NCBI GenBank assembly: GCA_937920635.1 | Contig: CAKZUE010000017.1 | Location: 1 to 64,000 of the forward strand | DNA: 64,000 nucleotides | Direction: 5' to 3' | Source: an uncultured Bryobacteraceae bacterium | Lineage (GTDB): Bacteria > Acidobacteriota > Terriglobia > Bryobacterales > Bryobacteraceae | Part shown: positions 1 to 64,000 of the stretch, one piece after another | How positions within the stretch are numbered: position 1 is the first letter of the stretch | Layout: every line of letters begins with the position of its first letter | Position numbers and translations under genes: made by a program | The notes under the pieces: model-generated | The model's input: the letters and a program-made list of their open reading frames with translations, nothing else | Database searches by the model: none | What the model was told of the DNA's origin: nothing

Positions 1-649
<649 letters not shown>

Positions 650-706
650 GAGCTGTTTCTTCTCCTGTCCGAGTCAGTCGAACGTGGGTGTGAAGCCTCC
701 TGCCTG

Positions 707-2797
<2,091 letters not shown>

Positions 2798-2838
2798 ATC
2801 AGTCGTCGCAAGAGCGGCGGCTCAGCTCGGTTTCTCCT

Positions 2839-3327
<489 letters not shown>

Positions 3328-3720
3328 CTACTTCTTCGCGGGCGCGCCGGCTTTGGGCCGCTTGGCGCCGTACTTGGAACGCCCCTGCATACGGCCGCTG
3401 ACGCCGGCGGCGTCCAGCGCTCCGCGGATGATGTGATAGCGCACGCCCGGCAGATCCTTCACACGGCCGCCGCGGATGAGCACGATCGAGTGCTCCTGAA
3501 GGTTGTGGCCGACGCCCGGGATGTAGGTGGTGACCTCGATCCCGTTGGTCAGGCGCACACGCGCAACCTTTCGCAGCGCCGAATTCGGCTTCTTGGGCGT
3601 GGTGGTGTAGACGCGGGTGCAGACGCCGCGCTTCTGCGGGCACGCCTGCAACGCCGGACTCGCCGTCTTGAACCGCGGCGGCTTCCTTCCCTTGCGAACA
3701 AGCTGATTGAATGTCGGCAC
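3328..3720 (-). CDS. rpsL: 30S ribosomal protein S12
   Basis: Decoding-centre ribosomal protein, 130 residues (E. coli 124); the extra residues are a lysine/alanine-rich C-terminal tail ending GAPAKK. The streptomycin-determining loop reads [12 protein letters not shown], the wild-type susceptible form, and the second loop GVRYHIIRG is also present. The initiation codon is GTG at 3720, supported by GAGGA six bases upstream. First gene of the str cluster, with the promoter at 4036-4065 and an untranslated leader of about 300 nt. Confidence 0.97.
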
Positions 3721-4415
3721 GTACGTTCCTCGGAAATCTGTCTCAACCCGAACCCGCCGCCATCAGCAGCCCGCAAACGGCCGTGCCCGGCCCGCCCGGG
3801 CGCGCTGCTCCGGCGGCATTCCACTCAAAACCGTGTTTCTGACTCTGTGCGCCGCGAGACAAACGCCTCGCCAGCGCTCATGCAAGAGGGCCTTCTTCGG
3901 ACACGCCCATGCTCCGGTCAGCGCAAAGTCTGACGGAACCTCGGGGCGGGCCCCCGGTCGGCTTTCCCAGATGCCGGATTTCCGGCTGCGGAAAGGGTCA
4001 CCAGGAGCGGAACAGAGCACTCCTCAAACTCTTTCAAGATACCCAAGCAGGACGGGAAATGTCAACTCGGTCCCCGCGAGCCCCAAAAGACGCCGGAAGC
4101 GGCAGCGGACCGCCGCCCCGGGAAAACGCAAGGTAGGGGCGCGGAACAAGGCTTCGGCCTGTTCAGGCGGTGTTCCATGCAGGGGCATGACAGCAGCCTG
4201 AGCCGGTCCCACAAAGGGCTGGAAGGGGGGAATTTGCGGATGCTTGCCGCGGGCGTCACAGCGTTTCGTACAAAATTGCGCAGGCGGCAAGTCGCAGTTT
4301 TGCAGCACCTTGTGGGCGCATCCCGAAAGAAAGCGCCGGGCGTGCCGGGAATTCGCGCGCTATGGTGTCGCAGGCTGGAAGTTGTCCGGCGACAACCATG
4401 GAGGTGGGCGAGCAG
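3721..4415. other. Long intergenic region with the str leader
   Basis: About 695 bp without a convincing gene. The left half (3721 to about 4028) would be the untranslated leader of the rpsL mRNA if the promoter at 4036-4065 is used. The right half (4066-4415) lies upstream of the plus-strand secreted protein and must hold its promoter, but I see no good sigma70 pair there. Open frames in this stretch are short, lack Shine-Dalgarno support and have arginine/proline-rich composition typical of antisense or non-coding GC-rich DNA. Confidence 0.7.
4036..4065 (-). promoter_or_regulatory. Sigma70-type promoter of the str cluster
   Basis: On the minus strand a perfect -35 TTGACA (4060-4065) is followed after 18 bp by the -10 element TATCTT (4036-4041). 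Transcription would start near 4028, leaving a leader of about 308 nt before the GTG of rpsL. It is the best consensus promoter in the window, as expected for a ribosomal-protein operon. Confidence 0.75.
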
Positions 4416-5243
4416 ATGGGACCGGCGCGGCGGGCAGGACGGGTGTTGGCGGCTTGGCTGTGGAGTTTGACGGCGATGGCGGCGCCGCCGCTGACGCAGA
4501 TTCATGACATGTTGTACAAGGCGGATGGGACGCCGTTTTCGGGGACGGCCACCATCAGCTGGCGGTCGTTCACGGCGTCGGACGCCTCGAACATCCCGAC
4601 CAATCAGGTGACCGTGCAAATCATGGCAGGGCTGTTGCGGGTGCGGCTGGTGCCGACGACCAACGCGCGCGAGACGGCGTATTACATCGTGAAGTTCAAC
4701 GCCGAGGGGCGGACGCAATTCACCGAGCTGTGGGCGGTGCCGCCGAGCGCCGTGCCGGTGCGGGTGGCCGACATCCGCATCGCTTCGCCGCCGGGTTCGA
4801 ACGTGACGCCTCCGCCCAGCGTCGTGCAGATCGCCGATGTGATGGGGCTGACCGAGGCGCTGGCGTCGCGCCCGGTGAAGAGCGTGGCGTACGCGCCGGG
4901 GCGCGTGGCGTTCATCGACGCGATGGGCGAGCTGGCGGCGGTGAGCGGCGGACCGGCGGATTGCGTGCGGGCCAATGGCACCGTGGGGGCGTGCGGTTCG
5001 GCGGCGTCGATCGGATTCGTCGACATGGAAGCGCCACAGGGCATGATCAACGGCGTCAACCAGGTGTTCCTGCTGAACCAGGCGCCGGCGCCGGCGTCGA
5101 GCCTGCATCTGTTCCGCAACGGCATTCTTCAGAAACCCTCGGTGGATTATGTGCTGAGCGGGAACACGATCACGTTTCTCAGCGTGGCCACGCCGCAGCC
5201 CGGCGACGAACTCACCGCGAGCTACCGCACGGGCGGGCAGTGA
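4416..5243 (+). CDS. Secreted hypothetical protein
   Basis: Function not recognised. From the ATG at 4416 the product is 275 residues and begins with a plausible Sec leader: MGPARRAGR, a hydrophobic stretch VLAAWLWSLTAMA, then a probable cleavage site before APPLTQ. The start was chosen because GGAGG at 4400-4404 lies 11 bases upstream; in-frame starts at 4362 and 4398 would place extra residues before the leader. The mature part opens with a segment resembling a carboxypeptidase-regulatory or surface repeat (YKADGTPFSGTATISW). The C-terminus (FRNGILQKPSVDYVLSG, then PQPGDELTASY) resembles phage tail-fibre and surface proteins that describe a ligand-binding beta domain. It could be an extracellular adhesin-like protein. 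Convergent with the TetR gene, 9 bp apart. Confidence 0.75.
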   Translation: MGPARRAGRVLAAWLWSLTAMAAPPLTQIHDMLYKADGTPFSGTATISWRSFTASDASNIPTNQVTVQIMAGLLRVRLVPTTNARETAYYIVKFNAEGRTQFTELWAVPPSAVPVRVADIRIASPPGSNVTPPPSVVQIADVMGLTEALASRPVKSVAYAPGRVAFIDAMGELAAVSGGPADCVRANGTVGACGSAASIGFVDMEAPQGMINGVNQVFLLNQAPAPASSLHLFRNGILQKPSVDYVLSGNTITFLSVATPQPGDELTASYRTGGQ

Positions 5244-5252
5244 TGCTTTGCG

Positions 5253-5855
5253 TCAGCGCTCCGGGATCACGGAATCCACAAAAAGCGCAAGGGCGTCTTC
5301 AATGCGGCGCCAGTCGGATTCGTTTCCGATGGGCACATCGCAGAACGTGCTGTCGGCGCCGGTGCGCAGGGCGAGCAGGGTGACACCGGCGGCGAGAATG
5401 GCGGCAAGGGCGGGCAGGTCGAGGGAGGGATCGACGGGGAGACGCGCCAGCAGGGAGCGGGCGAAGTCCTCGCGGCAGGCGGCGAGGGCGGCGGTGAGGT
5501 GGTTGGATTCGAGCAGCTCCCAGCGGAACAGCGCCAGCGCGTACGGATGGCGGCGCAGCCAGCGGGCGTATTCGATCAGCGCATGGCGGGCGAGCGCGCG
5601 GGGCGAGGCGGAGAGCTCGGCGGGCAGGAGCTGATCGAGTGCGGGGAAAAGGCCGCCTTCGCTGGCCAGAGCGCGGAGCAGGTCTTCCGCGCCGCCGAAG
5701 TAGCGGTAGATGAGGACCTTGTCCACCTGCGCTTCGCGGGCCACGGCGGAGATGCCGAAGCGCCGGAATCCGTCGCGGGCCAGCAGCCGGGCCGCGGCGT
5801 CGAGAATGGCGCGGCGCGTTCTCTGACTGTCGCGTGGGCGTGGCGGATCGGGCAC
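5253..5855 (-). CDS. TetR-family transcriptional regulator
   Basis: One-component regulator of 200 residues. The N-terminal helix-turn-helix is clear: TRRAILDAAARLLARDGF, then ISAVAREAQVDKVLIYRYFGGAEDLL, the signature order of TetR DNA-binding domains (residues 12-60). The C-terminal ligand domain is divergent, so the inducer and targets cannot be named. The start is a GTG at 5855 without an obvious Shine-Dalgarno sequence. It follows the DUF1080 gene on the same strand after 25 bp and may be co-transcribed with it. Confidence 0.9.
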   Translation of the reverse strand: MPDPPRPRDSQRTRRAILDAAARLLARDGFRRFGISAVAREAQVDKVLIYRYFGGAEDLLRALASEGGLFPALDQLLPAELSASPRALARHALIEYARWLRRHPYALALFRWELLESNHLTAALAACREDFARSLLARLPVDPSLDLPALAAILAAGVTLLALRTGADSTFCDVPIGNESDWRRIEDALALFVDSVIPER

Positions 5856-5880
5856 TGCTTTCGGCGCGGGCGCGGCGGCT

Positions 5881-6510
5881 TCAGGAAAGCGGCTTTACCG
5901 AGACTTCGCGGAAGTACACGGTGGAGTTCGGATCGTGATTTTGCAGGCCGATGTAGCCAGAGTCGGCGCGGGGTCCGCGCACGGGCTCGTACCACATTTT
6001 GCGCGGCGGCACGGGCGAGCCCTCGCGGTATTCATTGACCAGAACTCCGTTCAGGGTGATGCGGGTGACGGGGCCGCGGAGTTCGATCTCCATCACGTTC
6101 CACTCGCCTTTGGGCTTCTGCTGGCGTGAAGTCACCTTCGAGATCGAATAGATGGCGCCGGTGGAGTGCCAGTCGTCGCCGCCGGCGTCGATCTGCACCT
6201 CGTAGCCGTTGTGGACGCCGAACCACGGATCGGGAGGCGGCTCGGGCAGGCGGATGACGACGCCGGAGTTGGCGTGGTCGGAGGCGGTCTTGTAGACGAC
6301 GCGCACGGTGCAGTTGCCGAACTTCTCCTTCTCGTAATAGAGAAGCCCCATGCCGCCCACGGTCTTCAGCATGCCGTCTTCGACGACGAAGCTGCCCGGA
6401 CCGACGTGCTTCCAGCCGGAGAGATCCTTTCCGTTGAACAGCGGGCGGAAGCCCTGCTGCGCCGGAGCGGGCGCGCAAGCCAGCAGAACGATGAGAGCCG
6501 TGCGGATCAT
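5881..6510 (-). CDS. Secreted DUF1080 protein (3-keto-disaccharide hydrolase-like)
   Basis: 209 residues with a cleavable Sec signal (MIRTALIVLLACAPAPAQQ). The mature sequence is a single DUF1080 domain: FRPLFNGKDLSGW, later GVHNGYEVQI, and a final SGYIGLQNH strand, all family hallmarks. DUF1080 proteins adopt a concanavalin/laminin-G-like fold, and members act on 3-keto-glycosides or bind sugars; the substrate here is unknown. Its ATG overlaps the TGA of the upstream protease gene by 4 bp (6507-6510), so translation is probably coupled. It probably belongs to the sugar-related functions seen further right. Confidence 0.88.
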   Translation of the reverse strand: MIRTALIVLLACAPAPAQQGFRPLFNGKDLSGWKHVGPGSFVVEDGMLKTVGGMGLLYYEKEKFGNCTVRVVYKTASDHANSGVVIRLPEPPPDPWFGVHNGYEVQIDAGGDDWHSTGAIYSISKVTSRQQKPKGEWNVMEIELRGPVTRITLNGVLVNEYREGSPVPPRKMWYEPVRGPRADSGYIGLQNHDPNSTVYFREVSVKPLS

Positions 6511-7652
6511 AACGTGGGCGCCTCCCCGAGGGTCACGGTGACGTTGACGCGCTTGCCATTGCGGAAGAGCGTGAGTTCCACTTTATCACCCGGCCGCTTG
6601 CGCGCGAGGGCGCGGGGCAGGGCGTCGAGGCGCTCCACCGGCTTGCCGTCGATGGCCATGATGAGATCGCCGCCGACGCCGATCTGGTAGTTGGCAATGA
6701 CGACGGCGCGGCGCGCGCCGCGCAGACCGGCGGCTTCCGCGGCCGAGCCAGGGGCGACATTCTGAATCAGCAGGCCGCCTTCGGCTGGCAGGCCGAGTTC
6801 TTCCGCCAGGTCGCCGCGCACATAGATGACATCCACGCCCAGCCGCGGCCGGCCGTAACGGCGGTTGGACTGGTAGTCCTCGATCATCGTCTTGGCGCGG
6901 TTGATGGGCATGGCGAAGCCGATGCCGATGTTGGCGCCGGGCCCGTAAATGGCGGTGTTGATGCCGATGACGTTGCCGCTGGAGTCCAGCAGCGGGCCGC
7001 CGGAATTGCCGGGATTGATCGCTGCGTCGGTCTGGATCATGCCCTGGAGTTCGCGTCCGGATTCGTCAGCAATGTCGCGGCCGAGAGAGGAGACGATGCC
7101 GGTGGTCAACGTGCCCTGGAGGCCGAACGGGTTGCCGATGGCCAGAACCTTCTGCCCCACCTGGAGCGTGTCGCTGTCGCCGAGAGGAAGGAACTTGAGC
7201 GGGCCGCGGGGTGCGATTTTCAGCAGGGCGAGGTCGTTCGCCGGATCGCGGTAGAGCACCTCGGCGCGGTACTTGCGGCCGTCGAACAGCGTGACCATGA
7301 CCTCGGGGGCGCGCCCGCTCACCACATGGTTGTTGGTGAGGATGCGGCCCTGGTTGTCGATGAAAAAGCCGGAGCCAGACTCGCGCGAAGGGTAGATTTC
7401 AAGGAACCAGTTCTGGCGGTAAACGGTGGAAGTGATGTTCACCGTGGCCTCATGGGCCCGTTTGTAAATATCGATATTGTTGAGCTCGTCCTGGCCCAGA
7501 CCGGCGCCCTGCGCCGTTGTGGGGCCTGACCACAAGGGAGACGAGACGTTGCTGATGAGCCGCGCCGGCGCGCCGCCGCGTTTCAGCACCGCCATGCCAA
7601 GGAAGACGCCGCCCAGAACGAGGGCGGCCAACAGGAAAATTCGTGGTTTCAT
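6507..7652 (-). CDS. HtrA/DegP-type trypsin-like serine protease with PDZ domain
   Basis: Periplasmic or membrane-anchored quality-control protease, 381 residues. An N-terminal hydrophobic segment (residues 5-22, LLAALVLGGVFLGMAVL) acts as anchor or signal. The catalytic triad is visible as H109 in NNHVVS, D140 in NDLALLK and S217 in GNSGGP. One PDZ domain follows (about 275-375, with GGLLIQNVAPGSAAEAAG). A single PDZ and N-terminal anchor make it closer to DegS than to DegP. It overlaps coaE upstream by 4 bp and the DUF1080 gene downstream by 4 bp. DegS-like signalling is possible but unproven. Confidence 0.93.
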   Translation of the reverse strand: MKPRIFLLAALVLGGVFLGMAVLKRGGAPARLISNVSSPLWSGPTTAQGAGLGQDELNNIDIYKRAHEATVNITSTVYRQNWFLEIYPSRESGSGFFIDNQGRILTNNHVVSGRAPEVMVTLFDGRKYRAEVLYRDPANDLALLKIAPRGPLKFLPLGDSDTLQVGQKVLAIGNPFGLQGTLTTGIVSSLGRDIADESGRELQGMIQTDAAINPGNSGGPLLDSSGNVIGINTAIYGPGANIGIGFAMPINRAKTMIEDYQSNRRYGRPRLGVDVIYVRGDLAEELGLPAEGGLLIQNVAPGSAAEAAGLRGARRAVVIANYQIGVGGDLIMAIDGKPVERLDALPRALARKRPGDKVELTLFRNGKRVNVTVTLGEAPTL

Positions 7653-8254
7653 GAAGCCAGTCTCCGCAGCTCCTCGTGCAGGCGTCTGACCTGCTCCAGC
7701 GTCTGCTCTTTTTCGCCCGACGTGTCGATGACAAAGTCGGCGAATTTCCGCTTCTGCGCAAGGGGCATCTGGCGGCTGAGGCGCGCCTGCGCTTCTTCTC
7801 GCGTGAGCCCGTCGCGTTTCATCGCCCGCGCGATCTGCTGCTCGTCGGAACAGACGGCGAGCACGATCCGGTCAAACCTTCGATAGCTTCCGGTCTCTAT
7901 CAATATAGCGGCCTCGACGATGGCGATGCCATGCGGATCGGAGGCCTGGATCTGCCGCATCCAGCGCTCCTCTTCTTCAATGACGGCGGGGTGGACGATG
8001 GAGTTCAGCAGGGAGAGCTTGTCGGGCTCGTCGAAAACGATGGATGCCAGCACGCGCCGCGCGATGCGGCCTTCGGCGTCGAGGATCGAGGGGCCGAAGG
8101 CTTCCACAACCCGGTCAAAGACGGCCGTGCCGGGCAGCAGAAGCCGGTGGCCGAGATCGTCGGCTTTCAGCAGGTGGCAACCCAGCGAGGCGAGGGCTTC
8201 GCCAACGAAGCTCTTGCCAGACGCCAGACCGCCCGTGAGGCCAACGCGGAGCAT
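7649..8254 (-). CDS. coaE: Dephospho-CoA kinase
   Basis: Last step of coenzyme A biosynthesis: ATP-dependent phosphorylation of the 3'-hydroxyl of dephospho-CoA. The protein begins at the ATG at 8254 with MLRVGLTGGLASGKS, which puts the P-loop (residues 8-15) where the family has it; a GTG 30 bp upstream (8284) would add ten unconserved residues and overlap folD. The CoaE segment KADDLGH follows (about residues 30-36). 201 residues, the usual size. It starts 5 bp after the folD stop and its end overlaps the protease gene, so folD-coaE-protease-DUF1080 looks like one transcription unit. Confidence 0.93.
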   Translation of the reverse strand: MLRVGLTGGLASGKSFVGEALASLGCHLLKADDLGHRLLLPGTAVFDRVVEAFGPSILDAEGRIARRVLASIVFDEPDKLSLLNSIVHPAVIEEEERWMRQIQASDPHGIAIVEAAILIETGSYRRFDRIVLAVCSDEQQIARAMKRDGLTREEAQARLSRQMPLAQKRKFADFVIDTSGEKEQTLEQVRRLHEELRRLAS

Positions 8255-8259
8255 GGGAT

Positions 8260-9174
8260 TCAGGCGAGGCGGCGCTCGGCGCACTCCACCGTGTTCGCCA
8301 TCAGCATGGCGATGGTGAGCGGACCGACGCCGCCGGGCACGGGCGTGTAAGCTCCGGCGAGCTCCGCCATATCGCCCGGATGAACATCGCCGACGAGGAC
8401 GCTGCCGTTCTTCTCGAACGCGGCGAGCTTGGCCGGCGCGCCGCGCGAGATGCGCTCGGCCTCGGCGCGGTCCGTGATGCGGTTGATGCCGACGTCGACT
8501 ACGACCGCGCCGGGGCGGATGAAATCAGCGGTGACGAATGCGGGCCTGCCCATGGCGGCGACCAGAATGTCGGCGCGGCGGCAGACGGCGGCGAGATCGC
8601 GCGTCTTCGAGTGGCAGATGGTGACCGTGGCGTGGGCGTGCAGCAGCATCAGAGCCATCGGCTTGCCCACAATGTCGGAGCGGCCGACAATCACCGCTTC
8701 CGCTCCCGCGATGGGGATTTCGTAGCGCTTCAGCAGCTCCATCACGCCGGCGGGCGTGCAGGCGCGGGGCGCGGGGGCGTTGGCTACCAGTTGGCCGACA
8801 TTGAACGGATGGAAGCCGTCGACGTCTTTCTCGGGGCGGATGGCCAGCAGCACGGCGCGCGAGTCCACCTGTTTCGGAAGAGGCATCTGCACGAGGATTC
8901 CGTCGATCTCTTCGCGCTGGTTGAAGCGCTCGATGTGGCTGAGCAGTTCTTCGGTGGTGATCGAGTCCGGCAGGCGCAGCTCCTCGCTGTGCATGCCCAG
9001 CTCGCGGCAGGTCTTCACCTTGCTCGAAACATACAACTGGCTGGCGGGGTTTTCTCCCACGAGCACGGCGGCGAGCCCCGGCGGCCTGCGGGCGGCGGCA
9101 AGACGCTCAATGCGCGGCTTGAGCTCGGCCAGAATCTGCTGCTGGACGGCTTTCCCGTCGAGGACGCGGGCCAT
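8260..9174 (-). CDS. folD: Bifunctional methylenetetrahydrofolate dehydrogenase/cyclohydrolase
   Basis: Interconverts methylene-, methenyl- and 10-formyl-tetrahydrofolate using NADP. 304 residues from the ATG at 9174 (MARVLDGKAVQQQIL). Typical features are YVSSKVKTCRELGM with the catalytic lysine, GILVQMPLPKQ, the Rossmann motif VGRSDIVGKPMA, and the closing PGGVGPLTIAMLM. A much longer open frame continues upstream into the divergent GH3 gene, but only this start matches the family. Head of the minus-strand run with coaE; the gap to the divergent GH3 gene is only 48 bp. Confidence 0.95.
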   Translation of the reverse strand: MARVLDGKAVQQQILAELKPRIERLAAARRPPGLAAVLVGENPASQLYVSSKVKTCRELGMHSEELRLPDSITTEELLSHIERFNQREEIDGILVQMPLPKQVDSRAVLLAIRPEKDVDGFHPFNVGQLVANAPAPRACTPAGVMELLKRYEIPIAGAEAVIVGRSDIVGKPMALMLLHAHATVTICHSKTRDLAAVCRRADILVAAMGRPAFVTADFIRPGAVVVDVGINRITDRAEAERISRGAPAKLAAFEKNGSVLVGDVHPGDMAELAGAYTPVPGGVGPLTIAMLMANTVECAERRLA

Positions 9175-9210
9175 GACGTATTCACGATAGCAAAGCTGGC
9201 GCTGGAGCCA

Positions 9211-9216
9211 TAAGAT
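9211..9216 (+). promoter_or_regulatory. Candidate -10 box, leaderless GH3 gene
   Basis: TAAGAT ends 6 bp before the ATG at 9223 and no Shine-Dalgarno sequence is present, so transcription would begin at or next to the start codon. No convincing -35 element is seen. Confidence 0.4.
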
Positions 9217-9222
9217 ATTTGC

Positions 9223-11523
9223 ATGCGGTTTCATTGGATCATGGTTGCCTTGATTCCGGTATGCGCCCAGGAGACGGCTCCGGCTTACAAGAATCCACGG
9301 CTGAGCGTCGACGAGCGCGTGGCGGACCTGCTGAGCCGCATGACGCTGGAAGAAAAGGCCGCGCAGACGCAGGCGCTGTGGCAGAAGAAGGCGTTGATCA
9401 CGGACGCCAATGGCGACTTCGCGCCGGAGAAGGCTGCCGCGGTGCTGCGTCACGGCATGGGGCAGATCACGCGGCCCAGCGAAAAGAAGGGGCCGCGCGA
9501 GATGGCCGAGTTCACCAACGCCATCCAGCGCTGGGTGCTGACCCACACGCGCCTGGGCATCCCGGTGATGTTTCACGAAGAGTGCCTGCACGGCCACGCC
9601 GCGCCCAAGGGCACGCACTTCCCGCAGGCGGTGGCGCTGGCCAGCACCTGGAATCCGGCGCTGGTGGAGGAGGTGTTCACGGCTGTGGCGCGCGAGGTGC
9701 GGGCGCGCGGGGCGCGGCAGGCGCTGACGCCGGTGCTGGATCTGGCGCGCGATCCGCGCTGGGGGCGCGTCGAAGAGACCTACGGTGAAGATCCGTATCT
9801 GACCGCCCAAATCGGGCTGGCCTGCATCCGCGGCTTCCAGGGACAAGGCCCCGCGCTGGCCAGGGACCGCATTTTCGCCACGCTGAAACATTTCGCCGCG
9901 CACGGGCAGCCCGAGGCGGGCACCAATGCCGGTCCGGCGAGCTTCAGCGAACGCGTGCTGCGGTCGGAGTTCCTGTATCCGTTCGAGATGGGCATCCGGG
10001 TGGGCAAGGCGATGAGCGTGATGCCGTCTTACAACGAGATCGACGGGCTGCCCTCGCACGCCAACCAGTGGCTGCTCGAACGGGTGCTGCGGCAGGAGTG
10101 GGGCTTCCAGGGCTTCACCGTGAGCGATTACGAGGCCATCGCGCAACTGGCGACGCTTCACAAAGTGGCTGCTGACAAAGATGAAGCCGCGGTGAAGGCG
10201 CTGGAGACCGGCGTGGACACGGAGCTGCCCGACATCGACGCATACGGCCGCCTGGCCGATCTGGTGCGCGCCGGGCGGATCAGCATGGAGACGCTGGACC
10301 GCGCCGTGGCGCGCATTCTGCGCGCCAAGTTTTTGGCCGGACTGTTCGACGATCCATACACGGACCCCGCGCTGGCCGAGAAGGTCACCAACAGCCCCGA
10401 GCACCGCGCGCTGGCGCTGCGGGCGGCGCGCGAGGCGATCATCCTGCTGAAAAACGAGCGCGGCACGCTGCCGCTGGATGCCGCGAAGCTGAAGACGCTG
10501 GCGGTGATCGGGCCGAACGCCGACAAAGTGCTGCTGGGCGGCTACAGCGACGATCCGGGATACTTCATCACCATGCTCGACGGCATCCGCGAAAAGGTTG
10601 GGACGCGCGTGAAGGTGGTTCACGCGGAAGGCTGCCGCATCACCGAGCCGGGAGGGAGCTGGTACAAGGACGAGGTGAAGCTGCCAGACCCGGCCGAGGA
10701 TGCCAAGCGCGTGGCGCAGGCGGTGGAGACGGCGCGGGGCGCGGACGCGGTGGTGCTGGTGCTCGGCGGCAATGAAGAGGTTTCCCGGGAAGCGTGGTCG
10801 GCCACGCATCTGGGGGACATGGACACGCTGGAGCTGGTGGGGCGGCAGAACGAACTGGCGCAGAAGATCGTGGCGCTGGGCAAGCCGGTGGTGGTGGTGC
10901 TACTCGGCGGGCGTCCCTATTCGATCGAGTGGATCGCACGGAACGTGCCGGCGATTCTGAACGGCTGGTATCTCGGACAGGAGACGGGCCGCGCCGTGGC
11001 CGACGTGCTCTTCGGCGACTATAATCCGGCCGCGAGGCTGCCTGTCACGGTGGCGCGCAACGTGGGGCAATTGCCCGTCTATTACTATCAGCGGCCGAGC
11101 GGAAGGCGAGGGTATTTGTTCTCTTCCAAAGAACCTTTATTCCCGTTTGGCTGGGGATTGAGTTATACACAATTCGAGTATTCCACGCCGAAATTGAGCC
11201 GGAATGCCATTGCGCCCGCCGGTGAAACCGAGGTGGAGGTGGAAGTGCGCAACACCGGGGCGCGCGACGGCGACGAGGTGGTGCAGCTTTACATCCGCGA
11301 CGACGTCAGCAGCGTGACGCGGCCGGTGAAGGAGCTGAAGGGCTTCCAGCGCATCCATCTCAGGGCGGGGGAGGCCAGGACGGTGCGCTTCCGGATCACT
11401 CCCGCCGAGCTTTCCATGCTTGACATTCACATGAAGCGCGTCGTCGAGCCGGGTACGTTCACCATCATGGTGGGGCCGAATTCACGGGATCTGAAAAGCC
11501 TGCAATTGACCGTTACACCTTGA
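9223..11523 (+). CDS. Glycoside hydrolase family 3, secreted beta-glucosidase/xylosidase-like
   Basis: 766 residues in the standard GH3 order: signal peptide (MRFHWIMVALIPVCAQ), (beta/alpha)8 N-terminal domain (about 25-370), alpha/beta sandwich (about 400-630), and a fibronectin-III-like C-terminal domain (about 665-755). The nucleophile is D302 in GFTVSDYEAI, the expected GH3 position. The substrate-binding stretch KHFAAHGQPEAGTNAG resembles the beta-glucosidase/beta-xylosidase branch that removes non-reducing-end sugars; substrate cannot be fixed from sequence. The start has no Shine-Dalgarno but a TAAGAT box 6 bp upstream. It is convergent with the amidohydrolase (8 bp gap) and near a LacI regulator, which suggests sugar-responsive control. 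Confidence 0.93.
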   Translation: MRFHWIMVALIPVCAQETAPAYKNPRLSVDERVADLLSRMTLEEKAAQTQALWQKKALITDANGDFAPEKAAAVLRHGMGQITRPSEKKGPREMAEFTNAIQRWVLTHTRLGIPVMFHEECLHGHAAPKGTHFPQAVALASTWNPALVEEVFTAVAREVRARGARQALTPVLDLARDPRWGRVEETYGEDPYLTAQIGLACIRGFQGQGPALARDRIFATLKHFAAHGQPEAGTNAGPASFSERVLRSEFLYPFEMGIRVGKAMSVMPSYNEIDGLPSHANQWLLERVLRQEWGFQGFTVSDYEAIAQLATLHKVAADKDEAAVKALETGVDTELPDIDAYGRLADLVRAGRISMETLDRAVARILRAKFLAGLFDDPYTDPALAEKVTNSPEHRALALRAAREAIILLKNERGTLPLDAAKLKTLAVIGPNADKVLLGGYSDDPGYFITMLDGIREKVGTRVKVVHAEGCRITEPGGSWYKDEVKLPDPAEDAKRVAQAVETARGADAVVLVLGGNEEVSREAWSATHLGDMDTLELVGRQNELAQKIVALGKPVVVVLLGGRPYSIEWIARNVPAILNGWYLGQETGRAVADVLFGDYNPAARLPVTVARNVGQLPVYYYQRPSGRRGYLFSSKEPLFPFGWGLSYTQFEYSTPKLSRNAIAPAGETEVEVEVRNTGARDGDEVVQLYIRDDVSSVTRPVKELKGFQRIHLRAGEARTVRFRITPAELSMLDIHMKRVVEPGTFTIMVGPNSRDLKSLQLTVTP

Positions 11524-11531
11524 CGCGCGGT

Positions 11532-12398
11532 TTACGCTGCGAGCCGCGGCGGCCGGTAAAAGCGCACGGCATTATCGTGAAAAAAGCTCTTGAAAGCAGC
11601 GCCGCCAACGCCGCGGAAGTACGGCACGAGAATCTCGAAGGCCGCGGCGTACGGAGCCGCGCGGTCCGACACGGGCCAGTTGCTGCCGTACACGACGCGC
11701 GTTTCGCCGAAGGTGTCGATCAACGGGTCAAGGAGCGGCCGGTAGAAGGCGGGGTCGAGGATGATGTCCGCGTCCCGCCGCCGGGGCAGGTGGGAGATCT
11801 TCGAGTAGAGGTTGGGCCGCGCGCGGATGCGGCGCCGCAGCTCCGGCGGCATCGGTTCATCGAAGGGCATGTGGTCGACGATGACGGAGAGTTGCGGAAA
11901 GTCGCACGCGATGCGCTCGGCATCGGGCAGCATGGAAGCGCCGCCGAGCAGGTCGAGAGAGAGCCCCATAGAGGCAAGCTGCCGCAACGCGGCGGGCGTG
12001 TGCGGCGAAGACAACGCGGCATGGCCCAGGCGGATGCCGCGGAAGAGAGGGTTGGCGGCGAAGCGGCGGAGATGGGACGCGAAGTCCGGCGCAGCCGGGT
12101 TTAGGTGTCCGACGATGGCGAGGATAATGGGCTCGGCGGAGGCTAGATCGAGCAACCACTGGTTGTCTTCGATCCAGGGGCTGGCTTCGATCACGATGAC
12201 TCCCGACACTCCGCACGGGCGCGCCAGTGATTTCATCTCGGGGGGCAGGACCGGGCGGTAAAGCAGAGAGTCCTCGCGCGGGGGCCAGGGCACGCCTTCG
12301 GGACGGCGGGGATCATAGAAATGGACGTGAGAGTCGATGGCGAAGGCAGCCGGCGGCGGTAGGACCGCCCAGCCGGCCAGAAACTCGCGCCTTCTCAC
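11532..12398 (-). CDS. Amidohydrolase-2 family metal-dependent hydrolase
   Basis: 288 residues. It begins with an RRREFLAG motif and a short hydrophobic stretch, suggesting Tat-like export. The metal-binding signature DSHVHFYDP follows immediately; later elements are GIRLGHA, a VDHMP strand and YGSNWPVSD near the end, the pattern of the L-fuconolactonase/2-pyrone-4,6-dicarboxylate lactonase branch. It probably opens a sugar lactone or a related ring. The start is GTG at 12398 with no Shine-Dalgarno sequence but a TACCAT box 7 bp before it. Divergent from the LacI gene, with a 66-bp shared gap. Confidence 0.88.
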   Translation of the reverse strand: MRRREFLAGWAVLPPPAAFAIDSHVHFYDPRRPEGVPWPPREDSLLYRPVLPPEMKSLARPCGVSGVIVIEASPWIEDNQWLLDLASAEPIILAIVGHLNPAAPDFASHLRRFAANPLFRGIRLGHAALSSPHTPAALRQLASMGLSLDLLGGASMLPDAERIACDFPQLSVIVDHMPFDEPMPPELRRRIRARPNLYSKISHLPRRRDADIILDPAFYRPLLDPLIDTFGETRVVYGSNWPVSDRAAPYAAAFEILVPYFRGVGGAAFKSFFHDNAVRFYRPPRLAA

Positions 12399-12405
12399 GC
12401 CGTCA

Positions 12406-12411
12406 ATGGTA
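12406..12411 (-). promoter_or_regulatory. Candidate -10 box, leaderless amidohydrolase gene
   Basis: TACCAT on the minus strand lies 7 bp before the GTG at 12398. With no Shine-Dalgarno sequence, the mRNA would start at the codon itself. Confidence 0.4.
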
Positions 12412-12464
12412 TCCGAACGCCACCCCTTGCGGCGGAGGGCGTAAGATGTAAGATTTCAGCAGCC

Positions 12465-13463
12465 ATGAGCCTTGAAGAAGTCGCCAAACGCGCCGGCGTT
12501 TCCACCGCGACGGTATCGCGCGTGCTGAACAATCTCGACATTGTGCGTCCGGCCACGCGGGCGCGCGTGTTGAAAGCCATTGCGGAGCTGAACTACCAGC
12601 CGAACCTGCATGCGCGGACGCTGGCAGGCGGGCGCAGCAACACGATCGGGATGATCGCGTCGAATCTGGAGAACCCGTTCTTCTTCGACGTGTTCCGCTC
12701 TCTGGAGGCGCAGGCGAGGCAGCACGGCTACGAAGTGGTGGTCGCGCACACCGATTACGACCCCGAGCGCCTGGTGCGGAGCGTGCGGCTGATGATCGGG
12801 CGGCGCGTGGCGGGGCTGGCGGTGGTCGTGTCGGAGATGGATCCGGCGCTCATCAGGGAACTGCACGCGTCGCGCACGCCCTGCGTGTTCTATGACGTCG
12901 GCAAGCCGCAGGAGCGGATGACGAACGTCAGGGTGAATTACCGCCATGGCATTGAACGTCTGGTGGAGTATCTGCACGACCTCGGGCACCAACGATTCGC
13001 TTTCGTAGGGCACCATTCAACGCTGGGACCCACCAGCGAGCGCGAGTCTTCGTTTCTGGCCAGCATGAAGCGCTTCGCGCCAGAGGTGGAGTGGCGCACC
13101 GAGGCCGACCGCGACAGCTTTGAAGGCGGGAAGCTGGCGGCGCTGCGGATCCTGGCCAGCGGGCTTTCTCCAACGGCGTTCATCTGCGTCAACGACTTCA
13201 TGGCTATTGGCGTCCTGCGGGCGCTGCGCGAGAGGGGGCTGCGGGTGCCTGAGGATGTCTCCGTCACCGGGTTCGACAACATCCGTCTGGCCGAGTTCAG
13301 CGAGCCGCCGCTGACCTCCGTCCACATTCCGCGCGACGAGATCGGACGGCTCGCCTTTGCCGCGCTGGTTCCGGATAAGGATCTGCCCAACGTGGCGGGG
13401 CAGGAAATCGTGATCGAGCCCGAGGTGGTGCTGCGCGCCTCGACATCGCGCGCCAAACGCTGA
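12465..13463 (+). CDS. LacI-family transcriptional regulator
   Basis: 332 residues. The N-terminal LacI helix-turn-helix is textbook: SLEEVAKRAGVSTATVSRVLNN, then a hinge ending LHARTLAGGRSNTIGM (to residue 65). A periplasmic-binding-protein-like sensor domain follows, closing with the family stretch PEDVSVTGFDNIRLAEFSEP. The ligand is probably a sugar or sugar phosphate given its place between GH3, amidohydrolase and GH2 genes. Two overlapping TAAGAT boxes lie at 12442-12447 and 12449-12454 just before the start. No clear dyad operator is visible in the 66-bp gap with the divergent amidohydrolase. Confidence 0.94.
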   Translation: MSLEEVAKRAGVSTATVSRVLNNLDIVRPATRARVLKAIAELNYQPNLHARTLAGGRSNTIGMIASNLENPFFFDVFRSLEAQARQHGYEVVVAHTDYDPERLVRSVRLMIGRRVAGLAVVVSEMDPALIRELHASRTPCVFYDVGKPQERMTNVRVNYRHGIERLVEYLHDLGHQRFAFVGHHSTLGPTSERESSFLASMKRFAPEVEWRTEADRDSFEGGKLAALRILASGLSPTAFICVNDFMAIGVLRALRERGLRVPEDVSVTGFDNIRLAEFSEPPLTSVHIPRDEIGRLAFAALVPDKDLPNVAGQEIVIEPEVVLRASTSRAKR

Positions 13464-13472
13464 GAGGGCGGG

Positions 13473-15533
13473 TCAGTCTTTCAGGAAGCCGTGGTGCAGC
13501 CCGAGGTAGTAAGGCAGCAGGAACACGGCGCCGTCGGCGAGCCATCTGCCGTCGCCGCCGCTGTCCAGCCGCCAGGGATCATGGTTCCAGTGGGAGAAGA
13601 ACCGCTCGTCCACGGGCAGTACTTTGCCGTCCACGCGGTGTCCGTAAAGGTCTTTCCGGTTCTCCCGCATAGAGGCCGGCAGCAGGACAAGGTCTTTGCG
13701 GTGGCTGTTGCGGTGCGCCCAGTCGAAGCGGTCCAGCGGGATCCGTTTCAGCGTGTCAGCGGCATCCTCCAGCCAGCCGGAAGCGGGGCTGAGATCGACA
13801 GGGCCGAAGGTGTCCTCAAACCGCTGGCCCCGGGCGACGGCGGCATACAGAAAATTGAAGAGCGGATTCCGCTCCGGCGCCTCGTTTTCGAAGTGATGGC
13901 GGAATCCCAGCAGATATTTCATTTTTAAGTCCGGGTCTGTTTCGTACCGGATCAAGTTGTAATAGTTCATGAAAATCATCTCGTCGTCGCTCTGGTTGCC
14001 GCCGCCCGGCCCCTGGTGCGACTTCACGATCATGGCGTTCATCCCGTACCCATGCCGTTCGACGAGGTTCCGGCAGGCGCGGTCGTAGCGCGGGTCGCCG
14101 GTGATGTGGTGGGCGGTTCTCAGATAGGAGAGGATGCTCAGCGAGTTCAGCCCGCGCTCCTGCCACCAGTCGCGGTTGTGGTTCAGTTCGTCAGGGCCGA
14201 AGACGCCCCACCGCGTGGGCCGGCCGTCGTGGTCCACCAAAGAGTAACTGTGCACGAGGAGATGATCGGCGATGGCGGCGACGTGCTCGCGCACCTCGCG
14301 CTTTTCCTCTTCCGTGCGGGCCACGTGATCGTAATAAGCGGCATAAAAGAAGAAATGCCCGTCCAGTTCGTCGGAGCTCGTGTCGCTTTTCCAGTACCAT
14401 TTCCCGTCTGCGCTGACCGGCCAGCGGGGCGTGATGATCTTCCACAGGCGGTCGGTCTGCTGCCGGCGCCGGTCGCGCTCCGGGGAGTCGCGCAGGTTCG
14501 GATCAGGGCCGGAAACCGGCATAATGGAGCGGGCGACGAACCCCCTGGGCGCAGGGTGCGGTCCGCCCTGCGTCACCTGCGAGAGGAAGCGGAGAGCCTC
14601 AAACGCCTTGCGCGCGCGCCGCCGCGCCTTCTCATCGCCGGTGGCCGCATACGCAAAGCACTCCCCGGCCCCATACATCGACGTCCACAGCCCGTCGTTG
14701 TCGCTATCGGTCTGCGTCCATTTTGAGGAATCGCCCGGTGTGGCCACATGCACTGGATGAACGAACTCATAGGGGGTGCGGCGATGGCGGATGTCGATTT
14801 CATCTTCGAAAAAGCGCGCCTTTTCTGCGAGCGTCATGGGCTTGCGGGCGATCCGGGCAATGCCGCCCGCGGTGGCGATCCACGCCGTCCCGTCCGCTTC
14901 CACCGCGATTGAGCGGACCTCGTCGTGAGGCAGCCACCTCCGCCCCTGCCGGTAAGACCAGTGCGCGCCGTCAAACCGGATGGCGCCGATCCGCGTTCCG
15001 AACCACACCGAGCCGTCGCCGCCGGCCGCAATCGCGGTGAAATCGTCATAGGGCAGGCCCTCGGCGCCCGTGTACAGCGTCCAACGGCCGCCATCGAGCA
15101 GGCCCGCTCCCTGGGGAGAGCAGAACCACAGCCGCCCGCGGCCGTCGAACACCACGCCACGCACATCGCGCACGGCCCAACTGCGGTTTCCATCCGATGG
15201 GAACTGCCGCTCCCAGCCTCCGCCGCGGCGCCGCAGATACAGCCCGCCGGCGCGGGCTTCGGCCAGCAGGCCGCCCGGACCGGACGCGGTCTGAAGCGGC
15301 GGAGGCGAGGCCTTCGCCGGCGTCCAGCGCTCTTCATCGAAGCGTGCTGCGCCGGCGGCCGTCAGGGCGTACAGGCGGCCATCCGGCTCTATCCAGACGC
15401 GCTGCACGTCGTTGGAAGGCAGCCCGTGCGCCGTGCTGAAGTCCGTCCTCACTTCGGAATGAAATGTCCCAACCTGCAGCGGCTGCGCCAGAACCGCCGG
15501 CACAAGGAAGAGAAAAAAGAACGCGGATTTCAC
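13473..15533 (-). CDS. Secreted beta-propeller plus helical-barrel protein, unknown hydrolase-like
   Basis: 686 residues with a Sec signal (MKSAFFFLFLVPAVLAQ). Residues about 30-250 hold at least four blade-like repeats of the type seen in two-component-regulator propellers: GLPSNDVQRVW, DVRGVVFDGRGRLWF, GLPYDDFTAIAAGGDGSVWFG and DEVRSIAVEADGTAWIA. The rest (about 260-686) is all-helical, tryptophan- and histidine-rich, with WYWKSDTSSDELDGHFFFY and HGYGMNAMI, resembling (alpha/alpha)6 barrels of glycoside hydrolases or polysaccharide lyases. No named family is recognised. The ATG overlaps the stop of the GH2 gene by 4 bp, so the two are translationally coupled and probably act on the same glycan. 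Confidence 0.85.
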   Translation of the reverse strand: MKSAFFFLFLVPAVLAQPLQVGTFHSEVRTDFSTAHGLPSNDVQRVWIEPDGRLYALTAAGAARFDEERWTPAKASPPPLQTASGPGGLLAEARAGGLYLRRRGGGWERQFPSDGNRSWAVRDVRGVVFDGRGRLWFCSPQGAGLLDGGRWTLYTGAEGLPYDDFTAIAAGGDGSVWFGTRIGAIRFDGAHWSYRQGRRWLPHDEVRSIAVEADGTAWIATAGGIARIARKPMTLAEKARFFEDEIDIRHRRTPYEFVHPVHVATPGDSSKWTQTDSDNDGLWTSMYGAGECFAYAATGDEKARRRARKAFEALRFLSQVTQGGPHPAPRGFVARSIMPVSGPDPNLRDSPERDRRRQQTDRLWKIITPRWPVSADGKWYWKSDTSSDELDGHFFFYAAYYDHVARTEEEKREVREHVAAIADHLLVHSYSLVDHDGRPTRWGVFGPDELNHNRDWWQERGLNSLSILSYLRTAHHITGDPRYDRACRNLVERHGYGMNAMIVKSHQGPGGGNQSDDEMIFMNYYNLIRYETDPDLKMKYLLGFRHHFENEAPERNPLFNFLYAAVARGQRFEDTFGPVDLSPASGWLEDAADTLKRIPLDRFDWAHRNSHRKDLVLLPASMRENRKDLYGHRVDGKVLPVDERFFSHWNHDPWRLDSGGDGRWLADGAVFLLPYYLGLHHGFLKD

Positions 15534-18500
15534 TGGGATACCACCTCAAACTCGTAGATGTTTTCCGAAATCTGGCGGCCATCGGGCGAGACGATTTCCG
15601 CTGCCAGCCGGTACGGGCCGGGTTTCTGCGGGCGCCACTCCACGGGGCCTGCCGGTTTCACCGAGTCTTCTTCCAGCGAGACTGGAAAGGCGCCCTGAGC
15701 CGCCGGCGTTCCGTCGGGGCCGAGAATCTTCCAGCGGAGCGAGAGTCCGGGAAACGGCTTCCACAGATCGTTCACCGCCCACAGAGTGCACCGGAACGTC
15801 TCCCCCGTGCGCCAGCGGTCCCGGTCGTATTCGAACAGCGCCGCCACGGGGGCGAAGCTGCGCCGCACCGTGTCGTACACCTTTGTCGGCCGGCGCTCAA
15901 AATCAATGGCCGCCATGGTCACGGACGGCCAGATGTCGATCGCGTGGAAATGCAGGATTCCCCCCGCGCCTTCCGCCTTGCGCCGCCGCATGCGCTCGAT
16001 GGCAAGCTGGAACAGGCGGGAGACATAAGCCTGCGTGCGCGGAATGAACTCCTCCATGGTGGTCCCTTCCGGATCGCCCCACGCCCGCAGGGCTTCCGGA
16101 ACCTGAAGCCTGCGCCACTCCCATTCTTCGCGGTGCTTCGTGAAAGGCCACCTGCCGTCCATGAAGCCCTTCAGCGTCTCGTAATTCGGCAGCGCCGTGG
16201 CGCCGAGTTCGGAGACGAAGTCCTCGTCGAGCTGCGCGTATTGCCAGATGCTGCCGCCGTACCAGCCGTAATACACATGGCTGTCTCCAAACCTGCCGGT
16301 GGACCGCACCACCGGACGCCTCTGCGGATCGTGGAAAAACGGCCGCGCCGCGAGGTGTTTCGTCAGGTCCCGGTAGTTCTCGAAGTCCTCTTCATCGCTC
16401 GTGGCCCAAAGCGCCACGCTCGGCCGGTTGCGCACATAGCGGAGATGGTTGTCATAAAGCGAGGCAGCGCGGAGTGAAAAGCCGCGGTCGTGCGGATACC
16501 AGGCCTCGAGGAAATCCTGCCAGAGGAGCACCCCGCGCTCGTCGGCCAGATCGTAAAAGTCGGGATTCGTGAAGTGACAATGAAGCCGGATCATGTTCAC
16601 GTTCATCCTGAGCATCAGTTCCATGTCCCGCTCATATTTCCGGCGGTCCATCTCGGAAAGGAACAAATGATAGTAGTAATTCGTCCCGCGAATATAGAGT
16701 TTCCTGCCATTGAGATAGAATTGCCAGCCGATTTTCTCGATTTCGCGGATTCCAATCCGCAGGCTGCGGCCGTCCAGCGGGCGGCCGGTTTCGTCCAGCA
16801 GACGGACATCGAGCCGGTAGAGGTGCGGCGTGCCCGTGTCCCAGGTCCACCACAGCTTCGGATCCTTCACGGGCAGCACGAGCCGCTGCGCCAGCGGGCT
16901 GCGCAACTGCAACGGTTCGCCCTGGAACGTCGCCGGCGTGAGCGTCAGCTCCCACTGCATGCCCGGTTCTCCCCCTTCGGCGCCGAGGTCCACTTCGACA
17001 GCGGCGCCGTCTCCGGTCAGGCGCGTGTTCACTGCCACATCGGTGATGCGCGCGTCCTCATACGCACGCAGCCGCACGGAGCGCGTGATCCCGAGCGCGG
17101 TGATATCGTCAGGTTTCTGGTCCACGGCGCCGTATGCGCCCTTGATCGTGTACGGGCGGTGCTTCCAGTAATAATGCACCGGCGTCCAGACACGCACGAG
17201 AATCTCATTGCCGCCGTCCCGGAGCGCGTGCGGCGGGATCTCCGCCTCCCAGGGATCGATATAGCCTTCATGACGCGCAATCCGGACGCCGTTCAAGTAC
17301 ACGTCGGCGTAATAGTCCGTGGCGTCGAACTGCACAAACACGCGCTTTCCGGCGAACGAACGGGGCAGGCGGAATTCCCTGCGGTACCACCACTCCTTGG
17401 AACTGATCCATTCCGCCGCCCGCGTGTAGATCTGCGCCGGCTCCAGCCACTGCACATGCGCCGTGCCAGGCACGCGGACGCGGCGCCAGCCTTCGCGGGG
17501 CGGTCCCTGACCCTTCTCCGCCCACATCAGCTCCCACTCGCCGTCGAGAGAGAGCGTTGCCGGTTCGAACCGCGCCGGCGGCGCGTGGCGCAGCTCCGCC
17601 GCCGGCTCGCGCGGCGCTGCCGCCACGAGGGCGGGCGGAGGGTCCGCCGCAGGCGCGACAGTGGCGAGCACGGGTTGCATCAGCACACGGAATTCGCGCC
17701 GCGCTTCAAGCACCGTTTCTCCGCCTTTCCAGGCCGGAAATGTCACGGCGATTTCCGCTGGCCCTGCCGCTTTTTCTGCCAGAAACCGGCGCGAACAGGC
17801 GCCGCGCCATTCCAGATCCGCATCCAGCGCCACGATGCCCAGGGCGCCGTAATCCTCCGCGCGCTGATAGTAAACCATGTGTCCGCCGGGCAGCTTTTTC
17901 CAGTCGCGCGGACCGATCCGGCTGAAGGGAGGCTCGCCTCCGCCCGGTCCTGTGGGCCAGCGGTATTCGCTGCCGTCCGCGCATCTGTCGAACGGAACAT
18001 ACGGCGCCGCGGAAATGGCAGCAAAACGGAACCCCTTGACCGCCCTCCACCGGAACGCCGCGCTGCCCGCGTGCCACAGGATCTCCCACGTCTCGCCTTG
18101 ACGGCTCAACTGTACCCGCCCGCGCAGCGGCCCGGATTCCAGCACCTCTACGCCGGTGAAGGCGCCGGCCGCGCCCAGGGATGTCCATCCCGTGTTCGGT
18201 CCCTCCACGCCCGGCACGGGTGGCGGGATCACCCCGGAGGCTTGCGGCGTGCCCTCATGGATATCGCCCTGGAGCGACTTGCGATCCTCTGGAGTCAGCT
18301 CCACCAGATTCAGGCGCCGGTGCTCCGCCGCGCGCAACGAGTAGGCTTCGATGATCGCGCCCGCGCGCAGGTCGATCACCGCACGGAAATGTTCATTGCC
18401 GAACTCGAAGCGATGCAGCCCGTGCCGGCGCGCGAGGATCGGATTCACGAACGGCGCCGCATTCGCCTGGCAGCACGTCACCGTGTACTCGGGCAGCTCG

Positions 18501-18739
18501 CCCGGCATCAGCGACACAGGGAACAGCAGCTGTCCTGAAGAGACCTGGTGGGGCACTTCCCTGCCATGCGGATCGATCACCGTGAAGTCCGCGTGGTGCG
18601 GCGCGAAGCGCTCCAGCGGCAGCGCCACCACTTCGCCCGCGCGGCGGTAGAGTCCGGTGGGCTCTTCGATCCGCACGCTCCACTGCGCGGCGGCGGCGGC
18701 GACACAAACGGCGAGCGGCAACAGTGCGAGCCTGTGCAT
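15530..18739 (-). CDS. Glycoside hydrolase family 2 protein, possible exo-glucosaminidase-like
   Basis: 1069 residues from the ATG at 18739, chosen for its GGAGG Shine-Dalgarno and because MHRLALLPLAVCVAAAAAQ is a clean signal peptide; an open frame extends 132 bp further but adds only basic residues. About 380 residues of unassigned beta sequence precede the GH2 sugar-binding (jelly-roll) domain, immunoglobulin-like domain and TIM barrel. The predicted nucleophile is E844 in SELGA. At the acid/base site the usual Asn-Glu is replaced by S781-D782 in WATSDEE, a substitution I recall as typical of exo-beta-D-glucosaminidases. Mannosidase-like activity is the alternative. First gene of a pair with the propeller protein. 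Confidence 0.9.
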   Translation of the reverse strand: MHRLALLPLAVCVAAAAAQWSVRIEEPTGLYRRAGEVVALPLERFAPHHADFTVIDPHGREVPHQVSSGQLLFPVSLMPGELPEYTVTCCQANAAPFVNPILARRHGLHRFEFGNEHFRAVIDLRAGAIIEAYSLRAAEHRRLNLVELTPEDRKSLQGDIHEGTPQASGVIPPPVPGVEGPNTGWTSLGAAGAFTGVEVLESGPLRGRVQLSRQGETWEILWHAGSAAFRWRAVKGFRFAAISAAPYVPFDRCADGSEYRWPTGPGGGEPPFSRIGPRDWKKLPGGHMVYYQRAEDYGALGIVALDADLEWRGACSRRFLAEKAAGPAEIAVTFPAWKGGETVLEARREFRVLMQPVLATVAPAADPPPALVAAAPREPAAELRHAPPARFEPATLSLDGEWELMWAEKGQGPPREGWRRVRVPGTAHVQWLEPAQIYTRAAEWISSKEWWYRREFRLPRSFAGKRVFVQFDATDYYADVYLNGVRIARHEGYIDPWEAEIPPHALRDGGNEILVRVWTPVHYYWKHRPYTIKGAYGAVDQKPDDITALGITRSVRLRAYEDARITDVAVNTRLTGDGAAVEVDLGAEGGEPGMQWELTLTPATFQGEPLQLRSPLAQRLVLPVKDPKLWWTWDTGTPHLYRLDVRLLDETGRPLDGRSLRIGIREIEKIGWQFYLNGRKLYIRGTNYYYHLFLSEMDRRKYERDMELMLRMNVNMIRLHCHFTNPDFYDLADERGVLLWQDFLEAWYPHDRGFSLRAASLYDNHLRYVRNRPSVALWATSDEEDFENYRDLTKHLAARPFFHDPQRRPVVRSTGRFGDSHVYYGWYGGSIWQYAQLDEDFVSELGATALPNYETLKGFMDGRWPFTKHREEWEWRRLQVPEALRAWGDPEGTTMEEFIPRTQAYVSRLFQLAIERMRRRKAEGAGGILHFHAIDIWPSVTMAAIDFERRPTKVYDTVRRSFAPVAALFEYDRDRWRTGETFRCTLWAVNDLWKPFPGLSLRWKILGPDGTPAAQGAFPVSLEEDSVKPAGPVEWRPQKPGPYRLAAEIVSPDGRQISENIYEFEVVSQ

Positions 18740-18756
18740 GATGCCTCCAGATCGTA

Positions 18757-18774
18757 GCCGGCGCGCGCGCCGGC
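18757..18774. repeat. 18-bp perfect GC palindrome
   Basis: GCCGGCGCGCGCGCCGGC reads the same on both strands. It lies in the 122-bp gap between the divergent GH2 and DegT genes, just upstream of the GH2 Shine-Dalgarno. It could form a hairpin in the GH2 leader or be an operator, but such GC dyads also arise by composition. Confidence 0.4.
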
Positions 18775-18788
18775 GCGGGCGGGTCGAA

Positions 18789-18817
18789 TTGCCTTCCAGA
18801 ACACTATAGCGTATGCT
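18789..18817 (+). promoter_or_regulatory. Candidate promoter of the DegT aminotransferase
   Basis: TTGCCT (18789-18794) and TATGCT (18812-18817) are separated by 17 bp. The start site would be near 18824, about 38 nt before the GTG at 18862. Each box matches the sigma70 consensus at four of six positions. Confidence 0.45.
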
Positions 18818-18861
18818 GAACGAAAAACTGGAATGCATTTTCAAATTTGCGAGGAGTCCGC

Positions 18862-20163
18862 GTGAGCACACTGGCGATTCTCGGCGGCGAGCCCGTCCGG
18901 CGCAAGCCGTTCACCCCCTGGCCGCAATACGATGAGGCCGACATCGAACGGCTGTTGCGAACCGTGCGGAGCCGCCGCTGGGGCGGATATCCTTACCCGA
19001 CGCCGCTGGCGCAGGAGCTCTGCGCGCGCTTCGCCGAAATGCACGGCGCCCGCCACGCATTGCCCGTGGCCAACGGCACCGTGTCGCTGACGGCGGCGCT
19101 GATGGCGGCGGGCGTGCGGTTCGGCGATGAAGTCATCGTGCCCGCCTACACGTGGGACGGAACCGCGACGGCGGTGCTCGCCATGGGCGGCGTACCCGTG
19201 TTCGCCGACGTCGATCCGGACACCTACTGCCTGGACGTGGCGAGCGCGCGCGCCTGCATCACGCCGCGAACGAAAGCCGTGATCCCCGTCCATCTGGCGA
19301 TGCGCTTCGCGGATATGGACGCGCTCATGCAGCTCGCCGCCGCGCATGGGCTAAGGGTGATCGAGGACTGCGCTCACGCGCATGGCGGCGCGTGGCGGGG
19401 CAATGGGGCAGGGTCCATCGGCGATATCGGTTCATTCTCCTTGCAGGAGAGCAAGCTCATGACCTCCGGCGAGGGCGGGCTGCTGACGACCCATTCACTC
19501 GAGTATTACGAGGCACTGCAAACCCTGATCAATTGCGGCCGCGCTTCCCTCACCGATCGATACGGCCGGCGGCTCCTGGGGCTGAACTACCGCATGACCG
19601 ACCTCCAGGTGGCGCTGCTGTTCGGCCAGCTCGAGCGGCTCCCTGAACTGCGCGAGCGCCGCGCTCATCATGCGGCGCTGCTCGAATCGCTCATCGGCGG
19701 GCTGCCCGCCGTCCGCCTGCTGCCCGCGCAGCCGCAGATGACGCAGCCCACCATGTACTGCTACGTCTTTCAATACCGTCCCGAACAGGGCATGCCCGCG
19801 CCGCACCGCGATCTGTTCGTGGCCGCCATCGAAGCCGAAGGCGTGCCCTGCGACGGGCGCTTCTACGAGGCGGTCTACCGCAGCGATCTCTTCTATGCCA
19901 CGCCGGAAAACTGCGCGCAGCTCGAAAAAGACTACTCGGACACCCGCTGCCCGGTGTCGGAGCGCGCCGCATACGAAGAGGCCGTATGGCTGTTCCAGTT
20001 CTGTTTCATCGGCGAAGAAGAGGACGTGCGCGACATGGCCCGCGCCATCGAGAAGGTGGCCACGCAGCTCGGCACGCTGGCCGCCGCGGACCCCGCCCTG
20101 GCCGGCGTAAAGGCCATGGGCAGAGCCCAGCGGGCGCGCCACGAGCGGCAGAAAAACTACTAA
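18862..20163 (+). CDS. DegT/DnrJ/EryC1/StrS-family PLP aminotransferase
   Basis: 433 residues. The GTG at 18862 was chosen because GAGGAG lies 5 bases upstream and the protein then begins at the family N-terminus STLAILGGEPVRRKPF. The PLP lysine is K198 in SLQESKLMTSGEGG, and the cofactor-binding EDCAHAHGG precedes it. Such enzymes transaminate keto-sugars to amino sugars for glycans or antibiotics; some members are dehydratases but need an FeS site that is not seen. The C-terminal extension (GRAQRARHERQKNY) is basic. Convergent with cysK (18 bp). Sugar substrate unknown. Confidence 0.92.
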   Translation: MSTLAILGGEPVRRKPFTPWPQYDEADIERLLRTVRSRRWGGYPYPTPLAQELCARFAEMHGARHALPVANGTVSLTAALMAAGVRFGDEVIVPAYTWDGTATAVLAMGGVPVFADVDPDTYCLDVASARACITPRTKAVIPVHLAMRFADMDALMQLAAAHGLRVIEDCAHAHGGAWRGNGAGSIGDIGSFSLQESKLMTSGEGGLLTTHSLEYYEALQTLINCGRASLTDRYGRRLLGLNYRMTDLQVALLFGQLERLPELRERRAHHAALLESLIGGLPAVRLLPAQPQMTQPTMYCYVFQYRPEQGMPAPHRDLFVAAIEAEGVPCDGRFYEAVYRSDLFYATPENCAQLEKDYSDTRCPVSERAAYEEAVWLFQFCFIGEEEDVRDMARAIEKVATQLGTLAAADPALAGVKAMGRAQRARHERQKNY

Positions 20164-20181
20164 GAGCCCCCGAGCGTCGCT

Positions 20182-21141
20182 CTATTCGTTGAACAGCCCC
20201 TCGAACAGCGCCGTCGTCAGGTAGCGCTCGCCGGAATCGGGCAACACCACGACGATCGTCTTGCCCTCCATCTCCGGCTCTTTCGCCACCCGCACCGCTA
20301 CTGCCGCCGCAGCGCCGCACGAGATGCCGGCCAGGATCCCTTCCTCCCGCGCCAGCCGCCGCGCCATCTCCATCGCCTCTTCGTTGGTCACCTGCTCGAC
20401 GCGGTCCACCACCGACAGATCCAGCGTGCCGGGAATGAAGCCCGCGCCGATGCCCTGGATCTTGTGCGGTCCGGGCTGCAACGGCTCGCCCTTGATCGTC
20501 TGCGTGATCACCGGGCTCGCCGCCGGCTCCACGGCGATCGACACGATCGGCTTGCCCTTGGCCTGCTTGATGTAGCGCGTCACACCGGTGATCGTGCCGC
20601 CCGTGCCCACGCCCGAGACAAACACGTCAATGCCGCCATCGGTGTCTTCCCAGATCTCCGGTCCTGTCGTCTCGTAATGGATCTTCGGGTTGGCCGGGTT
20701 CTCAAACTGCTGCAACAGCACGTAGCGCTCCGGGTCGGAGGCGGCGATCTCCTGCGCCTTGGCCACCGCGCCCTTCATGCCCTTGGCGCCTTCCGTCAGC
20801 ACCAGCTTTGCCCCGAATACCTTCAGCACCTTGCGCCGCTCGATCGACATCGTCTCCGGCATCGTCAGCGTGATCGGATAACCGCGCGCCGCGGCTACGA
20901 ACGCCAGCGCGATGCCCGTGTTTCCCGAAGTCGGCTCCACCAGCTCTTTGCCGGGCTTCAACACGCCCCGCTGCTCGGCGTCCCAGATCATCGACGCCCC
21001 GATCCGGCATTTCACCGAATAAGCCGGGTTGCGCCCTTCGATCTTGGCCAGCACCGTCGCCTTCGCCCCGTCCGTCACCCGGTTCAGCTTCACCAGCGGC
21101 GTCCGCCCGATGCTCAAAGAATTGTCCGCGTATACTCTCAT
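20182..21141 (-). CDS. cysK: Cysteine synthase A (O-acetylserine sulfhydrylase)
   Basis: PLP enzyme that makes cysteine from O-acetylserine and sulfide. 319 residues, the usual CysK length. The PLP lysine is K44 in NPAYSVKCR, the substrate loop is [10 protein letters not shown], and the phosphate-binding glycines are [10 protein letters not shown]. The final residues lack the long CysM features. It follows a CymR-like Rrf2 regulator by 30 bp on the same strand, and the palindrome at 21615-21632 would control both. CysK can also act as a regulatory partner of CymR in Firmicutes, which makes this pairing notable. Confidence 0.96.
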
Positions 21142-21171
21142 GCTTCCCTCCTGAAATACCGTTTCTCTCGA

Positions 21172-21609
21172 TCAAATCTCCCAGTTTGGAACAAAGCTCG
21201 CCTGCCTTTCCCGCCACTCGCGCACGAGATCGGCGAACGTCGTCCGGTCAATGATCTCCGCCACCGCCGCGTCCACGCGTTCCCAGAAAAAGTCCAGCGC
21301 CCCGCCGGACTCGAGCGTCGCCCGCCCGGTGCGCCCGCCTTCCACGCTCCGGATCACCTCCCCCACCGTGATCAGCTCCGCCGCACGCCCCAACAGGTAG
21401 CCGCCTTCCGCCCCGCGCTTCGATTCCAGAAACCCGCTCCTCTTCAGCTCGGCCAGAATCGACTCCAGGAACTTCTGCGGAATGCCCTGCCGCTCCGCGA
21501 TATCGGCGATCCGCGTCGGCTCGCTCCCCGACCGTAGCGCCAGCTCGAACACAGCCCGCAGCGCGTATTCGCACTTCACGGAGACGTTCATCAAGGTGGT
21601 CGATGCCAT
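21172..21609 (-). CDS. Rrf2-family regulator, CymR-like, no FeS cysteines
   Basis: 145 residues from the ATG at 21609 (weak AGG before it); the ATG at 21591 gives a more canonical N-terminus NVSVKCEYALRAVFELAL and is an alternative. The winged helix contains IADIAERQGIPQKFLESILAEL and the wing RGAEGGYLLGR. The three cysteines that hold the cluster in IscR/NsrR are absent; instead the C-terminal half (FWERVDAAVAEIIDRTTFADL) resembles CymR, the Bacillus/Staphylococcus cysteine-metabolism repressor. It lies 30 bp upstream of cysK, so probably represses the two-gene unit from the palindrome at 21615-21632. Confidence 0.88.
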   Translation of the reverse strand: MASTTLMNVSVKCEYALRAVFELALRSGSEPTRIADIAERQGIPQKFLESILAELKRSGFLESKRGAEGGYLLGRAAELITVGEVIRSVEGGRTGRATLESGGALDFFWERVDAAVAEIIDRTTFADLVREWRERQASFVPNWEI

Positions 21610-21614
21610 GTACC

Positions 21615-21632
21615 TATTCTCTGTAGAGAATA
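21615..21632 (-). promoter_or_regulatory. Perfect inverted repeat, probable Rrf2 operator
   Basis: Arms TATTCTCT and AGAGAATA (8 bp, perfect) are separated by 2 bp. It is AT-rich in a GC-rich genome, lies just before the Rrf2 start, and overlaps the -10 region of the promoter at 21630-21656, so a bound repressor would block transcription of the regulator and cysK. Confidence 0.7.
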
Positions 21633-21656
21633 ATACATACAACTGGCGTGCGTCAA
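21630..21656 (-). promoter_or_regulatory. Promoter of the Rrf2-cysK unit
   Basis: On the minus strand, TTGACG (21651-21656) is followed by TATTAT (21630-21635) with a 15-bp spacer, slightly short; a TATTCT overlapping it gives an 18-bp spacer. Either -10 overlaps the palindrome at 21615-21632. Confidence 0.55.
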
Positions 21657-21998
21657 TTGTACTTCGCGCGATCTCTACCCCGATTCGTGTTTCGCGCCGC
21701 TCTGTACGTCTGGAAACCTGCGCGAGAACGGGTGCCCGGGCGGGCCTGTCCCCGTTTTTCGCCTGTTTTTGGCTGTTTTTAGCCGGTGCCGCGCCCAGGC
21801 GCCGTGCCCTTCGTTCGAGGCGCAGAAGCGGGCTGGCGCGGCCGTGCCCATGTTCAGTGCCGCGAGCGGAGCGAATCGCGGGAAATTCCGGCCCGGGCGG
21901 GCCTGTCCCCCGTTTTTCCGGGAAATTCCCGCCCGGGCGGGCCTGTCCCCCTTTTACGGCCGGGTTGCGGAATCCGTGGGCCGCGGGTGGACGCCCGG
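21657..21998. other. Intergenic region without a gene
   Basis: About 340 bp between the Rrf2-cysK promoter and the end of rfbD. It contains the GC-rich repeats annotated at 21734-21959 and runs of T after each. No open frame with a start and ribosome binding site is convincing. Confidence 0.6.
21734..21959 (+). repeat. Three copies of a GCCCGGGCGGGCCTGTCCCC repeat
   Basis: The 20-base sequence GCCCGGGCGGGCCTGTCCCC occurs at 21734-21753, 21891-21910 and 21931-21950. The last two lie in tandem 40-bp units (21880-21919 and 21920-21959) that each start with the near-palindrome GGGAAATTCC. All copies end in a run of T. The core CCTGTCCCC plus T-run is shared with the elements at 24870-24901 and 63462-63493, so this looks like a REP-like family. 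No spacer arrangement of a CRISPR is present. Confidence 0.75.
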
Positions 21999-22874
21999 CT
22001 AAGCCGCCACCATCCGGCTGCGCAGTTGCAGGTAGCTGCGCACGGCGGTCTCCAGCGGCGGCATGGGCGCGATGCCGAGCGACTCCATGCGCTGGTTGGA
22101 CAGCGCAGAGTACCTGGGGCGGCGCGCGGGAGTGCGGTACTCGCGGTCGTTGGTGGGACGCAGATCCGGCTGGAAGCCGGCCTCGGAGAAGATCATCCGG
22201 GCGAAATCGAACCAGGTGATGGCCGTGCCGCCGCCGACGTGAATGACTCCGGCGACGCCGCGCTCGACCAGGTCAGCCGTGCGCGCGGCCAGCAGCGGAG
22301 CGTACGTCGGACTGCCGGTATGGTCTTCGACGACGCGGATGGTCTTGCCCTCACGAGCGAGGCGAAGCATGAGTTCGATGAAATTGCCGCGCGCCGTCTG
22401 CAACCCGCCCAGGCCAAAGACGCCGGAGGTGCGCACGATCAGAGCGTCATCCAGATACGCTTTGGCGTAGTACTCGCCGGCGAGCTTCGATACGGCGTAG
22501 GCGCCCAGCGGATGGGGCGCGTCGGTTTCCACATAAGGCCGGCCCGCCGTGCCGTCGAACACATAGTCGGTGGAGTAATGGACGAGCCGCGCGCCGGTTT
22601 GCCGGCACGCCAGCGCGATGTTGCGCACAGCCAGGGCATTCACCTGGAACGCGGCCGTGGGTTCGCTTTCCGCAACATCGACCTGGTTGTAAGCGGCAGC
22701 GTTCAAGACCACGTCGGGGCTGAGGCGCGCCACTGCCGCCTCGACGGCGTCCGCATTCGTGATGTCAACCTGCCTGCGGTCCCAGCCAGCGACTTCATAA
22801 CCCCTCTGCCGGAACTCCCTCTCCAGTTCCACTCCCAACTGGCCGGCGCACCCGAAGACCACCGCTCTCTTCAT
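21999..22874 (-). CDS. rfbD: dTDP-4-dehydrorhamnose reductase
   Basis: Final step of dTDP-L-rhamnose synthesis: NAD(P)H reduction of the 4-keto sugar. 291 residues, usual for RmlD. The N-terminal Rossmann motif is VFGCAGQLG, the SDR catalytic pair is in GAYAVSKLAGE, and the family segments DRRQVDITN and VHYSTDYVFDG are present. Rhamnose is used in surface polysaccharides. The other rml genes are not in this window. The ATG has no Shine-Dalgarno; a TATAGT box ends 7 bp before it, suggesting a leaderless mRNA. Confidence 0.94.
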   Translation of the reverse strand: MKRAVVFGCAGQLGVELEREFRQRGYEVAGWDRRQVDITNADAVEAAVARLSPDVVLNAAAYNQVDVAESEPTAAFQVNALAVRNIALACRQTGARLVHYSTDYVFDGTAGRPYVETDAPHPLGAYAVSKLAGEYYAKAYLDDALIVRTSGVFGLGGLQTARGNFIELMLRLAREGKTIRVVEDHTGSPTYAPLLAARTADLVERGVAGVIHVGGGTAITWFDFARMIFSEAGFQPDLRPTNDREYRTPARRPRYSALSNQRMESLGIAPMPPLETAVRSYLQLRSRMVAA

Positions 22875-22881
22875 GCTTCGT

Positions 22882-22887
22882 ACTATA
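22882..22887 (-). promoter_or_regulatory. Candidate -10 box, leaderless rfbD
   Basis: TATAGT (five of six consensus bases) on the minus strand ends 7 bp before the ATG at 22874, in the gap where no Shine-Dalgarno is visible. Confidence 0.45.
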
Positions 22888-22962
22888 GCGCGGCGCCCGC
22901 TGGTTCCGCTTCGAGAAATGCCCTAATGCCGGACGAGCTCCGTGCCGATACGGCGAAAGTGC

Positions 22963-22990
22963 TTGAGAATTTGGGCAACTCTGGTACACT
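22963..22990 (+). promoter_or_regulatory. Candidate promoter of a small membrane-protein gene
   Basis: TTGAGA (22963-22968), 16-bp spacer, TACACT (22985-22990). The start site would be near 22997, about 29 nt before the GTG at 23026. Confidence 0.55.
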
Positions 22991-23025
22991 TTAGCTACGT
23001 CTAGTTCAATGGGAGTGGCACAGCC

Positions 23026-23157
23026 GTGAAGCGAGTCCTGCATCCCTCCTTCAGGCGGAGCCGCCGGGTTGAGGCGCTAAGCTGGGTTTTGCTGGTGACA
23101 CTGGCTGCTGTGCTGATCGTGTCTCTTTACGTCGGTCTGCGGGGCATCGCGGCCTGA
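23026..23157 (+). CDS. Small single-span membrane protein (43 aa), candidate
   Basis: A 43-residue frame starts at GTG 23026 and ends at TGA 23155-23157. The N-terminal half is basic (MKRVLHPSFRRSRRVEALSW) and is followed by one clear transmembrane stretch (VLLVTLAAVLIVSLYVGL), giving a cytoplasmic basic side by the positive-inside rule. GGGAG lies 10 bases upstream and a good promoter at 22963-22990. It overlaps the 3' end of the convergent PilZ gene by 81 bp; the overlapped PilZ tail is low-complexity and outside its domain, so both can be real. Function unknown. The alternative is that only the PilZ reading is used. Confidence 0.5.
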   Translation: MKRVLHPSFRRSRRVEALSWVLLVTLAAVLIVSLYVGLRGIAA

Positions 23158-23493
23158 GGGGCCGGACCCTTCCTCCAGCAGCGCCCGCATCAGCGCCCGC
23201 ACCCCGGTCACCGAGTGCAACACGCAATCCACCTCCATGCCGGCGACAAATCCGTCGAGTTCCCCCCGGCAGTGGATGATCTCGCCCAGCAGGAGATCGT
23301 CGCGAGTCTCCAGTTGCACCAGCGTGCCCGGGCGCAACGACAGGGGAAGGCGCACCCGCGCTCCGCGGCCCGATATCTCTTCTACTGTGACCTCCATCGG
23401 AGGCCCTATCCGGGTTTGCCCGCTCTCTTCATGCAGCGTGCTGAGCACCGCCTGGATCTTCACCGGCTCGCGCCGCGTCGTTCGGCGTTCCAT
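23077..23493 (-). CDS. PilZ-domain protein (c-di-GMP effector candidate)
   Basis: 138 residues. The N-terminal RRTTRREPV carries the RxxxR motif for cyclic di-GMP, and EISGRGARV (about residue 37-45) fits the second motif with Glu replacing the usual Asp/Asn. The beta-barrel continues to about residue 110 (VRALMRALLEEG). The last 25 residues (rich in Q, H, D) have no resemblance to PilZ and are antisense to the small membrane ORF. Downstream of the 111-aa gene by 51 bp; the run LysR, anchored protein, PilZ is on one strand. Its partner process is unknown. Confidence 0.8.
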   Translation of the reverse strand: MERRTTRREPVKIQAVLSTLHEESGQTRIGPPMEVTVEEISGRGARVRLPLSLRPGTLVQLETRDDLLLGEIIHCRGELDGFVAGMEVDCVLHSVTGVRALMRALLEEGSGPSGRDAPQTDVKRHDQHSSQCHQQNPA

Positions 23494-23544
23494 GCCTGGC
23501 TTATCGGCAAAAGCCGCGAAGTCTGGACCCAGCCTTGCCGCGGA

Positions 23545-23880
23545 TCAGGCCCGTCCGAGCAGGAGGAGCACCGCAGCCGCCAACACCGCCAGCAGGAGCC
23601 AGAGCGCCGCCCATGCCTGCCGGCCGCCCGCCGGCTCGGCGTTTGCCGCCTGCATCTGCGCTGGCAGTTCCACCCGGGCCGCCTCCGGCTGGGCCGCATC
23701 CGCCTTCGACTCGCCCGCTATCACCACCGTGCCGCTCTCGCGGCTCTCCAGCGCCCGGAGGCACTGCGCGCGAAGCACCGGAGGCATCGCATCCAGGCTC
23801 TCAAACCGCTCGAGCCCTTTTTCGGTCGCCGTCAGGATCACCGTATGCCGGAACCGCCCCGGCCGTGTCTGAATCGTCAT
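23545..23880 (-). CDS. Tail-anchored hypothetical protein
   Basis: 111 residues, not recognised. The N-terminal half (GRFRHTVILTATEKGLERFESL) is soluble and charged, the middle (about 60-85) is Ala/Pro/Glu-rich, and the C-terminus is a hydrophobic segment (WAALWLLLAVLAAAVLLLL) that should anchor it in the membrane. Its ATG overlaps the LysR stop codon by 4 bp (23877-23880), good evidence that it is translated and coupled. Confidence 0.7.
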   Translation of the reverse strand: MTIQTRPGRFRHTVILTATEKGLERFESLDAMPPVLRAQCLRALESRESGTVVIAGESKADAAQPEAARVELPAQMQAANAEPAGGRQAWAALWLLLAVLAAAVLLLLGRA

Positions 23881-24794
23881 CGGGCGCCTCCCGCCGCCGG
23901 AGGGGCCTGGTTCTGCGCCGCCAGTTCCATGACGCTTTCGATGAAACCCAGCGCCGCCTTCGACAGCGCCTTGTCTTTACGGTAGACGAGCCCCAGCCGC
24001 CGCATGAGCGGCTCCGGCGCCAGGCTGACGGCGGCGAACTGGCCAGCCTCGACTCCTTCCCGAAAGTGGGAAGCCGCCATGAACGATATTCCCATGCCAG
24101 CCAGCACGAACCTCTTGATCATTTCGGTCGAATCCAGCTCCATCGAGATCCGGATCTCGTCTTCCACTGGCTCAAGCCACTCGTTCAGCCGCGTCCTGGT
24201 CGCGCCTCCCTTGGGCAGCAGCAGCGGATAGGGCGCGACGTCGCGCGCCGTCACCGCGGCGGCGCCGGCCAACGGATGCCCGACTGGCACAAGCAGTTTG
24301 ATCTCGTCGGTGTAAACGTGCACCACCTGGAGCCTTTTCTCCTGCACGGGCAACTGCGTGAAGCCGAAATCGGCCAGATTGTCGACCACGGACTCCACCA
24401 CGTGACGCCCGTAGCTGCGGTCCACCAGCAGTTGCACGTTCGGGAAACGCTTCTTGAATGAACTGAACACGGTGGGCAGCACATAGATGCAGGTGGCCTC
24501 GTTGGCGGCGATGACCAGCTCACCCCGCGGCACGCGTTCCAGTTCGTTGATGGCATCCTGCGCCTGCCGCCGCAGGTCGAGGATCTTTTCCGCGTAGTCG
24601 GCGAAGATCCTTCCGGCGGGAGTCAGTTGGATGCGCGTGCCCAGGCGCTCGAACAGGCTCGTGTTCAGCTCCTGCTCCAGTTGCCGGATCTGCGCGCTGA
24701 TGGCCGGCTGCGTGCGGTAGCACGTCTGGGCGGCTTTGGAGAAACTCTTCAGCCGGACGATCTCCAGGAAGGTGTGGAGCTGGTCGAGATCCAT
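23877..24794 (-). CDS. LysR-family transcriptional regulator
   Basis: 305 residues from the ATG at 24794 (MDLDQLHTFLEIVRLKSFSKAAQ), the canonical LysR N-terminus; a GTG at 24818 would add eight residues. The helix-turn-helix runs through TQPAISAQIRQLEQEL, and the effector domain has the usual two-lobed pattern starting GELVIAANEATC. The inducer is unknown. Coupled to the downstream tail-anchored gene. Divergent from the DUF362 gene, with a REP-like element in the shared gap. Confidence 0.92.
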   Translation of the reverse strand: MDLDQLHTFLEIVRLKSFSKAAQTCYRTQPAISAQIRQLEQELNTSLFERLGTRIQLTPAGRIFADYAEKILDLRRQAQDAINELERVPRGELVIAANEATCIYVLPTVFSSFKKRFPNVQLLVDRSYGRHVVESVVDNLADFGFTQLPVQEKRLQVVHVYTDEIKLLVPVGHPLAGAAAVTARDVAPYPLLLPKGGATRTRLNEWLEPVEDEIRISMELDSTEMIKRFVLAGMGISFMAASHFREGVEAGQFAAVSLAPEPLMRRLGLVYRKDKALSKAALGFIESVMELAAQNQAPPAAGGAR

Positions 24795-24869
24795 CGGCGT
24801 ACTGCTGTGGGGCGGCACATCGCCCAGGGATTCCTCTCAATGGTAGCATCGGCGGTTCCGCCGGGCGGC

Positions 24870-24901
24870 AAAAGGGGAATTGTGTTCCTGTCCCTTTTTT
24901 T
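24870..24901. repeat. REP-like element, CCTGTCCC core
   Basis: AAAAGGGGAATTGTGTTCC then TGTCCC and a run of seven T. The inverted arms (A4G4A against TC3T7) are imperfect. The same sequence in the opposite orientation is at 63462-63493, so this is an interspersed repeat. Neither neighbouring gene transcribes into it, which argues against a terminator role. Confidence 0.75.
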
Positions 24902-24968
24902 GTGCTGTAACACGGGGAGCGGCAGGGCCGCCCTAAAAAAGGGATAGGCTTTGGACAGGAGGTTCGGG

Positions 24969-26057
24969 ATGAGATTCGACAGAAGGGCTTTTCTGGGGGC
25001 CATGGCGGCGGCGCAGGCGCGCGCGGCGGGGCAGGAGCGCAAACTCGGCATACCGGGACCGTTCCCCGGGCGCGTGGTGGCCGTCGAGCACCCGGCGAGC
25101 ATCGTGGAGGGCGCCTACCAGCGCGAGCCGGTGCGCGAGATGATGCGCCGCGGCATGATGGAGCTCACCGGCGCTCCCTCCTGGCAGGACGCCTGGCGCG
25201 TCTTCTTCGAGCCGGGCGACGTGGTGATCATCAAGGTCAACCCTGTGGGCCAGCCTTACATCATCTCTTCCGCTGAAGTGTTCCAGGAGATTGTCGCCGG
25301 GCTGGAGGCGGCTGGCGTGAAGCGCGGCGACATCTTCGCTTACGACCGCTACCAGAGCGAGTTCCTCAGCGGCGGCTTCCAGAAATGGCTCCCCGAGGGC
25401 GTCCGCTGGAGTTGCGCCACGGTCAAGTACGACAAGCTTCAGCTCGACATGGACGGCTACGACCGCGACCAGTTCATCGAACTGCCGCTCGTGGGCCGGG
25501 GCCACGACCCGCGCGACCCCCACCACCGCCGCTCCTACGTGGCCAAACTCCTGTCGCAGACCGCCAACAAAGCGGTCAACCTCGGCGTGCTGAAGCACCA
25601 CCAGAGCGCGGGCATCACCATTGCGCTCAAGAACCTCAGCCACGGCTTCGTCAACAACGTCGCCCGCAGCCACGTCAGCCGCACCAACAATGCTTGCGGC
25701 ATGTTCATTCCGGCCGTGGTCGACCATCCCATCTTCCGGCAGAAGGTCGTGCTCAACATCATCGATGGCATCAAGGGCGCCTACCACGGCGGTCCGGCGC
25801 GCCGCACCGCGAAGTATCTGTGGGAGCACAAGACCCTTTACTTCGGCACCGATCCGGTGGCGCTGGACCGCATCGGCTGGAACGTGCTCGACATGAAGCG
25901 CGGCCAGATGGGCATGGCGCCCATCGCGCTTGCTGCCGACGACCAGGACAGCAATTTCATCCGCATGCAGCCCGAACACGTCGAACTGGCCTCCATGCTC
26001 GGCCTCGGCGTGGCGGACGAAGCCCGGATCGACCTCCGGCAGATCCGGCTCACCTAA
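24969..26057 (+). CDS. DUF362-domain protein, Tat-type leader
   Basis: 362 residues. The ATG at 24969 follows a near-perfect AGGAGG six bases upstream; an earlier TTG at 24951 is unlikely. The N-terminus FDRRAFLGAMAAAQARA has a twin-arginine-like leader, as often seen in Acidobacteria. The rest is a DUF362 domain (GDVVIIKVNPVGQP near residue 80, then LKNLSHGFVNNV and the end of the domain around IDGIKGAYHGGP). DUF362 proteins often sit near iron-sulfur functions, and this one precedes the isc operon by 94 bp, but it lacks the 4Fe-4S ferredoxin motif and is probably transcribed separately. Function not known. Confidence 0.88.
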   Translation: MRFDRRAFLGAMAAAQARAAGQERKLGIPGPFPGRVVAVEHPASIVEGAYQREPVREMMRRGMMELTGAPSWQDAWRVFFEPGDVVIIKVNPVGQPYIISSAEVFQEIVAGLEAAGVKRGDIFAYDRYQSEFLSGGFQKWLPEGVRWSCATVKYDKLQLDMDGYDRDQFIELPLVGRGHDPRDPHHRRSYVAKLLSQTANKAVNLGVLKHHQSAGITIALKNLSHGFVNNVARSHVSRTNNACGMFIPAVVDHPIFRQKVVLNIIDGIKGAYHGGPARRTAKYLWEHKTLYFGTDPVALDRIGWNVLDMKRGQMGMAPIALAADDQDSNFIRMQPEHVELASMLGLGVADEARIDLRQIRLT

Positions 26058-26086
26058 AAACTCAATTTCAGGGTGGCCGGCGATCC

Positions 26087-26115
26087 TTGACCAATTTGGT
26101 CCGTGATGGTACAGT
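26087..26115 (+). promoter_or_regulatory. Promoter of the isc operon
   Basis: TTGACC (26087-26092), 17-bp spacer, TACAGT (26110-26115). Start site near 26122. Both boxes are close to the sigma70 consensus at ideal spacing. The two dyads at 26089-26101 and 26122-26138 overlap the -35 box and the start site respectively. Confidence 0.75.
26089..26101 (+). promoter_or_regulatory. IscR-like dyad overlapping the -35 box
   Basis: GACCAATTTGGTC: arms GACCA and TGGTC around ATT. It has the GAC-N7-GTC architecture of the E. coli type-1 IscR site, with compensating C and G in place of T and A. Confidence 0.55.
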
Positions 26116-26121
26116 AGGAAG

Positions 26122-26138
26122 TGGACTAATTCAGTCCA
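26122..26138 (+). promoter_or_regulatory. IscR type-1-like operator at the start site
   Basis: TGGACTAATTCAGTCCA has perfect arms TGGACT/AGTCCA around 5 bp. Aligned to the 25-bp E. coli type-1 IscR consensus, I count 20 agreements over 26119-26143. Its location at the predicted start site fits repression by holo-IscR. Confidence 0.65.
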
Positions 26139-26151
26139 GGATTCGCCACTC

Positions 26152-26616
26152 ATGCTCAAGCTGACCAAGAAGGCCGACTACGGGCTCATCAGCCTGAAGC
26201 ACATCGCCATGTTCGGCAAGGAGCGGCCGGCGAGCACCAAGGAGATGGCGGAAGCCTACGGGATTCCCGCGCCCATCCTGTCGAAGGTGCTCCAGCGGCT
26301 GGTGCGCGAAGGTTTTCTGTTGAGCGAGCAAGGGGTCAACGGGGGGTACCGGCTGGCGCGGGACCCGTCGCTGATCACGGCGCTGGAGGTGATCCGCGCC
26401 ATCGATGGCCCCGTGTTGCTGACCAACTGTTTCAGCCGCCACGGCGAGTGCGAAATCTCAGACAACTGCAACGTGCGCGAGCCGTTGCGGAAGGTGCATG
26501 AGCGAATCCAGGGCGTGCTGGAGAGCATCACCATAGCAGACCTGAGCGAGGACACGCCGCCGGGGGGAGCTGGGGCAGGGCGGCGCGGGGGCGGGTTGAC
26601 GGTCATATCCGGTTAA
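26152..26616 (+). CDS. iscR: Rrf2-family iron-sulfur regulator IscR
   Basis: FeS-sensing repressor of its own operon, 154 residues. The winged helix is in LTKKADYGLISLKHIAMF and GIPAPILSKVLQRL, with wing GVNGGYRLAR. Cluster-ligand cysteines occur in NCFSRHGECEISDNC, spaced C-x6-C-x5-C, close to the C-x5-C-x5-C of E. coli IscR. The C-terminus is a glycine-rich tail. It heads the isc operon, 21 bp before iscS, and two IscR-like dyads flank its promoter, supporting autoregulation. SufR-like naming is an alternative within the same family. Confidence 0.9.
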   Translation: MLKLTKKADYGLISLKHIAMFGKERPASTKEMAEAYGIPAPILSKVLQRLVREGFLLSEQGVNGGYRLARDPSLITALEVIRAIDGPVLLTNCFSRHGECEISDNCNVREPLRKVHERIQGVLESITIADLSEDTPPGGAGAGRRGGGLTVISG

Positions 26617-26637
26617 GGGCAGGAGAAAAGAACGGCC

Positions 26638-27855
26638 ATGCTGAAATTCCCGATTTATCTCGATTATCACGCGACGACGCCGATGGACGAGCGCGTGCTG
26701 GAAGCGATGTTGCCGTATTTCCGCGAGCACTTCGGCAACGCCGCAAGCCGCAATCACAGCTTCGGCTGGGCAGCCGAAGAGGCGGTGGAGAAGGCGCGCA
26801 AGCAGATTGCTTCGCTGATCAACGCGACGCCGAAAGAGATCGTCTTCACCAGCGGCGCCACCGAGTCGAACAACCTGGCCATCAAGGGCGTGGCGGAGAT
26901 GTATGCCGAGAAAGGCAACCACATCATCACCGCCGCCACCGAGCACAAGGCGGTGCTGGACACCTGCAAGCGGCTGGAGAAGCGGGGCTGCCGGGTGACT
27001 TACCTGCCGGTGCGCGCCGACGGGCTGATCGACCTCGATCAATTGCGCGATTCGATCACGGACAAGACGATTCTCGTGTCGATCATGTACGGCAACAACG
27101 AGATCGGCACGGTGCAGGACATCCGCGCCATCGGGCAGATCTGCCATGAGAAGGGCGTGTTGTTCCACACCGACGCCACGCAGGCGGTGGGCAAGATCCC
27201 GGTGGACGTGATCGCCGACAACATCGATCTGCTGTCCTGCACGGCGCACAAGATGTACGGACCGAAGGGCGTGGGCGCGCTCTTTGTGCGGCGCAAGAAC
27301 CCGCGCGTGCAGCTCACCGCGCAGATGGACGGCGGCGGGCACGAGCGCGGGATGCGGTCGGGCACGCTGAACGTGCCGGGCATCGTGGGCTTCGGCAAGG
27401 CGGCGGAGCTGTGCCAGCAACTGATGCCGGAAGAGATGCCGCGCATCCGGGAGATGCGCGACCGGCTGAAGGACAGCATTCTTGCGCAGCTCGACGAGGT
27501 CTACATCAACGGTACGATGGAGCGGCGCCTGCCGCACAACCTGAACATGAGCTTCGCCTATGTGGAGGGCGAGAGCCTGCTGATGGGCATCAACGACATC
27601 GCGGTGTCCTCCGGCTCCGCCTGCACGTCGGCGACGCTGGAGCCGAGCTACGTGCTCAAGGCGCTGGGCGCAGGCGACGATCTGGCGCATTCGTCGATCC
27701 GCTTCGGCCTCGGCCGTTTCACGACGGAGGAAGAGATCGACTACGCCATCGGCAAAGTTGTGGAAGTCGTACGGAAGCTGCGCGAGCTTTCACCGCTGTA
27801 CGAAATGGTGAAAGAGGGCGTCGACCTGACCAAGGTCGAGTGGAGCGCGCACTGA
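26638..27855 (+). CDS. iscS: Cysteine desulfurase IscS
   Basis: PLP enzyme that takes sulfur from cysteine as a persulfide and passes it to IscU. 405 residues as in group I desulfurases. The N-terminus is [17 protein letters not shown] lysine K205 lies in [11 protein letters not shown], and the persulfide-carrying cysteine is C329 in SSGSACTSA. The mobile loop length is that of IscS, not of SufS. It lies 21 bp after iscR and 55 bp before iscU. The only desulfurase in the window. Confidence 0.97.
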
Positions 27856-27910
27856 GGATAGCTGGGACAAGCGGTACAAACACCAATGCAGAAGGGGATT
27901 TGAGGAAACC

Positions 27911-28321
27911 ATGGCATACAGCGACAAGGTTCTGGACCACTACAACAATCCGCGCAACGTCGGCAGCCTGGACAAGAAGGACCCCAACGTGGGCACCGGA
28001 CTGGTCGGCGCGCCGGAATGCGGCGACGTGATGAAGCTGCAGATCAAGGTCAATCCCGAGACCGGCATCATCGAGGACGCCAAGTTCAAGACCTTCGGCT
28101 GCGGCTCGGCCATCGCCAGCTCGTCGCTTGCCACCGAGCTGATCAAGGGCAAGACGGTGGATGAGGCGATGCAGCTCAGGAACACGGTGATCGTGAACGA
28201 GCTGAGCCTGCCGCCGGTGAAGATCCACTGCTCGGTTCTCGCCGAGGACGCCATCAAGGCGGCGATCGAGGATTACAAGAAGAAGGCGGGCGTGCCCGCC
28301 GGCGCCGCGCAGACGGCGTAA
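27911..28321 (+). CDS. iscU: Iron-sulfur scaffold protein IscU
   Basis: Scaffold on which new clusters are built from IscS sulfur. 136 residues. All three ligand cysteines are present: C37 in APECGD (Asp beside it), C64 in FGCGSA and C107 in IHCSVL. The HscA recognition motif LPPVK is at 100-104, matching the presence of hscA and hscB in the same operon. 55 bp downstream of iscS and 73 bp upstream of iscA. Confidence 0.97.
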   Translation: MAYSDKVLDHYNNPRNVGSLDKKDPNVGTGLVGAPECGDVMKLQIKVNPETGIIEDAKFKTFGCGSAIASSSLATELIKGKTVDEAMQLRNTVIVNELSLPPVKIHCSVLAEDAIKAAIEDYKKKAGVPAGAAQTA

Positions 28322-28340
28322 TCTGGAATCAGGCCGCGCA

Positions 28341-28369
28341 GCGCCGCCTGCACTTGCAGCGGGCGGCGC
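28341..28369 (+). repeat. Hairpin between iscU and iscA
   Basis: Arms GCGCCGCC (28341-28348) and GGCGGCGC (28362-28369) plus an inner TGC/GCA pairing form a strong stem. There is no T-run after it, so it is not a simple terminator. It could set relative mRNA levels of the two cistrons by stabilising 5' or 3' fragments. Confidence 0.5.
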
Positions 28370-28394
28370 GAGCGGACAGTCGAGGTAGTTGTTC

Positions 28395-28724
28395 ATGCCT
28401 GAAGTTCATGTGACCCGCAAAGCCGTGCAGAAAATCCGCGAGGCGTTCGCCAAGCAGGGCGTCAGCGGGGGAGGACTGCGGCTCGGGGTGCAGGGCGGCG
28501 GCTGCTCGGGGCTCAGTTATCTTTTCCGCTACGACCCCAAACCGCGCCCCTCGGACCATGTCTTCCGCTTCGAAGACGTGGAGGTCTACGTCGATCCGAA
28601 GAGCATGATCTTCCTCGACGGCATGACGCTCGACTACAAGGAATCTCTCATGCACTCGGGCTTCGCGTTTGAAAATCCGCACGCGACCAAAAGCTGCGGG
28701 TGCGGAACCTCGTTTTCCGCCTGA
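28395..28724 (+). CDS. iscA: A-type iron-sulfur carrier IscA
   Basis: HesB/IscA family carrier, 109 residues from the ATG at 28395 (GAGGT eight bases upstream; a TTG six bases earlier is less likely). The three conserved cysteines are in GGGCSG and at the C-terminal SCGCG. It probably delivers 4Fe-4S clusters. The stop TGA (28722-28724) overlaps the ATG of hscB by one base. Confidence 0.95.
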   Translation: MPEVHVTRKAVQKIREAFAKQGVSGGGLRLGVQGGGCSGLSYLFRYDPKPRPSDHVFRFEDVEVYVDPKSMIFLDGMTLDYKESLMHSGFAFENPHATKSCGCGTSFSA

Positions 28725-29362
28725 TGGCACACCTGCACGACTGCTGGCATTGCGGGGCGAAGGACGCGGCATCGCTGTTCTGCCGCTACTGCAATACCAT
28801 CCAGGCGCCGACGCCCGACTACTTCGAGTTTTTTGACATGCCGCGGCGGCTGGCGGTGAATGCCGAGGATCTGAAAGGGCGGTTCTACACGCTCAGCCGC
28901 CTGCTGCACCCGGACCGTTACACGCGGCGCTCGGAACAGGAGCGGCGTTTTTCGCTGGAAGCCTCTTCCATCCTCAACGACGCCTACCGCGTGTTGAAGG
29001 ATCCGATCCAGCGCGCTGAATATGTGTTGCGGCAGGAGGGGTTCACCGTCGGCGACCAGCGGAACAAGGACGTGCCGCCGGAGCTGCTCGAAGAGGTCTT
29101 CGAGCTGAACATGGCGCTGGACGAGTTGCGCGGCGGCGATCTGGAAGTGCTGCCGCAGCTCGAGGTCATGCGGCGCGATTTCCTTGAGATGCTGGCGGCC
29201 ATCGACCGCGAGCTGGAGGCGATGTTCGCCCGCCACGACGCCGCGCCGCCGGAGAGCCGCAAGCAGGTTCTCGGCGAGATCCGTTCCGCTCTCAACCGCC
29301 GCCGCTACATCAGCAATCTGGTCCAGGAAGTGGACAAGCAACTGACGGCGCGCAACGCGTAA
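28724..29362 (+). CDS. hscB: Fe-S co-chaperone HscB with tetracysteine N-terminus
   Basis: J-domain protein that brings IscU to HscA. 212 residues from the ATG at 28724, coupled to the iscA stop by a TGATG junction. The J-domain holds LLHPDRY (HPD motif, about residue 63-65) and the C-terminal three-helix bundle for IscU follows. Residues 1-30 are unusual: C7-x2-C10 and C20-x2-C23 in CWHCG and FCRYC, followed by IQAP. E. coli HscB lacks this; human HSCB has a similar tetracysteine metal-binding module. It sits 21 bp before hscA. Confidence 0.94.
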   Translation: MAHLHDCWHCGAKDAASLFCRYCNTIQAPTPDYFEFFDMPRRLAVNAEDLKGRFYTLSRLLHPDRYTRRSEQERRFSLEASSILNDAYRVLKDPIQRAEYVLRQEGFTVGDQRNKDVPPELLEEVFELNMALDELRGGDLEVLPQLEVMRRDFLEMLAAIDRELEAMFARHDAAPPESRKQVLGEIRSALNRRRYISNLVQEVDKQLTARNA

Positions 29363-29383
29363 GCGCGCCATCCGGACCCTGTC

Positions 29384-31237
29384 ATGAGCACTTTTCAGAT
29401 CGATTTTTCCACGGTGCAGAAGCGCCGCATCATCGGCATCGACCTCGGCACCACGAACTCGCTGGCCGCGTTCATGGACCTGACCGGTCCGGAGATCATA
29501 CCGGGGGCCGACGGCAGCCGCATGGTGCCGAGCATCGTGAGCCTGGCCGATGACGGCACGTTCGTGGTGGGCGAGGCGGCGCGGCGGCTGCTGATCGACG
29601 CGCCGCAGCGCACCGTCTACTCCGTCAAACGCCTGATGGGGCGCGGCCGCGAGGATGTGGCCGAAGAGCTGAGGCTGTTTCCCTTCCGCATCGCCGAGGG
29701 CAGCGAGCAGGTGATCCGCCTGGCGCTCGGCGAGCGGCTGTTCACGCCGCCCGAGATTTCGGCGCAGATCCTGAAGGAGCTGAAGCGGCGCGCCGAGCAG
29801 TATCTGGGCGAGGAGATCACACAGGCAGTGATCACCGTGCCCGCCTACTTCAACGACGCGCAGCGGCAGGCCACGCGCGACGCCGGGCGCATCGCGGGCC
29901 TCGAGGTGTTGCGGCTGGTGAACGAGCCCACGGCCGCGTCGCTCGCCTATGGCCTCGACAAGCGCAAGGAGGGCATCGTCGCGGTGTACGATCTCGGCGG
30001 CGGCACGTTCGACATCTCGATCCTGCGCCTGCACGAGGGCATCTTCGAAGTCCTGGCCACCAATGGCGACACGCATCTGGGCGGCGACGACATCGACAAC
30101 CGCCTGCTGGCCATCGCGCTCGAGGACATGGCCAGCGAGTGGGGCGAAGACCTCTCGCACAACGGCGAGGCGGTGCAGACGGTGCGGCAGGCGGTGATCC
30201 GCGCCAAGGAAGAACTCTCCTTCCAGCCCGCCACGGTGATCGACATTGATTACCGCGGCCGCCGCTACCAGCGCGAACTGAAGCGCGAGCTGTTCGAGAA
30301 CCTGATCCGCGACATCGTCGACCGCACGCTGGGGCCCTGCCGCCAGGCGATGCGCGACGCCGGGCTCGAACCGGAGCAGATCGACGAAGTGGTGCTGGTG
30401 GGCGGCTCGACGCGCATCCCGATGGTGCGCCGCGCGGTGGAGGCGCTGTTCAAGGCCAAGCCCCACAGCGAGCTGAACCCGGACGAGGTAGTCGCACTCG
30501 GGGCGGCGGTGCAGGCGGCGATCCTTTCCGGGGACGTGCAGGACAAGCTGCTGCTCGACGTCACGCCGCTGTCGCTCGGCATCGAGACCATGGGCGGCGT
30601 GGTGAGCAAGCTGATCCACCGCAACTCGACCATCCCGGCTTCGGCCACGGAGGTCTTCACCACGTCGGTGGACGGGCAGCGCAACGTGCTGATCCACGTG
30701 GTGCAGGGCGAGCGCGAACTGGCGAAGGACTGCCGGTCGCTGGCGCGGTTCGACCTGAAAGACATCGAGCCGATGCCCGCCGGCATGGCGCGCATCGAGG
30801 TGCGGTTCCTGATCGACGCCAACGGCATCCTCAACGTCACCGCCCGCGACCTGCGCAGCGGCAAGGAGCAGAGCATTGAGGTGAAGCCGAGCTACGGGCT
30901 CACCGAGGAGCAGGTGGAGGCGATGATCCGCGAGTCGTACGAAAAGGCGGAGGAAGACCTGATCGAGCGGCAGGTGCGCGAGGCGCGGGTCGAAGCGGAC
31001 AATATTCTTGCCGCCGTCGAGAAGGCGCGCATGAGCGATGCGTGGCTGGATCTCACCGACGAGGAGCGCGCCGCCGTGGACGCGGCGCTGAATGAGCTTC
31101 AGGTGGTGTACCACGCGAGCGACCACCATCTGATCCGCGCGGCGATCGAGAAGCTGGACGCGGCCACGCGGCGGCTGGCCGAAAACATGATGAACACGGC
31201 CGTACGCCAGGCGCTGAAGGGAACCCGAATCGAGTAG
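29384..31237 (+). CDS. hscA: Fe-S chaperone HscA (Hsp70 family)
   Basis: ATP-driven chaperone that assists cluster release from IscU. 617 residues, Hsp70 architecture: nucleotide-binding domain starting [16 protein letters not shown] (15-30), [12 protein letters not shown]-type phosphate loop (here [11 protein letters not shown]), [12 protein letters not shown] hinge motif, then a substrate-binding domain from about residue 385 ([16 protein letters not shown]). The C-terminal lid is shorter than in DnaK, as for HscA. LPPVK in the neighbouring IscU is its known target in E. coli. Confidence 0.95.
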
Positions 31238-31251
31238 CAAGGAGGCCGGCG

Positions 31252-31458
31252 ATGACGTGGAATGATTTCGAAGACATCGGCATGGCGCTGTATGAGGCGC
31301 ACCCGGACATCGACCCGCTCACGGTCCGTTTCACCGACCTGCACCGCATGGTGACCGAGCTCGAGGACTTCGACGGCGATCCGATGGCGTCGAACGAGGC
31401 GAAGCTCGAGGCCATTCAGATGGCCTGGTACGAGGAGTGGAAGGACAACCAGGGGTGA
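31252..31458 (+). CDS. iscX: IscX (YfhJ) small acidic protein
   Basis: 68-residue acidic protein starting MTWNDFEDIGMALYEAHPDID, which is the family signature, with FTDLHRMV and MAWYEEW later. IscX binds IscS and modulates sulfur transfer or iron delivery. 14 bp downstream of hscA. The usual operon has fdx (2Fe-2S ferredoxin) between hscA and iscX; it is missing here. Confidence 0.95.
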   Translation: MTWNDFEDIGMALYEAHPDIDPLTVRFTDLHRMVTELEDFDGDPMASNEAKLEAIQMAWYEEWKDNQG

Positions 31459-31567
31459 GCCAGCCGCTCGCGGCGCCGCGTTGAGAGAGCTCTCTTCCTG
31501 GCACAGCACACGGCCGCGGGGTCAGCGCAGCGAGTGCAGGCCGCGCTGGCGGCGGGAACGAGCGGTT

Positions 31568-31594
31568 GCGGCGCGGCCATGCGGGCCGCGCCGC
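31568..31594 (+). terminator. Strong hairpin after iscX, possible terminator
   Basis: Perfect 11-bp arms GCGGCGCGGCC and GGCCGCGCCGC with a 5-base loop. No T-run follows, so intrinsic termination is uncertain. Confidence 0.45.
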
Positions 31595-31608
31595 TAGCCG
31601 TTCCCTCC

Positions 31609-31623
31609 GGGCGCTTCGCGCCC
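31609..31623 (+). terminator. Second hairpin after iscX
   Basis: Arms GGGCGC and GCGCCC with loop TTC, followed by TTT. Together with the hairpin at 31568-31594 it could end the isc transcript. Confidence 0.4.
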
Positions 31624-31819
31624 TTTGGCCGCGGCACAGTTTACGGCCGGCGGCGCGCTTCAATCGCGGCAGCCTTGCTCGCCTGGCAAGGCGGTCTGCC
31701 CGCCCCGGTGTGCCAGCCGCCGCGGCGGCGAGGCTCCAACGGAGACGGGTCAGGCGCAAATCTGCCGCAAATTCAGGCGCTCCCACGCCTTGTTCTGGGC
31801 CGTTTCTTCGTTTAATCTG

Positions 31820-31852
31820 ATGAGGGCATCATTGACCCTGTTGAGCCCTCAT
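31820..31852. promoter_or_regulatory. Inverted repeat upstream of the CsgG-like gene
   Basis: ATGAGGGC (31820-31827) and GCCCTCAT (31845-31852) are perfect 8-bp arms separated by 17 bp, immediately before the GGGAGG ribosome binding site. It may be an operator or a leader hairpin. Confidence 0.4.
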
Positions 31853-31869
31853 GGGAGGTACGCCTCAAG

Positions 31870-32838
31870 ATGAAGAAGCGTTGGATTGCGGCGCTGGCCC
31901 TGACACTGACCCTGCCTGCCGCCTGGGGCCAGGCGCCTCAGAAGAGGCGGGTGGCGGTGCTGAATTTCGATTACGGCACGGTCCGGAGCGGCGTGGCGGC
32001 GATCTTCGGCACGGACATCGATGTGGGAACGGGCATCAGCGACATGCTGGTGGAGGAGCTGGTGAAGGGCGGCGCATATTCCGTCATCGAGCGCAAGGCG
32101 CTGGACAAGCTGCTGGCCGAGCAGAACTTTTCCAACAGCGACCGGGCGGACCCGGCCAGCGCGGCGCGGATCGGACGGCTGCTCGGGGTGGATGCGATCA
32201 TCGTCGGCTCGATCACGCAGTTCGGGCGGGACGACCAGCAGATCGGGCTGGGCGGCTTCGGCCGCAGCATGGGCAAGTACGGGCTGGGCGGGACCAGCGT
32301 CCGCAAGGCGAAGGCGGTAGTCGCGGTGACGGCACGGCTCGTCAACGTTGAGACAGGCGAGATTCTGGCCGTGGCCACCGGCAACGGAGAATCCAAGCGC
32401 AGCGGCACTTCGCTGCTGGGCGCGGGCGGCAGCGGCGGCTCGGCCGGCGGAGGCGTCGTGGACATGAGGAGCACGAACTTCGCCAACACGATTCTCGGGG
32501 AAGCCACGCGCCATGCGGTGGACGAGCTCGCCAAGCAGCTCACGGCGAATTCTTCGCGGATCGAAGTCATGGCGAGGCCGATTGAGGGTCTGGTGGCGGA
32601 CGTGTCCGGCAACACGCTGGTGATCAACGTCGGCACGCGCGCGGGCGTGAAGCCGGGCATGACGTTGACCGTGCGGCGCGTGGGCCGCGAGATCAAGGAT
32701 CCGGCAACGGGACGCGTGATTCGGAGAGTGGAGGACACGCTCGGTTCGCTCACCATCACGGAAGCGGACGAGGAGTCGGCGGTAGGCACTTTCACCGGCG
32801 CTACGCCGCCGAAGGTCGGAGACACGGTAAAGAACTGA
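31870..32838 (+). CDS. CsgG-family secreted/outer-membrane-associated protein
   Basis: 322 residues with a Sec signal (MKKRWIAALALTLTLPAAWGQ). The CsgG-like domain covers about residues 26-245: KRRVAVLNFDYG, then LVEELVKGGAYSVIERKALDKLLAEQNFS, and GADAIIVGSI-type sequence (here VDAIIVGSITQFG). In E. coli CsgG forms the curli secretion pore; Acidobacteria and others have many CsgG-domain proteins without curli genes, so curli export should not be assumed. The C-terminal segment (about 246-322) is a small beta domain. No lipobox cysteine is seen. GGGAGG 11 bases upstream. Next to a Ser/Thr kinase 31 bp downstream. Confidence 0.88.
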   Translation: MKKRWIAALALTLTLPAAWGQAPQKRRVAVLNFDYGTVRSGVAAIFGTDIDVGTGISDMLVEELVKGGAYSVIERKALDKLLAEQNFSNSDRADPASAARIGRLLGVDAIIVGSITQFGRDDQQIGLGGFGRSMGKYGLGGTSVRKAKAVVAVTARLVNVETGEILAVATGNGESKRSGTSLLGAGGSGGSAGGGVVDMRSTNFANTILGEATRHAVDELAKQLTANSSRIEVMARPIEGLVADVSGNTLVINVGTRAGVKPGMTLTVRRVGREIKDPATGRVIRRVEDTLGSLTITEADEESAVGTFTGATPPKVGDTVKN

Positions 32839-32869
32839 GCGCGCGCGGGCGCCCGATGGAGGAGGAGTC

Positions 32870-34537
32870 ATGTCTTATCAGCCCGGGGATCGAATCGGCG
32901 ACTACGAAGTGATGGCCGTGCTCGGCGCCGGCGGCATGGGCAAGGTGTACAAGGTCCGCAACCTCATCTCGGACCGCGTGGAAGCCATGAAGGTGCTGCT
33001 GCCGAACCTCGCCGAAAATCCGGAGCTCGGCGAGCGGTTCATCCGCGAGATCAAGCTGCAGGCGACGCTGAGCCACCCCAACATCGCCGCCCTGCACACG
33101 GCGCTGCACTTCGAGAATCAGCTCCTGATGCTGATGGAGTTCGTCGACGGCATCACGCTGGAGGAACTGGTGCGCGGCGGTCCGCTGCGGCTGGACGAGG
33201 CCATCCACTACATCGCGCAGGTGTGCGACGCGCTGGCCTACGCGCACTCGAAGGGCATCATCCACCGCGACCTGAAGCCCTCCAACATGATGCTGACGCC
33301 GGACGGGGCAGTAAAGCTGCTCGATTTCGGCATCGCCAAGTTCGCGCAGGACCGGTCGATGACGAAGACGGGCTTCCTGGTCGGCTCGCTGCCGTACATC
33401 TCGCCCGAGCAGATCGAAGGGCTGCCCGACATCGACGTGCGCACCGACATCTACTCGCTGGGCATCACGCTGTATCAGCTCGTCACCGGGCGCGTGCCGT
33501 TCGAAGCCGACAGCGAATACTCGCTGATGCGCAAGCATCTCCAGGAAACGCCCGTGCCGCCCGTGCAGGTGATGCCGGATGTGCCGCAGGGGCTGAGCGA
33601 CATCATTCTCACGGCGATCGAGAAGGACCGCGGCCGGCGCTTCCAGAGCGCGGCGGCGATGGGAGCGGCGTTGCGCAGCCTGGCATCGAGCCTCGGCGTC
33701 ACCACGGCTGCGCCCGCCATGGCGGCGGCGCCCGCGCCATCAGCCGGCTGGAGCTCGGCGCCGCAGAGTCCCGAACAGGCGTGGGGCGCGCCTCCCGTGC
33801 CGGAGCCGCGGAAGCATTCCAACCGCGCTCTGTATGTGGTGATCGGTTCGGTGGCGACCATCGCCGTGCTGGTGGTGGCGGCCATGCAGTTGCCGCGCTT
33901 CTTCGGCGCCCGCGCCGGCGCGCCTGCCGCTGTGGAGTCGCCGATTCCTGCGGCGGAAGCGCAGCCGGCGCAGCAGCAGGCCGAACCGCAGCAGGCCGAG
34001 CCGCAGCAGCCGGCGGAGGCGGCGCAGACAGAGGCACCTGCCGCGCTTGCGGTCCAGCCGTCCGGGCCAGCCCCCTCCAGCGCTTCTGCCCCCGCGCGGC
34101 CTGCTTCGGCCACTCCCGCCAGCCCGGTCCGGCGCATGGAAAACCGGGAAGCCATGCCGCAGCGGTCCTCGGCGGCGCCTGAGACGCCCGTTGCCGCGCA
34201 GCCTGCCTATCAAGCTCCTCCTCAGGCGCAGCCCGCGGCGGCGGCGCCGCCCGCGCCCGCCGTGGATGAGCGCGAACTGAGCGAACTGCGCGAAAGGCTG
34301 ATGCTGCTCGGCGCGCGCGTCAATGCCGCCCAGGCCAGCCTCAACCGGCTGAAGCAGGAACAGGCGCGCATGGGCCTCGGGCTGCGGGGCGACATCGCCG
34401 CCGCCGCGCAGCGGATGGAGTATTACATGGACGAGGCGGAAGCCGCCCTCAAGCGCGGCGACTCCGCGGCGGCGAAGAAGCACCTGGACAACGCGGACCG
34501 CGAAACAGCGCGGCTCGAAAAGTTCCTCGGCCGCTGA
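32870..34537 (+). CDS. PknB-type membrane serine/threonine protein kinase
   Basis: 555 residues. The kinase domain (about 11-275) has the glycine loop GAGGMGKVYK, catalytic lysine K41 in EAMKVL, the catalytic loop HRDLKPSN with D134, and DFG with D152. After a linker, one transmembrane helix (about 319-340, ALYVVIGSVATIAVLVVAAM) leads to an extracytoplasmic Pro/Ala/Gln-rich region (350-460) and a C-terminal coiled coil (about 465-555, with LRERLMLLGARVNAAQASL). There is no PASTA domain. A Shine-Dalgarno GGAGGAG precedes the ATG. It probably responds to something sensed outside and may act with the CsgG-like protein. Targets unknown. Confidence 0.94.
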   Translation: MSYQPGDRIGDYEVMAVLGAGGMGKVYKVRNLISDRVEAMKVLLPNLAENPELGERFIREIKLQATLSHPNIAALHTALHFENQLLMLMEFVDGITLEELVRGGPLRLDEAIHYIAQVCDALAYAHSKGIIHRDLKPSNMMLTPDGAVKLLDFGIAKFAQDRSMTKTGFLVGSLPYISPEQIEGLPDIDVRTDIYSLGITLYQLVTGRVPFEADSEYSLMRKHLQETPVPPVQVMPDVPQGLSDIILTAIEKDRGRRFQSAAAMGAALRSLASSLGVTTAAPAMAAAPAPSAGWSSAPQSPEQAWGAPPVPEPRKHSNRALYVVIGSVATIAVLVVAAMQLPRFFGARAGAPAAVESPIPAAEAQPAQQQAEPQQAEPQQPAEAAQTEAPAALAVQPSGPAPSSASAPARPASATPASPVRRMENREAMPQRSSAAPETPVAAQPAYQAPPQAQPAAAAPPAPAVDERELSELRERLMLLGARVNAAQASLNRLKQEQARMGLGLRGDIAAAAQRMEYYMDEAEAALKRGDSAAAKKHLDNADRETARLEKFLGR

Positions 34538-34543
34538 TCTGTT

Positions 34544-35677
34544 TCAAACAAGAATCGCAAAGGTTGTTTCCGAGCGCTCGACGCGGCGGTACTGGGTATC
34601 CCGCTCGACGGGCTCGCGCCCGGCCATGCGGATCAGGTGGAGCAGCTCGGCGCGGCGCATGCCCTGGGTGGTGGTGGCGCCGGCATCGTGATAGATGCGC
34701 TCCTCCACCACGGTGCCGTCGATGTCGTCGGCGCCGAAGCGCTGGGCGATTTGCGCCATCTTCGGCGTCATCATGATCCAGTACGCCTTGATGTGCGGAA
34801 TGTTGTCGAGCAGCAGCCGCGCCACGGCGATGTTTTTGAGATCGGCGAAGCCGGTGGTCTTGGGCAGGTGCTCCAGCGGCGTGTTGTCCGGGTGGAAGGC
34901 GAGCGGGATGTAGGTGACGAAGCCGCCCGTCTCGTCCTGCAACGCGCGCAGGCGCAGGAGGTGGTCGACGCGGTCTTCCTCGGTTTCGATGTGGCCGTAC
35001 AGCATGGTGCAGTTGGATTGAATGCCCATGCGGTGGGCCAGCCGCGCCACTTCCAGCCACTCGTTGCCGTCGATCTTGTGGTCGCAGATGATGCGGCGGA
35101 CTCGCTCGGAGAAGATCTCCGCTCCGCCGCCGGGCATGGAATCGAGCCCCGCCTCGCGCAGCCGCCGCAGCACCTCTTCGAGCGGGATGCGGAACCGGCG
35201 CGCCAGGTATGCGACCTCGACCATCGTGAACGCCTTGAGATGGATCTGCGGGAAACGCTGCTTGAGGCCGCGCAGCATCTCGCAATACCAGTCCAGCGTC
35301 AGCTCGGGATGCAGCCCGCCGACGATGTGCAGTTCCGTGATGCCCTCGGCGGCGCCCTGCGCGGCGCGCGCCCAGACATCTTCCAGCGACATGGTGTAGG
35401 CGTTCGGATCCCGGGCCTTCTTGCCGAAGGCGCACAGCTTGCAGGAAGCCACGCAGACGTCGGTGGGGTTGATGTGCCGGTTGACGTTGAAGAAGGTGAC
35501 GTTGCCGTGCATCCGCTCCCGCACGAGGTTGGCCATGTAGCCGATGGCGAGCAGGTCGTGCGAGCGGTACAGCAGCACGCCGTCGTCGAGGCTGAGCCGT
35601 TCCTGCCGCCGGACTTTCTCGAGCACCGGCAGCAGGCGGGCGTCGTCGAACACGGGGGCGGCAAGCGGTGTCGTCAT
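34544..35677 (-). CDS. mqnE: Aminofutalosine synthase (radical SAM), menaquinone pathway
   Basis: Radical SAM enzyme that joins the enolpyruvyl group of 3-((1-carboxyvinyl)oxy)benzoate to adenosine in the futalosine route to menaquinone. 377 residues from the ATG at 35677 (8 bp after the upstream gene); a start at 35731 would intrude into mqnP. The cluster motif is C-x3-C-x2-C in DVCVASCKLC, preceded by the MqnE signature FFNVNRHINPTD, and GGLHPELT follows. Distinction from the paralogue MqnC rests on this context. Translated with the prenyltransferase, both in menaquinone synthesis. Confidence 0.92.
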   Translation of the reverse strand: MTTPLAAPVFDDARLLPVLEKVRRQERLSLDDGVLLYRSHDLLAIGYMANLVRERMHGNVTFFNVNRHINPTDVCVASCKLCAFGKKARDPNAYTMSLEDVWARAAQGAAEGITELHIVGGLHPELTLDWYCEMLRGLKQRFPQIHLKAFTMVEVAYLARRFRIPLEEVLRRLREAGLDSMPGGGAEIFSERVRRIICDHKIDGNEWLEVARLAHRMGIQSNCTMLYGHIETEEDRVDHLLRLRALQDETGGFVTYIPLAFHPDNTPLEHLPKTTGFADLKNIAVARLLLDNIPHIKAYWIMMTPKMAQIAQRFGADDIDGTVVEERIYHDAGATTTQGMRRAELLHLIRMAGREPVERDTQYRRVERSETTFAILV

Positions 35678-35684
35678 CTTGGAA

Positions 35685-36629
35685 TCAGGCTCCCAGAGGC
35701 CGGAGAAGGATGTCGGCGGCCCAGAAAACAAAGAATAGCACTCCTACCCAGCCATTCACGGTGAAGAAAGCGGCGTCCACGCGCGACAGATCGCCGGCGC
35801 GCACCAGCCGGTGCTCCCAAACCAGCAGCGCGCCCGCCACAGCCGTGCCCGTCCACGCAGCCGCGCCCGCACCGAAGGAGCGCGCCAGCAACACCAACGC
35901 GGCCATCATCAGGACATGAAACGCGCGCGCCGCCATCAGCGCCCGCGCGATCCCCAGCCGCGCCGGCAGGCTGTAGAGCCCCTCGCGCCGGTCGAATTCA
36001 TAGTCCTGGCAGGAGTAGATCACGTCGAACCCCGCCGTCCACAGCGTGACGGCGGCCGTCAGCCACAGGATGCGCGCATCGAGGGCGCCCGTCATGGCGA
36101 TCCACGCCGCCGCCGGCGCGATGCCGAGCGCAAATCCCAGCACCAGATGCGACAGCGAGGTGAACCGCTTGGTCCACGAATAGAAGAACACCACGGCCAG
36201 CGCGGCGGGGGCAAGGTTCAGGCACAGCGGGTTCAGCATCGCCGAGGCGAGCACAAACAACAGTGAACTGACAACCGTGAAGCTCCAGGCAAAGCCGCGC
36301 GACAGCAGCCCCGCGGGCAGGTGGCGGTTCCGCGTGCGCGGGTTGCGGGCGTCGATGGAGGCGTCGAGAATCCGGTTAAACGCCATCGCCGCCGAGCGCG
36401 CCGTCACCATGCAGGCCAGGATCCAGCCGAGCTTCGGCCAGAGCTGCGCCGCCGGCATGGCCGTATCGCGCCACGCCAGAAGAGCGGAGGTGAGGGCGAA
36501 CGGCAAGGCGAACACGGAGTGCTCAAACCGGATCATTTCCAGCGTGAGCACCGTGCGGCGCCAGAGCTGGCTCAGGGGATGCGGGACAGGGGCGGCCGTG
36601 TGCATGGGTGGCGGCGGTTCATCTACCAT
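35685..36629 (-). CDS. mqnP: UbiA-family prenyltransferase, menaquinone pathway
   Basis: Membrane prenyltransferase that attaches the isoprenoid tail to the naphthoquinone precursor. 314 residues with about eight hydrophobic segments. Aspartate-rich motifs are NRILDASIDARN and YSCQDYEFDRREG, the two Mg-diphosphate sites of UbiA proteins. The neighbour mqnE supports the futalosine route (MqnP) over ubiquinone or protoheme synthesis. The start ATG at 36629 has no clear Shine-Dalgarno; M9 at 36605 is an alternative. It is divergent from the DUF192 lipoprotein gene by only 8 bp. Confidence 0.9.
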   Translation of the reverse strand: MVDEPPPPMHTAAPVPHPLSQLWRRTVLTLEMIRFEHSVFALPFALTSALLAWRDTAMPAAQLWPKLGWILACMVTARSAAMAFNRILDASIDARNPRTRNRHLPAGLLSRGFAWSFTVVSSLLFVLASAMLNPLCLNLAPAALAVVFFYSWTKRFTSLSHLVLGFALGIAPAAAWIAMTGALDARILWLTAAVTLWTAGFDVIYSCQDYEFDRREGLYSLPARLGIARALMAARAFHVLMMAALVLLARSFGAGAAAWTGTAVAGALLVWEHRLVRAGDLSRVDAAFFTVNGWVGVLFFVFWAADILLRPLGA

Positions 36630-36637
36630 TTTAGGAG

Positions 36638-37096
36638 ATGCGCGGTTTTCCCCCGGTGGTGGCGATTCTGTGGTTGGGTCTGGCGTCCTGCGGCGGCGGC
36701 CCCACAGCGATGAAGCCGGAGGAATACGGCACGATCCCGGTGCGCCTTCCCAGCGGGAAGACGATCCGCGCCGAGCAACTCACACAGCCGGCGGAGATTG
36801 CCAGGGGAATGATGTTCCGGGACAGCCTGGCGGAGGACAGGGGGATGCTGTTTTACCACGGCGAGCCCGGCCGGTACTCCTACTGGATGTACCAGGTGAA
36901 GGTGCCGCTCGACATTATCTGGCTCGACCCCGGGAAACGGGTCGTCGAGGTGGTCCACCAGGCGCAGCCGTGCCCCGGGCCAGCGGAAAAATGTCCCGCC
37001 TACGGCGGCGGCTTCGAAGCGCAATATGTTCTGGAACTGCGCGCCGGCGTGGCGAAGGCCAACGGGGTGCAGCCTGGAACGCAGATCATGTTCTGA
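36638..37096 (+). CDS. DUF192 lipoprotein
   Basis: 152 residues with a lipoprotein signal: MRGFPPVVAILWLGLASC, where LASC is the lipobox. The rest is a DUF192 domain (LTQPAEIARGMMFRDSLAEDRGMLF, IWLDPGKRVVEV, YVLELRAGVAKANGVQPG). Role unknown; DUF192 proteins are small soluble or periplasmic beta domains. AGGAG is directly before the ATG. Only 8 bp separate it from the divergent mqnP. Confidence 0.88.
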   Translation: MRGFPPVVAILWLGLASCGGGPTAMKPEEYGTIPVRLPSGKTIRAEQLTQPAEIARGMMFRDSLAEDRGMLFYHGEPGRYSYWMYQVKVPLDIIWLDPGKRVVEVVHQAQPCPGPAEKCPAYGGGFEAQYVLELRAGVAKANGVQPGTQIMF

Positions 37097-37117
37097 CCTT
37101 CATGGAGCAAAGCCCCG

Positions 37118-37864
37118 ATGGACAAAGACCAACTGAGGAGTCTTCTGGAGCAGGTGCGCAGCGGCGCCGTGGAGGTCGAGCAGGCGCTGGAACGGCTGCG
37201 TCACATGCCGTTCGAATCGCTGGGCTATGCCACTATCGATCACCACCGCGCGATCCGCATGGGCTTGCCGGAAGTCATCTTCGGCAAGGGCAAGACGGTG
37301 GAGCAGACCGTCGGCATCGCCACGCGGCTGCTGGAACGCGCCGCCAATCTGCTGATCACACGGACCACCCGCGAGGCGCATGAGGCGCTGCGGGCCATTT
37401 GCCCGGAAGCGGAATACTTCCCGCTGTCCGGCGCGCTCCGCGTGTGGCGGGACCGCTCCCCGCGCGGCAAGGGCAGGCTGCTGGTGGTGAGCGCGGGCAC
37501 CACGGACCTGCCGGTGGCGGAGGAAGCCGTGGTCACCGCCGAGATCATGGGCAATGAAGTGGTCCAGGTGCATGACGTGGGGGTGGCGGGCATCCACCGC
37601 CTGCTCGGCAATTACGAGAAGCTGGCCGAGGCGCGCGTCATCGTCGTGTGCGCCGGCATGGAAGGCGCGCTGCCAAGCGTGGTGGGCGGCATGGTGAGCT
37701 GCCCGGTGATCGCCGTGCCCACCAGCGTCGGCTATGGGGCCAGCTTCCACGGACTGGCGGCGCTGCTCGGGATGCTGAACAGTTGCGCGAGCAACGTCAG
37801 CGTGGTCAATATCGACAATGGCTTCGGCGGCGGCTATGTCGCCAGCCTGATCAACCGCCTCTGA
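37118..37864 (+). CDS. larB: Nickel-pincer cofactor biosynthesis protein LarB
   Basis: First enzyme of the NPN cofactor of lactate racemase: LarB carboxylates nicotinic acid adenine dinucleotide and hydrolyses its phosphoanhydride. 248 residues: N-terminal helical part (about 1-110, with [19 protein letters not shown]), then a PurE-like domain (about 115-248, [12 protein letters not shown], then [22 protein letters not shown]). The partners larC and larE are not in the window, so it is isolated here. 21 bp after the DUF192 gene. Confidence 0.93.
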
Positions 37865-37873
37865 CGCGGCTGC

Positions 37874-38257
37874 TCACACGGCTGCCTTCAGCACGCCCGC
37901 CTTCAGCGGCTCGGCGAATACATAAATGCCAAACAGCGGCTTCTGCTCGCCGCGCCCCCACCGGTTCACCTTCCATTCAGCGCGCAGGTATTTCACGTTC
38001 GGATTATTGCTCAGATCCAGCACGCGCGAATAAACGCCGCAATAAAACTTCTGCGGAAAGGCCAGGAGAGGCTTGGACATCCACTGCACGCCGTCTTCGG
38101 AACCGTTGATGGAGAGATCCAGGCTCTCCTGTTCGATGATCCGGTGGATGCCCAGGGTCACGGTGAGCAGACCGCCTGCGGCGGAGCCGAGATCCAGGAC
38201 CGGGCCGTTGCCATTCTCGCGGATTTCCAATTCGGGTACGAGAAACGCAGGCAGCAT
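37874..38257 (-). CDS. Hypothetical protein (127 aa)
   Basis: Not recognised. A soluble beta-rich protein with no signal peptide or transmembrane segment. Near the middle it has DGVQWMSKPLLAF and FYCGVYSRVLDLSNNPNVKYLRAEWKVNRW, suggesting a compact all-beta fold such as a phage- or tail-like or jelly-roll domain. GAGGG lies before the ATG. It is convergent with larB (9 bp apart). It could be real on composition and Shine-Dalgarno, but no function can be given. Confidence 0.7.
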   Translation of the reverse strand: MLPAFLVPELEIRENGNGPVLDLGSAAGGLLTVTLGIHRIIEQESLDLSINGSEDGVQWMSKPLLAFPQKFYCGVYSRVLDLSNNPNVKYLRAEWKVNRWGRGEQKPLFGIYVFAEPLKAGVLKAAV

Positions 38258-38320
38258 CGGAATTCCCTCGAAACTGTTTCTGGATGGCCTCGGTTGACGC
38301 TCCGAATCCGTATCGAAGCG

Positions 38321-39499
38321 TCAGATCTTGCGGAGCCCTTCAACCAATAGTCGGCCCGCTGCTTCCAGCGTCTCATATTTTTTGCAGAAACAGAAGCGGA
38401 TCCAGGGCGCCCCCTCCGATTTGTTCTGGAAGAAGCTGCCGCCCGGCACCGCCGCCACCAGGACGCGCTCCACCATCGCCCGGCAGAGTCCGTCGCCATC
38501 TCCGAACCCCGCCGCCCGGATGTCGGCCATGACGTAGTAGGCGCCCTCCGGCGCCGCGCAGGCAAGCCCCGCTTCCTGCAACGCCTTCAGAAGGATTTCC
38601 CTGCGCCTGGAGTAGGCCGACCTCAGATCCTCGAAGTAGCTGTCCGGCAGCGCCAGCGCCTCGGCGACTGCGTATTGCAGGGGCGCCGGAGCGCCTACAG
38701 TGAGAAAGTCGTGCACCTTGCGGATGGATGCCGTGATCTCTGGCGGCGCCACTACCCAGCCCACCCGCCAGCCGGTCACCGAAAACGTCTTCGACGCCGA
38801 GCTCACCGTCACCGTGCGGTCCCGCATCCAGGGCAGCGCGGCCACCGGGATGTGCATGGCCTCTCCGTAGGTGATGTGCTCGTAAATCTCGTCCGTGATG
38901 CAGAGGGCGTCGAACTCCAGGCAAAGCCCCGTAATTTGCATCAGCTCGTCCGCCGTGAACACTTTGCCTGTCGGATTGTGCGGGTTATTCAGGATAATGG
39001 CTTTCGTTTTTGGCGAAAACGCAGCCCGTAATTCTTCGAGATCAAACGTCCAGTCCGGCGGGCGGAGCCTCACGTAGCGGCGGCGCGCCGAACACAGGTC
39101 GGCGTCCGGGCCGTAGTTCTCGTAGAACGGCTCGAACAGGACGACCTCGTCGTCCGGGTTCGCAGTGGCCAGCAGCGCGGCGATCATGCCCTCGGTGGAA
39201 CCGCAGGTCACGGTGATTTCGGCGTCCGCATCCACCTCCAGCCCGTAGAAGCGCATGTACGCGGCGGCGATGGCGCGGCGCAGCGGCTCGGCCCCCCATG
39301 TCACCGCGTATTGGTTCCGGTCGTCGGCGATGGCCCGGGCGGCGGCCTCTTTCAACGCTTCCGGCGCGGGGAAATCCGGGAAGCCCTGAGCGAGATTCAC
39401 CGCGCCATGGCGCAAAGCCAGGCGGGTCATCTCACGGATCACGCTTTCGGTGAAACCGGCAGTGCGCGCGGCGCGGAACCGGTCAGCGTTTTTCTCCAC
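38321..39499 (-). CDS. Class I/II PLP aminotransferase
   Basis: Cytosolic aspartate/aromatic/kynurenine-type aminotransferase, 392 residues. The GTG at 39499 was taken as start because AGGAG lies 8-9 bases upstream and the protein then begins EKNADRFRAARTAGF; a much longer frame continues upstream but runs into the transglycosylase gene. The PLP lysine is in SSASKTFSVTGWRVG, and NNPHNPTGKVF and ITDEIYEHI are the cofactor-binding segments. Its start overlaps the end of the transglycosylase gene by 17 bp. Substrate cannot be fixed from sequence. Confidence 0.92.
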   Translation of the reverse strand: MEKNADRFRAARTAGFTESVIREMTRLALRHGAVNLAQGFPDFPAPEALKEAAARAIADDRNQYAVTWGAEPLRRAIAAAYMRFYGLEVDADAEITVTCGSTEGMIAALLATANPDDEVVLFEPFYENYGPDADLCSARRRYVRLRPPDWTFDLEELRAAFSPKTKAIILNNPHNPTGKVFTADELMQITGLCLEFDALCITDEIYEHITYGEAMHIPVAALPWMRDRTVTVSSASKTFSVTGWRVGWVVAPPEITASIRKVHDFLTVGAPAPLQYAVAEALALPDSYFEDLRSAYSRRREILLKALQEAGLACAAPEGAYYVMADIRAAGFGDGDGLCRAMVERVLVAAVPGGSFFQNKSEGAPWIRFCFCKKYETLEAAGRLLVEGLRKI

Positions 39500-41759
39500 G
39501 GGAGGCTGCTCCTTTCTTCGATGACGTCTGCTTCGCGCCCCTGGAAGCGGCCCCTGGGCTTGCCGCCTTCTTTTTAGCCGCGCTCTTTTCGGGAAGAGAA
39601 GCACGCACGGGAGCTTTGGCGGCGGGCCGTTCCGCCTCCGGTTTCGCAGCGGACGGGCCGGCCGTCCGGGCCTCCGCGCCGTACAGCCACCGGTAAAACT
39701 CGAGATTGCGCAGAATGATCTGCACGTAGTCGCGCGTCTGCGCCAGAGGAATCGTCTCCACAAACTCCGCCGGCTCGCGGTATTCGCCCCATTCCTTCCA
39801 CATCGGAATCCGGGTAGGACCGGCGTTGTATGCGGCCAGGGCTTCCTCGACGCTCCCGCCGCGGGCCTGGATCTGCCTGGCCAGGTAAAACGCGCCGAGG
39901 GCGAGATTCACATTCGGGTCATGCAGCGCCCGGCGCGTCACCGGCTGCATCCGGAGCCGCCGCCCTAGTTCCCTGCCCGTCGCCGGCATCACCTGCATCA
40001 GTCCGATGGCGCCGGCGGGTGAAACCGCGTCCTTGTCAAACTCCGACTCCTGCCGGATCAGGGCCGCCATCAGGAGCGGATCGAGCCCGTTCTTCCGTGC
40101 ATGACGGAAGATCGCCTCGCGATAGGGGAAAGGGAAGGCCAGCTCCCAGAACCTCCGCGGCGCCGCCTCGCGCGGCAGCCAGAGGTAATCGGGTACGGTT
40201 CCGCGGATGTGCCGAACAGCCGCGCCCCAGGCGCCTCTGCGGGTGGCGGTCTCCGCCGCTTCCATGGCCAGCGCGTAGCGCGAAGAGCCGGTGCGCGCGC
40301 CAAAGCGGAGCTCGATTTCCGCCCAGGTCTCCAACGCGGCTGCCGCGAGCTGGCGGGCGCGCCCGATGCGCCACCTGGCTTCTTCGTCCGGCTGGAAATC
40401 CGCTTTCCGGGGCCGCTGCGGCCACTGGATGGAGGCGAGCCACAGCCGGGCGGCGGCTTCATTTCCGCCGCCATCCGCCGCGGGCTGCGGCCGAGATGAA
40501 GCCAGAATCGAGTAGTAATAATTGGGAAATCTTGATTTGAGTTCGGCGAAATAGACCTGTGCGGCCGCAGGATTTCCTTGCTGTTCCTGAATTTTCCCCA
40601 GATAATAAAGCGCCGCTCCGGCGCGGTCGGAGGCCGGGTGCCGCTCCAGATGCTCCCGCAGGAGAGTCTCCGCGTCCTGCCGGTGGTCCAGGAATGCGCG
40701 CCAGGCCACCTTCCAGTGGCAGCTCGCCGCAGCCGGCGCGGCAGGGAACAGATCCGCGCAGGCGCGGAACAACGGCAGCCAGGAGGCTGCTTCGTTGCGG
40801 ACGAGAAAATAATTGCCAGCCTGAATCAGCGATTGCAGCGTCCACCCGGAGGCGGGCGCGCGCTTCCGGATCTCTTCGAGCGCCCCCATCATGGATGCGG
40901 GGTCGTCCAGACGGCGGTGGCAGAGCAGAACGTAGTGGAGGCGTTTGGCGTCCGTTTCCACGTCCGCCGGCCGCAACGCGAGCAGGGCGGCCAGCGCCTC
41001 GCGGGTCTTGCGGGCTTCGTACAGGGCAACGGCCGCGTTCACCGCCGCCATTTCCCTGATCCTCGCCGTGGAGCCGGACCGGGCGAGCACCAGCCACTCG
41101 GCTTGCGCCAGCTCTTGCCGGCCAGCCTTCAGGAGCCGTTCCGCCCGTTCCATCCGCAATTCCTCAGGCGGAGGCGGAACCACGCCCGCGGCCAGCCCGC
41201 TCAGCGCCTTCGCGGCTGCCCCCGCTTCGGCAGACACGGGATACAGGCACCAGACACGCTGGTAAAGCTCCGCCGCCCTGGCCTTCTCGCCCAGGGACTC
41301 ATGCGCCCGCGCGGCGGCCATCGACGCCTGCGGCTCGGGGAGCGGGACGGCGCCGGCTCTGTCGAGCATGGCGAGCGCATCCCTGGGCCGGCCGGCCTGG
41401 ACCATCGCCTCGGCCCCCAGCACGGCCGCGCGGCCGGCTATCGAAGAGGGAAAGCGCGTCTGCCACACCGGATCCAGCGCCAGAGCGGCCTCCTCGTGCC
41501 GGCCTGCCGCTGCCAGCGCCTGCGCCCGCCACCAGGCGATGAAATCGGCGATCAGCGGGTAGCGCGGCGCCAGCGCGGCCAGCCTTTCCGCTGCCCCCGC
41601 TTCTCCCCGGCCCGCCGCCTCGACAGCCTGCGCCAGCTCTCCGCCGCCCGCGGAAGCTCTCTGGCCCGCCGCTGGGACAGCCCAGAGCAGAAGGCAGAGA
41701 GCCGCCGCCTCAGGCCAGCGGCCCCGGATAGTCAGGGCCGAGGAGGCTTGCATCGTCAT
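39483..41759 (-). CDS. Soluble lytic murein transglycosylase (Slt-like)
   Basis: Periplasmic peptidoglycan-cleaving enzyme, 758 residues. Signal peptide ends near VPAAGQ (about residue 32). A long superhelix of TPR-like helices fills about 35-545. The C-terminal SLT domain contains the catalytic glutamate in ALIRQESEFDKDAVSPAGAIG and the motif NLALGAFYL, AYNAGP. After it comes a lysine/alanine-rich basic tail (last about 70 residues), not typical. ATGs at 41759 and 41753 are equally likely. It overlaps the upstream gene by 50 bp and the next by 17 bp. Confidence 0.93.
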   Translation of the reverse strand: MTMQASSALTIRGRWPEAAALCLLLWAVPAAGQRASAGGGELAQAVEAAGRGEAGAAERLAALAPRYPLIADFIAWWRAQALAAAGRHEEAALALDPVWQTRFPSSIAGRAAVLGAEAMVQAGRPRDALAMLDRAGAVPLPEPQASMAAARAHESLGEKARAAELYQRVWCLYPVSAEAGAAAKALSGLAAGVVPPPPEELRMERAERLLKAGRQELAQAEWLVLARSGSTARIREMAAVNAAVALYEARKTREALAALLALRPADVETDAKRLHYVLLCHRRLDDPASMMGALEEIRKRAPASGWTLQSLIQAGNYFLVRNEAASWLPLFRACADLFPAAPAAASCHWKVAWRAFLDHRQDAETLLREHLERHPASDRAGAALYYLGKIQEQQGNPAAAQVYFAELKSRFPNYYYSILASSRPQPAADGGGNEAAARLWLASIQWPQRPRKADFQPDEEARWRIGRARQLAAAALETWAEIELRFGARTGSSRYALAMEAAETATRRGAWGAAVRHIRGTVPDYLWLPREAAPRRFWELAFPFPYREAIFRHARKNGLDPLLMAALIRQESEFDKDAVSPAGAIGLMQVMPATGRELGRRLRMQPVTRRALHDPNVNLALGAFYLARQIQARGGSVEEALAAYNAGPTRIPMWKEWGEYREPAEFVETIPLAQTRDYVQIILRNLEFYRWLYGAEARTAGPSAAKPEAERPAAKAPVRASLPEKSAAKKKAASPGAASRGAKQTSSKKGAASRGEKR

Positions 41760-42852
41760 TGGCCAAAGTCCGGAGAATTTCCAGGTGGAGGTAATCGATC
41801 ATCGACGGAATGCGGAAAAATTCATGCTGGAATTGCGCACGGCTTCTATCGATTTCTTCTTTCAGGATCGCATAAATATTGTTGACTTCCCTGCCCTCCC
41901 GCACTTTTTTAGCGTGATACAGGCGGATTTCCGCCACGCGGACCCGCGCAAACCGCTGCGCTTTCGCGTGCAGCTCCTGCTCCTCGCGCGGCAGGGCGGA
42001 CCACTGCGGCGCCTCCTGAGCCGAGGCGGCAGCGGCCGGCGCGGGCAGCGGAGCCGGAGGCAGGATCGGAATCACCGGTGCGCGCTCCGGCTGCGCGGCG
42101 CCCGAGGCCTGCAAGGCGTCCAGCGCCGGTCCGGCCAGCGCCGTGATCACCTCCAGCAGGTTCAGATCTACCGGCTCTTCGCCGCTCTCGACGTAGAGAA
42201 CGGCGGAGACCCTGCGCCGTCCGTCCCGCTGCCCCGTAATTACAGGCAGAAGACAGACCCGCTTCTCCTCGTCTCCGTCCAGCGCTGCGCTCAGCCCGGC
42301 GCTCAGCTCGCTGGCCGAAGCCAGGCTGATCACGGCGTCCATCGACTCGAGAACGTTGCGGAACGCCGGCGCCGCATCCACAGGCACCGCATCCGGGGGA
42401 GTTCCGGAGAGGGCGAAATCAGCGGTGGCGCGGTGGTCTTCATAGCGCACCTTGCCTGCGCTGATGCTGAACAGCACCACGCGGGGCGCGAACTCCAGAG
42501 CTCCGTCGAGCAAGGCGGCGGCCCACGCGGCGGCGTTTTCCGCCTGCCCCAGCCGGCGCGCGATCTGATTCAGCCTTTCTCCCAGCGCCCGCATCGCCGC
42601 CGACGCCGCCTGCGCCCGCTCCTCCTGCATGCGCAGTTCCAGGCGCGATTCCAGCTCCCGGGAGAACGCTTCGCGGAAGGCCTCGAAACGCTCTTCCAGC
42701 GCCCTGCCCAGATGCTCCTGCCAGCCCCGCTCCAGAAGCTCCTGCACGGACTCGACATGCAGCTGCCATGCCGCGGCGATCTGCTCTTCCGCCGTGCGCC
42801 GCTCGCGTTCAAACAAATCGAGCCCTTCCTGTCGTGGCATCGGGGGTTCCAT
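41710..42852 (-). CDS. Hypothetical coiled-coil/GAF-like protein
   Basis: 380 residues, not recognised by name. Residues about 10-100 are a predicted coiled coil (ERRTAEEQIAAAW to ALGERLNQIARRL), followed by a GAF-like alpha/beta section (about 110-250, DGALEFAPRVVLFSIS, AVLYVESGEEPVDLNLLEVI). After a Pro/Ala linker, the last 80 residues hold a charged helical domain (AKAQRFARVRVAEIRLYHAKKVREG). That end domain I associate with uncharacterised Acidobacteria proteins. Its 3' end overlaps the transglycosylase start by 50 bp, suggesting linked translation and a cell-envelope role. Confidence 0.75.
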   Translation of the reverse strand: MEPPMPRQEGLDLFERERRTAEEQIAAAWQLHVESVQELLERGWQEHLGRALEERFEAFREAFSRELESRLELRMQEERAQAASAAMRALGERLNQIARRLGQAENAAAWAAALLDGALEFAPRVVLFSISAGKVRYEDHRATADFALSGTPPDAVPVDAAPAFRNVLESMDAVISLASASELSAGLSAALDGDEEKRVCLLPVITGQRDGRRRVSAVLYVESGEEPVDLNLLEVITALAGPALDALQASGAAQPERAPVIPILPPAPLPAPAAAASAQEAPQWSALPREEQELHAKAQRFARVRVAEIRLYHAKKVREGREVNNIYAILKEEIDRSRAQFQHEFFRIPSMIDYLHLEILRTLANDDASLLGPDYPGPLA

Positions 42853-42894
42853 GGTTCGTGCCCGTGTTCTTCTGCTGAGCAGTGTATCGCGCCA

Positions 42895-45264
42895 TCAATG
42901 CGCCGCGCGCGGGACCGACGGCGGCCACAGCGCCGCCTCCCAGGCGCCCCCGGGCGACGGAAACTCCGCGCGCACGGCGCCGTCGGCCGAGGCAATCCCC
43001 CGCCCGCTCCAGAATTGCCCTTCCATCCAGAAACTGATCTCCGGCAGCCGCCACGGCTGCTGCCCCTTCGCTCCGTCATACTCCAGCGAGACGTGCAACT
43101 GCCGCGCGCTGCCGCCGGCGCCCAGCCGCAGCAACGGACTGCTGACTTCGGCCCACCCGCGCGCTCTTTCCGCCAGTCCTGCGCCCAGCGTGGCGCTGGA
43201 CGCCTCCACTTCCGCGTCGATCAGCCCCGCTCCCGCCGTCAGGCCCATCACGGCCGCCCGCACCCGGTAGCGTGGCTCCTCCCGCCACAACTCCGCCTCG
43301 CCGGCGCCGGAGACCGCCGCGCCTTTCCATTTCGCGCTCAGCCTTTCAAAACGGATCTGTCCCCTGCGCCAGTGGAATTGAGCGTCCAGGTTCTCAAACT
43401 CCTGCCGCCCCAGGACGAGCGCCTCCGCTGCAAACGAGCCACTCACGTCCATCTGCCGCAGCCAAAGCGGCATCGCGGCGCGGCGGCGCAGCGTCCGATC
43501 CAGCAGGCTTCGCCGTGGCGGCTGCCCCAGATGAAACACCGCTTCCAGGTCTTCTCCCGTCAAGCGGCCGGCGCGGACCGACACCTGCATCGGCGGCTTC
43601 TGCTCCGGCTCGTGACGGGCTTCCACCCGCACGCCCACGTGGCCGAATTGAGCCTCGCCCTGCCGCAGCCGCCATCCCGGCCCCGCCGGCTCCAGTAGCG
43701 CCTTGCGGAGGTTGAGAGACACAGGCAGCCACGGCGGCGCGCAGCGGGCGTTGGAGAGGGCCGCCTGCCCGGTCCAGGCCGCAATGGCGGCGCCGCCGGC
43801 GCCGGGCGCCTTTGTGAAAACCAGGCGCCCACGCCACGCGCCGGCCCCGCAATGCTCCAAAAACGGCACAGGGCCGAACGCACCCAGCGCTCTCAGGGCT
43901 CCGTTCATTTCCTCGATTTCCATGCCGTCGGTCCTGAGTTCGAACCCCAGCCGGTCCTCCGTCCAGTTCCATGAGCCAGTCACCGAAGCCTGCGCCTTCC
44001 CGGGCGAAGTGATGCGGGCGCTCTCCAGCGTCAGGAGGTCTCCCTCCAGCCACAGGGCCGCTTCCTGCGCCTCGACGGCCGGTCCGTCTCCGAGCCGCAA
44101 CCGCGCTGACGGCGCCAGCAGGCGGCCGCGCGCCGGCTGCCCGGTGGAAAACTCGGCCGAACCGGACACGGCGCCTTCCACGCGCAGGGAAGCCGGCGAA
44201 GGCACGCCCAGGCGCCGGCACACTTCCAGCAGCCCGCTGGCGGGCACCTCCTGGAAATCCACTCCTGCGATCCACGACGGCGTAGTCAGCAGCCCCCGGC
44301 CCTCCAGGCGGACATGGAGCGGAGCCGCCGGGCGCCCCCGCTGCGGTGGCGCGGAGGCGAGCTGCACGGTCTGGCGGTCCAGATCCAGCACGCCCTGAAA
44401 TGGAAGCGGCAGATTCTTCGATTTGAAGTCGAAAATCTTTTCTCTTTCCAGATCCAGAATTTCCAGATTTCCCTTCAATTCCAGGGCCTGGAACGGACCG
44501 TCCAGGAAGGCGCTCGCCACAAAGCGCCCCTGCAATCCCAGGTCGCGGCCCGTCAGCAGCACCAGCAGTTCCTGGACTGCACTCCGCTCCAGAGAGATGT
44601 CGACGGCAAAACGCCCGCCTCCGGCGCCGGGAATCCAGCGTCCGGCGCCGCTGAACCGGCCGAATCCCTGCTCCGCCCGGTCTGTCCGGGCCGGCGAGGC
44701 CTCGTACCGCCACCGCAATTCATCTCCGGCCCTCCGCGGCGGTTGCAAATCGAGCTCCACCGCGTTGAGATAATACGCTGATTTCAGCGGACCGCTCCGA
44801 AAATTCAGCCGGCTTTGCTTCAATATGAGGCGAGGGATTCCCTGTGCCGCGGACACCGGAGAAAAGGCTTTTTGCAGGAATGCCGCCACATTAAAGCCAG
44901 CCCTCTCATCGCGGACGACATTCAGGCTCGCTCCGGCAAGGCGGATGGAGCCGACTTCCAGCGCTCCGCGCGCCAGCGCCGCCAGCCGGATCGAGGCGCG
45001 CATTTCGTCCGCGTAAGCGAAGGGCTCCAGCCCGAAGGCTGGATCTTCCGCGATTACGACGTTTTCCGCCAGCAGGGACGGCGCCGGCAGAAGAGTGCAG
45101 CGCACGGCGCCCAGTTCGACGGGGCGCCCCAGAGCGCGAGAGAGAGACGACTTCAGCGGCGGGGCCAGCGCCGGCAGTTCCACCCACGGCAAACCGGCAG
45201 CGGCCGCTGCCGCCAGCGCCACTGCCGCCAGAAGCACGCGGCGCTTCCGCCCCGCCAGCGTCAC
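42895..45264 (-). CDS. AsmA-like membrane protein
   Basis: 789 residues from a GTG at 45264 that forms a GTGA overlap with the end of the upstream gene; a longer in-frame start would sit inside that gene. One N-terminal transmembrane segment (RRVLLAAVALAAAAAAGLPW) then a long beta-rich periplasmic region. The AsmA pattern LSRALGRPVELGAVRCTLLPAPSLLAENVVIAE is near residue 40-75. AsmA-like proteins help transport lipids across the periplasm or affect outer-membrane assembly. Followed 42 bp later by the coiled-coil gene. Confidence 0.85.
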   Translation of the reverse strand: MTLAGRKRRVLLAAVALAAAAAAGLPWVELPALAPPLKSSLSRALGRPVELGAVRCTLLPAPSLLAENVVIAEDPAFGLEPFAYADEMRASIRLAALARGALEVGSIRLAGASLNVVRDERAGFNVAAFLQKAFSPVSAAQGIPRLILKQSRLNFRSGPLKSAYYLNAVELDLQPPRRAGDELRWRYEASPARTDRAEQGFGRFSGAGRWIPGAGGGRFAVDISLERSAVQELLVLLTGRDLGLQGRFVASAFLDGPFQALELKGNLEILDLEREKIFDFKSKNLPLPFQGVLDLDRQTVQLASAPPQRGRPAAPLHVRLEGRGLLTTPSWIAGVDFQEVPASGLLEVCRRLGVPSPASLRVEGAVSGSAEFSTGQPARGRLLAPSARLRLGDGPAVEAQEAALWLEGDLLTLESARITSPGKAQASVTGSWNWTEDRLGFELRTDGMEIEEMNGALRALGAFGPVPFLEHCGAGAWRGRLVFTKAPGAGGAAIAAWTGQAALSNARCAPPWLPVSLNLRKALLEPAGPGWRLRQGEAQFGHVGVRVEARHEPEQKPPMQVSVRAGRLTGEDLEAVFHLGQPPRRSLLDRTLRRRAAMPLWLRQMDVSGSFAAEALVLGRQEFENLDAQFHWRRGQIRFERLSAKWKGAAVSGAGEAELWREEPRYRVRAAVMGLTAGAGLIDAEVEASSATLGAGLAERARGWAEVSSPLLRLGAGGSARQLHVSLEYDGAKGQQPWRLPEISFWMEGQFWSGRGIASADGAVRAEFPSPGGAWEAALWPPSVPRAAH

Positions 45265-45854
45265 GCGATGCCCCCTTCCACCAGCTTCCGGTACGCATCC
45301 GGCGTGTCTACGTCGAGCAGCACGGATGGATCCGCAACCTCGACGAACCGCCTCCGGCTGCGCCGGATCCAATCGCGCGCCGACTGTTCGGGCCTCATGG
45401 CCAGAAAACCGGCCGCGGTGCGCGCCGCCGCCAGCACGGGATGTCCGTGCCTGCCGCCAAACTGCGGTTGCACGAAGTCCGCGGTCACCGGATCAAACGC
45501 TTCCAGGAGAGCCGCCAGCGTCTCCGGGCGCACGCCGGGCGAATCCGCGGGCGTGAAGAAAAACGCATCCGTCCCTTCGCACAGGACGCGCAGACCGCAT
45601 TGCAGGGAGGAAAGCTGGCCCCCCTCGGGCGCCGGATTCAGGACAAGCACCGCCTCCGCCGCGCGGCGCAGTCCGCGCGCCACCTGCTCCGCATCGTGCC
45701 CGAGCACGCAGATCACTTTCGCTCCCAGCGGCGCATATAGAGAGATCTGCCGGTCGAGGAACGTCTCCCCCTGAAACTCGAGCAGCGCTTTGGGCCGCCC
45801 CATGCGGGACGAGGCGCCTGCCGCCAGCAGAATCGCGCTCAGCCGGAGTGTCAC
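45261..45854 (-). CDS. MobA/MocA-like nucleotidyltransferase
   Basis: 197 residues. The N-terminal signature LSAILLAAGASSRMGRPKALL is that of the MobA/MocA family (molybdenum-cofactor guanylyl- or cytidylyl-transferases), with TPADSPGVRP and VQPQFGGRHGHPV. Position next to xdhC suggests cytidylyl transfer for xanthine-dehydrogenase-type enzymes (MocA). The start GTG at 45854 gives a GTGA overlap with xdhC; a TTG at 45860 is an alternative. GTGA overlap also joins it to the AsmA-like gene. Confidence 0.88.
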   Translation of the reverse strand: MTLRLSAILLAAGASSRMGRPKALLEFQGETFLDRQISLYAPLGAKVICVLGHDAEQVARGLRRAAEAVLVLNPAPEGGQLSSLQCGLRVLCEGTDAFFFTPADSPGVRPETLAALLEAFDPVTADFVQPQFGGRHGHPVLAAARTAAGFLAMRPEQSARDWIRRSRRRFVEVADPSVLLDVDTPDAYRKLVEGGIA

Positions 45855-46687
45855 TTCCAAGCCGCCGCGGGCAAGCCCGCGCCCAGCACGCTCATCGACA
45901 GCGCGCGCCAGTTGGAACCCGCCTTCCGCCGCACGGCGATCATCTCCGCCGCCACGCTGACGGCGATCTCTTCCGGCGTCACCGCTCCAATGTCCAGTCC
46001 CATCGGAGCGTGAACCCGCTGGAACAACTCCGGCGCCAGGCCTTCTTTTTGCAGCTCTTTCACCACGCTGATCACCTTGCGGCGGCTGCCGATCATGGCG
46101 ATGTAGCCCGCCTCCGTGGTGACCGCCCAGCGCAGCACCCGCATGTCGTCGCGGTGGCCCCGCGTGACGATGATCAGGTAGCAGCCGGAATGGATGTCCA
46201 GCTTGGGGAAAACCTCTTCGTAATTTCCGGCGATCACTTCGTCGGCTTCCGGAAAACGGTCGCGGTTTGCGTAGCTGCCGCGGTCGTCCACCACGGTCAC
46301 CGAAAAGCCGAGCATCGAGCAGAGCCTGGAAAGGCTCCGGGAAATGTGGCCGGCGCCGAAGATGCAGGCCCGCGGCAACGGTTCAACAGGTTCGATGTAG
46401 ATCTCCAATTGGCCTCCGCAGATCAGACCGTTGTCGTAGGCGGCGTCTTCCGCCAGCGAAAACGACAGGATGCGCGTCTTGCCCGTCTCCATCGCCTCGC
46501 GCGCCGCCTGCCAGACCTCGGCTTCGACGCAGCCGCCGCCGATGGTGCCGGCAATGGTGCCGTCGTCGCGGATCAGCATCTTGGCGCTGGGATAGCTGGG
46601 GATGGAGCCGTTGACCTTGACGATGGTGGCCAGGGCGGACTTCCGGCCCGCGCGCCGCAGCCGGACGATCTCCTCGAACAGGTCCAT
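45851..46687 (-). CDS. xdhC: XdhC/CoxI family protein
   Basis: 278 residues from the ATG at 46687 (GGGA nearby); the open frame extends upstream without a family match. N-terminal XdhC_CoxI domain: DLFEEIVRLRRAGRKSALATIVKVNGS and GTIGGGCVEAEV. C-terminal NAD-binding-like XdhC_C domain: IFGAGHISRSLSRL and MIGSRRK. XdhC binds and sulfurates the molybdenum cofactor and protects it during insertion into xanthine dehydrogenase-like enzymes. The target enzyme is not in the window. First gene of the minus-strand run xdhC to aminotransferase. Confidence 0.9.
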   Translation of the reverse strand: MDLFEEIVRLRRAGRKSALATIVKVNGSIPSYPSAKMLIRDDGTIAGTIGGGCVEAEVWQAAREAMETGKTRILSFSLAEDAAYDNGLICGGQLEIYIEPVEPLPRACIFGAGHISRSLSRLCSMLGFSVTVVDDRGSYANRDRFPEADEVIAGNYEEVFPKLDIHSGCYLIIVTRGHRDDMRVLRWAVTTEAGYIAMIGSRRKVISVVKELQKEGLAPELFQRVHAPMGLDIGAVTPEEIAVSVAAEMIAVRRKAGSNWRALSMSVLGAGLPAAAWK

Positions 46688-46764
46688 CGCTTTCCCATTG
46701 TAGTCGCGCCCGCGCGCTCGGAGCGGCGCAAGCCAATCGCGCCGGCTGAGCGGAAGCAGGATGC

Positions 46765-46770
46765 TATCAT
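46765..46770 (+). promoter_or_regulatory. Candidate -10 box, leaderless HAD gene
   Basis: TATCAT ends 8 bp before the ATG at 46779; no Shine-Dalgarno sequence is present. Confidence 0.35.
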
Positions 46771-46778
46771 GACGGCGA

Positions 46779-47456
46779 ATGCAGGACAGTTTCGCCGTGG
46801 CGCCGGGTCTGGCGCTGCTTTTCGACATGGACGGCGTCCTGATCGAATCCACCGCCATCCATACGCGCGCCTGGGAAGAGTACCTGGCGCGCCACGGCAT
46901 CCCTTCCGCGGGCGTCATGGAAAAGATGCTCGGCAAGCGGAATGATGAAATCGTGCGGGTTCTGTGGGGCCCTTCATTGACAGAGGACGAAGTGTTCCGT
47001 CATGGAGCGGATAAAGAGCGCCTGTACCGCGAACTGATGGAGCCGGTGTTCGAGGAGCACATCGTGCCGGGGGTGAGAGAGTTCATCCACGCAGCCCGGC
47101 GCCGAGGGGTTCCGTGCGCGCTCGCCACCAACGCAGAGCCGGCGAACGTTGATTTCGTGCTGGACAGGACCGGCCTGCGGAACAGCTTCCCTGTTATTGT
47201 GGATGGCCATCAGGTTCACCGTCCCAAGCCGGATCCTGAGGTCTATCTGACCGCGGCGCAGCGGCTCGGCGTCGAACCCCGCAATTGCGTCATCTTCGAA
47301 GACTCGCCCGGCGGCCTTCAGGCCGCGTGCGCTGCCGGCGGGCGCGTCGTCGCCGTCCTCACAACGCTCGAGAAAGCGCCCGAGGCGGACCTCGCGGTCC
47401 GTGACTTCCGCGACCCCAATCTCTTGCCATGGCTTTCCCGGCAGATTCCCCGCTGA
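46779..47456 (+). CDS. HAD-superfamily hydrolase, beta-phosphoglucomutase-like
   Basis: 225 residues. HAD motif I is LLFDMDGVLIES (nucleophile D16, acid/base D18), motif II ALATNAEPAN, motif III lysine in VHRPKPDPEVY, motif IV VIFEDSPGGLQAA. The cap (about 25-85) is of the small helical type found in beta-phosphoglucomutases and phosphoglycolate phosphatases. A sugar-phosphate substrate is likely but not fixed. The last 28 bp overlap the pseudokinase gene. Confidence 0.9.
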   Translation: MQDSFAVAPGLALLFDMDGVLIESTAIHTRAWEEYLARHGIPSAGVMEKMLGKRNDEIVRVLWGPSLTEDEVFRHGADKERLYRELMEPVFEEHIVPGVREFIHAARRRGVPCALATNAEPANVDFVLDRTGLRNSFPVIVDGHQVHRPKPDPEVYLTAAQRLGVEPRNCVIFEDSPGGLQAACAAGGRVVAVLTTLEKAPEADLAVRDFRDPNLLPWLSRQIPR

Positions 47457-48889
47457 CCGCAACGGCGCTGGCCACGGCCGCTGTCTCCGTCGCTCTCGCT
47501 TCCCTTGTCTGGTGGCGGCGGCTCGCCCGCCTGGATCTGCTCCGGCGCCAGGTTTCCGCCATCCGGCAGCTCAGCCGGGAAGCCGTGCATGCTGTGGACG
47601 CCGCTTCGGCGGCGGCACGGATCGAGGAATCGCTCCGCCGCATCCTGCGGAATCCTTCTTTAAGAGCGGCCATTTCACTTCCCGGCGACGGGGTTCCCAT
47701 GGCTTCTTTTCCTGGAAATCACCTGAAATTTCCTCTGTTTCCTGAGAATCAGGATAAAGGGATTCTCCTGATCGGTTCGGAGCTGGAGCTGGATCTCCAT
47801 CCCGATTTGCGGGAAGCGCTGGGCGATCTGGCCCTGCACGCCGCCATCGCGCTGGAGATGCGCGAGCAGCGGCACCTGAAAGAGCAGGTGGCCCGGAGCG
47901 AGCAGATCGCCGCCTCCAGCCTGCTGATGTCCGGCATCGCCCGCGAGTTGCGGGCGCTGCTGGAAAGCCTCCATAGCGAGGCCCGCCGGGCGGGTCTCGA
48001 CAGTTTGGCCACAGAAGCCGAATCCGCCCTGAGCCTCGTCGACCGCCTCGCCGCTCTCGGCCAGCGCGACCTCGCCCGGCCTTCCGTGTTCGACCTGGCC
48101 TCGGCGGTGCGCGACCTCTGCGGGTTCCGCCGCCACGCCTGGCGCCTGATGCAGGTGGATGCCCGGGCCAGCTTCCCTGGCGAGCCTCTTCACATCCGCG
48201 CTCCGCGCGGACTGCTGGAAGAGGCGCTGCTCGGCCTGATGGTCGCCGCCGAACAGGCGCAGCAGGGATCGCCGGAGCCCCGGCTGGATCTCGCCGCAGG
48301 CTCGCGCGCGGGCTTCGCGGTCGTGTCTCTATCCATGCCCGCGCCAGCTTCGCCGGCGTCGCTGCCCGCCGACAGCGTCACCGCCTCGCGCAGCCTGGTT
48401 GAAAGTTGCGGAGGCCAATTCCACGAGCATCGGACGGCGGCGGAGATCCGGTTCGAACTACGCTTCCCCCTGGAGCAGGCATCACCCCCACAGGATGCCC
48501 GCCGCCCGAGCCCGCAGTCCTCGAGAACCCTCACCCTGCTCCTGGTGCACCAGGATCCCGAGGCGCTGCGCCCGCTGATCAGCGCTCTTGCAGAACGGGG
48601 CCACCGCGCCGTCCCCGCGTCCGACGCCGTGCAGGCGCTGGAAATGGCGGCGCGGCTCCGCTTCGACGCGGTGTTCGCTTCTCCCGTCTTCCAAGAACTG
48701 GACTGGCTGGAGTTCGCCTCGCGCCTCAAGGCTCATACGATGGTCACCGGGTGGCTGTCTCTTCCCTCCCGCCCGGCTCCGCCGGGAGTGACTTCCCTGC
48801 CGCTACAACCCTCGGCGTCCTGCGTGGACGAATTGCCGGCACTGCTCGAAGGAACCGCCGGGCCCCCGGCGTCATCCATTCCAACGTGA
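47429..48889 (+). CDS. Hybrid histidine pseudokinase (no phospho-His, no phospho-Asp)
   Basis: 486 residues. An N-terminal hydrophobic segment (about 10-30) is followed by a GAF-like part (about 60-150), then a histidine-kinase-like DHp in which the H-box GIAHEL reads GIARELRALL: the phospho-acceptor is R172. The ATPase region (about 215-350) lacks the N- and G-box residues but keeps the final strand QFHEHRTAAEIRFELRFPL. A receiver-like domain (about 367-470) has AVFAS where the phosphorylatable Asp should lie. Both catalytic sites are therefore lost. It overlaps the HAD gene by 28 bp and is followed by a secreted protein gene. Confidence 0.75.
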   Translation: MAFPADSPLTATALATAAVSVALASLVWWRRLARLDLLRRQVSAIRQLSREAVHAVDAASAAARIEESLRRILRNPSLRAAISLPGDGVPMASFPGNHLKFPLFPENQDKGILLIGSELELDLHPDLREALGDLALHAAIALEMREQRHLKEQVARSEQIAASSLLMSGIARELRALLESLHSEARRAGLDSLATEAESALSLVDRLAALGQRDLARPSVFDLASAVRDLCGFRRHAWRLMQVDARASFPGEPLHIRAPRGLLEEALLGLMVAAEQAQQGSPEPRLDLAAGSRAGFAVVSLSMPAPASPASLPADSVTASRSLVESCGGQFHEHRTAAEIRFELRFPLEQASPPQDARRPSPQSSRTLTLLLVHQDPEALRPLISALAERGHRAVPASDAVQALEMAARLRFDAVFASPVFQELDWLEFASRLKAHTMVTGWLSLPSRPAPPGVTSLPLQPSASCVDELPALLEGTAGPPASSIPT

Positions 48890-48900
48890 GGATCTCCGCG

Positions 48901-49404
48901 ATGCCCTCTTTCGCCGCCTGCCGTCTCGCCGCGCTTATCCTGCTCGCCTTGGCGCCCGCCGCCGCCCAGGCGCCGAAGAAGTACGCCGGACCGCGCCCGG
49001 CCAAGGCGGACGTGCCCTACCTGCTCCACGCCACGAAGCTCATCGAAGTGGAGAAGAACGTGGCCACAGAGACGAAGACGAAAGAAGGAACGCTCTACAC
49101 GGTTCCCGGGGCCGAGAGCCCGGTCAAGACACCCGTGCCGGAACCCATCTTTCTGTTCCGGGCGGAAAAGATCAACCCTGACAGCCTCGCCCTGTTCCGC
49201 ATGACGCCGCGCGGCGGCAACCGCACCCTGCTCATGCCAGAACAGGGCCGCAGGCGGCGCGATGGCCCCAAGCCGGTCTTCATCCTGGTCACGCCGCTGG
49301 AGCCCGGCCTGTTCCGCATTGAAGTGAACGAACCGCTGGAGGACGGCGAATACTGCCTCTCGCCGGACGGCTCCAATGACGTCTTCTGCTTCAGCGAGTA
49401 CTGA
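48901..49404 (+). CDS. Secreted hypothetical protein (167 aa)
   Basis: 167 residues with a Sec signal (MPSFAACRLAALILLALAPAAAQ). The mature part is about 144 residues with KLIEVEKNV, later FILVTPLEPGLFRIEVNEPL and a closing CLSPDGSNDVFCFSEY with two cysteines that could form a disulfide. No family is recognised. A GAGGA Shine-Dalgarno lies 10 bases upstream of the ATG; a GTG at 48886 overlapping the previous stop is a second possibility. It follows the pseudokinase gene by 11 bp and may share its transcript. Confidence 0.8.
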   Translation: MPSFAACRLAALILLALAPAAAQAPKKYAGPRPAKADVPYLLHATKLIEVEKNVATETKTKEGTLYTVPGAESPVKTPVPEPIFLFRAEKINPDSLALFRMTPRGGNRTLLMPEQGRRRRDGPKPVFILVTPLEPGLFRIEVNEPLEDGEYCLSPDGSNDVFCFSEY

Positions 49405-49423
49405 CCCGCGCCTCTGGCGGGCT

Positions 49424-49429
49424 TAGAAT
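49424..49429 (+). promoter_or_regulatory. Candidate -10 box, leaderless glycosyltransferase gene
   Basis: TAGAAT ends 6 bp before the TTG at 49436; no Shine-Dalgarno sequence is present. It supports the TTG as the true start. Confidence 0.4.
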
Positions 49430-49435
49430 AAAGCC

Positions 49436-51592
49436 TTGCATCCGCTGTTCGGCATCCTGGGCGGTGCGGGCCTGACGTTGGCCGCGTGCGTCGGCCTGGG
49501 CCGCGCCGTGTGGCCGCGCGCGCCGCATTGGACGCTGCAACTGGCCTCCGGGTCGGCGCTGCTGGCCACGGGTCTTTTCCTGCTTCTCTGGTTGCAGTGG
49601 GCGCATCCCGCCGTGGTCGTGCCGCTTTGTCTGGCGGCTTCCATCCCCTTCTGGCTCTCGCTGAAGCCGCCGGCGAGGCCCGGCCTGCCCCTGTGGCTGC
49701 TGGCGCCGGCGGCGGCATACGGCTTGTATTACTTCATCCATGCCCTGGCGCCGGAGATCCAGCCGGACGCGGCCGGCTACCATTTGGGCCTGGTGGCGGA
49801 ATGGGCGCGTCGGCATGGGATGACCGGGCGCATTGGCTTTTATGAAATGCTGCCGCTGGGATTGGAGGTTCTGTTTTACCCCGCATTTCTTCTGGGCGGC
49901 CACAGCGCCGCAAAGCTGGTTCACTTTGGATATTTTCTGGCAACTGTTCCTTTAATCTGTTGGATCGGTCAGAAACTTCACTTGCATTCTCATGCATCTT
50001 TTGCTGCTGCAGGCCTTTATTTCCTGACACCGGTAGCCGGCATTTCCGGCACGTGCGCTTACAACGATGCTGCGGCGGCGTTCTTTCCGCTGGCCGGCTT
50101 CGCTGCGATGCTGTGCGCCGGAGAGTCGCGGCCTGCCTGCTGGCATGCCGGCCTTGCCGGAGGCTTCGCATACGCCGTCAAGATGCCCGGGGCCGCAGCG
50201 GCAGCCGCGTTGGCCCTGTGGTCCTTGTGGCGTGGCGGGAGGCGCGCCGCGCTGCTGTGCTGCGCGGGCATTCTCCTCTGCGCCGGGCCCTGGCTGGCGC
50301 GGAACGCCATTCTCACAGGCAATCCGCTGGCGCCGCTGGGCAACCGCATCTTTCCCAATGACGCCTTCCACGCCTCCAGCGAAGAAAATCTGGCCCGCAA
50401 TCTTTCCAGTTACGGCGGCGTGACTGTACGACAGGCCATCCATGCGTTGGCAATGGATGGCACACGGCTTCAGGGCCTTGTTGGTCCGGCGCTCTTCCTG
50501 CTGCCACTGACCTTGCTTGCTGTTCGGCAGCCGCAAGGAAAGGTGCTGCTGGCTGCGGGGGTGATCCTGCTTTTACCGTGGTTTCGCAATATCGGCGCAC
50601 GGTTTCTGCTGCCTGCCTTGCCGTTTCTTTTCCTCTCTCTGGCCTCGGCCGTTCCGCGGGGGCTGATGGCGGGTCTGCTGGTTTTGCAGGCCGTTGTGTG
50701 TTCGCCGTGGGCGGTGGAGCGATACGCGGGAGAACACGCGTGGCGGCTGCGCGGGTTGCCCTGGCGGGCGGCTCTGCGGCTCGAGCAGGAGAAGATGTAC
50801 TTGCGGCGCAGCCTGTACGAGTATTCGTTCGCAGAAAAGGCCGGCCCCCTGATCGGAGATGAGGGAGTCATCGACCTGTACGGGCTGCCTTTCGCCTATA
50901 TGAGCACAGTACCGCTGGGGCCGCATTCTTCGGCCAGGTTTGACAATGCCGTGATGGCGCTCCAGAGCGGGTTCATGGCTGCTCCAGACCGAATGGCAGT
51001 GTTGCGGGCGGACCTGGATTCCCGGTTTTTCCGTGCTTTTCGCCTCAGACTGGAGATGGATTGGCCGGGAATGTGGTCAGTGCAGGAGGTCAGGCTGGAG
51101 TGGCGCGGGCGCCCTGTAGCCGTTTCTGCGCGGTGGCAGCTGGATGCCGATCCGAACCCCGGAGACGCCTGGCTAGCGTTGGATCACAACCCCGCCACAC
51201 GCTGGTACACATGGGACGATTCTGCCCGTGGCGCGTGGTGGGAGGTGCGGTTCAACAGGCCCAGGCCGGTGGACTCAGTGGTGATCACTGTTCCCGATGC
51301 CCAACCCCGGCCGCCCGTTTCCATCCTGGCGCAGGACGGGGCCGGAAAGTGGGCCGACCTTACCTCAACGCTACAGCGAAGCCGGATCCAGCAGCGGCGG
51401 TGGCGCAGGCAGGCTGTGCTTCATCTCTGGGTGCTGGGGATCCGATGGATCGCCGCGCCGATGGAAAGCTTGAGCTATGCCCCTCTTGGACGCTCGCTGA
51501 AACAGGACCCGGCCGGTTGGAGGGTCACTCCCGTGCTGATCGAGCACGGGATTGGGTTGTTCCGCATCGAGCCGCCAGGCGGCTCACGCTGA
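49436..51592 (+). CDS. Multispanning GT39/ArnT-like glycosyltransferase with discoidin-like C-terminus
   Basis: 718 residues. The first about 430 residues have ten or more hydrophobic segments with the extracytoplasmic acidic catalytic loop APEIQPDAAGYH that PMT/ArnT-like lipid-linked sugar transferases use. It probably transfers a sugar from a polyprenyl-phosphate donor outside the membrane. The C-terminal about 150 residues (DAWLALDHNPATRWYTW, then WWEVRFNRPRPVDSVVI) match an F5/8 type C (discoidin) carbohydrate-binding module. Start codon TTG with a TAGAAT box just before it. The start is uncertain. It ends 9 bp into the convergent ypdA gene. Confidence 0.82.
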   Translation: MHPLFGILGGAGLTLAACVGLGRAVWPRAPHWTLQLASGSALLATGLFLLLWLQWAHPAVVVPLCLAASIPFWLSLKPPARPGLPLWLLAPAAAYGLYYFIHALAPEIQPDAAGYHLGLVAEWARRHGMTGRIGFYEMLPLGLEVLFYPAFLLGGHSAAKLVHFGYFLATVPLICWIGQKLHLHSHASFAAAGLYFLTPVAGISGTCAYNDAAAAFFPLAGFAAMLCAGESRPACWHAGLAGGFAYAVKMPGAAAAAALALWSLWRGGRRAALLCCAGILLCAGPWLARNAILTGNPLAPLGNRIFPNDAFHASSEENLARNLSSYGGVTVRQAIHALAMDGTRLQGLVGPALFLLPLTLLAVRQPQGKVLLAAGVILLLPWFRNIGARFLLPALPFLFLSLASAVPRGLMAGLLVLQAVVCSPWAVERYAGEHAWRLRGLPWRAALRLEQEKMYLRRSLYEYSFAEKAGPLIGDEGVIDLYGLPFAYMSTVPLGPHSSARFDNAVMALQSGFMAAPDRMAVLRADLDSRFFRAFRLRLEMDWPGMWSVQEVRLEWRGRPVAVSARWQLDADPNPGDAWLALDHNPATRWYTWDDSARGAWWEVRFNRPRPVDSVVITVPDAQPRPPVSILAQDGAGKWADLTSTLQRSRIQQRRWRRQAVLHLWVLGIRWIAAPMESLSYAPLGRSLKQDPAGWRVTPVLIEHGIGLFRIEPPGGSR

Positions 51593-52582
51593 CAGGCGCT
51601 TCGCGATCGCCTCGGCGATCTGCGCGCCGTGGAAGCGGCCGTTCTCGATGAAGATCTCGTTGGTGTGCATCCCGGCCACAAGCACGCCCGCCAGGTAGAC
51701 GCCCGCGCGTTCGCTCTCGAGCGTTTCGGGATTCACCTTCGGCCGCTGCGTCTCAGGATCGAACACGATGCCGTGCCACGAGAGAAAGCCGGTATCGGGA
51801 TGGTAGCCCGTGAGCGCAAAGACAAAATCATTCCTGATTGTCACCAGCCCTTCCGGCGTTTGCAGCTCTACGCTGTCGCCCCGAATTTCGCGCACGTTTG
51901 TGAGAAAATACGCCTTGATCTCCCCGCTCTTGATGCGGTTCTCGATATCCGGCCGGATCCAGTACTTGATGCTGTCGGAGAGCCTCTCCCGCCGGTGCAC
52001 AAGCGTGACCCGCGCGCCAGCCCGGTGGAGCTCCAGCGCCGCGATGGCGGCGGAGTTCTTCCCGCCGACGACCAGAACATCCTGATCGAAATACGGATGC
52101 GGCTCTTTGTAATAGTGCGTTACTTTGGGCAGATCTTCGCCCGGAACACCCAGAAGATTCGGGCGGTCGTAATAGCCGGTGGCCAGAATCACGAACCGGC
52201 AGTGGCAGAGATTTTCGCGCCCCTGCCGGTCCCTCGTCTTCACGACGAAGTCCCCAGGTTCCCCCTCGAAGGACAGCACCGGCTCATACTGCCGCACGTC
52301 CAGCCCGTAGTGTTGGGCGACGCGGCGGTAGTACTTGAGCGCCTCCACCCGGACGGGCTTTTCGCCCAGGCTCGTCATGGGAATGCCGCCAATCTCCAGC
52401 AGCTCCGGCGTTGTGAAGAACGTCATCTGCGTGGGGTAGTGATAGAGCGAGTTGGTGAGGCAACCCTTGTCGAAGAGCCGCGCCCGCAGCCCGCGCCTCT
52501 TCAGTTCGATGCCGCAAGCGAGCCCAGTCGGACCGGCGCCAACGATGACGGCATCCAGCAGATCCGCGCGCGCGTCCGTCAT
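51584..52582 (-). CDS. ypdA: YpdA-type FAD-dependent disulfide reductase (bacillithiol reductase-like)
   Basis: 332 residues. FAD-binding GAGPTGLACG at residue 16-25 and NAD(P)H-binding VVGGKNSAAIAAL at about residue 170. The segment NSLYHYPTQMTFFTTPELLEIGG is a YpdA hallmark. YpdA/Bdr reduces bacillithiol disulfide in Firmicutes, and Acidobacteria are thought to make bacillithiol-type thiols, which fits. It overlaps alaS by 4 bp (ATGA at 52579-52582), so it is cotranslated with the tRNA synthetase. The redox link to alanyl-tRNA synthesis is unclear. Confidence 0.9.
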   Translation of the reverse strand: MTDARADLLDAVIVGAGPTGLACGIELKRRGLRARLFDKGCLTNSLYHYPTQMTFFTTPELLEIGGIPMTSLGEKPVRVEALKYYRRVAQHYGLDVRQYEPVLSFEGEPGDFVVKTRDRQGRENLCHCRFVILATGYYDRPNLLGVPGEDLPKVTHYYKEPHPYFDQDVLVVGGKNSAAIAALELHRAGARVTLVHRRERLSDSIKYWIRPDIENRIKSGEIKAYFLTNVREIRGDSVELQTPEGLVTIRNDFVFALTGYHPDTGFLSWHGIVFDPETQRPKVNPETLESERAGVYLAGVLVAGMHTNEIFIENGRFHGAQIAEAIAKRLSA

Positions 52583-55224
52583 CCCAGCATCTGCTCGATG
52601 GACTGATACGCCGCCGCCAGCGCCGCCGGCAGCGCCACAGCATCCTTGCCGCCCGCTTCCGCCAGATCGGGGCGCCCGCCGCCGCGTCCGCCCAGCGCCT
52701 GCGCCACCTGCCCGACGAGCTTGCCGGCATGGACCTTCGCCGTCAGATCTTTCGTGACGGCGCAGACCAGCGCCACCTGCCCGTTATCGGGCGAAGCCAG
52801 CAGAATCACCGCGCTCTTCCACTTGTTGCGCAGCGCGTCGGCAAGGTTTCGCATCTGCGCCCGGTCGAGCGATTCCACCCGCGCCGAGAGCACCTTCACG
52901 CCGCGGATCTCGCGCGCCTGCGACTCCAGTTCTGCCGCCGTCGCGTGCGCCGCCTTCTCCTTCAGCGCCTCGAGCTGCCGCTCCAGCGCTTTCTGCTGCG
53001 CGAGCAGCTTCTCGATCTGCTCGAGCAGTTCGCTCTCGGAGGTGCGCAGCATCGCCGACGCCTGCTGCACCGCCGCCGTGGTGCGCTGGAACTTGTCCAG
53101 AGCTCCGCCGCCGGTCAGAGCCTCCACGCGCCGCACGCCCGACGCGATGGAACCCTCCGAGACAACCTTGAGCAGCCCGATCTCGCCCGCATGCCGCACG
53201 TGGGTGCCGCCGCAGAGTTCGCGGCTGAAGTCGCCGACGCTGACCACTCGAACTTTGTCTCCATATTTCTCGCCGAATAACGCCATGGCGCCCGTCTCCA
53301 GCGCCTTGTCCAGCTCCATCTGCTGGACGCTCACCGGCATATCGCGAAGAATGGCCTCATTGGCGAGTCGCTCGATCTCGGCCAGCTCCTCGGGCGCCAC
53401 GGGCGCATAGTGCGTGAAGTCGAACCGCAGCCGCGCCGGCTCCACCACGCTGCCCGCCTGCTTGACATGGGAACCGAGCACGCTGCGCAGCGCCGCGTGC
53501 AGCAGGTGCGTCCCCGTGTGATTGCGCATGGTGGCGCGGCGCGCGTCTTCATCCACCGCGGCTTCCACCAGCGAGCCTGCCCTCAGCCGCCCCAAAGCCT
53601 TCGCCCGGTGCACGTGCAGCCCCGGCACCGGGCGGTAGCAGGAGGTCACCTCGGCCAGCACGGCGCCACTTTCCGCATCGCGCAGCCAGCCGTTGTCACC
53701 CACCTGGCCGCCCGATTCGGCGTAGAAAGGCGTCCGGTCCAGCACGATCTCGCATTCCGCGCCGGCGCCCACCTCCGGAACAGACTTCTGATCCACGATC
53801 AGCGCGAGCACCTCGCAGGGCTTCACCGCCAGATGATCGTAGCCGAGAAACTGAGTTGCGCCGCTGTCGGCAATCTGTTGGTAGACCGGCGCGATCTGCG
53901 CCTTCTCCGCGCCTTTCCAGCTTGCGCGGGCGCGTTCGCGCTGGCGCTGCATGGCTTCCTCGAAGCCCGCCATGTCGATGGCAAGCCCGAACTCCCGCGC
54001 CATGTCGAGCTGCTCATCCAGCGCCATGCCGTACGTGTCGTACAGCTTGAACGCCGCCGCGCCCGGCAGAACGCCTCCTGTTGCCGCACGCACCTCGTCG
54101 TGGAACACGCGCTCGGCGATCTGGAACGTCGATGCGTAGCGCTTCTCTTCGTCGAGCACGATCCGCGCCACTCGCGGCACGCTCTCCATCAGTTCCGGAT
54201 AGGCAGGCTTCATCCACTCCGCCACGAAACCGGTAAGCTGGTACAGGAACGGATCCGCCGCTCCCAGCCGCCGCGCGTTGCGCATGGCGCGCCGCATGAT
54301 CTTGCGCAGCACATAGCCGCGCCCCTCATTGGAGGGCACGACGCCGTCGTGGATCAGGAACGCCGCCGCGCGCGCATGATCAGCGCAGATGCGCAGCACC
54401 ACGCTCGTCCGCTCGTCCTCCCCGTAGGAGACCTTCAACAGCCGCCCCGCCTCCTCGACGATGGGCAGCAGCAGGTCGCACTCGAAGTTCGACAGCTTCC
54501 CTTGCAGGATCGCCGCCACGCGCTCCAGCCCCAGCCCGGTGTCGATGCTGGGCTTGGGCAATGGCGTCAGGCGTCCCTCGGCGTCGCGGTCGAACTGCAT
54601 GAAGACGAGGTTCCATATTTCTACGAAGCGGCCGCCCGCGTCGTCGGGGAACTGTTCGTGCTCCCGCCCCGGCGCCGCCGCTTCGGGGCCCAAGTCATAG
54701 TGAATTTCCGAGCAAGGACCGCAAGGCCCTGTCTCGCCCATCTGCCAGAAATTGTCTTTTTCATCCAGGCGGAAAATCCGGTCTTTCGGAACGCCGGCCA
54801 CCTTCTGCCAGAGCTGTTCCGCCTCGTCGTCCTCCCGGAACACGGTGACATAGAGCCGGTCTTTCGGCATTCCGAAGCGCTGGGTCACCAGCTCCCAGGC
54901 GTAATCGATCGCTTCGGCCTTGAAGTAATCGCCGAAGCTGAAATTGCCCATCATTTCGAAAAAAGTATGGTGGCGGCGCGTGTAGCCGACATTTTCCAGA
55001 TCATTGTGCTTTCCGCCCGCGCGCACGCATTTCTGGGCCGTCGTGGCCCGCGTGTAGTCGCGCTTTTCGAGCCCCAGAAACACGTCCTTGAACTGGTTCA
55101 TCCCGGCGTTGGTGAACAGCAGCGTGGGGTCGTTGGCGGGGACAAGCGAAGAGGAGCGGACGACGCGGTGGCCGCGCTCGGCGAAGAAATCGAGGAACTT
55201 CTGTCGGATCTCGTGACCGGTCAC
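52579..55224 (-). CDS. alaS: Alanyl-tRNA synthetase
   Basis: Class II synthetase with an editing domain, 881 residues (E. coli 876). The GTG at 55224 was taken because TGHEIRQKFLDFF is the family N-terminus. Aminoacylation motifs lie in the first 400 residues (GNFSFGDYFKAEAI, ALGLERVAAILQGK-like GLGLERVAA). The editing domain has the zinc ligands HTGTHLLHAAL and CGGTHVRHAGEIG. The C-Ala domain is the final part. No Shine-Dalgarno is visible. Two hairpins upstream separate it from the TonB receptor gene. Confidence 0.96.
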   Translation of the reverse strand: MTGHEIRQKFLDFFAERGHRVVRSSSLVPANDPTLLFTNAGMNQFKDVFLGLEKRDYTRATTAQKCVRAGGKHNDLENVGYTRRHHTFFEMMGNFSFGDYFKAEAIDYAWELVTQRFGMPKDRLYVTVFREDDEAEQLWQKVAGVPKDRIFRLDEKDNFWQMGETGPCGPCSEIHYDLGPEAAAPGREHEQFPDDAGGRFVEIWNLVFMQFDRDAEGRLTPLPKPSIDTGLGLERVAAILQGKLSNFECDLLLPIVEEAGRLLKVSYGEDERTSVVLRICADHARAAAFLIHDGVVPSNEGRGYVLRKIMRRAMRNARRLGAADPFLYQLTGFVAEWMKPAYPELMESVPRVARIVLDEEKRYASTFQIAERVFHDEVRAATGGVLPGAAAFKLYDTYGMALDEQLDMAREFGLAIDMAGFEEAMQRQRERARASWKGAEKAQIAPVYQQIADSGATQFLGYDHLAVKPCEVLALIVDQKSVPEVGAGAECEIVLDRTPFYAESGGQVGDNGWLRDAESGAVLAEVTSCYRPVPGLHVHRAKALGRLRAGSLVEAAVDEDARRATMRNHTGTHLLHAALRSVLGSHVKQAGSVVEPARLRFDFTHYAPVAPEELAEIERLANEAILRDMPVSVQQMELDKALETGAMALFGEKYGDKVRVVSVGDFSRELCGGTHVRHAGEIGLLKVVSEGSIASGVRRVEALTGGGALDKFQRTTAAVQQASAMLRTSESELLEQIEKLLAQQKALERQLEALKEKAAHATAAELESQAREIRGVKVLSARVESLDRAQMRNLADALRNKWKSAVILLASPDNGQVALVCAVTKDLTAKVHAGKLVGQVAQALGGRGGGRPDLAEAGGKDAVALPAALAAAYQSIEQMLG

Positions 55225-55250
55225 ATTTCTATTGTGGCACAGGGGTTTTA

Positions 55251-55270
55251 GCGGCCCGGCGGCGGGCCGC
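55251..55270 (-). terminator. Hairpin A between alaS and the TonB receptor
   Basis: Arms GCGGCCCG and CGGGCCGC around a 4-base loop. On the minus strand it follows the TonB receptor terminator region and is followed by TAAAA, not a T-run. Part of a double hairpin with 55281-55307. Confidence 0.45.
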
Positions 55271-55280
55271 AAATGCGGAA

Positions 55281-55307
55281 CGGGCGGAGCCGCTCAGGCT
55301 CCGCCCG
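55281..55307 (-). terminator. Hairpin B, likely terminator of the TonB receptor mRNA
   Basis: Perfect 11-bp arms CGGGCGGAGCC and GGCTCCGCCCG with a 5-base loop, 24 bp after the TonB receptor stop. The T-run behind it is weak (GTTCCGCATTT), so termination may be partial. Confidence 0.55.
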
Positions 55308-55331
55308 CTCGTTTCAGCCCTGGATCCAGGA

Positions 55332-58300
55332 TCAGAACTCGTACCGCAGCGCGAACTGCATCACGCGGGGCAGAGTCAGGGTGTCGGTGTAACGGCCGAA
55401 CGAGCCGATGTCGCCCAGGCTGATGTTGGCCGACAGCGGATCGAAACGGGACGTGTTGGTGGCGTTGAACACCTCCCAGCGGAACTGGAGGCTGTGCTGC
55501 TCGGTGATGTGGAAGCGCTTCATCAGGCCGGCGTCGATGTTGAAGTTGCCGTCGCCGCGGATGATGTTCCGGCTCCCGGCTTGGCCGGGCAGGGTGTAAT
55601 CGAAGGCCTGCACCGCCCTGGCGGGATCCTGGAAGATGTTGACACCCGGCTTGCCGCCCGGAGGCGCGGGAGCGTTCTTGTTCGTGCCGTCTTCGAACCG
55701 GCCAACGGGCGTGGCGTAACCGGTGATGTTCCAGTTGGTGGGCCAGAAGCGGCCGTTGCCGGCCGAGGTGGGCAGGCCGGAGGAGATGCGGAACAGGCCG
55801 CTCAACTGCCACCCGCCGAACAGCAGGTCCATGGCGCGGTTCTGGTTCATCCAGCGTTGGCCGCGGCCGAAGGGCATGTTGTAGACCCAGTTGGCGTTGG
55901 CCTGATGGCGGCTGTCGTAGTCGGACACAGCCCGGAACTGCCGCCGGTTGAAAGCGTTGATGATCACACCCTGGGTGGCGGTGGAGATCTCGGGCGTAGA
56001 GGCCATGTCGATGGACTTCGAGAGCGTGTAGTTCAGCTCGATCTGATCGCCATTGCGCCACCGCTTGCGGGTGGTCAACTGGAAGGCGTGATAGTTGCCG
56101 AACCCGATCGAGCGCAACGTGCGCAGGTAGCTGTACTGACGGTTGAACAGCGTGTACGGGCCGGTCTTGGCGCAGCCGGGATAGCAGAAGACATCCGCCA
56201 GGTACAACGCGTATGTGTAGTCGGGAGCATTTTCCGCGTAGCTCTCATACATGGCCTGCGTGGCGGTCAGTCCTCCGCCGGCGGCTTCGGGAAACATGTT
56301 TTCCCAGAACGGGATCTTCGGCACCTGCGACGTCGGGGTGTCCGCCCTGGCCAGCAGGGCAAGCTGGGTGGCAGCCTCGAAGTAGCGGGTGTTGGAGACC
56401 GGGTCGCGGAGGTTGGTCGGCATGGCGATGTCCTCGCTGGTGAGCGAGCGCCGCGCCAGCCGGCTCACATACCCCGCCTGCGCGAACCAGCCGCCGCGGA
56501 ATTCCCGCGACACGGCGAAGTTCATGTTCATGGTGTAGGGGAATTTGAGCTGGTCATCCTGGCTGTTGATGATGGCGAACGCGTTGGGCGCCTGAGCCGG
56601 GAAGCCGCCCGGAGGCGCGTCCAGCAACAGGCCCGGGGGAATGGTGGTGAAGTTGATGAAGCGGGGGGCGGTGGCTAATGAAAGCCGCGCCGAGGGGTTC
56701 GTGATCTGCGTTGTCAGGCCAAGCGCAGAGTTGTCGTAGTTGACCATGAGCCCGGAACCCATCGCGTCGTAATACATGCCGAAGCCGGCGCGCACCGACG
56801 TCTGCTGATCCGGCGACCAGGCGATGGCCACGCGTGGCGCAAAGTTTTTCTTGTGGAATGGGTAAATGTCCCGCCCGCCGGGCTGCTCTTTGAGGATGTA
56901 GCGGACCGGTTTCACCTGGTCCTGCGACTGGCCCTGATCGGCAAGGCGGACGCGGTCATTGAACCATTCGTTGAGAGGCTGTTCGGAAACCGTCTGGAAG
57001 CCGTCCCGCTCGTACACGGGCGGCATCAGCGACCAGCGCACACCGTAAGTGATGGTCAATTGCGGAAGCACCCGCCAGGTGTCCATGGCGTACATCTCGT
57101 ACTCTTCGCCATGGAAGTTGCGGATCACCGGCGTGCCCGCCGGGAAGACGGAGCCATCTTTGTTGTAGACGTACCGGGCATTGCCCTGGCTGACGATGCC
57201 CATCACGGCCATGGCCGCATCGCGCCAGGAGATGCGGAAGGTGGACAGCATGTCGGGGAAGGGGGTATTCAGATCCGCGCCGCTTCTGGTCAGCCAGCTT
57301 GAGTTGGCGCTGGCGTCCGAGAAAGAGTTGGTGTAGTTGACGCGATTGTTGCGGATCAAACGGGCCTGGAAGCCGAACTTGAACTCATGGCGCCGCTTGG
57401 TCCAGCTGAAATCATCGGTGAAGGTGTGCACGGGCGTGCGGCGAATGAATGGCCGGGTCGTCCCCTGGATCGTGCTCAGGGTGCGGAACGAGACGAAGGG
57501 CTGCAGGAGAATGCCGGTGTTTTCAAATCCGACCCGGGTAATGCCATAGCGGAAGACGTTCACCATGGTCGGAGACAGCACGCTGTTGAAGCCGACCGCC
57601 AGTCCCTTGGTGTTGTCCAGCCGGGTGTTGTTCGGCGGCATGCCCGGGAACTGCGGGACATCGCGGAAAACGTCGTCCTGGAGGTTGCCCCGGACGAACA
57701 CCTGGTGCTTGCTGGAGGAATCAATGTACCAGTCCAGCTTGCTGATCCAGGTATGCTGATCGAGCGTCACTGGCGCGTTGAAGCGGAAACCGGACGTGTT
57801 CAGGGAGTCGCCCACCGTAGCTTCGTTGGGGAGCGGATATTGCTTGAGCACCGCAAGCGCCGCCTGGCTGGGTCCGATGCCGAGCGGATCCACGCGGCTG
57901 GCCAGCTCCTGCGGCGTCACCGTGGCGATGGTGCCGTCGCGGCGCACGTATTTCAGAATCCCGTTGCGCATATCCGCGGTCGGCACCGTGCGCACGATGC
58001 TGTCTTCGCGGCGGTCCTTGCGTCCTTCGTAGTTGCCAAACATAAAGAGCCGGTTCTTGATCAGCGGACCGCCCACGGCAGCGCCGTAGATGTTGCGGTT
58101 CAGCTTCTGCAGCGGCACGCCATTGGGAAACTGGGCGCTTACCGCGGAATTATTGAAAAAGCTGTTGGCGTTCGTTGCCTTGTTGCGGACAAAATAGTAC
58201 GCGGCGCCGTGCAGTTCGTTCGTGCCGCTCTTGGTCACAAGAGCGATCTGGGCGCCGGAGCTGCGGCCCATATCCGCGTTGGCGTTGGTCGTCACCACGC

Positions 58301-58943
58301 GGAACTCCTGCACGGAGTCCAGCGTCACGCGGAGCACGCTCGTGAAGGGATCACGGTTCTGCTGGTCGTTGACGTCGACGCCGTCGAGCGTGACGTTGGC
58401 CTGGTCGCTCTTGCCGCCGTTGACGTTGCCGCCGCGGTAGCTGTTCGGCAGGTTGTCGCCGGCGTAGGTCACGCCCGGCTGCAATGCCAGCAAGCCGACC
58501 ACATTCCTTGCTTCAAAGGGCAACTGCAGGATCGGCTTCGTTCCGAAACTGTTGCCTACGGTGGCGTCCACCGTGTTGATCTGGGTGGCTTCCGCCGCAA
58601 CAGAAACCGTCTCCGTCACCGCGCCGAGTTCCAGCTTGATCGCCACAGTGGCGGGCGTGTTCACCAGCAGCCGCAGGTTGTCCACGGCGGCAGTGGCAAA
58701 GCCGGAGGCTGAAACCATCAGGCGGTAGTTGCCGGGAACGATTTGCGGGAACAGATAGATGCCGCTGGAATCCGTGGTCGTTTCGCGCTTCGTCCCAGTA
58801 TCCAGGTTCAGTGCTTCGACCTTGGCTCCGGTGATGACCGCTCCGGATGGGTCGGTTACCGTGCCGGAGAGCTGCGTCAGGCTCTGGGCCATGCCCGCCA
58901 GAGGCAATGCCATGTAAAGCAGGACTGTCAATGCTCGTTTCAC
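55332..58943 (-). CDS. Oar-type TonB-dependent outer-membrane receptor
   Basis: 1203 residues from the GTG at 58943 (GAGGT six bases upstream); longer in-frame starts add basic, non-signal sequence. Signal peptide VKRALTVLLYMALPLAGMAQ. Residues about 22-105 are a carboxypeptidase regulatory-like domain (SGTVTDPSGAVITGAKVEALN). A plug region follows (about 120-240) and then a long beta-barrel that ends with a C-terminal phenylalanine (RVMQFALRYEF), as outer-membrane proteins do. Acidobacteria have many of these without SusD. Substrate is unknown; sugars are likely given the GH genes. Promoter 59085-59114, operator-like palindrome 59057-59071, terminator hairpin 55281-55307. Confidence 0.92.
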   Translation of the reverse strand: MKRALTVLLYMALPLAGMAQSLTQLSGTVTDPSGAVITGAKVEALNLDTGTKRETTTDSSGIYLFPQIVPGNYRLMVSASGFATAAVDNLRLLVNTPATVAIKLELGAVTETVSVAAEATQINTVDATVGNSFGTKPILQLPFEARNVVGLLALQPGVTYAGDNLPNSYRGGNVNGGKSDQANVTLDGVDVNDQQNRDPFTSVLRVTLDSVQEFRVVTTNANADMGRSSGAQIALVTKSGTNELHGAAYYFVRNKATNANSFFNNSAVSAQFPNGVPLQKLNRNIYGAAVGGPLIKNRLFMFGNYEGRKDRREDSIVRTVPTADMRNGILKYVRRDGTIATVTPQELASRVDPLGIGPSQAALAVLKQYPLPNEATVGDSLNTSGFRFNAPVTLDQHTWISKLDWYIDSSSKHQVFVRGNLQDDVFRDVPQFPGMPPNNTRLDNTKGLAVGFNSVLSPTMVNVFRYGITRVGFENTGILLQPFVSFRTLSTIQGTTRPFIRRTPVHTFTDDFSWTKRRHEFKFGFQARLIRNNRVNYTNSFSDASANSSWLTRSGADLNTPFPDMLSTFRISWRDAAMAVMGIVSQGNARYVYNKDGSVFPAGTPVIRNFHGEEYEMYAMDTWRVLPQLTITYGVRWSLMPPVYERDGFQTVSEQPLNEWFNDRVRLADQGQSQDQVKPVRYILKEQPGGRDIYPFHKKNFAPRVAIAWSPDQQTSVRAGFGMYYDAMGSGLMVNYDNSALGLTTQITNPSARLSLATAPRFINFTTIPPGLLLDAPPGGFPAQAPNAFAIINSQDDQLKFPYTMNMNFAVSREFRGGWFAQAGYVSRLARRSLTSEDIAMPTNLRDPVSNTRYFEAATQLALLARADTPTSQVPKIPFWENMFPEAAGGGLTATQAMYESYAENAPDYTYALYLADVFCYPGCAKTGPYTLFNRQYSYLRTLRSIGFGNYHAFQLTTRKRWRNGDQIELNYTLSKSIDMASTPEISTATQGVIINAFNRRQFRAVSDYDSRHQANANWVYNMPFGRGQRWMNQNRAMDLLFGGWQLSGLFRISSGLPTSAGNGRFWPTNWNITGYATPVGRFEDGTNKNAPAPPGGKPGVNIFQDPARAVQAFDYTLPGQAGSRNIIRGDGNFNIDAGLMKRFHITEQHSLQFRWEVFNATNTSRFDPLSANISLGDIGSFGRYTDTLTLPRVMQFALRYEF

Positions 58944-59001
58944 GCTTGCACCTCGTATGGATTTCGGTTCGACGATCGAGGTCTGTCTTGCTGGATCTAG
59001 T

Positions 59002-59018
59002 GCGTCTGACACAGACGC
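59002..59018 (-). repeat. Hairpin in the TonB receptor leader
   Basis: Arms GCGTCTG and CAGACGC separated by ACA. It lies within the untranslated leader about 60-75 nt before the start codon. Confidence 0.4.
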
Positions 59019-59056
59019 CCGACCCGTGCTACCCCTGCCGTTGCTGCTGGTTTGCA

Positions 59057-59071
59057 TACAAACGGTTTGTA
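59057..59071 (-). promoter_or_regulatory. Palindromic operator candidate of the TonB receptor
   Basis: TACAAACGGTTTGTA: 7-bp arms around one base. It lies just downstream of the predicted start site (about 59078), where a repressor would block elongation or initiation. AT-rich against its surroundings. Looks like a LacI- or GntR-type site; no such repressor gene is adjacent. Confidence 0.6.
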
Positions 59072-59084
59072 CGGAATGGTTAGC

Positions 59085-59114
59085 AGTGTAACAGGATTCT
59101 CTCTTTTTCGTCAA
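59085..59114 (-). promoter_or_regulatory. Sigma70-type promoter of the TonB receptor
   Basis: On the minus strand TTGACG (59109-59114), 18-bp spacer, TACACT (59085-59090). Start near 59078, leaving a leader of about 135 nt. Confidence 0.65.
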
Positions 59115-59190
59115 GCCTTTGGAACCCGAGGCAAGCCGCCTGCGGCGACCAAAGCCCCCCCGGCGACCATGGGCGGTCCCTGCGGGGGAC

Positions 59191-59916
59191 TCACTTTCTC
59201 TCTTCCGCCGCCCTGCTGCTACTGCCGCGCACCGGCTCCGCCTCCTGCAGGATCCGCCCCACCGCTGCCGCCGGATCTTCCGCCCGGGTCACCTCGCGGC
59301 CGACCACCAGGTAATCCGCCCCCGCCGCCAGCGCTTCCGCTGGCGTCGCCACCCGCTTCTGATCGTGAGAAGACGCCCCGGCACTCCGCACCCCGGGCGT
59401 CACCAGCAGCCGCTCCCGCCCCGCCAGCTCCCGCATCGCGCGAACCTCCAGAGGCGAGCAGACAAAGCCGTGCGCCCCCGCCTCCACGCCGCGCCTTGCC
59501 AGGAACAGCACCTGCTCCGCCGGCGTGCGCCCCGTCACCCCCAGGTCTTCCAGATCGCGCTCGTCGAAACTCGTCAGCACGGTGACCGCCAGAATCCGGG
59601 TTTTCGAACCGCGCACGCCTTCCACGGCAGCCCGCACCACCTGCGGCACGCAGTGCACGGTGAGCAGCGATACGCCGAGCGCCGCGGCGCGCGCTGCCGC
59701 ACGCTTCACCGTCTCGCCGATGTCGTACATCTTCAGATCCAGGAACACGCGCTTGCCCGCGCCAATCAGATCCCGCACCACCGCCGGACCTTCCGCCGTG
59801 AACAGCTCCAGCCCGACCTTGTAGAACTCCACCCGTGCGCCGCACCGCTCCACCAACTGCATCGCCGCGGCACGGGTTTCGACGTCCAAGGCCACGATCA
59901 GCGGATTTCTGTTCAT
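59191..59916 (-). CDS. pyrF: Orotidine 5'-phosphate decarboxylase
   Basis: Last step of UMP synthesis: decarboxylation of OMP. 241 residues. The catalytic tetrad region is in VFLDLKMYDIGETV (DxKxxD pattern) and the substrate-binding VTPGVRSAGASSHDQKR loop is present. Start ATG at 59916 overlaps the selD stop by 4 bp. A serine/alanine-rich C-terminal tail follows the barrel. It probably shares a transcript with selD. Confidence 0.96.
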   Translation of the reverse strand: MNRNPLIVALDVETRAAAMQLVERCGARVEFYKVGLELFTAEGPAVVRDLIGAGKRVFLDLKMYDIGETVKRAAARAAALGVSLLTVHCVPQVVRAAVEGVRGSKTRILAVTVLTSFDERDLEDLGVTGRTPAEQVLFLARRGVEAGAHGFVCSPLEVRAMRELAGRERLLVTPGVRSAGASSHDQKRVATPAEALAAGADYLVVGREVTRAEDPAAAVGRILQEAEPVRGSSSRAAEERK

Positions 59917-60893
59917 ATCACCACAACCGGTTTCTCGCCGCGCTCCAGCACGCGCCCGATCACCCGCCCCTGCGCCTTGTCCGGCTCCACCGACAACAGC
60001 AGCCCGCCCGAGGTCTGCGGATCGTACAAGAGCGCCTCCACCTCCGGCGGCAGTTCCCGCCGCAACAGAACCGCGCAGGAGGCGAATTCACGGTTGTTTT
60101 TCAGCCCGCCCGGCACGGCGCCCTGCCGCGCATATTCCAGCGCTCCCGGCAGAAACTCCAGTTGCCCAGCATCGATCTCCAGCGTCACGCCTGAGGCCAG
60201 CGCCATCTCTCGCGCGTGTCCCATCAATCCGAACCCCGTGATGTCCGTGCATCCGTGCGCTTCGCCTTCAAAACGGTTCAGCCGGCACATCGACTGGATC
60301 GCCGCCTCGACGTGCTGCGGATCGGCGATGCCCCGCTTCAGCGCCGTTCCGATCACGCCCGTGCCGAGCGGCTTGGTGAGCACGAGCACGTCGCCGGGGC
60401 GGGCGCCCGCGTTGGTCCAGATCCTGTCCGGATGCACCACGCCGGTCACTGCGTAGCCGAATTTCATTTCGTCGTCGTTCACCGAATGTCCGCCCACCAC
60501 CACGCAGCCTGCTTCGATCATCGTCTCCGCGCCGCCTTTCAGGATCTGCTCCAGGTCCTCCAGATCCCCTTTGGCGGGATAGCAGAGAATCGAGAGCGCG
60601 GTGAGCGGCCGGCCGCCCATAGCGTAGACGTCCGACAGCGCGTTGGCAGCGGCGATGCGGCCGAACGTGCACGGGTCATCGACGATGGGCGTAAAAAAGT
60701 CCACGGTTTGCACGAGGGCGCACTCCGGGCTCAGCCGGTAGACGCCCGCGTCGTCGCAGGTGTCGAAACCGACGAGCACGTTCTCATCGCGGAGGCGCGG
60801 AATGCGCGGCAGAACCGTGTCCAAAACCTTTGGACTCAGTTTCGACGCTCAACCCGCGGCCTTGACATGAGCGGTGAGCTTTTTATCTGACAC
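59913..60893 (-). CDS. selD: Selenophosphate synthase containing selenocysteine
   Basis: Makes selenophosphate from selenide and ATP. A plain reading frame starts only at a TTG (60824) and lacks the catalytic loop. Reading the in-frame TGA at 60849-60851 as selenocysteine extends the frame to a GTG at 60893, with AAGGAG 11 bases upstream: residues 1-14 are MSDKKLTAHVKAAG, Sec is residue 15, then ASKLSPKVLDTVLPR. This matches the SelD active site (Sec or Cys, then Lys three places later). Total 326 residues. AIR-synthase features follow (NALSDVYAMGG, CTDITGFGLMGH, YDPQTSGGLL). A SECIS candidate is at 60819-60835. Coupled to pyrF by a 4-bp overlap. SelA and SelB are not in the window. Confidence 0.88.
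60819..60835 (-). promoter_or_regulatory. Bacterial SECIS candidate in selD
   Basis: In the mRNA, GTCCAAA-GGT-TTTGGAC forms a perfect 7-bp stem with loop GGU. The loop starts 20 nt after the TGA and begins with G, inside the accepted bacterial SECIS range as I recall it. It codes in frame, as bacterial SECIS elements do. Confidence 0.8.
60849..60851 (-). other. Selenocysteine codon TGA in selD
   Basis: In-frame TGA at residue 15 of selD, in the codon context GGT-TGA-GCG. Cys or Sec stands here in other SelD proteins. Confidence 0.82.
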
Positions 60894-60920
60894 CGCTTAC
60901 AAAGCTCCTTCCCCTTGCAG

Positions 60921-60926
60921 TATGAT
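60921..60926 (+). promoter_or_regulatory. Candidate -10 box, leaderless GH51 gene
   Basis: TATGAT ends 7 bp before the ATG at 60934; no Shine-Dalgarno sequence is present. Confidence 0.4.
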
Positions 60927-60933
60927 GGCGCGC

Positions 60934-62499
60934 ATGAACCGCCGCACGTTCGTCTCCGCAACGGCCGCAGCCTTGCTGGCGCCTCGTTCCAGCCGCGCGG
61001 CCGAAGGCTCGGCCACGGTGCTTCTGAAAGAACAGATTGGCACAATCAGCCCGCTTGTGCACGGCCATTTCGTCGAACACCTCGGCGGCGTGGTCTACGA
61101 CGGCATCTGGGTGGGCGAGAAGTCGAAGATCCCCAATGTCGCCGGCATCCGCAAGGCCCTGATCGACGACCTGAAGCGGATCCACGCTCCGCTGTTCCGC
61201 TGGCCCGGCGGCTGCTTCGCCGACAGCTACGACTGGCGCGACGGCGTGGGGCCGCGCGAAAAGCGGCCGAAACGGCTGAACTTCTGGGCCGGATCCGAGA
61301 TGCTGCGCAAGCTCGACAGCCACCCGGCCAAATACGAACCCAACGAGTTCGGCACTAACGAGTTCATGCGCTTTGTCCAGGAGGTGGGCGCCAAGCCCTA
61401 CCTCGCGGCCAATCTCCGCGGCATGACCGCGCGTGAATTCAACGACTGGGTCGACTACTGCAACGCCCCGCTCGGCTCCACCACGTGGAGCCAGGTGCGC
61501 GGCACGCCGCCCTTCCACGTCGAGTATTGGGGCATCGGCAACGAGAGCTGGGGCTGCGGCGGCGACTTCCGCCCCGAGGAATACTCGGTCGAATTCCGCC
61601 GCTTCACTTCCTGGGTTCCGGGCTTCGGCGTCCCGCTGAAGTTCATTCCGGCGGGACCGAACGGCGGCGACCTGAGCTGGACGCGCGGCTTCTTCGAGTC
61701 GCTGGTACGCAAGAGCCCCGGACTGCTGCGCCGAGTCTGGGGCTGGGCGCTGCACTACTATTGCGGCACCACGGGCGGGCCGGTGGAGTTCACCACCGAA
61801 GAGTATTACGAGTTGCTGGCCCGCGCCGTCCGCATGGAGCAACTGATCCGCGACCATTGGGCCATCATGGGGGAATACGACCGCGAGCACCGCGTCAAGT
61901 TCGCCATCGACGAATGGGGCGCGTGGCACAAGGCGGGCAGCGAGGTGGCGCCGCATCACCTGTTCGGCCAGATCGGCACCATGCGCGACGCCGTGATCGC
62001 CGGACTCACGCTGGACATCTTCCACCGCCACGCCGAAAAAGTGGCGATGGGCTGCGTCGCTCAACTCGTCAATTGCATCCACAGCCTTTTCATCGCACAT
62101 GAAGACAGGATGCTGCGCACCCCCAACTACCACGTCTTCGATCTTTACAAGGCCCACCACAACGGCATGGCCGTGCGCACGGTCTTCGGCGCGCCGATGG
62201 CGGGCAAGGCGCCGCGGCTGGACGGTTCCGCCTCGCTGCATGAAAAGGACAACCGCCTGGTGGTCACTTGCACGCACGCCGATGCGGCCGAACCGCTGGC
62301 CGTTGATCTGCGGCTGGAGGGCGGCGCAGTGAACTCGGCGCGGGCGCTGGTGCTGGCCGGCGCGCCGCGCGACCACAACACGTTCGAGCAGCCGGAGCGC
62401 GTGAAACCGCGCGAACTCGCCGTGACCGTGCGCCAGGGCCGCCTGGCGTTCGAGTTGCCGCCCTGTTCGGTGGCGGCGCTGGAGGTGACGCTCGGCTAG
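60934..62499 (+). CDS. GH51 alpha-L-arabinofuranosidase
   Basis: Secreted enzyme removing arabinofuranose from plant hemicellulose or pectin. 521 residues. The N-terminus NRRTFVSATAAALLA is a Tat-like leader. The catalytic acid/base is E204 in GIGNESWG and the nucleophile is E327 in FAIDEWGAW, both standard GH51 positions. TIM barrel is followed by a C-terminal beta domain (from about residue 400). ATGs at 60922, 60925 and 60934 are in frame; the last is nearest the leader motif, 7 bp after TATGAT. Divergent from selD with a 40-bp gap. Confidence 0.93.
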   Translation: MNRRTFVSATAAALLAPRSSRAAEGSATVLLKEQIGTISPLVHGHFVEHLGGVVYDGIWVGEKSKIPNVAGIRKALIDDLKRIHAPLFRWPGGCFADSYDWRDGVGPREKRPKRLNFWAGSEMLRKLDSHPAKYEPNEFGTNEFMRFVQEVGAKPYLAANLRGMTAREFNDWVDYCNAPLGSTTWSQVRGTPPFHVEYWGIGNESWGCGGDFRPEEYSVEFRRFTSWVPGFGVPLKFIPAGPNGGDLSWTRGFFESLVRKSPGLLRRVWGWALHYYCGTTGGPVEFTTEEYYELLARAVRMEQLIRDHWAIMGEYDREHRVKFAIDEWGAWHKAGSEVAPHHLFGQIGTMRDAVIAGLTLDIFHRHAEKVAMGCVAQLVNCIHSLFIAHEDRMLRTPNYHVFDLYKAHHNGMAVRTVFGAPMAGKAPRLDGSASLHEKDNRLVVTCTHADAAEPLAVDLRLEGGAVNSARALVLAGAPRDHNTFEQPERVKPRELAVTVRQGRLAFELPPCSVAALEVTLG

Positions 62500-62596
62500 C
62501 GGCTGCGGCGCGCTCCTCAGGCCGGGCGCCGGCACGGGTTTCAGACCCTTGACTCCGGCACTGTCTTCGAACATATTGCCGTGAGGAGGTTTTTGC

Positions 62597-63454
62597 ATGC
62601 GGCGATTGTGGCGCTGTGTGGTTCCCCTGGCGGCGGCGGTGGCAGTGTTCAGCAGCGGCGGATGCGGCACTTCGAAGGGGCCCGCGCCCCCGAAGCCCGG
62701 AACCCCGCCGTTTTACTGGGCGGCAGCCAAAAGCGCATATCAAAAGGGGGATTTCCAGGCGGCGATGAAAAACCTGAATGGCATCATCGCCACGGAAAAT
62801 GAGTTCACGCGGCGGGCGCAGATCTGGCAACTCGTGCTCGACTCCGGCATTGCACGCGGGGAGATGGAATGGGCCGACATCCTGGATGAAGGCCGCCCGG
62901 CTGCGAAAGCCAGGGAGATCGATTTCCGCCGTCTGGCCAACGAGGCGCGCGCCCTGGCCGGACAAAGCGCCATGCGCTTTGCCGACACCGGGCACAAGCT
63001 CATGCCCAATCTGACAGAGGACGAGATCGCGCTTCCATTCACGCTGCCGGACGTGAATCGCAGCCGCCCGGTGGAAGTGGAGCGGATCATCAAGGGGATT
63101 CTGCCAATGCCCGCTGAGGTGGACCGGCTTCACAATCTGATGGTGAGGCGCGGCGTGGCGCTGAGCGTGATCGCGGTGGCCGATCCCGGTGGCGATCTGG
63201 AAAAGGCCAGGCAGCTATTTTCGCAATCCGAGCCGAAGGTGAAAAGGGAACAGTTCCTGTTCTTCCTCGCCACGCAATTTGCGGAGATCTCACAGTTGTT
63301 CGCCCCCAAGAAGCTGGACCGCGCGGCGCGCATGAAACTGTTCCTCGACGAGGCGAAGGAGGCCCTGGCGCCCGTCCCCAAGTCGCCCGCGCGCGACAAG
63401 CTCCAGAAGAAAATCGCCGAATACGAAAAGAAAATGCCGAAGATCTCCGGTTGA
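62597..63454 (+). CDS. Lipoprotein with TPR-like region
   Basis: 285 residues with a lipobox: MRRLWRCVVPLAAAVAVFSSGGC, modified Cys at residue 23. The mature part begins GTSKGPAPPKPG and holds a TPR-like motif (FYWAAAKSAYQKGDFQAAMKNL). The rest is helical, charged and low in recognisable features. AGGAGG stands 9 bases before the ATG. No function known; TPR lipoproteins often serve assembly machines in the outer membrane. It ends just before the REP-like element at 63462-63493, which could also terminate its mRNA. Confidence 0.85.
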   Translation: MRRLWRCVVPLAAAVAVFSSGGCGTSKGPAPPKPGTPPFYWAAAKSAYQKGDFQAAMKNLNGIIATENEFTRRAQIWQLVLDSGIARGEMEWADILDEGRPAAKAREIDFRRLANEARALAGQSAMRFADTGHKLMPNLTEDEIALPFTLPDVNRSRPVEVERIIKGILPMPAEVDRLHNLMVRRGVALSVIAVADPGGDLEKARQLFSQSEPKVKREQFLFFLATQFAEISQLFAPKKLDRAARMKLFLDEAKEALAPVPKSPARDKLQKKIAEYEKKMPKISG

Positions 63455-63461
63455 CCGAAAC

Positions 63462-63493
63462 AAAAAGGGGACAGGAACACAATTCCCCTTTTT
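63462..63493. repeat. REP-like hairpin, also bidirectional terminator
   Basis: AAAAAGGGGA and TCCCCTTTTT are perfect 10-bp arms with a 12-base loop CAGGAACACAAT. The T-run makes it a bidirectional terminator between the lipoprotein and DinG-like genes, which converge here. It is the reverse complement of the copy at 24870-24901. Confidence 0.75.
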
Positions 63494-63550
63494 GCGTACC
63501 GTAAGTGTGCACACCATGATTCTGCGTGCGGTGCGCGACGCGGAGCCCCG

Positions 63551-64000
63551 TCAGCCGCCGCGGGATGGTTCCGGTTCCGCTTTTTCGCTGAAGAACCCCT
63601 CCACGTCCTCGATGCGCCTCGTCAGCCGGTACGGCGGCAGAGAGTTCAGGAACACCCGGCCATAGCCCGAGCGCAGGATGCGGTTGTCGAGCAAGACCAG
63701 CACGCCGCGGTCGGTGGACGAACGGATCAACCGCCCGAACCCCTGCTTGAGCGCGATGGCCGCCTGCGGCACCTGGTAATCATAGAAAGCGTTGCCGCCA
63801 GCCGCCTGGATCGCTTTGACCCGCGCCTCCACCACGGGATCGCTCGGCACGGCGAATGGCAGCCGGTCGATGATCACGCAGGAGAGCTGTTCGCCCTGTA
63901 CATCGACACCCTGCCAGAACGACGACGTGGCAAACAGCACCGAGTGCGGGGTGGAACGGAACTGATCGAGCAGGGCGCGCTGCGGCGCCGTTCCCTGCAA
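63551..64000 (-). CDS. DinG-like ATP-dependent helicase (partial, C-terminus only)
   Basis: Only the last 149 residues lie in the window; the gene continues past the right edge. The sequence covers the end of helicase domain 2: SFWQGVDVQGEQL, IIDRLPFAVPSDP, and the motif VI QGFGRLIRSSTDRG with the arginine fingers, closing with a short acidic tail. DinG/XPD-family helicases of this type are FeS proteins that unwind DNA during repair. The remaining domains, including the FeS cluster, cannot be judged. It converges on the lipoprotein gene through the terminator at 63462-63493. Confidence 0.85.
   Translation of the reverse strand: MQGTAPQRALLDQFRSTPHSVLFATSSFWQGVDVQGEQLSCVIIDRLPFAVPSDPVVEARVKAIQAAGGNAFYDYQVPQAAIALKQGFGRLIRSSTDRGVLVLLDNRILRSGYGRVFLNSLPPYRLTRRIEDVEGFFSEKAEPEPSRGG

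Follow-up and report, generated by a model that had tools for sequence, protein, structure and literature searches.

The closest described counterpart of the regulator considered here is RisR of Myxococcus xanthus (MXAN_1152), which is placed in Rrf2 group IS6, a group described as including Acidobacteria and as mixing ISC- and SUF-linked members (PMC9973013). According to the same description, holo-RisR represses isc and suf, isc increases about 15-fold when risR is deleted, and mutation of the three cysteines abolishes repression, with the same effect as the deletion; the footprinted operator reads T(t/g)GAC-N7-GTCC(t/a) and is flanked by A/T-rich sequence, and the wing arginine Arg59 is said to be retained by RisR and by most Rrf2 proteins (PMC9973013). 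A review describes the fourth cluster ligand of RisR as unknown and itself proposes a non-protein ligand (PMC11138216), and in the open-access literature searched RisR appears as a studied protein in one organism only. For Streptomyces NsrR, an aspartate is reported to ligate the [4Fe-4S] cluster across the dimer, and Glu43 is considered to prevent E. coli apo-IscR from binding type-1 sites (both PMC5411485). Searches of the open-access literature gave no title on the regulon of the isc-linked Rrf2 regulator in Acidobacteriota.

Such a regulator gene heads an isc operon in the window, the 64-kb stretch of Bryobacteraceae DNA analysed here, from a genome of 4.15 Mb. The operon occupies positions 26152-31237 of the forward strand in the order regulator-iscS-iscU-iscA-hscB-hscA, comprising the RisR-like Rrf2-family regulator (26152-26616), iscS (26638-27855; TIGR02006, 657.7 bits), iscU (27911-28321; TIGR01999, 224.2 bits), an A-type carrier gene, iscA (28395-28724; TIGR00049, 119.1 bits), hscB (28727-29362; TIGR00714, 52.5 bits) and hscA (29384-31237; TIGR01991, 757.7 bits). 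All of these scores are over the cut-offs of their models, and the iscA product scores 95.9 bits against TIGR02011 IscA, under the cut-off of that model. Directly upstream of the isc promoter lies a DUF362 gene (24951-26057, forward strand), a relative of which occupies the same place in two of the three other genus members with 1500 bp of upstream sequence. A second Rrf2 gene of the window (21172-21642, reverse strand) stands directly upstream of cysK (20182-21141) on the same strand; its closest specific model is CymR, at 88.4 bits against a cut-off of 195, and it looks like a regulator of cysteine metabolism.

An earlier, sequence-only reading of this DNA had placed upstream of the operon a sigma70 promoter at ideal spacing, with a GAC-N7-GTC dyad over the -35 element and a second dyad at the start site that matched the E. 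coli type-1 IscR consensus at 20 of 25 positions by hand count, and each of these statements was borne out. A consensus scan gives a sigma70-like promoter at 26087-26115 on the forward strand, with a -35 hexamer TTGACC (26087-26092), a spacer of 17 and a -10 hexamer TACAGT preceded by TG (26110-26115), matching the consensus at 9 of 12 positions. TTGACC-17-TACAGT is the only promoter-like match on either strand between 25000 and 31000, and because shuffles yield a mean of 0.5 such matches (sd 0.7) it could, taken alone, be due to chance. The distal operator, site 1 (GACCAATTTGGTC, 26089-26101, no strand assigned), is a perfect 13-bp palindrome overlapping the -35 hexamer, and the proximal operator, site 2 (GACTAATTCAGTC within GGACTAATTCAGTCC, 26124-26136, likewise without strand), begins nine bases past the -10 hexamer, at the predicted transcription start and 35 bp centre to centre from site 1. 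These two sites are the sole occurrences of the pattern GACYRWWWYRGTC in the 64 kb, against a mean of 0.04 in 100 shuffles, none of which reached two occurrences; the looser GAC-N7-GTC occurs ten times in the window, and the two sites are its only pair within 60 bp. Scored against ATASYYGACTRWWWYAGTCRRSTAT, the 25-bp type-1 IscR consensus of E. coli, a string that four papers contain, site 2 reaches 20/25, in agreement with the hand count, and site 1 reaches 19/25, the top two scores in the window; with the same script, E. coli's own pair of iscR sites scores 24/25 and 22/25. No match to the full type-1 consensus with up to three mismatches was found in the window, and in this comparison the sites retain the outer A/T while their bases at -7 and +7 differ.

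Conservation of the dyads upstream in relatives, which the sequence-only reading had named beforehand as one of the observations on which it could fail, was examined in the isc operons of Acidobacteriota. The family search matched 142 of 150 genomes at 1e-15 and gave 103 strong rows (E <= 8e-41), of which 102 were used, G119 being left out; the phylum search matched 178 of 396 genomes, from which 77 loci outside the Bryobacteraceae were used, mostly the higher-scoring among the matches listed. Of the resulting 179 regulator loci, 156 are followed directly by an IscS gene whose product is 68% identical or more, and removal of two (one with a duplicate upstream region, one short) left 101 Bryobacteraceae and 53 other Acidobacteriota isc operons. 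In 92/101 and 46/53 of these, respectively, GAC-N7-GTC precedes the regulator start codon by no more than 110 bp, against means of 2.1 (maximum 6) and 1.4 (maximum 5) in dinucleotide shuffles. The outcome that would have refuted the reading was thus not observed. The next 110 bp upstream contain the dyad in only 6/97 Bryobacteraceae and 2/53 others, and two control palindromes of the same shape were found in 3/101 and 6/101 Bryobacteraceae (1.8 and 2.2 in shuffles, which reached at most 5 for either control, so that the second lies slightly above) and in 3/53 and 1/53 of the others. Chance dyads were rejected on the shuffles of the window pattern and on this conservation upstream of isc-linked regulator genes. 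The exact dyad is absent within 110 bp in 9/101 Bryobacteraceae and 7/53 others, and several of these nine Bryobacteraceae have GAT instead of GAC; by eye, the isc promoters of L097, L098, L107, L127 and L129 show GAT-N7-GTC at the same place. Among the other 23 of the 179 loci, 11 carry the dyad.

In 75 of the 93 Bryobacteraceae promoters with a dyad within 130 bp, the gene-nearest dyad lies 36-39 bp after a TTGAC (37 in the window), and in 78 of the 93 a TTGAC lies 28-50 bp before it, compared with 0.8 on average when positions are drawn at random from -250 to -130 of the same loci; this constant distance suggests that the proximal dyad probably marks the start site. Within the genus the proximal dyad is present in all five genomes and the distal site over the -35 element is intact in four, 34-35 bp from the proximal one, with one half of the distal site altered in the fifth member, L012. 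At least two dyads occur in 30/101 Bryobacteraceae and 6/53 others. Elsewhere the spacing between dyads varies from 19 to 88 bp, so that second sites seem to be gained and lost. These patterns support a role of the dyads as operators of the first gene of the isc operon in another phylum, Acidobacteriota, and the sites are conserved and in all likelihood functional. Across 106 Bryobacteraceae sites, which were picked by their GAC and GTC so that only flanks and middle count as evidence, G stands at -7 in 70% (C or T in type 1), and 82% have C or G at +7; the pairs at ±11 and ±12 are A/T-rich, in the same register as in E. coli type 1. This motif agrees with the A/T-rich flanks and the T(t/g)GAC-N7-GTCC(t/a) core of the published RisR operator; the bases beside GAC and GTC fit that operator and depart from type 1 (PMC9973013).

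The protein encoded by the first gene belongs to the Rrf2 family (PF02082, 122.4 bits against a cut-off of 30) and carries the Gx2GGx2L motif as GVNGGYRL. It reaches 62.7 bits against TIGR02010 IscR, whose cut-off is 207.55, and 67.6 bits against the NsrR model, whose cut-off is 182; its best Fe-S-specific model is the SUF system regulator TIGR02944, at 109.1 bits just short of the cut-off of 110.65. L187, a less closely related homologue from a different Acidobacteriota genome, exceeds that cut-off with 128.1 bits. Homologues of the window regulator include ones that are 90% (L005, DYJN01000035.1), 83% and 61% identical to it. Cys93, Cys100 and Cys106 are retained in 179/179 homologues, and Asp9, in place of which E. 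coli IscR has Arg, is found in 178/179, with Glu in the remaining one. Asp9 aligns with the cluster-ligand Asp of Streptomyces NsrR, and E. coli NsrR also has Asp there. In the columns of IscR His107, Ser40, Glu43 and Gln44 the window regulator has Arg, Pro, Ser and Lys, and among the 156 isc-linked homologues the His107 column is Arg or Lys in every case, Glu43 and Gln44 are absent throughout, being replaced by Ala or Ser and by an invariant Lys, respectively, and Ser40 is absent in all but one. The column of the wing arginine Arg59 holds Gln in the window regulator and Arg in 0/156 isc-linked homologues.

A true IscR carrying [2Fe-2S] and reading type-1 sites, i.e. the E. coli circuit in another phylum, would account for the type-1 scores of both sites, for the A/T pairs at ±11 and ±12 and for a gene order like that of E. 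coli iscRSUA-hscBA. Against it stand the TIGR02010 score, the lack of equivalents of His107, Ser40, Glu43 and Gln44, and the G, rather than C or T, at -7 in most sites, and a quick tree separates E. coli IscR from the 47-row group formed by the Acidobacteriota homologues (88% SH-aLRT, on long branches and not starred). IscR proper was rejected on the score and the residue columns, and this explanation appears very unlikely. The sequence-only reading had taken the first gene for an IscR-like protein with three cysteines and had proposed the FeS-dependent autoregulation known from proteobacteria; the three cysteines are confirmed, the operators are conserved in Acidobacteriota and autoregulation is very likely, but the assignment to IscR and the E. 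coli circuit are not supported; the sites had been placed correctly but under the wrong regulator.

The same quick tree, which has long branches and 10/52 inner branches starred, divides into two halves, one of 22 rows that are nearly all isc-linked and include the window regulator, and one of 22 rows of which 19 are not isc-linked and three are. Related regulators of other Acidobacteriota include L175, which precedes a sufB operon (SufB over its cut-off), and L165, which precedes a NifS/IscS-type desulfurase gene. This division agrees with the mix of ISC- and SUF-linked members published for group IS6 (PMC9973013), and the window regulator is likely to be a member of IS6, judging from sequence and from the published description of RisR with which it was compared. 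The genome encodes four Rrf2 proteins, so that the sites might instead be read by another regulator, such as one of the three others; however, the dyads go with the isc-linked regulator gene across the phylum, and a scan of the flanking sequence of the other three gave a single dyad, 762 bp upstream of the Rrf2 gene of L004. The other Rrf2 genes of the genome were rejected as readers on the basis of the quick tree and this flank scan, and a reader other than the isc-linked regulator is highly improbable.

A whole-genome count of GACYNNNNNRGTC was uninformative, with 95 sites as compared with 254 for the reversed pattern, and a 27-column motif model was used instead. This sequence-only model was trained on 45 isc sites of Bryobacteraceae, those of the genus itself among them, with the fdx sites outside the training set. 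Run on the five genus genomes at E up to 10, with 150 out of the 456-646 candidates in each genome scored, it returned 20 places, of which 15 are at the isc promoter, four upstream of fdx and one inside ORFs, at single-genome E-values that are weak (best 0.02-0.2). A stricter run (E up to 0.1; 75 candidates scored per genome) matched 37 of 101 Bryobacteraceae, with no match in the window genome at that threshold, and the resulting table, read by eye, contains 33 distinct isc promoter sites, five at fdx and eight elsewhere. These eight are not claimed as part of a regulon; they lie near the genes for FeoA and a Fur-family protein, near a hemB/DUF2249 pair and an ABC transporter gene, near two related unnamed genes, and at two places without a clear gene. 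The FeoA (L299:1485-1506), Fur-family (L300:1524-1548) and hemB/DUF2249 (L303:1520-1542) sites are single matches in other Bryobacteraceae, and a wider iron regulon is possible. The matches at L298:1516-1540 and L301:1528-1552 lie, in two genera, upstream of the two related unnamed genes, whose products are 53% identical over 264 residues and have no Pfam match.

The second gene preceded by the operator, fdx, is unlinked, lying outside the isc operon. Its product is a ferredoxin of the [2Fe-2S] type that scores best with TIGR02007, the ISC system ferredoxin model, at 91.4 of 132.1 bits and thus under the cut-off. A dyad stands just before fdx in all five genus genomes (GACCGAATTGGTC, GACCCTTTTGGTC, GACTCTTTTGGTC, GACCATTTTGGTC and GACTCTTTTAGTC); in the window genome the gene and its operator-like dyad lie outside the window at G000:C16:1080-1507, with the dyad GACCCTTTTGGTC at G000:C16:1495-1507, 35 bp before the GTG. 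Across the Bryobacteraceae, GAC-N7-GTC was found in 21 of 85 fdx upstream regions, 20 of them with the stricter form (shuffles 2.1 and 0.5), compared with one and two for the control palindromes, and was absent upstream of the remaining 64/85. In 19 of the 21, the dyad precedes the aligned start by 32-37 bp and stands, by eye, on the upstream side of a TATACT-like -10 hexamer, which in the window genome and other relatives is so near the start codon that the fdx message may be leaderless. The same operator at a second, unlinked gene of the pathway gives further support for its function. These sites also bear on whether the proximal dyad is an RNA hairpin in the leader rather than a protein site. 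In the RNA, GGACU-AAUUC-AGUCC might pair into a short stem. The distal site overlaps the -35 element and the fdx sites (by eye) lie upstream of the -10-like hexamer, so that neither would be transcribed from these promoters, and the constancy of the GAC and GTC letters weighs little because the sites were selected on them. The hairpin was rejected on the grounds that the distal and fdx sites would lie outside the transcripts, and it is barely credible as an explanation of the dyads.

ISC is the only complete Fe-S assembly machinery found in the genus. SufB over its cut-off was found in 0/5 genus genomes, compared with 12/14 control genomes, and the window genome alone gave a weak SufB match (46.5 of 346.4 bits, 75 positions). 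A check of this match showed, outside the window at G000:C10 (L191:1498-3208), a short divergent pair of a SufC-like gene (164.9 of 212.8 bits) and a SufB/SufD-like gene (best 68.6 of 650 bits, with SmsB), all under the cut-offs; no such pair was found in the other four genus genomes, and no full SUF set in any of the five.

It is likely that the regulator is a RisR-like Fe-S sensor that autoregulates isc through the two dyads, and autoregulation of the isc operon by its first gene is in itself very likely. The sequences themselves show the sites, the promoter match, the conservation, the gene order, the residues, the genome-wide preference for isc and fdx and the lack of a full SufB; binding, cluster type and repression by the holo form are what we infer. 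With an ample Fe-S supply, the regulator dimer would carry a cluster on its three cysteines and, as fourth ligand, probably Asp9 of the partner subunit, for which reason, together with the lack of His107, a [4Fe-4S] rather than a [2Fe-2S] sensor is probable. The cluster-loaded dimer would bind GGAC-N7-GTCC and repress by blocking RNA polymerase, covering the -35 element at site 1 and the start site at site 2. Upon a shortage of clusters the apo-protein would let go, and iscSUA-hscBA would rise along with the regulator. The further operator before the unlinked fdx of the genus would keep this detached gene in the same loop. A role of the holo form as the repressor is suggested by analogy with RisR.

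The sites might instead be bound by both the apo and the holo form, or mainly by the apo form, without a simple holo-repressor switch. Binding by the apo-protein is conceivable because Ala or Ser replaces Glu43 in all 156 isc-linked homologues, and E43A IscR is reported to bind a type-1 site without cluster (PMC5411485); however, RisR is also described as lacking Glu43, yet its cysteine-less variant loses repression (PMC9973013), so that the cluster must act by other means than Glu43. Binding without need of the cluster is on this evidence rather unlikely, and repression by the holo form is the preferred reading. A broader interpretation, put forward tentatively and with somewhat less than even confidence, is that in Acidobacteriota a separate Rrf2 lineage, using [4Fe-4S] with three cysteines and a cross-dimer Asp and differing from IscR in its base-reading and wing residues, may have converged on nearly the GAC-N7-GTC by which E. 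coli IscR controls ISC, and that in this genus it may control the only complete machinery plus an unlinked fdx as a minimal feedback loop.

If true, Asp9 would name the fourth cluster ligand of RisR, and a protein ligand is directly testable because the Asp is retained in nearly all homologues. By genome comparison, the RisR-type operator is extended to many Acidobacteriota, for which a usable motif is supplied, and it appears to follow fdx where fdx stands apart from the operon. The locus could further serve to study how an Rrf2 protein that bears a cluster but lacks Glu43 senses that cluster, and it raises the question of whether the operators of IscR and RisR converged or retain an ancestral one.

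Among the known systems, E. coli IscR (group IS1) is likewise encoded by the first gene of its isc operon behind two upstream dyads of the GAC-N7-GTC type, but its His107 and base-reading residues are absent in the window regulator, and the bases adjacent to GAC and GTC differ. NsrR shares with the window regulator the Asp at the position of the fourth [4Fe-4S] ligand, as reported for Streptomyces NsrR (PMC5411485), but serves nitric oxide detoxification, whereas the window regulator is linked to Fe-S assembly. The SUF system regulator model TIGR02944 gives the best Fe-S-specific match, but the window gene is linked to isc. RisR, as published (PMC9973013), is likewise an Rrf2 protein encoded beside Fe-S assembly genes, with three cysteines, without conservation of Ser40, Glu43 and Gln44 of IscR, and with an operator of GAC-N7-GTC, A/T-rich flanks and C after GTC, which in the M. 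xanthus isc promoter lies over the -10 element and start, comparable to that of the window at the predicted start. In contrast to the window gene, which heads isc, M. xanthus risR is described as heading a suf operon and controlling isc at a distance, and the cysteines of RisR (92/102/108, C-x9-C-x5-C) are spaced differently from those of the window regulator (93/100/106, C-x6-C-x5-C), which has also lost the wing Arg59 that RisR keeps (PMC9973013). Relative to this description of RisR, the window system is further distinguished by its two operators and its unlinked fdx target (PMC9973013).
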